IMG/VR virus record: IMGVR_UViG_3300008267_000862 | Span: 1 to 20,946 of that record | Strand: one strand, 5' to 3' | DNA from: a virus | Length of the DNA: 20,946 nucleotides | Shown here: positions 1-20,946 of the stretch, one piece after another | How the letters are laid out: the number at the start of each line of letters is the position of its first letter | Numbering within the stretch: position 1 is the first letter of the stretch | Notes under the pieces: model-generated | Database searches by the model: none | The model's input: the letters and a program-made list of their open reading frames with translations, nothing else | Told to the model about the DNA's origin: nothing | Translations under genes and position numbers: made by a program

Positions 1-73
1 CTCCTATAGCTCAACTGGATAGAGCAACAGATTTCTAATCTGTAGGTTTCAGGTTCGATCCCTGATAGGGGTA
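1..73 (+). tRNA. tRNA-Arg (anticodon TCT), missing first base
   Basis: The cloverleaf folds completely. Six of the seven acceptor pairs are visible (1-6 with 66-71); the seventh would pair a base just before the window with T72, so the gene is cut by one base at its 5' end. The D stem is GCTC/GAGC at 9-12 and 22-25. The anticodon stem ACAGA/TCTGT (27-31, 39-43) closes a loop TTTCTAA with anticodon TCT at 34-36. The T stem TCAGG/CCTGA (49-53, 61-65) closes loop TTCGATC. The discriminator is A73 and CCA is not encoded. The tRNA reads AGA/AGG, and AGA is the main arginine codon in the phage genes downstream. Confidence 0.95.
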
Positions 74-78
74 CTTGG

Positions 79-98
79 TTTATAATATTTATTATAAA
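79..98 (+). repeat. AT-only inverted repeat after tRNA-Arg
   Basis: The arms TTTATAAT (79-86) and ATTATAAA (91-98) are perfect reverse complements with a 4-base loop ATTT. The repeat begins 6 bases after the tRNA discriminator and ends 9 bases before the start codon of the next gene. It could be a weak hairpin used in tRNA 3' processing, or it may only reflect overlap of promoter-like AT motifs. It has no GC pairs and no T-run, so it is not a convincing terminator. Confidence 0.4.
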
Positions 99-100
99 CA
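85..100 (+). promoter_or_regulatory. AT-rich leader motif, copy 1
   Basis: The sequence ATATTTATTATAAACA begins 23 bases upstream of the ATG at 108. It is nearly the same as the motif at 3446-3463, which also begins 23 bases before its ATG. This shared spacing is the best support for function. It may be a phage late promoter or a translation leader element; the sequence alone does not decide. A TATAAT box also lies at 81-86. Confidence 0.35.
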
Positions 101-107
101 CACCATA

Positions 108-497
108 ATGAAAATATTAACTGTGCTTCTAGCACTACTAATAAAGGTTTCATTATATTCTCAATACGTCCCCATAAACAAAAGATTTGATCAAGAAGAA
201 TATAGACTATTCATCCCAGGACATAGTCGTATGGTTGTTGATTCACTCTATAGAACAGATCAACTTTATAAGATTAAATTAATAGAGGAAGAAGATATCT
301 ACATCATCCAAAATAATGCTTTAAAGTTTGTTTGTGATCTTAGAACAGGAACAGCTGAAGTTTATTTTGATGGAAAACTTGATAGTAAGTATGCTATTAA
401 ATTTTGGGATAGTTATAATTTCTTTGTAATTAGATTTCCTTTAGCTCGTACTTCATATCATTTCTTTAGAGTTTATTCTCCAAATAAAGTTTGGTAA
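108..497 (+). CDS. Small secreted protein of unknown function
   Basis: The 129-residue protein starts at ATG 108. An in-frame TTG at 75 would extend it by 11 residues, but that lies directly against the tRNA and would place a charged, non-signal stretch in front of a clear signal peptide, so I reject it. Residues 1-19 form an N-terminal signal: MK, then a hydrophobic core of about 13 residues (ILTVLLALLIKV), ending SLYSQ. Cleavage before Gln after a small residue is typical of Bacteroidota signal peptides. The mature part is mixed alpha/beta, rich in Tyr, Phe and Asp, with no recognised domain and no lipobox cysteine. It sits between two tRNA genes, a usual place for phage accessory genes. 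A periplasmic or surface role, such as changing the host envelope, is an inference only. Confidence 0.75.
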   Translation: MKILTVLLALLIKVSLYSQYVPINKRFDQEEYRLFIPGHSRMVVDSLYRTDQLYKIKLIEEEDIYIIQNNALKFVCDLRTGTAEVYFDGKLDSKYAIKFWDSYNFFVIRFPLARTSYHFFRVYSPNKVW

Positions 498-530
498 TTT
501 AGAATTCATTTATTATATTTGCTCCAATCA

Positions 531-604
531 GCACCTTTAGCTCAATTGGTTAGAGTAACTGACTCATAATCAGTAGGTCGCAGGTTCGATTCCTGCAAGG
601 TGCA
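531..604 (+). tRNA. tRNA with CAT anticodon, probably tRNA-Ile2 (AUA)
   Basis: The fold is complete. The acceptor GCACCTT (531-537) pairs with AAGGTGC (597-603), with discriminator A604 and no encoded CCA. T538 is the conserved U8. The anticodon stem ACTGA/TCAGT (558-562, 570-574) closes loop CTCATAA with CAT at 565-567. The T stem is GCAGG/CCTGC. A CAT anticodon can mean Met or, after lysidine modification by TilS, Ile reading AUA. Acceptor pairs 4:69 and 5:68 are both C-G here, the pairs known to mark tRNA-Ile2 for E. coli TilS; E. coli elongator tRNA-Met has U-A and A-U there. The frequent ATA codons of the phage fit this reading. The tRNA itself is certain; the isoacceptor class is inferred. 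Confidence 0.93.
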
Positions 605-627
605 CTAAAAAGTAAGTTATTTAAAAT

Positions 628-634
628 AAAGGAG
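628..634 (+). promoter_or_regulatory. Strong Shine-Dalgarno before 644
   Basis: AAAGGAG lies 9 bases before the ATG at 644. It is one of only two good Shine-Dalgarno sequences in the window, and it fixes the start of the downstream membrane protein. Confidence 0.8.
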
Positions 635-643
635 AAACAAATT

Positions 644-961
644 ATGGAAACAACATCTTTCGTTTTAGGTATGCTCTCGATTATTGCAGTTGCTTTTATG
701 GCTGTAATTGTTTGGGGTATAGTTAAGATTAACAAATTAACAGCAGAGTTAAAATCCACTCATGAGTGGATAGATAATAATACTCGAGAGAGAGATTATA
801 ATTTTCAACAAGTTTATAAAAAATTTGAAGATACAGATCGTCAAACATCTTATGAGTTAGAACGAGTTTATAACCAAATAGCTGAGTGTCGTTCATATAC
901 AGACTCACGATTTGATAAAGCAACAGGATCAACTGGGGCTAAACAATTAATTAAAGGATAA
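644..961 (+). CDS. Membrane-anchored coiled-coil protein, unknown function
   Basis: The 105-residue protein has one hydrophobic segment at about residues 6-29 (LGMLSIIAVAFMAVIVWGIV), then a charged, helix-forming stretch (about 30-90) rich in Glu, Arg, Gln and Tyr with coiled-coil character, and a short Gly/Thr/Lys tail. The expected topology is a single N-terminal membrane helix with the rest on one side of the membrane. The start is set by AAAGGAG 9 bases upstream. It lies between the CAT tRNA and a strong terminator, so it closes a transcription unit. The size and layout resemble phage inner-membrane spanins, but no lysis genes are visible nearby. A second protein of the same design is at 2452-2727. 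Confidence 0.8.
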   Translation: METTSFVLGMLSIIAVAFMAVIVWGIVKINKLTAELKSTHEWIDNNTRERDYNFQQVYKKFEDTDRQTSYELERVYNQIAECRSYTDSRFDKATGSTGAKQLIKG

Positions 962-983
962 TAAATAATTAAACTTACTTTTT

Positions 984-1010
984 AAAGCGGCTTTTTGCCG
1001 CTTTTTTTCT
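984..1010 (+). terminator. Rho-independent terminator
   Basis: A perfect 8-base-pair stem, AAAGCGGC (984-991) with GCCGCTTT (997-1004), closes a TTTTT loop. It overlaps and is followed by a T-run at 1002-1008, then CT. It begins 22 bases after the stop codon of the membrane protein gene and separates the tRNA region from the next operon. It is the only canonical intrinsic terminator I found in the window. Confidence 0.92.
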
Positions 1011-1012
1011 TT

Positions 1013-1026
1013 ATATATTTATATAC
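1013..1026 (+). promoter_or_regulatory. AT-rich leader motif, copy 2
   Basis: ATATATTTATATAC lies directly against the ATG at 1027, right after the terminator. A new transcription start is expected here because the terminator ends the unit upstream. If this is a -10 type element, the transcript would have almost no leader, which is a problem for a simple promoter reading. Confidence 0.4.
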
Positions 1027-1449
1027 ATGAATATCAACAAAATATTTAACCTATTTAAATCTTCTGAGGAACCAGAAGAAGCTATTGTACAAATAGACTT
1101 GTCTGATAGTCCTATAATCTGGATTGGGGTATTTAAAAAGCTAATTGTAAATTATGAGACATTTGCTAAGCAGATAATTAAATTTTTAGGGGAAACTAGT
1201 CCGGATCTGGATACTGATGAGATTGAAAGGGCAAGTAGTTATATGGTTTACAGCAGGGCATATGATAACTTGTCAAAACTTGATTTCCAAGATACCACCC
1301 ATTTGGATTGTCTCAAGTTATCCTCAGATGAAATTTTTAAGCAAACCCTAACTAGTGCCTTAAATTATTATGAATCTTTAGAAGAATACGAAAAATGTAT
1401 TTATCTTAAACAAATTCAAGACATAATTAATTCTTCTGTATGTATATAA
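1027..1449 (+). CDS. Hypothetical helical protein, possible UVR-like C-terminus
   Basis: The 140-residue acidic protein is mostly helical and has no signal peptide or membrane segment. The first 20 residues are a charged leader (KSSEEPEEA). Residues about 113-135 (NYYESLEEYEKCIYLKQI) have the spacing of a UVR motif, the short helical hairpin found in UvrB/UvrC and ClpC-type proteins, in which an acidic-aromatic stretch is followed by E-K-C/A-x-x-L-K/R. This is a weak resemblance. It is the first gene after the terminator and heads an operon ending with the sigma factor. There is no Shine-Dalgarno; the start follows an AT-rich motif. I do not recognise the family. Confidence 0.75.
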   Translation: MNINKIFNLFKSSEEPEEAIVQIDLSDSPIIWIGVFKKLIVNYETFAKQIIKFLGETSPDLDTDEIERASSYMVYSRAYDNLSKLDFQDTTHLDCLKLSSDEIFKQTLTSALNYYESLEEYEKCIYLKQIQDIINSSVCI

Positions 1450-1465
1450 TAACAAATTAACAAAA

Positions 1466-1478
1466 ATATATTTAAATT
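1466..1478 (+). promoter_or_regulatory. AT-rich leader motif, copy 3
   Basis: ATATATTTAAATT lies directly before the ATG at 1479, in a 29-base gap. It is the most degenerate of the listed copies and may be no more than AT-rich leader. Confidence 0.25.
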
Positions 1479-1682
1479 ATGAAACATAGAGACAGTATTT
1501 TACGTGAGCTTAGCAAGATTGAAGGCTTAACTCACCAACTTAACTTTATTATCAACCAACAACAACCTGTTGAGGTCTATAAAGAAGCTTTAGAAAACAT
1601 TAACACTTCAATTGACCAAGCCAGAATGTATATTGAAAGTGAACCAATTGATGGTTATGAATTAAATGTTGCTGCGCGATGA
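1479..1682 (+). CDS. Short coiled-coil protein, unknown function
   Basis: The 67-residue protein is predicted to be almost entirely helical, with heptad-like hydrophobics (ILRELSKIEGLTHQLNFII) and a second helix around residues 30-54. It has no membrane segment and no recognised domain. Its TGA stop overlaps the ATG of the next gene in ATGA (1679-1682), so translation is probably coupled to the HD-domain protein, and the two may act together. Gene density, the overlap and phage-like codon use support it as real despite its small size. Confidence 0.72.
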   Translation: MKHRDSILRELSKIEGLTHQLNFIINQQQPVEVYKEALENINTSIDQARMYIESEPIDGYELNVAAR

Positions 1683-2455
1683 AATTAACAGCAGAACAAA
1701 TCCAAGATAATTGGAATAAATTTTTATCCATCATTGATGAGCATATCTCTGAGCCTAGATGTTCTGAATTAAAATCATTTTATGAATTATATGCTGAGCG
1801 TATTATGCTTATGCCTGCTTCCCATAAAAAAGAATATCACAATGCATTCCCAGGCGGTTATGTAGATCACGTATTACGAGTAGTACAATGTGCTCTTAAA
1901 CTCCACCAAGTGTGGAAAGAAATGGGGGTTGATACTTCTGCATATACCTTTGATGAATTAGTATTTGCTGCTTTAAATCATGACTTGGGTAAAATGGGTG
2001 ATGAAGAAAATGAATCATACCTCCCCCAGGACGACCAATGGAGAAAAGATAAACTAGGTGAAGATTACAAATTCAACAATCAACTTGAATACATGTCTGT
2101 CCCAGACCGCAGTTTGTATTTGTTAATGTCTCATGATATTGTATTTTCTAAAAATGAGATGTTAGCAATTAAGTTACATGATGGTTTATATGATGATGCT
2201 AACAAGCCATACTTAATGTCTTACCTCCCAGAAACTAAACCCCGCACAGCTTTAGTACATATCATCCACCAGGCAGATTTAATGGCTGCTAGGATTGAAT
2301 TTGAGCAAGAATGGAATGCGAAATTAAAAAATGGAACAACTCAAAATAAATCATTAAATTTCACAATTGAAAAAAACAAAAAAGCACCTATTAAAACTAA
2401 AGCTTTAGGTAATATCAAGAGTGAAGGATTAAAAAGTTTACTAGATAATATATGA
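1679..2455 (+). CDS. HD-domain metal-dependent phosphohydrolase
   Basis: The 258-residue protein carries the H...HD...D metal-binding pattern of the HD superfamily: H64 in PGGYVDHVLRV, H101-D102 in ALNHDLGK, and D200 in IIHQADLMAARIE. Further histidines at 54, 152, 167, 194 and 197 could complete a one- or two-metal site. The HNAFPGGYVDH segment resembles the HD domains of YhaM-type exoribonucleases and TraI_2/MOBH proteins, where H-x-(Y/F)-P-G-G-L-L-x-H is usual. Family members hydrolyse phosphoester bonds in nucleotides or nucleic acids; the substrate cannot be read from sequence. About 50 C-terminal residues are Lys/Asn-rich and probably flexible. It overlaps both neighbours by ATGA. A role in nucleotide metabolism or in cleaving signalling nucleotides made by the host is possible but inferred. 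Confidence 0.88.
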   Translation: MKLTAEQIQDNWNKFLSIIDEHISEPRCSELKSFYELYAERIMLMPASHKKEYHNAFPGGYVDHVLRVVQCALKLHQVWKEMGVDTSAYTFDELVFAALNHDLGKMGDEENESYLPQDDQWRKDKLGEDYKFNNQLEYMSVPDRSLYLLMSHDIVFSKNEMLAIKLHDGLYDDANKPYLMSYLPETKPRTALVHIIHQADLMAARIEFEQEWNAKLKNGTTQNKSLNFTIEKNKKAPIKTKALGNIKSEGLKSLLDNI

Positions 2456-2727
2456 TTATAGCAATTGTTATATTAAGTTTAATGGTTGTGATCCTAGGAT
2501 ACACAACCTTTAATCTTCTTAGAAAAAATGAAAAACAAGAAGATATATTGATAGGATACATGTCTTACCTAAACAAAATATCTGATATAATTGAAATGTC
2601 AGATAAAAAACTTAAAGAAGTAGACGCTAGAGAATCATTCAAATCAGATGATGAAGTAGGTTTTTTCTTCGAATCAGTTAAACAAATCCAAAGTATTTTA
2701 AACCAGTTCAATATTAAGAATTTATGA
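2452..2727 (+). CDS. Small membrane-anchored coiled-coil protein
   Basis: The 91-residue protein opens with a hydrophobic helix, residues 1-22 (MIIAIVILSLMVVILGYTTF), then a basic LLRKNEK stop-transfer segment and a helical, coiled-coil-like cytoplasmic region to residue 91. There is no lipobox or signal peptidase site, so a single-pass N-terminal anchor is expected. It overlaps the HD gene upstream (2452-2455) and the sigma gene downstream (2724-2727) with ATGA junctions, so all are probably made from one mRNA. It shares the design, but no obvious sequence similarity, with the protein at 644-961. Its function is unknown. Confidence 0.78.
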   Translation: MIIAIVILSLMVVILGYTTFNLLRKNEKQEDILIGYMSYLNKISDIIEMSDKKLKEVDARESFKSDDEVGFFFESVKQIQSILNQFNIKNL

Positions 2728-3443
2728 GTGATGTAGCAGCGGTAGTAGTAAAACCAAAAACTAGTGGGATGTATTTCACTCAAGAAACTGAAAATGCAAT
2801 TGTTGAGTATAATAATACTTTAGATTACGAGACAAAAAATAAAATATATCGTGATCGTATCCATTATGCGTTTTTTAAATTAACAGAAAATATTATCCAT
2901 ACTTTTAAGTTTTACTATACCGAAGTAAGTAATATTGAGGATTTACAACATGAGGTAATTTCATTTTTACTTTCTAAAATCCACTTATTCAACCCAGAAA
3001 GGGGGGCTAAAGCGTATTCATATTTTGGAACTATTGCTAAGCGTTATTTGATTATTTCAAATACTAAAAACTATAAAAAACGAGTAGACAAAGCACCGAT
3101 TGAAGAACTTGAATCAGATGAGAAATATAGCTATAATATTGATGATGCTCCTATTAATCAAAAACTTTCAATGTTTATAGATGAGTATGTTAAATATTGT
3201 TCTAATAATATTTATGAATTATTTCCTAAAGATGGAGATGCTAAAATAGCAGATGCAATTTTAGAATTATTCCGTAAAAGAGAAAACATAGATATATTTA
3301 ATAAAAAGGCGCTATACATTTACATTCGAGAAATTGTTGATGCTAAAACCCCAAAAATTACTAAAATAGCAAATAAACTTTACGATATATTTAAAAACCA
3401 TTATTATTTTTATTTAGAAAATGGGTATACAAATTTCCCATAA
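2724..3443 (+). CDS. T4 gp55-like late RNA polymerase sigma factor
   Basis: The 239-residue protein resembles T4-type gp55, the divergent sigma factor that directs host RNA polymerase to late promoters. Residues about 27-60 carry the AIVEYNN...KNKIY...FFKLTENIIHTF stretch seen at the front of these proteins. Residues 70-112 form a sigma region 2-like block: IEDLQHEVISFLL is the counterpart of the D-L-I/V-Q-E helix, and LFNPERGAKAYSYFGTIAKR matches the F-D/N-P-E-R-G-x-K-x-x-x-Y segment that recognises and melts the -10 element. A C-terminal helical part (180-239) may correspond to the region contacting the polymerase or clamp. It is the last gene of the coupled operon and lies just before the structural cluster, the expected target of late transcription. 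The call rests on recognised motifs, not on an alignment. Confidence 0.75.
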   Translation: MSDVAAVVVKPKTSGMYFTQETENAIVEYNNTLDYETKNKIYRDRIHYAFFKLTENIIHTFKFYYTEVSNIEDLQHEVISFLLSKIHLFNPERGAKAYSYFGTIAKRYLIISNTKNYKKRVDKAPIEELESDEKYSYNIDDAPINQKLSMFIDEYVKYCSNNIYELFPKDGDAKIADAILELFRKRENIDIFNKKALYIYIREIVDAKTPKITKIANKLYDIFKNHYYFYLENGYTNFP

Positions 3444-3445
3444 TT

Positions 3446-3463
3446 ATATTTATTATTAAACAC
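3446..3463 (+). promoter_or_regulatory. AT-rich leader motif, copy 4
   Basis: ATATTTATTATTAAACAC begins 23 bases before the ATG at 3469. Apart from one inserted base it matches ATATTTATTATAAACAC at 85-101, which has the same distance to its own ATG. It sits in the gap between the sigma factor gene and the first structural-cluster gene, where a late promoter is expected. Confidence 0.45.
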
Positions 3464-3468
3464 GTATC

Positions 3469-3810
3469 ATGAATGGTTTAGACAATGTTGTATTTGGTGG
3501 TAAAAAATTTTCTGACATATTAGAGGAGATATATAATAATCAAAAGAAAAAAGACAAACAAATCTCTGCTCTCATATCAGAATTAAAACCACTAGTAAAC
3601 GAAATAGGAGATGCTACTTTAATTGTTCCTTTAATTAAAGAATACTTAGAAATAAGTGTTAAAAATGATGAGCAATTAATTAAAATGGCTACTATTATTC
3701 AACGTATTATGAGTAATAATGGAACCGCCGAAGGCGGTTTTGGTATTTCTGAAGAAGAAAAAGCCCAATTACTTGCTGAAATAGACAAATTTAAAGAAGG
3801 AGGTAACTAA
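3469..3810 (+). CDS. Small helical protein at head of structural cluster
   Basis: The 113-residue protein has a charged helical body (about residues 14-85) with coiled-coil character, a glycine-rich linker at about 84-92 (NNGTAEGGFG), and a short charged C-terminal helix. No domain is recognised. The linker codons form a GC-rich hairpin in the mRNA. The last codons (KEGGN) contain a perfect AAGGAGGT for the next gene, whose ATG overlaps this stop (TAATG). The position, directly before the spike-like protein, suggests a virion assembly or baseplate role, but nothing in the sequence shows this. Confidence 0.75.
   Translation: MNGLDNVVFGGKKFSDILEEIYNNQKKKDKQISALISELKPLVNEIGDATLIVPLIKEYLEISVKNDEQLIKMATIIQRIMSNNGTAEGGFGISEEEKAQLLAEIDKFKEGGN
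3723..3739 (+). other. GC-rich hairpin inside coding sequence
   Basis: AACCGCC (3723-3729) pairs perfectly with GGCGGTT (3733-3739) around a GAA loop. Two G-T pairs (3722-3740 and 3721-3741) can extend the stem to nine. It is conspicuous in such an AT-rich gene. The following bases are TTGG, so a full terminator tail is missing. Confidence 0.65.
3797..3804 (+). promoter_or_regulatory. Perfect Shine-Dalgarno before 3810
   Basis: AAGGAGGT ends 5 bases before the ATG at 3810. It is the strongest ribosome binding site in the window and fixes the start of the spike-like protein, while most neighbouring structural genes have no such sequence. Confidence 0.8.
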
Positions 3811-5093
3811 TGCCTACAGTCTCATATGGCAATCAAACCAGTAATGGATCAAATTTTACTGCGGGTGCTTCATCTGGAGGAGCTACTACTTCTACTATAT
3901 CAACATATAGAGTAATAGATATCATTTTAGATGATACTCATATAGATTTTAAAAAATATGGAGAATGGAATGGTATAGGTACTATTTTTATAGATGCTGT
4001 TAAAAATCCTACTTTTAATAATGTTAGTTCTGGTAAAGTAGCAGCATATCCTCTTTTTCCAAATCTTAAACAATATCCATTAATTAATGAATTAGTTCCA
4101 ATAATATATCTTCCTAATACTAATATTACTACTAATACTACATCTGTATCTCCATATTATTTACCTCCTATTAATATTTGGAATAGCCAAATTCATAATG
4201 CTATCCCAGCTGCTAATATTTTACCTGATACACAAAGAAGAGATTATGATCAAACCGCTGCTGGAGCAACTATACGAAGAGTAGAAGACCAATCTACTGA
4301 AATAGACTTAGGAAAAACATTTAAAGAAACAAATATAAGCAACATACATCCTTTATTATCATATGAAGGAGATATTATATATGAAGGCAGATTTGGAAAT
4401 TCTATTAGGCTAGGATCTACAGTTAGTAAGGTTGCTATTAAAAATAATTGGTCTAATGGTGATGGTAAAGATGGGGATCCAATTACTATAATTCGAAATG
4501 GGCAGGGGGTATTATTAACTGATCCTTGGGTTCCTACAACAGAAGATATAGGTAATGATATGTCATCTATCTATTTAACTTCTACCCAACAAATTAATAA
4601 ATTTACTCTTACAAGTAATTTAGTTGACTCATACAATAAACTTCCCTCTACAGACATTCCCGATAATGTTAATTCATATTCAGGAAATCAAATAATTTTA
4701 AATTCAGGACGACTAGTATTTAACGCTAATAAAGATAGTATTATTTTAAGCTCTGAAAAATCAATGCATTTTTCTTCAGACACTACTATTAATATAGACG
4801 GTGGAACTCAAATTGTTTTAGCATCTCCTTTAGTACGTTTAGGAATTACTAGTGGAACAGAGGGAATAAATATTCAACCACCTGTATTGGGGGATAATTT
4901 AAATCTTTTATTAAAAGAATTATCTGTTTTTATGGATACTTTAAATATAGCTTTTAAAAATGCTGCTGACTCACTTGGAGCACCAATAGCCTCACTAAAT
5001 GCTATTTCTAGTGATGCTGAGGATATATCAATATCTATTAATAATTTTATTCAAGATAAAAAATTATTATCTAAAAATGTTAAAATTTCTTAA
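3810..5093 (+). CDS. gp5/VgrG-like baseplate hub or spike protein
   Basis: The 427-residue structural protein has a low-complexity Ser/Thr/Gly leader (1-32), then an OB-fold-like beta domain (about 33-100: RVIDIILDD...GTIFIDAV...LINELVPIIYLP), as in the N-terminal domain of T4 gp5 and VgrG. A second block carries EGRFGNSIRLGS (about 192-203) and GDPITIIRNGQG (about 222-233), which I associate with marine T4-like structural proteins. Residues about 290-345 are short alternating strands (IILNSGRLVFNANKDSIILS) that fit a beta-helix spike. The C-terminus is helical. No lysozyme domain is present, unlike T4 gp5. It is expected at the centre of the baseplate, piercing the cell envelope. It overlaps the preceding stop by one base. 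Confidence 0.62.
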   Translation: MPTVSYGNQTSNGSNFTAGASSGGATTSTISTYRVIDIILDDTHIDFKKYGEWNGIGTIFIDAVKNPTFNNVSSGKVAAYPLFPNLKQYPLINELVPIIYLPNTNITTNTTSVSPYYLPPINIWNSQIHNAIPAANILPDTQRRDYDQTAAGATIRRVEDQSTEIDLGKTFKETNISNIHPLLSYEGDIIYEGRFGNSIRLGSTVSKVAIKNNWSNGDGKDGDPITIIRNGQGVLLTDPWVPTTEDIGNDMSSIYLTSTQQINKFTLTSNLVDSYNKLPSTDIPDNVNSYSGNQIILNSGRLVFNANKDSIILSSEKSMHFSSDTTINIDGGTQIVLASPLVRLGITSGTEGINIQPPVLGDNLNLLLKELSVFMDTLNIAFKNAADSLGAPIASLNAISSDAEDISISINNFIQDKKLLSKNVKIS

Positions 5094-5095
5094 TT

Positions 5096-6349
5096 ATGCC
5101 TAACCCATATTCCGGAAGACTCTTAGACTCAGTTAATGGTAATCCTTTAAATAATGTAACTATTAAACTTCGTTATACTGACTCCTCAGGTCAAAGTAGA
5201 TTATTAACCACTACTACTGACGCATCTGGTATATGGCGTATATCTAATGTACCTGATGGTATTGATCTTTCTACTGTAGTAATAACATATGTAAGGGATG
5301 GCTTTACTTCTGTCACTATTAAAAATCCTTCTCCTACTGGGACCTTTAATTTTCCTCCTCCAAATATTAATTCAAGAACAGGAGGTGTATTTCGATTTGA
5401 TGGAGGATTTGATGCGGGTAAATATTTAGTTTCCTCTTTAGACCCATATGATGTAGGTGTTTTAGACTATAACCTATCTCAATCTAATGGTACCTCCAAC
5501 CCAGACTTTGAGGCTAGTTTACCTGTACGTTCATTATCAGATAAAAGAGCTAATAATTTAGAAGTATATGTGAACCAATATTTTACTAGTAATGGTTCAC
5601 CTGCCCCTACTATTCAAAAAGAAATTTTAGTACAACAAGGTTCATATGACCCATCAAAATCTCTTAGTTATTATAAACAATGGCAGTACGTAGAAGTGGA
5701 AGCTGGCTTTGCTGCAACTCCATGTAGACCAATAGCTATTACTGGTTCTTTTAGAAATAACATTAGACTTACTAAACCTCCTGGAGTAAATACACTTACT
5801 ATTGATGCTTTTGGCCTTCCAGATAGATTTGGACTTAGTCCTACATCTAATCTTGCAAATACAGTCTATACTCCTACTTATTATATAAGAGCAAATCAGG
5901 TTGGTAGTCTTATTTCTTGGGGATTTACAATATTTTTAAGAGAAAGATTAAGTCCTTCTCCTACTAATATTCCTAGAGCTAATACTTATCCCCTTGTGTT
6001 AAGTGGGTCTAATTCTAACGGTAATTTACGCCAAAGTTTAATAGATGATTGGTTTATACAAACTGATGGTACCATAAATAGAAATAAAGCTTCAGCCGTA
6101 GCACAACAAGTTATAGGATATAACTATATATTTAATAATAACAGACCAGTAGCCAACGAAACAGATTATCTACAACATATAGATTATTGCTTTAATTCTC
6201 TCCAAGGTATCCCTGTAGTAGGTTATGCTATAATTCAAGGTGATCTAGTTTTTAATTTAAATGGAATACCAAACAATAATCCATTTATATTATCATTTAT
6301 ACAAGGTAATGTTAATGGAGAATCACGTTTTTCATATAGATTATGTTAG
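5096..6349 (+). CDS. Structural protein with carboxypeptidase-regulatory-like domain
   Basis: In this 417-residue protein, residues about 3-80 look like a carboxypeptidase-regulatory-like (CarboxypepD_reg / Cna B type) beta-sandwich: YSGRLLDSVNGNPLNNVTI, then TTTTDASGIWRISNVPDG, then VITYVRDGFTSVTI, the typical G-x-V-x-D...P-L-x-x-V...T-D-x-x-G-x-(F/W) pattern. The remaining 330 residues are beta-rich and full of Asn, Ser and Pro, with no recognised domain. It is placed 2 bases after the spike-like gene and before a second protein of similar N-terminal design, so it is probably a tail-tip or baseplate component. The domain is known from surface and receptor proteins; here it may hold parts together or bind ligands (inference). 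Confidence 0.68.
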   Translation: MPNPYSGRLLDSVNGNPLNNVTIKLRYTDSSGQSRLLTTTTDASGIWRISNVPDGIDLSTVVITYVRDGFTSVTIKNPSPTGTFNFPPPNINSRTGGVFRFDGGFDAGKYLVSSLDPYDVGVLDYNLSQSNGTSNPDFEASLPVRSLSDKRANNLEVYVNQYFTSNGSPAPTIQKEILVQQGSYDPSKSLSYYKQWQYVEVEAGFAATPCRPIAITGSFRNNIRLTKPPGVNTLTIDAFGLPDRFGLSPTSNLANTVYTPTYYIRANQVGSLISWGFTIFLRERLSPSPTNIPRANTYPLVLSGSNSNGNLRQSLIDDWFIQTDGTINRNKASAVAQQVIGYNYIFNNNRPVANETDYLQHIDYCFNSLQGIPVVGYAIIQGDLVFNLNGIPNNNPFILSFIQGNVNGESRFSYRLC

Positions 6350-6371
6350 TAGTTTTAATTAAATATATACT

Positions 6372-7805
6372 ATGCCTAGAAAAATATTAAATGTATATTA
6401 CAAATTTAGTGACCCATCTACTAATACATTTGATGAAAACGTTCTAGCTGGAGCTACAATTTTTAGTACTCCTGCTCTTGGAGATGATGGAGTTGAAAAC
6501 CATGGAGTACTTAAATTAGTTGGTCATACTGATACAAATGGTAATGTATCAATTAATACAGATGATAATCTTGATTATATTATTACTGCTCTTTATTTAA
6601 CAGAGGATAATCTTACTACTACGGCAGAATCATCTCCTATAGTAAAAATTGGTTATTATGAACTAGAAGCCTACTTAACCCAACCACCATTTAATCAACC
6701 TTTAGGATCAATCGCCTATCTTTCCTCATATGAATCTACATTATCTACAAATTCACCAGATAACCCCCCCAGAATAATACTACAACTTACTCCAGAAGTT
6801 CGTGCTTCTAAATATTTTCCCACAAATGCTCAGATAAGTAAAATTCCTATAGTTAACCTTCCTTCTTCTAATATAGTAACTGAAATACCTCGTATTACTT
6901 TAACACCTGAATCTGATCCTACTACTACTGCTACTTCTCAACTTAATGCTGAAACAAAGGCTGAAAATAATAAAACTTTAGATAAAAATTTAAAATCACA
7001 ACTTGCACCTCAAGCACGACTAGTTAATATTTTTAATTCTCAAAAAGATAAAATTAGGCGAAAAATTATTCCTTTTTTAATATCATTATTATTACCTTTT
7101 GGAGCAGCTGTAGTACAAGGTATTTTAGCTAAATTACCTTTAGATACTATAAAAGATTTAGCTTCTTGTCCTAATAGAGCTGGGTTATTACAACTTATAG
7201 AAAAACGTAATAAGCTAGTAAAGCAAATTAATGCTATATACAAAACCATAATAACTTTATCTAAAATAGCTTTAGGACTTAAAACCACTATTACTGCTTT
7301 ACGAATTGGTATTGCAGCATCATCAGCTGTTCCTCTTCCGGCTCCTCCAGGAGTACCTGTAGGATTAGCTAAACTTGAAGAAACTGCTAAAAAATTTAAT
7401 GTTATACTTAATATTGCAACTGTAGTTTTAGCTACTATAGGAACATTACTTGGAGTAATTTTAGTTATTTTAAATTCTTTAGATGCTCTTATACTTCAAT
7501 GTGCTGAAGATCAAGATGTGCCTTTTGAAGAAATTAACAATGAATTAAATGATTTAGTCAACTCATCTACCGGAATAAGTAATAGTGAGGTAATACAACA
7601 AGAAAAAATTTATAAAGGATTTCTTTTAGAACTAAAATTAGATGATACTTCTAATATTTCTTATCCTAAACGCTTTGCCCAAGCTATTAACAAACAAGGA
7701 GTACCTGTATTAAAAACAGATTCATCATTCGCATCTGATCCACAAGTATTAATAGACCAACTAAAATTCATTATAGACTCAAACCCTCAGTTAACAGCTG
7801 AATAA
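6372..7805 (+). CDS. Baseplate-region protein with beta-sandwich and three hydrophobic segments
   Basis: This is a 477-residue protein. Residues about 1-110 look like another carboxypeptidase-regulatory-like domain (LAGATIFSTP, then GHTDTNGNVSI, then DYIITALYL). A Ser/Thr/Pro-rich linker follows. Three strongly hydrophobic, Gly/Ala-rich segments lie at about 230-255 (IIPFLISLLLPFGAAVVQ), 297-335 (including a Pro-rich PLPAPPGVPVG turn) and 345-374 (IATVVLATIGTLLGVILVIL), separated by charged helical stretches. Two cysteines flank the central part. Membrane-like segments in a tail-cluster gene suggest a protein carried in the virion that enters or opens the host membrane, similar in idea to tape measure proteins, though it is short for that role. 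I do not recognise the family. Confidence 0.65.
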   Translation: MPRKILNVYYKFSDPSTNTFDENVLAGATIFSTPALGDDGVENHGVLKLVGHTDTNGNVSINTDDNLDYIITALYLTEDNLTTTAESSPIVKIGYYELEAYLTQPPFNQPLGSIAYLSSYESTLSTNSPDNPPRIILQLTPEVRASKYFPTNAQISKIPIVNLPSSNIVTEIPRITLTPESDPTTTATSQLNAETKAENNKTLDKNLKSQLAPQARLVNIFNSQKDKIRRKIIPFLISLLLPFGAAVVQGILAKLPLDTIKDLASCPNRAGLLQLIEKRNKLVKQINAIYKTIITLSKIALGLKTTITALRIGIAASSAVPLPAPPGVPVGLAKLEETAKKFNVILNIATVVLATIGTLLGVILVILNSLDALILQCAEDQDVPFEEINNELNDLVNSSTGISNSEVIQQEKIYKGFLLELKLDDTSNISYPKRFAQAINKQGVPVLKTDSSFASDPQVLIDQLKFIIDSNPQLTAE

Positions 7806-7809
7806 TCAA

Positions 7810-7821
7810 ATATTTATATAT
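7810..7821 (+). promoter_or_regulatory. AT-rich leader motif, copy 5
   Basis: TATTTATATATA, preceded by AA, lies directly against the ATG at 7822 in a 16-base gap. It matches copy 2 in both sequence and position. Confidence 0.35.
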
Positions 7822-8172
7822 ATGAAAACAGATATATTGAAAAAGTTAATTAAAGAAGCAGTTCGTGAAGCAATTCAAGAAGAAATTAAAGATATACTTC
7901 TTGAGGCTGTACGTTCTCCAAAAGCTGTAGTTTCTGAAAATACTGATCCTTTAGCTTTTAATATAAAAACTACATCAACTAACATCAACCCAGATATTAA
8001 ACGTAATTTACGTAGCATGATTGGAGGTGAATTTGATACTATGATGACAGCCAATTCATCACATGCTCAACCAGCTTATACTCCTCCTCCTATTAGCACA
8101 GTAGGTGAAGGTTCAAGTTTGCCTAATGGTGAAGTAAGTTTAGATCAAATAATGGGATTAATGACTAAATAA
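7822..8172 (+). CDS. Small structural-cluster protein with N-terminal amphipathic helix
   Basis: The 116-residue protein begins with a long charged amphipathic helix, residues 2-31 (ILKKLIKEAVREAIQEEIKD), followed by a Pro/Ser/Thr/Asn-rich, probably flexible region (35-100) and a short C-terminal helix (LDQIMGLMTK). There is no membrane segment. It overlaps the gp25 gene by one base (TAATG), so the two are probably translated together, and it may be a baseplate assembly or connector protein. I do not recognise a family. Confidence 0.72.
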   Translation: MKTDILKKLIKEAVREAIQEEIKDILLEAVRSPKAVVSENTDPLAFNIKTTSTNINPDIKRNLRSMIGGEFDTMMTANSSHAQPAYTPPPISTVGEGSSLPNGEVSLDQIMGLMTK

Positions 8173-8639
8173 TGGCAATTAGAATAGCAAACCAAAACCC
8201 TTTAGACTTAAATCAGCGAGTTGCTGTTGGAATATCTATTCCCTTTAATGGTGGTGCTACTAATGCTGGTACCCCCTTATATACAGGATCTGGATTTAAT
8301 CCATCACTAACCACAGGAACTTCTGTATTTACATCAACATATACTACTACGGATCAAGTTAAATCAAACATGATTAATTTTTTGTTGACTAATAAAGGTG
8401 AGCGAGTTCTTAACCCAGGGTTTGGTTCTAATTTACAAAACCAATTGTTTGAAAATATAACTGATGAATACCTAAAAGGCTTAGAAATCAAAATTAACAA
8501 CGATTTATCAGCAAACTTTCCTGCAGTTAGAATAAATGGAGTATCTTTAACTCCAATATATGATGAAAATACTATACAATTATCTATAAATTATTCATAC
8601 TTAGGAAATACTCCTGAAAATCTTCAAATTACATTATAA
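8172..8639 (+). CDS. Baseplate wedge protein, gp25-like
   Basis: The 155-residue protein belongs to the GPW/gp25 family. The central motif NKGERVLNPGFGSNLQNQLFE (about residues 74-94) is the family's G-E-R-x-x-x-P-x-F-G-x-x-L...L-F signature, followed by the helical YLKGLEIKINNDL and terminal beta strands (TIQLSINYSYLG). T4 gp25 is 132 residues; this protein has about 30 extra Gly/Thr-rich residues between an N-terminal beta hairpin and the core. In contractile tails gp25 forms the inner baseplate and starts sheath assembly, binding the gp6 core. The downstream gene is gp6-like, with a one-base overlap, which is the expected partner and order. Confidence 0.93.
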   Translation: MAIRIANQNPLDLNQRVAVGISIPFNGGATNAGTPLYTGSGFNPSLTTGTSVFTSTYTTTDQVKSNMINFLLTNKGERVLNPGFGSNLQNQLFENITDEYLKGLEIKINNDLSANFPAVRINGVSLTPIYDENTIQLSINYSYLGNTPENLQITL

Positions 8640-10498
8640 TGGCAACTGAAAATAGAGATATAAAATATATAAATAAAGATTTTGGTGAATTAAGAAATGC
8701 TCTTATTGAATACACTAGAACATATTTCCCATCAACATACAACGACTTCTCCCCTTCATCCCCAGGAATGCTATTCATGGAAATGTCAGCGTATGTTGGT
8801 GATGTGATGTCATTTTATCTTGATAATCAAATTCAAGAAAACTTTGTTCAATTTGCTAGACAACAAAATAATTTATATACTTTAGCATACATGTTAGGGT
8901 ATAAACCTAAAGTAACCACTGCTGCCTTAGCCTCTATTGATATCTACCAACAAGTACCAGCCAAATTAGACCCTATAGAAAATGAATGGAACCCAGATTT
9001 TGATTATGCTGTACAGATAGCAGCTAATACTACTTTAGCTTCTAATTTAAATGGAGCTACAGGCTTTATCATGCATGACTCTGTGGATTTTACCTTTTCT
9101 AGTTCAGCTGATCCTACTCAAATTACAGTATACAGCACAGTTGGAGATGTCCCTGATTTTTTCTTACTTAAGAAAACTAGAAATGCTGTTTCGGCAAATG
9201 TAACTTCTATTGATTTTTCATTTGGAGCTCCAGAGCGTTTCCAAACAGTAGAAATTAATGACTCAAATATCATACAAGTATTAGATATAGTAGATAGTAA
9301 TACTAATGAGTGGTACGAAGTACCATATCTTGCCCAAGAAACTATATATGACACTATAGCTAATACTAATCCTAATGACTCAGGTGAAGTACCTTATTTA
9401 TTACAATTACGAAAAGTTCCACGTAGGTTTGTAACTCGTTTTACTACTCCTACAACTCTTCAAATTCAATTTGGAGCAGGTACTAACACTCAAAATAATG
9501 ATGAGGAAATTATCCCTAACCCAACAAACGTAGGCTTAAATTTATCCTCAGGTACAAACCAGTTTTTATATACAGCTTTTGATCCTGCTAATTTCTTATA
9601 TACAGGTACTTACGGTATTGCCCCATATAACACAACATTAACAGTAAGATATTTAACTGGTGGTGGAATATCAGCTAATGTACCCGCTAACTCTATTACA
9701 TCTATCATTAATACTGCTAATATTACATTTAATGCTGTTGGTTTAGATCCTACTTTACAAACTCGAATCCTTAATTCTGTAGCTGTTACTAATCCTTTAG
9801 CAGCTACTGGGGGTAAAGATGGAGATACTACTGATGAATTAAGATTTAATTCGTTAGCAGCATTTGGTACTCAATTAAGAACCGTAACTCAAGATGATTA
9901 TTTAGTTAGAGCTTTAAGTTTACCTTCACAATATGGTTCAATAGCTAAGATATATCTTGAACCCGAAAAATTAGAAAACATTCTTCCTGGTGAAACTCCA
10001 TCTATATTAGATTTATATATTTTAGCATATGATGGTAATAAAAAACTCAAACCTGCTTTAGATACTTTAAAAAATAATTTAAAAACATATTTATCTCAAT
10101 ATAGAGTAATTAACGACAGTATCCGAATTAGAGATGGATATGTTATTAATATTGGAGTAGAATTTGATATTATAGTTCTTCCTGAATATATTAATAGTGA
10201 AGTTTTAATTAATTGTATTAATGCTTTAAAAAGTTATTTTGAAATTGATAAATGGCAAATGAATGAACCAATTGTGTTAAGAGATTTATATATCATGTTA
10301 GATAAAATTGATGGTGTTCAAACTGTTAAAACTATTCATATAACTAATAAAGTAGGTGTTAATTTAGGATACTCCCCATTTGCTTATGATATTGCAGGGG
10401 CAACCCAAAATAATACTATTTATCCATCATTAGATCCTATGATTTTTGAAGTTAAATATCCTGATGGTGATATTAAAGGACGTGTTGTATCTTTATAA
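8639..10498 (+). CDS. Baseplate wedge protein, gp6 / baseplate J-like
   Basis: The 619-residue protein is close to T4 gp6 (660 residues). The N-terminal part (residues 8-90) has the wedge-core signature: KYINKDFGELRNALIEY, then FSPSSPGMLFMEMSAYVGDV with the conserved S-P-G-x-L-x-x-E, then ARQQNNLYTLAYMLGYKPK. The C-terminal half has the baseplate J pattern: GGKDGDTTDELRF (about 391-403), TVTQDDYLVRAL (about 415-426), and the region after it (YGSIAKIYLEPEK). Two gp6-type subunits per wedge form the ring around the tail hub that opens at contraction. It begins inside the gp25 stop (TAATG). Its first codons already include AGA and ATA, the codons served by the tRNAs at the window start. Confidence 0.93.
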   Translation: MATENRDIKYINKDFGELRNALIEYTRTYFPSTYNDFSPSSPGMLFMEMSAYVGDVMSFYLDNQIQENFVQFARQQNNLYTLAYMLGYKPKVTTAALASIDIYQQVPAKLDPIENEWNPDFDYAVQIAANTTLASNLNGATGFIMHDSVDFTFSSSADPTQITVYSTVGDVPDFFLLKKTRNAVSANVTSIDFSFGAPERFQTVEINDSNIIQVLDIVDSNTNEWYEVPYLAQETIYDTIANTNPNDSGEVPYLLQLRKVPRRFVTRFTTPTTLQIQFGAGTNTQNNDEEIIPNPTNVGLNLSSGTNQFLYTAFDPANFLYTGTYGIAPYNTTLTVRYLTGGGISANVPANSITSIINTANITFNAVGLDPTLQTRILNSVAVTNPLAATGGKDGDTTDELRFNSLAAFGTQLRTVTQDDYLVRALSLPSQYGSIAKIYLEPEKLENILPGETPSILDLYILAYDGNKKLKPALDTLKNNLKTYLSQYRVINDSIRIRDGYVINIGVEFDIIVLPEYINSEVLINCINALKSYFEIDKWQMNEPIVLRDLYIMLDKIDGVQTVKTIHITNKVGVNLGYSPFAYDIAGATQNNTIYPSLDPMIFEVKYPDGDIKGRVVSL

Positions 10499-10503
10499 TT
10501 TTT

Positions 10504-10519
10504 ATATTTATAATAAAAA
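10504..10519 (+). promoter_or_regulatory. AT-rich leader motif, copy 6
   Basis: ATATTTATAATAAAAA begins 16 bases before the ATG at 10520, in the gap after the gp6 gene. It contains a TATAAT at 10509-10514 and matches the first 12 bases of copy 7. Confidence 0.4.
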
Positions 10520-11641
10520 ATGGCTGTTTATAAACTATTTCCTGTTAAAGATGCTACTATCTATTCATTATACCCTAATAAAAATACAGGGTTAGATGAA
10601 ATTATAGAAACTACTACTTTAGTAAATAATTTATCTTCTTATCCTCAAGCTAGCAGATTTTTAATCCAATTTGACTCAAATGAAATTACAGATCTTATAG
10701 ATAATAAAATTAATGGATCTCAATGGCAAGCTAATTTTAAAGGATTTGCTGCTAATTTAGAAGGACTTAGTACTACTACTATCCTTGAATTTTATCCAAT
10801 TTCTGGTTCTTGGAATATGGGTACTGGAAAATACAATTATGATCCTGAAATTGAAAATGGAGTTAGTTGGACTTGGAGATCTTATTCTGGAAGTAATGCT
10901 TGGACTACTAATGGATTTTCTGCATTTGTAACTGCGTCTTATGGAAATGAAATTGGAGGGGGCACTTGGTATATAAGCTCCTCTAATACTACTGTTTTAC
11001 CAATTTATTCTACCCAAAGTTTTACCTATAAAGATTCAGGGGATATTGATACAAATGTTACTAACATAGTTAAAGCCTGGTACAGTGGAACTATAGCTAA
11101 TAACGGAATTATAGCTAAACAAGCTATTGAATTTACTAATAATGAAGACTACCAATCTAAAATCCAATTCTTCTCTTCAGATACCCATACCATATATCCT
11201 CCACAATTAGAATTTAGATGGAGAGATTATACATTTAGTACTGGATCTTCTACTATTACTGAATTATCTACAACAACTGCTACTGTATCTATTGATAATA
11301 ATATTGGTGTTTTTTACCCTGAAAGTGTAAACATATTTAGGATTAATAGCAGACCAACTTATCCACTAAGAACTTTTCAAACTTCTTCATATTATACACA
11401 AAATTACTATTTACCAACTTCTTCATATTATTCTATAAAAGACTTGGATACTAATGAAGTTGTTGTAGATTTCGATGACCAATATACTCAATTAAGTGTT
11501 GATAGGCAAGGTAGTTATTTTACACTTTATATGAATGGTTTAGAACCTGAAAGATATTATAAAATACTTATTAAGAGTATTATAAATGGTTCAACAGTAG
11601 TTTTTGATAACAATTATTATTTTAAAGTAGTTAATGGCTAA
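10520..11641 (+). CDS. Virion protein with DNRLRE-like beta domain
   Basis: The 373-residue protein has an N-terminal region (about 1-236) matching the DNRLRE-type beta-sandwich found in secreted bacterial and archaeal proteins: KDATIYSLYPNKNTG (about 9-23), RFLIQFD, a Trp-rich middle, VTNIVKAWYSGTIANNGI (about 180-197) matching the family's T-x-x-V-x-x-W-x-x-G-x-x-N-x-G, and YPPQLEFRWRD near its end. The C-terminal 120 residues look like a fibronectin- or Ig-type fold (YFTLYMNGLEPERYYKILI). It lies where T4 carries gp7/gp8 wedge genes. A baseplate-periphery or carbohydrate-contact role is likely but not shown. It overlaps the next gene by 8 bases. Confidence 0.72.
   Translation: MAVYKLFPVKDATIYSLYPNKNTGLDEIIETTTLVNNLSSYPQASRFLIQFDSNEITDLIDNKINGSQWQANFKGFAANLEGLSTTTILEFYPISGSWNMGTGKYNYDPEIENGVSWTWRSYSGSNAWTTNGFSAFVTASYGNEIGGGTWYISSSNTTVLPIYSTQSFTYKDSGDIDTNVTNIVKAWYSGTIANNGIIAKQAIEFTNNEDYQSKIQFFSSDTHTIYPPQLEFRWRDYTFSTGSSTITELSTTTATVSIDNNIGVFYPESVNIFRINSRPTYPLRTFQTSSYYTQNYYLPTSSYYSIKDLDTNEVVVDFDDQYTQLSVDRQGSYFTLYMNGLEPERYYKILIKSIINGSTVVFDNNYYFKVVNG
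11380..11431 (+). repeat. Short in-frame direct repeat
   Basis: AACTTCTTCATATTAT occurs at 11380-11395 and again at 11416-11431, 36 bases apart and in frame, giving TSSYY twice in the C-terminal part of the DNRLRE-like protein. It may be a local duplication with the middle diverged. Confidence 0.6.
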
Positions 11642-11996
11642 TTATGAATTAAATAAAACAGTTTTTGACAAACAAAACTATAAAAACACTATTGATACTT
11701 CTTTTTCCCAAGTATCAGTACCGCCACCTCCTTTAGTAGATACTATAACTATAGGAGAATTTTTTGAGTTATATAATACTTTATTTTATGATATACCTAC
11801 TAATGGGAATACTAATTCACATGAATACTTAGCTAAAACTAGTGGTGATTATATTGGTTTTGAACAAACTAATGAAGAAATCCAACTTTTATTAGATGAA
11901 ATAACTACTTTAAGACAAGATTTACTTGCCGCTAATCAACAATTGCTTTCCCTTCAAACTCCACCTAGTACCAATTCATCACCTAATAATTCATAA
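11634..11996 (+). CDS. Small baseplate-region protein with C-terminal coiled coil
   Basis: The 120-residue protein has an N-terminal extended region with a PPPP turn, a central IGEFFELYNTLFYDIPTNG segment followed by SHEYLAKTSGDYIGF, then a coiled coil (about 82-108: IQLLLDEITTLRQDLLAAN) and a Ser/Asn/Pro tail. The start is inside the previous gene (8-base overlap) and the stop overlaps the next start by one base, so all three genes are translationally linked. The coiled coil suggests an oligomeric clamp or linker in the baseplate (inference). I do not recognise a named family. Confidence 0.75.
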   Translation: MANYELNKTVFDKQNYKNTIDTSFSQVSVPPPPLVDTITIGEFFELYNTLFYDIPTNGNTNSHEYLAKTSGDYIGFEQTNEEIQLLLDEITTLRQDLLAANQQLLSLQTPPSTNSSPNNS

Positions 11997-14695
11997 TGGC
12001 CGCACTAGTAACTTCTATAGACCCTGCTAACCTAGAAACCCAGTTTTATTCTACCCAGGATTTAACTTTACTTTCTATTGCGCCCGTTCCTTCTTTATTC
12101 AACCCTTCAGCACACAGGGTAGAATATACTATTCAATCTTTAGGTAGATCATATGCACTTACTAACTATAATTTTACTGACTACCAAGTAGTAACGGATA
12201 CTGTTTCTTACAGCTCCGATTTTTCTACAACCTATGAAATTTCCCTAGACCCAGAAAAAAACTTACTTAATGCAGGTTTTTCTCAAGGATCATACAATGT
12301 TATATATAATTTTTTTAGTAATGAACTTAATTCATCTTTTGAGAATCAAAATTATTTTATAAAAAGTATTTCTCCTGATAGAACAGAGGTAAGATTAGGT
12401 TCAAATGTTTTAGCAAATTTTGATCTTAAGATTTTAGTAAATCAATTTAAGAACCAATTAAATGAATTAACATATTTTCAAGATTTTTATTTAAATTTTG
12501 GGGATAATGAGTTAGTTATAGCTAATAACATATTACTTGATGAAACAAGTACACAATATGAAATATTAATTAATCTATATGAACCTTTACCTCCCCAATT
12601 TAATGTAAAAGATACTCTATGGATTGTTACCAAAGTTGCAGATTCATTAGCATTTAATGTTACATTTGAATTTTTACCTGTTACTCCTAAACTAACTAAT
12701 CCTACACTTAAAGGTCCAAATTTAAATCTTTCTATAAAAGACAGAGTTAATAACTCAACTAATTATATTAATTATGAACAATTATTAACAACTGGGCTTG
12801 TATCTTCATATGATCAAATTATCTCATATTTAGCAGAAAAAAGTCTAAATATAGGAATAGATTATTCCAATTTTTCAGATTTTGTTCATTTTTCCTCAGC
12901 TACATCTAGAGTTGAAAATTTCTTTTATAAAGTTCAACTTATTGAACAATATAGCTCAAGCTTAAATATTATTAATTCTACTATAAGTGCATCTTTAACT
13001 TCTAGTGCTTTATACTACAGTAATAAGATTACAGATATAATTAAAAATTTTGATGGTTTTGAATATTATTTATATTTTGAAACAGGTTCAATAACATACC
13101 CTAAAAGTACTACTACTCCTCCTTATACTTTAGTAACTAGTAGTAATGCTTCTGTTACTACTTGGTATGAAGGATTATTAAGTGATGCTACAGATTATGA
13201 CCAAAACAACCAGGATTATTTAATAAATACTATACCTGCATATTTAAAAGATGACCCTCAAAACGAACCCTACAAAGTGTTTGTTAACATGATTGGTCAA
13301 CACTATGATAATATTTGGGTATATTATAAGGATGTAACTAATAGATATAGTGGGGATAATCGCTTAGAATACGGTATATCTAAGGATTTAGTAGCAGATG
13401 CTATTAGATCTTTTGGTTTAAAAATCTACCAAAATAATTTTTCTATTAGTGATCTTTTTGATGCTTTTACCAGCATTAACTCAGGTAGTTTTACTCGCAC
13501 TGTTAACCCTAACCCAGTTGATGCTGAAAAAATTACTACATATGTAACAGCATCTCAAGAATCATTGTATACTCCTTTAGATGACGTTAATAAAGAAATG
13601 TATAAACGTATTTATCACAATTTACCTTATTTATTAAAATCTAAAGGAACAACCGCTGGTTTACAGAACATCATTAGTATGTTTGGTATTACTAGTTCTA
13701 TTCTACAAGTAAGTGAATTTGGTGGTAATTACACTTCCACCATCCCAAGAACAGGAGTTCGAGATATTATAAATGATAAAATTATAATTCTCTCCTCATC
13801 AGCAATATCTGCTTCTTTACCTCCCATAAGTGTCCAATATACCCAAGAAGCTTATACATTATCTGCATTTCGTGGCTTAGAACAAGTTGCAGCCTCTACT
13901 TCAAGTATATCTTCAAATGTTAGTTCTATAGAAATTGCATTTTCTCCCCAGAATGAAGTAGATAATCATATTAAATCAACTTTAGGTTATTTTGATATAG
14001 GAGAATATATTGGAGATCCTAGACAAACATTTTATTCTGATTATCCTGATTTAGAAACATATGCTGATTCATATTTTGGTTCACCTAACTTTGCTAATAA
14101 TGTACCATATTATAACCCAATAAATTATATTCGTTTAATAAAATATTTTGATAACTCATTATTTAAGATGATTAAAGATTTTGTTCCTGCAAGAACAAAT
14201 CTAAAATCAGGTATTGTTATTAAACAGCATTTATTAGAACGAAGTAAAGTTGTACAACCACAAGTTACTAGTAGTAATAATTATTATAGTGGTTCTATAG
14301 TTTCTGGATTTATTACGGGTAGTACTGGAGGTACTTTTAATGATTATAATTCCCTAACCCCTGAAGTAAATAATACTCAATCTTGGTATGAATCTATTAA
14401 AACACCTTTAGGATTAACTCAATCATTACATGATGACCAAGCCGAATTTTACAATGGTGAACTCCCGGGAACTATAATTGAGACATCAGATGGTGAATTA
14501 AATAATGAAAATGAATTTAAATATCCTTCAACTGAACCAATAAACTATAGTATATATCTTTACCCATCAAATGGAGATTTTGCTGGAATTTCTTATTCTC
14601 TCCCATTTTTTCTTTCCCTAACCCCAGGTACTGGAAGTATAGCATTGTGGTATGATACTGGAAGTATTATAACCACAGCACCTGTAAATAAATAA
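11996..14695 (+). CDS. Large baseplate/tail protein with P2 gpI-like segment
   Basis: With 899 residues this is the largest protein in the window. Residues 1-400 are beta-rich and unrecognised. Around 415-485 is YLKDDPQNEPYKVFVNMIGQ, then YYKDVTNRYSGDNRLEYGIS and LVADAIRSFGLKIY. At about 535-575, YKRIYHNLPYLLKSKGTTA, then LQNIISMFGI and VSEFGG resemble the tail protein I type of P2-like phages (N-L-P-x-L-x-K-x-K-G-T). At about 712-752, IKYFDNSLFKMIKDFVPART, then GIVIKQHLLERSKV. T4 gp7 (1032 residues) occupies the equivalent place after gp6, so this is a candidate functional counterpart linking wedge and fibres. It ends in a beta-rich Ser/Thr/Gly tail. Confidence 0.7.
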   Translation: MAALVTSIDPANLETQFYSTQDLTLLSIAPVPSLFNPSAHRVEYTIQSLGRSYALTNYNFTDYQVVTDTVSYSSDFSTTYEISLDPEKNLLNAGFSQGSYNVIYNFFSNELNSSFENQNYFIKSISPDRTEVRLGSNVLANFDLKILVNQFKNQLNELTYFQDFYLNFGDNELVIANNILLDETSTQYEILINLYEPLPPQFNVKDTLWIVTKVADSLAFNVTFEFLPVTPKLTNPTLKGPNLNLSIKDRVNNSTNYINYEQLLTTGLVSSYDQIISYLAEKSLNIGIDYSNFSDFVHFSSATSRVENFFYKVQLIEQYSSSLNIINSTISASLTSSALYYSNKITDIIKNFDGFEYYLYFETGSITYPKSTTTPPYTLVTSSNASVTTWYEGLLSDATDYDQNNQDYLINTIPAYLKDDPQNEPYKVFVNMIGQHYDNIWVYYKDVTNRYSGDNRLEYGISKDLVADAIRSFGLKIYQNNFSISDLFDAFTSINSGSFTRTVNPNPVDAEKITTYVTASQESLYTPLDDVNKEMYKRIYHNLPYLLKSKGTTAGLQNIISMFGITSSILQVSEFGGNYTSTIPRTGVRDIINDKIIILSSSAISASLPPISVQYTQEAYTLSAFRGLEQVAASTSSISSNVSSIEIAFSPQNEVDNHIKSTLGYFDIGEYIGDPRQTFYSDYPDLETYADSYFGSPNFANNVPYYNPINYIRLIKYFDNSLFKMIKDFVPARTNLKSGIVIKQHLLERSKVVQPQVTSSNNYYSGSIVSGFITGSTGGTFNDYNSLTPEVNNTQSWYESIKTPLGLTQSLHDDQAEFYNGELPGTIIETSDGELNNENEFKYPSTEPINYSIYLYPSNGDFAGISYSLPFFLSLTPGTGSIALWYDTGSIITTAPVNK

Positions 14696-14710
14696 AAACC
14701 AACCCAAAAT

Positions 14711-15250
14711 ATGGCCGGCAATAATACATATAAATCTACAGTAACCCCAGGTGTTAAATACGCTAAGATATCTAAAATCGACCAAAATGGTATAGATAAA
14801 TCAGCATATTTAGAACAACTTCAATCATTTATATTAACATATAGTGATATAGGTCCTGTTCAATACATTATTAATTCTGTTCAAGAACAGTCAACTTATT
14901 ATTTATTTGGTTTACAAGCCCAACCTATAACTTCTTCTGGCGATACAGTAAGTACTGATGTTATTATAAACTATACCTCTTCACTTATACCTAACCCTGA
15001 ATTTCCAGATTTTGAATATAATGACTATAATGCTTTATTCGGTAATGCTGAGACCCCCCAATTCTCATCCCAGTTTTTAGATGTTGATTATGGAGCAGGA
15101 ATATTCTTTCCCCAAAATTTTGATACTATAATCTCAGGAACTGCAACTCCTGCCTCAGTTCAAGATTCAAACTATTCTTCAAAAACTTGGTCTAATATTA
15201 GATATAATGGATCAAGAGTAAGTTCATATGATTTTAATAAACCGTTTTAA
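14711..15250 (+). CDS. Virion structural protein, unknown fold
   Basis: The 179-residue protein begins MAGNNTYKSTVTPGVKYAKI, followed by helix SAYLEQLQSFILTY and beta strands (VQYIINSVQEQSTYYLFGL). The C-terminus has TPASVQDSNYSSKTWSNIRY followed by NGSRVSSYDF, an ordered, aromatic-rich ending that looks conserved rather than random. It begins 15 bases after the stop of the 899-residue protein, without a Shine-Dalgarno. The context, amino acid composition (Asn/Ser/Thr/Tyr-rich) and absence of membrane segments suggest a virion component. Its partner and fold cannot be named. Confidence 0.72.
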   Translation: MAGNNTYKSTVTPGVKYAKISKIDQNGIDKSAYLEQLQSFILTYSDIGPVQYIINSVQEQSTYYLFGLQAQPITSSGDTVSTDVIINYTSSLIPNPEFPDFEYNDYNALFGNAETPQFSSQFLDVDYGAGIFFPQNFDTIISGTATPASVQDSNYSSKTWSNIRYNGSRVSSYDFNKPF

Positions 15251-15261
15251 AAATAAAGATT

Positions 15262-16902
15262 ATGCCAACAAAAACAGATATATTTAATCAACCTTATAAT
15301 AGTGCATTAAACACAGCTAATTTTGAAAAATTTTATGTTGGTACTACTCCTCAAGATCCTGTAGTAGAACAAAATCAAACATACATGGCTTATTTTGATG
15401 GTGTAGGAGGAACTGGTCCTGAACTTATAGACCAAACAGCATATTTTATTAAATATTTAATTGATACAAAAGGTAATGTTGTTAACCCTGAACCTGCTAA
15501 TAATATTGCTGATCCTCAAGGTGTTCCTTTATATAATTTGATTGATAATTTTGAACCTGGTAAAAGAGCTATAGTTAGATTAATAGGTAATGATCCTTTA
15601 CTAACAGAAAATCCAAATGATGATTCATTAACAGGTATCCATAATATAACTCATGTTGGTCGAATAGTACCTATTTTAGTAACTGAAACTGGAGAAAATA
15701 AACAAAATTATGTCACAACAATGAGTTTTGGACCACTGTCTACTCAAACTGTTGACGTGACTGTACCTAATGTGACTGCTTATTTTAGATATAGTGGTAA
15801 TGAATATGATATAGATGAATCTATTATTACTCCTAGTAATATTGATTTTGACCAAACCCTTAACCCACAATCTCCAGCTTGGACTTCTATTTCTGCTCAA
15901 ACAAAACGTATTTTAAGTAGTTCACTTCAAACTGGTACTCGTATTAGAATGAAAGTTGATTTATATCTTGAACCAACTTGGACTGATATATTTGCTGAAA
16001 ATAGAGTTGGAATTATAATCTTACAAAATGGTAATCCAATATCTTGGAATGCTAACACTTCTGGACTATCACCAATATCAAGAAATATGGTTGGTCCTGT
16101 AGGCTCAGAGTTTGTAAATGATTTTATTAGATATAATGAAGGCGGGGTATACACATCAGGTTGGTCACCATCTTTTGATTATAATGAAGATGATACTTTT
16201 GTAGTGCAGGCTTATGTTTTTGATGATAATCCTTTTCGTACTATTAAAGTTAAAGGGGTAGCAGCTGGTCGTAATCAAAGTGTCTTATATATAGGTCAAG
16301 AAACTCCCCCAGGAACAGGAACAGGTGCAACATCATCTTTTTTAGCTGATATTAATATAACTACTGCTTCTTATTGGGAAGGAGGAAACAATTTCCCAGC
16401 TCTTAATGGAGGTTACTCAGTTTTACTAATGTCTCCTGGATTAACCAATATGTGGCAATCTGGTTTAACCCAAAATCTCCCTACAGCTTCAGCCGCTATG
16501 AATTTTTCTCCTATTGCAATACCATTTAGTGATATTAGTCCTGGGGATTTTATAAGATTTGAATATAAAAAAGACCAAGTTTATACTATATATAACATCC
16601 AAGAAATTAATTCTTATAATGGTGATGATACAGGTTTAGCTATTACTATTGCTCCTGCTTTGACTAATTTAACTTCATCTATATCTGTTCCATATACACC
16701 TGGTAGTTATCCAATTGAATTAAATCATTTTGTAATTTATCGAGTAGTAAATGATGGAACATATGTTGTTTTAGATGTACCTAAACCTGTAGCTGGAAAT
16801 AGTTTTGCGGGTATAATTCAACCTGAATTTATATCTAAAGAATTAGTAGATAATTATGATAAAATAATTGTAGATTTAACACAAAAAGAAATAATTAATT
16901 AA
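15262..16902 (+). CDS. Large beta-rich tail or baseplate protein
   Basis: The 546-residue protein is almost entirely beta-rich and low in Cys, with many Gly/Asn/Thr/Pro turns. Recognisable stretches are TYMAYFDGVGGTGPELID near the N-terminus, RIRMKVDLYLEPTWTDIF (about 230-247), and NRVGIIILQNGNPISWN, which suggest jelly-roll or Ig-type sandwiches. A C-terminal HFVIYRVVNDGTYVVLDVPK precedes an acidic helical end. There is no enzyme motif, signal or membrane segment. It starts 11 bases after its neighbour. A tail-fibre, tail-spike or baseplate-periphery role is inferred from position and composition only. Confidence 0.7.
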   Translation: MPTKTDIFNQPYNSALNTANFEKFYVGTTPQDPVVEQNQTYMAYFDGVGGTGPELIDQTAYFIKYLIDTKGNVVNPEPANNIADPQGVPLYNLIDNFEPGKRAIVRLIGNDPLLTENPNDDSLTGIHNITHVGRIVPILVTETGENKQNYVTTMSFGPLSTQTVDVTVPNVTAYFRYSGNEYDIDESIITPSNIDFDQTLNPQSPAWTSISAQTKRILSSSLQTGTRIRMKVDLYLEPTWTDIFAENRVGIIILQNGNPISWNANTSGLSPISRNMVGPVGSEFVNDFIRYNEGGVYTSGWSPSFDYNEDDTFVVQAYVFDDNPFRTIKVKGVAAGRNQSVLYIGQETPPGTGTGATSSFLADINITTASYWEGGNNFPALNGGYSVLLMSPGLTNMWQSGLTQNLPTASAAMNFSPIAIPFSDISPGDFIRFEYKKDQVYTIYNIQEINSYNGDDTGLAITIAPALTNLTSSISVPYTPGSYPIELNHFVIYRVVNDGTYVVLDVPKPVAGNSFAGIIQPEFISKELVDNYDKIIVDLTQKEIIN

Positions 16903-16916
16903 TATTTATAATAAAA
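16902..16916 (+). promoter_or_regulatory. AT-rich leader motif, copy 7
   Basis: ATATTTATAATAAAA begins on the last base of the previous stop codon and 28 bases before the ATG at 16930. It is identical to copy 6 over its first 15 bases and contains TATAAT. The longer gap here leaves room for a short leader. Confidence 0.4.
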
Positions 16917-16929
16917 TAATCTATAAAAA

Positions 16930-17589
16930 ATGGGATATCTTAATAATTCAATAGTTACAGTAGATGCTATCTTAACAAGAAAAGGTAGAGAATTACTAGC
17001 TAGAAATGACGGTTCTTTTAGAATTACACAATTTGCTTTAGCAGATGATGAAATTGATTATACTTTATATAATCCTAATAATCCTCTTGGATCATCATTT
17101 TATGGCCAAGCAATTGATAATATGCCTTTATTAGAAGCATTTCCTGATGAAACTCAAGCAATGAAATACTTGCTTACTACTCTTCCAAGAGGTACTTCTA
17201 AACTTCCTATTTTAGATCTTGGTTACACTGTTATTACTTTAAATCAAGGTGCTTCACTTGCTGTTAGCCCTCAAACCTTAAATTACTTAGGTGGAACTCA
17301 AACTCGCGAATCTTCTGGTTATACTGCTACTATAGCTGATGTTAGATTAATGAGTGCATTTAATGGTGTAGGTATTAATACAACTCAAGCTAACGCGTTA
17401 AATTCAACAACTACTCTTGGAACTAACGTGTCTAAAACCGTAGTTGGTACTACCATTAATATGGCTGCTACTACAATTAATATTTTATTCCCTACAGGAG
17501 TAAACCAAATTTCAACCACATTAACTGTAGTAGGTAGAGATAGTGGAGCTAGAATTACTGTCCCTGTCCAAATTAATAAAAATGCTTAA
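16930..17589 (+). CDS. Conserved T4-like phage structural protein (KGRELLA type)
   Basis: The 219-residue protein has a highly distinctive N-terminus, residues 1-48: MGYLNNSIVTVDAILTRKGR, ELLARNDGSFRITQFALADD, EIDYTLYN. I recognise this kind of segment from structural proteins of large marine myoviruses. The following region (70-100) contains MPLLEAFPDETQAMKYLLTT, and the C-terminal third is a Thr/Ser/Asn-rich beta domain ending VVGRDSGARITVPVQI, which looks like an Ig-type domain. It starts a new gene group after a 27-base gap with an AT-rich motif. The position before the three paralogous tail proteins suggests it belongs to the same structure. Its exact place in the virion is not known to me. 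Confidence 0.75.
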   Translation: MGYLNNSIVTVDAILTRKGRELLARNDGSFRITQFALADDEIDYTLYNPNNPLGSSFYGQAIDNMPLLEAFPDETQAMKYLLTTLPRGTSKLPILDLGYTVITLNQGASLAVSPQTLNYLGGTQTRESSGYTATIADVRLMSAFNGVGINTTQANALNSTTTLGTNVSKTVVGTTINMAATTINILFPTGVNQISTTLTVVGRDSGARITVPVQINKNA

Positions 17590-17607
17590 TTAAAAAATTA
17601 ATAATAA

Positions 17608-18660
17608 ATGTCATTTAAAAGATTAGATCCCCAAGATTTTGTTGTAAGCGCTGATTCAATTACTGCACCGGCTTGGACAGATAATGCTCCGGTATTAAGT
17701 AATATGTATACTTCTTCTGTTCAAGAAGCAGGTAGTAGTGGCAATTATTACTTAAATGTTTACCAACTATCACCCACTAACCCCTCAGCTGAAATTCAAT
17801 TTAATATTGCATATGGTAATAAACAAGGATCAGGTTCGTTGTTGTATGATTCTAGTATAAGTAATTTATCTCCAACAAGAACCGTTTATGGTCAATTCCG
17901 TAATTTAATTTATGGGGATGAAAATACTGATTTTGTATTTGGTGGTGTAACCCAAACCGATTTTTATACTTTAACAATTGATAGAGCTCGCTACAAACAA
18001 TCCTTATTCCCAGGTAGTTTTAATTTAGTATTATCTAGTAGTACTAATGCTGTTTATTTAACAGATAATAGCAGAGATACTACAACTATTTCTTACCTTG
18101 ACTGTGGTAGAGTATTCCAAATAGTATCAGGCAGCAATGGCTCAGCTATTTCTTTAGCTAACAGTGCTCCTAATGCTGTGGCAGCAGGTATGACAGTTTC
18201 TGGATCTTATGGTCTATTCCTCCCAGATATTGGAACAATAGTTTTAAATGCCGCTGCTTTAGATTTAAGTAAAGCTAATGGTGGCATTATATTAAATACT
18301 TCTAAATCATCTAACTCTAACCCTAGCCCAACCAACCCAGCTAGACTATATGCTAAAATGGTTTCTGGATCTACATTTAGTAGCTCATTTTCATTAAATA
18401 GCCAAGAAACAATAACATCTGATTTTGTATTTATAAGAGCCAGAAACGCTGAATTTAATTATTCAGAAAATCCAAGCTTTATTTCAGGCAGTTCGGGTAA
18501 TATCATATATGATCTTTTTATTCAAAATCCACAAACCTATATTACTTCTGTAGGAATGTATAATGATAATAATGAGTTATTAGCCGTAGCAAAGTTATCA
18601 AAACCACTTAAAAAAGATTTTACTAAAGAAGCATTAATACGTGTTAAATTAGACTTTTAA
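17608..18660 (+). CDS. Tandem paralogous tail protein 1
   Basis: This 350-residue protein is the first of three adjacent paralogues. The N-terminal SFKRLDPQDFVVSADSITAP matches the opening of the others. The middle has RTVYGQFRNLIYGDENTDFV, then FYTLTIDRARYKQSLFPGSF and GSYGLFLPDIGTIVL. The C-terminal block from about residue 272 (FVFIRARNAEFNYSENPSFI, SGSSG, YITSVGMYNDNNELLAVAKL, then KEALIRVKLDF) is the best conserved part of the family. The protein is beta-rich with many Ser/Thr/Asn and has no membrane segment. It is probably part of an oligomeric tail or fibre structure, with the variable middle exposed (inference). Confidence 0.75.
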   Translation: MSFKRLDPQDFVVSADSITAPAWTDNAPVLSNMYTSSVQEAGSSGNYYLNVYQLSPTNPSAEIQFNIAYGNKQGSGSLLYDSSISNLSPTRTVYGQFRNLIYGDENTDFVFGGVTQTDFYTLTIDRARYKQSLFPGSFNLVLSSSTNAVYLTDNSRDTTTISYLDCGRVFQIVSGSNGSAISLANSAPNAVAAGMTVSGSYGLFLPDIGTIVLNAAALDLSKANGGIILNTSKSSNSNPSPTNPARLYAKMVSGSTFSSSFSLNSQETITSDFVFIRARNAEFNYSENPSFISGSSGNIIYDLFIQNPQTYITSVGMYNDNNELLAVAKLSKPLKKDFTKEALIRVKLDF

Positions 18661-18663
18661 TGA

Positions 18664-19614
18664 ATGGGTGCCTTCAAATCTCTTACTTCACAAGATGTTA
18701 TTGTAACACCTTTAGTTACACATAAAAGTTTTACTTTTACTGGAAGTACTGCTATATCAGAAAGTGGAATGGTAAGGTATTTAGGAGTCAATGCTTCTTT
18801 TGATAGTGCTACTGATATCTTCTATTCCTCTACTCAATCAATTTCTGCTTCCCTTATTTTTAATTCAGTAAAACAACTGTATTATTCTAACCAACTTCTA
18901 AATCCTGAGGGTGAAACTATTCAAACTGACATGAATGGAAACATTATTGAAGGAGGGGCAACTTTAAATGTTCACAGTAGATTTGATAACTATTTACAAA
19001 CTACATTATCTAGTTCAAGGTATTTTCAAACATCATCTAATACTGGAGTAAGAGTTTTATCTATCCCTTCTCGATTATATGGTGATTATATAAATCCAAA
19101 TACTTTTTATCTTAAAGTAACTGACCCTGGCGATGAATTTATTTATGATGAATACGTAGATACAGGTGAAGGAGTAATTTATAAATCCGGCTCAGCAAAT
19201 ATCAGAGGAATAATTATATATCCACATGGTATAGTTGTATTCCCAAATGGTCTTACTGCTGGAGATGGAGGTATAGATTATTTCCTTAATAATGAAATAA
19301 CATGTAGTTTTCAAAGTTCTAAAATCATATATGAAACCCAATATAAATGCACTCTTAGAGAAAATGAATTCAATTACTCTTTAAACCCTTCTATGTTTTC
19401 AGGAAGTGGGTATATAAATCCTCTAAATAGTAGTTCTGTAGATACTAGTGGAAAAGTATTAGATTTTGTAACAGGATCTTCTTTTTCTCCATACATAACA
19501 TCTGTTGGGCTATATGATGATGATCAACAATTATTAGCAGTAGCTAAATTATCTCAACCTGTACCTACTAGCAGAACAACAGATATGACTATAGTAGTAA
19601 ATTTAGACAGATAA
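18664..19614 (+). CDS. Tandem paralogous tail protein 2 (divergent)
   Basis: This 316-residue protein is the most divergent of the three paralogues. The N-terminus GAFKSLTSQDVIVTP aligns with KRLDPQDFVVS in the first. The middle shares SRLYGDYINPNTFYLKV and GIIIYPHGIVVFPNG with the equivalent LFPGSF and LFLPDIGTIVL segments. The C-terminus has LRENEFNYSLNPSMFSGSG, then YITSVGLYDDDQQLLAVAKL, ending VNLDR. An ATG at 18660 is out of frame, so ATG 18664 is the start, 3 bases after the preceding stop. Divergence in the middle but not the C-terminus suggests the C-terminus is the shared assembly part. Confidence 0.75.
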   Translation: MGAFKSLTSQDVIVTPLVTHKSFTFTGSTAISESGMVRYLGVNASFDSATDIFYSSTQSISASLIFNSVKQLYYSNQLLNPEGETIQTDMNGNIIEGGATLNVHSRFDNYLQTTLSSSRYFQTSSNTGVRVLSIPSRLYGDYINPNTFYLKVTDPGDEFIYDEYVDTGEGVIYKSGSANIRGIIIYPHGIVVFPNGLTAGDGGIDYFLNNEITCSFQSSKIIYETQYKCTLRENEFNYSLNPSMFSGSGYINPLNSSSVDTSGKVLDFVTGSSFSPYITSVGLYDDDQQLLAVAKLSQPVPTSRTTDMTIVVNLDR

Positions 19615-19618
19615 AATT

Positions 19619-20473
19619 ATGGCTTTAAACAGAATAGATTCTTTAGATTTTATTACAGATATTGTTTCTACTTCAACATCATGTTGGACAGATACTAACA
19701 ATATACCTGTTGATTCTCCTACTTTTTCTTCTCAATCTGTAACATATACGGTTAGTGGTTCTATAAATACTATAACTAATTACTATATTGGATCTACAAC
19801 TAATACTCAATTTAGTGTAGCCCTAGCTGATAAAAATGGAGTAATTGCCCGTAAAGCATTATATGGAGCTCTTCGCAACATAGTACTAGGGGATAAAAAT
19901 GCTGAATTTACTTGGGGAGGCTCTTCTCGCTCTATTTTTAGCATTATATCAATTGCTCGCTCAAAATATAAAACTGCTCTTCTCCCGGGTAGCTTAAGAA
20001 TAGGCAATTACACTGATAATAGTAATGAAAGCCCCCCTCAACTACTTAACTGTGGAAGAGCATACACATTAACTGAAGGGTTTACTCTTCCTGGTGGGGG
20101 ATTCTCATACGGACAAGGAGAAGGGTCCTATGGACTTGTCTTCCCAGATATAGGTATTATTATTACTAACCTTATTACAGCAACAAATATTAATGCTGCC
20201 TTCCAACTCCAATATGAAGACTTTACTCCTATCAATTCAGTCTTTATTAGAGCCCGAAACTCAGAGTATAATTATTCAACCAACCCAAGCTTCATTTCAG
20301 GTAGCTCAGGTATCATAATACACCCGGAATGGTATAACAGTCCCCAAACATATATTACTACAATTGGTTTATATAATGATAATAATGAGTTACTAGCAAC
20401 AGCTAAACTTCCTCGACCGTATAATAAAAATTTTCATAACGAAGCATTATTTCAAGTAAATTTAAATTTCTAA
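19619..20473 (+). CDS. Tandem paralogous tail protein 3
   Basis: This 284-residue protein is the shortest paralogue and is clearly closer to the first than to the second: ALYGALRNIVLGDKNAEFTW against VYGQFRNLIYGDENTDFVF, KYKTALLPGSLRI against RYKQSLFPGSFNL, GSYGLVFPDIGIIITN against GSYGLFLPDIGTIVLN, and a C-terminal FIRARNSEYNYSTNPSFISG, then YITTIGLYNDNNELLATAKL. A 21-base stretch encoding YNDNNEL is identical in DNA (18559-18579 and 20372-20392), so the duplication is still visible at the nucleotide level. It is placed 4 bases after paralogue 2 and 2 bases before the nuclease-like gene. Confidence 0.75.
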   Translation: MALNRIDSLDFITDIVSTSTSCWTDTNNIPVDSPTFSSQSVTYTVSGSINTITNYYIGSTTNTQFSVALADKNGVIARKALYGALRNIVLGDKNAEFTWGGSSRSIFSIISIARSKYKTALLPGSLRIGNYTDNSNESPPQLLNCGRAYTLTEGFTLPGGGFSYGQGEGSYGLVFPDIGIIITNLITATNINAAFQLQYEDFTPINSVFIRARNSEYNYSTNPSFISGSSGIIIHPEWYNSPQTYITTIGLYNDNNELLATAKLPRPYNKNFHNEALFQVNLNF

Positions 20474-20475
20474 AC

Positions 20476-20931
20476 ATGAATAACTGGTTTTGGTATGAAA
20501 ATATGGGAATTAAAGAGTTTAAAATCATAGAAGACTTCCCAGAAAATAGTTTTGGTTTTATATATAAAATTACTAATATAGTAACAGGTAAATTTTATAT
20601 TGGTAAAAAAAGTCTTTATCATAATGTAAAGAAAAAACTTACTAAAAAAGAATTAGCTGAACAATTAGGCCCTGGTAGAAAAGCAACTACTAAAAGAGTA
20701 CAAAAAGAATCTGATTGGGCTACATATTGGGGTTCTAATAAGGAAATATTAGAAGAAATAAAATCTAAAAGTGATTTAGCGTTTACTAGAAAAATTATTA
20801 AGATAGTTAACACCAAAAAAGAATTAACCTACTGGGAACTACATTACCAATGCCAGTACAATGTCTTACTTGTAGACAGTTACAATGATAATATATTAGG
20901 AAAGTTTTTTAAAAGAGATTTTGTTTCTTAA
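20476..20931 (+). CDS. GIY-YIG-like phage endonuclease
   Basis: The 151-residue protein has the GIY-YIG layout: GFIYKITN (about 27-34) in place of the first motif, then FYIGKK (40-45). KESDWATYWGSNKEIL follows (77-92), then FTRKII, and TYWELHYQCQ with the candidate catalytic Glu at 121. Near the end is YNDNILGKFF with the conserved Asn at about 139. A Lys/Arg-rich insertion (52-76) probably contacts DNA. I recognise this arrangement from small nuclease-like proteins in T4-like marine phages. It may be a free-standing homing endonuclease, a host-DNA degrading enzyme or a Holliday-type nuclease; sequence does not decide. A later ATG at 20503 would remove nine residues and is an alternative start. 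The gene begins 2 bases after the tail cluster. Confidence 0.8.
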   Translation: MNNWFWYENMGIKEFKIIEDFPENSFGFIYKITNIVTGKFYIGKKSLYHNVKKKLTKKELAEQLGPGRKATTKRVQKESDWATYWGSNKEILEEIKSKSDLAFTRKIIKIVNTKKELTYWELHYQCQYNVLLVDSYNDNILGKFFKRDFVS

Positions 20932-20946
20932 GTCTCTTCCATATAT

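Follow-up and report, generated by a model that had tools for sequence, protein, structure and literature searches.

In phage T4, the outer-wedge and short-fibre genes gp9-gp12 follow the wedge genes in the genome, and their products occupy the exposed periphery of the baseplate. Phage proteins that contact the host commonly carry lectin and Ig-like domains, and phage tail fibres exchange alleles in a modular manner, with conserved ends, swapped middles and transfer from phage to phage. The described relatives of the genes studied here are all annotated as hypothetical proteins: gp164/gp165 of Flavobacterium phage immuto (vB_FspM_immuto, Immutovirus), WWT39513-WWT39517 of Microcystis phage Mel-JY01, and Rm378p128 of Rhodothermus RM378.

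The 20,946 bp of DNA that we analysed, hereafter the window, make up a complete IMG/VR record. It carries three tandem genes, g1, g2 and g3, all on the + strand and separated by 3 and 4 bp, in a genome position comparable to that of T4 gp9-gp12. The proteins fall into two types, A and B, defined below. Immuto gp164/gp165 are orthologues of one A and one B gene (49% and 32% identity) and stand in the same order, after the baseplate genes and a homologue of the adjoining gene g0; however, immuto lacks the third copy and, unlike the window, has tail fibre and spike genes 3' of the pair. The Mel-JY01 genes form a tandem array with the same C-terminal block and a GIY-YIG gene after it, as in the window, but there are five copies (AAAAB), some of 591-954 aa, and the B copy carries a LamG insert. 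Rm378p128 has an A-type C-terminal block (43% identity over the block) in a single detectable copy, unlike the window array; its next gene was considered as a hidden B copy and rejected, as it showed no B-type similarity. No sequence relation was found to T4 gp9-gp12, which moreover are not paralogues sharing one C-terminal domain. The features of the window are as follows.

8172-8639, + strand: gp25-like baseplate wedge gene (Pfam GPW_gp25, E 2e-6)
8639-10498, + strand: gp6/baseplate-J-like wedge gene (PHROG baseplate wedge; TIGR02243 below cut-off)
16930..17589, + strand: g0, conserved 219-aa gene adjoining the array (75% to immuto, 40% to Mel-JY01)
17601..18400, + strand: exchanged stretch of g1 (sliding nucleotide identity, AU tests)
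17608..18660, + strand: g1, A-type paralogue, 350 aa (AlphaFold2 model, mean pLDDT 86)
18427..18657, + strand: type A conserved C-terminal block of g1 (alignment)
18664..19614, + strand: g2, B-type paralogue, 316 aa (AlphaFold2 model, mean pLDDT 75)
19342..19611, + strand: type B conserved C-terminal block of g2, with a variable insert inside (alignment)
19619..20473, + strand: g3, additional A-type paralogue, 284 aa (by tree, a lineage-specific duplicate from the g1 clade)
20240..20470, + strand: type A conserved C-terminal block of g3 (alignment)
20476..20931, + strand: SegE-type GIY-YIG endonuclease gene directly 3' of the array (Pfam PF19835, E 1e-24)

Upstream, the gp25-like and gp6/baseplate-J-like wedge genes are adjacent and match PHROG baseplate wedge subunits (E 1e-20 and 4e-14), forming a contractile-tail baseplate module and bearing out the tail context proposed from sequence. 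They are followed by a large protein of 899 aa, two smaller genes, g0 and then the array. The 899-aa protein is kept in immuto, Mel-JY01 and a 484-kb phage, and the order of wedge genes, large conserved structural gene and array is common to immuto and Mel-JY01. Three genes of the window (11996-16902; 899, 179 and 546 aa) appear to be united in one ORF of 1600-1669 aa in relatives (L086 492-5294; L060 297-5306), pointing to gene fission or fusion in a large tail protein. The 546-aa protein (15262-16902) itself shows an array-like pattern: its two ends are conserved, and between them lies a highly variable part (about 15700-16400, ~45% nucleotide identity to relatives). Relatives of g1 occur in Flavobacteriaceae MAGs, which together with the Flavobacterium phage relatives suggests that the host belongs to the Bacteroidota.

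By BLASTP, g1 and g3 aligned over their full length (34% identity, E 6e-59), g1 and g2 over the last 84 aa (43%, E 1e-13), and g2 and g3 over 286 columns (24%, E 2e-13). Profile-profile comparison matched g1 to g2 over 173 columns (E 9e-22), and when the C-terminal block was removed a core stretch of 34 columns still matched (E ~2e-4), thus the kinship of g1 and g2 reaches beyond the block. ORF coordinates and both kinds of comparison agree with the sequence-only reading, which had proposed three tandem paralogous genes of 350, 316 and 284 aa; the likeness outside the block persists, if weakly, in the g1-g2 core. The C-terminal motif was also present in all three ORFs as described. The shared N-terminal opening held less well, being weak between g2 and g1/g3 (F-K-x-L...D-x-I/V); each orthologue set does conserve its first 22 aa well. 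We conclude that g1, g2 and g3 are old duplicates of one protein.

The C-terminal block is about 75-90 aa long, reads R-N/E-x-E-F-N-Y/F-S-x-N-P-S ... Y-I/V-T-T/S-V/I-G-L-Y-N/D ... L-L-A-V-A-K-L, and ends 0-3 residues from the end of the protein in 311/311 proteins. It exists in two discrete types: two profile HMMs of the block split all proteins into A and B by at least 10 bits, and the split spans all lineages. The window array is ABA, that is, one B and more than one A in tandem. Counting only arrays without copies cut by a contig end, the window-lineage set comprised AB 126 times, ABA nine times, AABA three times and AAAAB once (Mel-JY01 itself), and the Mel-JY01 set AAAAB 13 times and AB ten times; the two sets share four reference records. 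Not one array typed in either set had a second B copy, and one to four A copies stood beside exactly one B. Loci with only A or only B were few, mostly short or at contig ends.

Related phages almost never had a single copy: two (A+B) are the norm and a third is the exception. Of 151 non-redundant groups, 130 had two copies, nine had three, five had four and one had five; immuto and five contigs of 120-170 kb had two copies and no more over the whole record, thus g3 is the exception. A stricter subset with generous flanks agreed for the scorable loci, 13/85 being impossible to type. One 177-kb contig had six copies, one of them distant from the array: this sixth C-terminal block (record G006 of locus L245, 26743-26997, minus strand) lies in an ORF of ~920 aa, ~73 kb off, and shows that a gene far from the array can carry the block. 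In the tree, copies clustered by position and g3 formed one clade within the g1 side (100*), with the third copy of locus L101 at its base, g3 being a g1-type duplicate specific to its lineage. In three loci a further A-type gene precedes g0 (L107 3536-4537, L144 3543-4562, L156 324-1319) and two more (L126, L169) have cut copies at the same place; in the tree, the copy in the first three is a g1-type duplicate that arose independently of g3.

The copy rule raises the question of a hetero-oligomeric ring or collar, built from A and B subunits in fixed stoichiometry, with g3 as an extra subunit in some lineages. The strict limit of one B is compatible with distinct A and B sites, the tandem spacing is tight (3-5 bp), and the conserved FNYSxNPS loop is of low confidence in the monomer model, as expected of an interface. 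However, A copies reach 1368 aa in the Mel-JY01 lineage, a length that suits fibres better than ring subunits, and we regard a ring as unlikely.

Among g1 orthologues, mean pairwise identity was ~0.8 in the C-terminal block and 0.45 in residues 181-262, confirming the proposed contrast between a conserved C-terminus and a diversified, fast-changing middle. In relatives, the middle also receives whole domains. In the Mel-JY01 lineage, 23/25 B copies have a Pfam LamG domain in the middle, which in Mel-JY01 itself lies at residues 266-437, between the core and the C-terminal block. Long A copies (about 700-1370 aa) consist of an N-terminal extension, a g1-like core and the C-terminal block, and three of them matched Ig-like families. 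In the window lineage, eight long B copies (418-513 aa) carry inserts, which had no Pfam match in those scanned. Pfam found no LamG or other recognisable lectin domain in g1-g3 of the window. The g1 and g2 models matched the same viral proteins, including lectin- and LamG-domain proteins. Foldseek against the PDB gave no match at E under 0.7; weak fold matches linked the g1 model to T4 gp6 (Z 4.4) and the N- and C-terminal parts of the g2 model to an arm segment of Staphylococcus phage phi812 (PDB 9fko; Z 5.3, 76 residues, rmsd 2.5), which is unrelated to g2 by sequence and whose Z is too low for a claim of kinship. Many antibody-domain rows appeared beside it for g2 in VIA-align (Z 4.4-5.4) and were taken as a common beta arrangement.

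The reading of these features that we prefer, and give an even chance of being correct, is that g1-g3 are virion proteins of the outer tail tip, at the baseplate periphery of a contractile-tailed phage, which combine a fixed anchor with an exchangeable host-facing domain. An adhesin role is proposed mainly because relatives carry lectin and Ig-like domains, and the proposed location is that of T4 gp9-gp12. The position of the array behind the wedge genes, the viral proteins matched by both models, the contrast between block and middle, the two C-terminal types with a single B, and the allele exchange described below also speak for this reading. Weak PDB fold matches, dN/dS below 1 everywhere tested and window proteins without a recognisable lectin domain count against it. 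Alternatively, g1 and g2 could be adaptors with a structural role at the baseplate wedge, as T4 gp9/gp10/gp11 are, tying other fibres to the baseplate, with a middle that co-evolves with those fibres and not with receptors. We consider this a real possibility, if the lesser one: in immuto the array lies between wedge genes and fibre or spike genes, and the immuto pair could be purely structural because separate tail-fibre and spike genes follow it; the weak structural resemblance to T4 gp6 and to the arm segment of phi812, the retention of g1 and g2 together in nearly all arrays and purifying selection on the array genes point the same way. An adaptor does not readily account for the LamG and Ig-like domains of relatives, the window-lineage loci inspected had no fibre-like gene after the array, and the middle of the array proteins is far more variable than g0 and the wedge-side genes.

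The sequence-only reading had further named ongoing gene conversion between the copies as a possibility, and the pattern of identity instead revealed exchange between phages. The g0 of the window is 92-93% identical to that of L086 and L090; its g1 is only 56-58% identical to theirs but 83% to that of L010, and g2 and g3 are closest again to L086/L090. At the nucleotide level, 17601..18400 is ~76-86% identical to L010 and ~46-68% to L086/L090, with 77-94% to L086/L090 in the upstream g0 and in the C-terminal block of g1; sliding identity placed the switch points near the g0/g1 junction and within that block. A g1 tree forcing the window, L086 and L090 together was rejected (AU test, p 9e-14), as was the grouping of window and L010 for g2 (p 6e-8) and g0 (p 0.012), these p values being somewhat optimistic because the groups were picked after the identity table had been seen. 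For g1, the test did not reject a single clade of the window and every genome that bears g3 (p 0.14). L010 itself lacks g3 and has a GIY-YIG-matching sequence directly after its g2. Whole g1 alleles are thus transferred from phage to phage, and the breakpoints fall in conserved DNA, that of g0 and that of the C-terminal block. This resembles modular exchange in tail fibres, except that here the constant anchor would be C-terminal and the unit that moves is the whole allele of one tandem member.

Recent duplication with ongoing conversion between copies, and no special function, is by comparison highly improbable. The identical 21-nt run of g1 and g3 was indeed found, at 18559 and 20372, and encodes YNDNNEL; its probability given protein identity and codon usage is about 0.03, therefore it is no strong evidence of conversion. 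Tree clades are position-specific, and the A/B split is found in every lineage. Synonymous sites of g1 and g3 differ almost to saturation, by as much within a genome (0.66) as between genomes (0.67; permutation p 0.16). The tree and the synonymous comparison refute the conversion part; duplication itself stands.

Nei-Gojobori counts (NG86) gave no positive selection at the gene or segment level. The ratios were 0.09-0.10 for g0, 0.15-0.26 for g1, 0.23-0.41 for g2 and 0.22-0.28 for g3, many synonymous sites being close to saturation. Hence g1-g3 change more quickly in protein than g0, without positive selection on average, and of the proposed diversification under receptor or immune pressure, the diversified middle was found and positive selection at these levels was not.

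A GIY-YIG gene lies directly downstream of the array in 95/131 loci. In four loci, NUMOD/HNH-like or GIY-YIG-like ORFs, judged by eye, also lie between g1 and g2:

L021 1203-2117; L079 2220-3083; L210 4082-4996; L008 10441-11796: endonuclease-like ORFs between g1 and g2

Endonuclease-like genes in or beside the array suggest that this part of the genome is a target of homing endonucleases. In T-even phages, free-standing endonucleases promote local exchange and, by analogy, the homing-endonuclease-like genes may promote allele exchange at the array.

In the preferred reading, the N-terminal strand and the C-terminal beta domain would form the constant anchor, on either side of a beta-rich core; this core, with its variable loops, would face outwards and contact the host surface. 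A-type (g1, g3) and B-type (g2) anchors would occupy different positions, the B site occurring once and A copies being addable. Diversity would then have two sources: orthologous alleles swapped whole between phages via conserved flanking DNA, possibly promoted by the nearby homing endonucleases, and the insertion of extra domains, either LamG lectins or fibre-length extensions.

The family is undescribed yet widespread; variable host-contact parts and modular exchange are an already known principle. Relatives are encoded by more than 460 IMG/VR stretches for g1 and more than 590 for g2, besides immuto, Mel-JY01, RM378 and the 484-kb phage. Sequence searches with g1-g3 found nothing credible in Pfam, NCBIfam, PHROG or the PDB; a Pfam Protein M match (E 5e-4, below cut-off) was set aside. 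A family common in aquatic phages has thus remained unnamed in Pfam, NCBIfam and PHROGs. More tentatively, its members may serve phages of Bacteroidota, and probably of cyanobacteria, as a platform at the tail tip, in which one B and one to four A proteins share a docking domain, carry plug-in host-contact domains and diversify by endonuclease-driven exchange. If so, small cores, LamG lectins and fibre-length extensions would be interchangeable host-contact domains. The one-B/many-A rule and the docking block yield testable predictions on tail-tip stoichiometry and on the segment responsible for host specificity. They concern phages whose hosts, Bacteroidota and cyanobacteria, matter in the environment and whose receptor-binding proteins are poorly known.

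Immuto gp170 (L005 18483-18920) and PHROG_447 are labelled 'NAD synthetase' but match the SegE-type GIY-YIG gene of the window; judging from this similarity, the label is probably a propagated misannotation.
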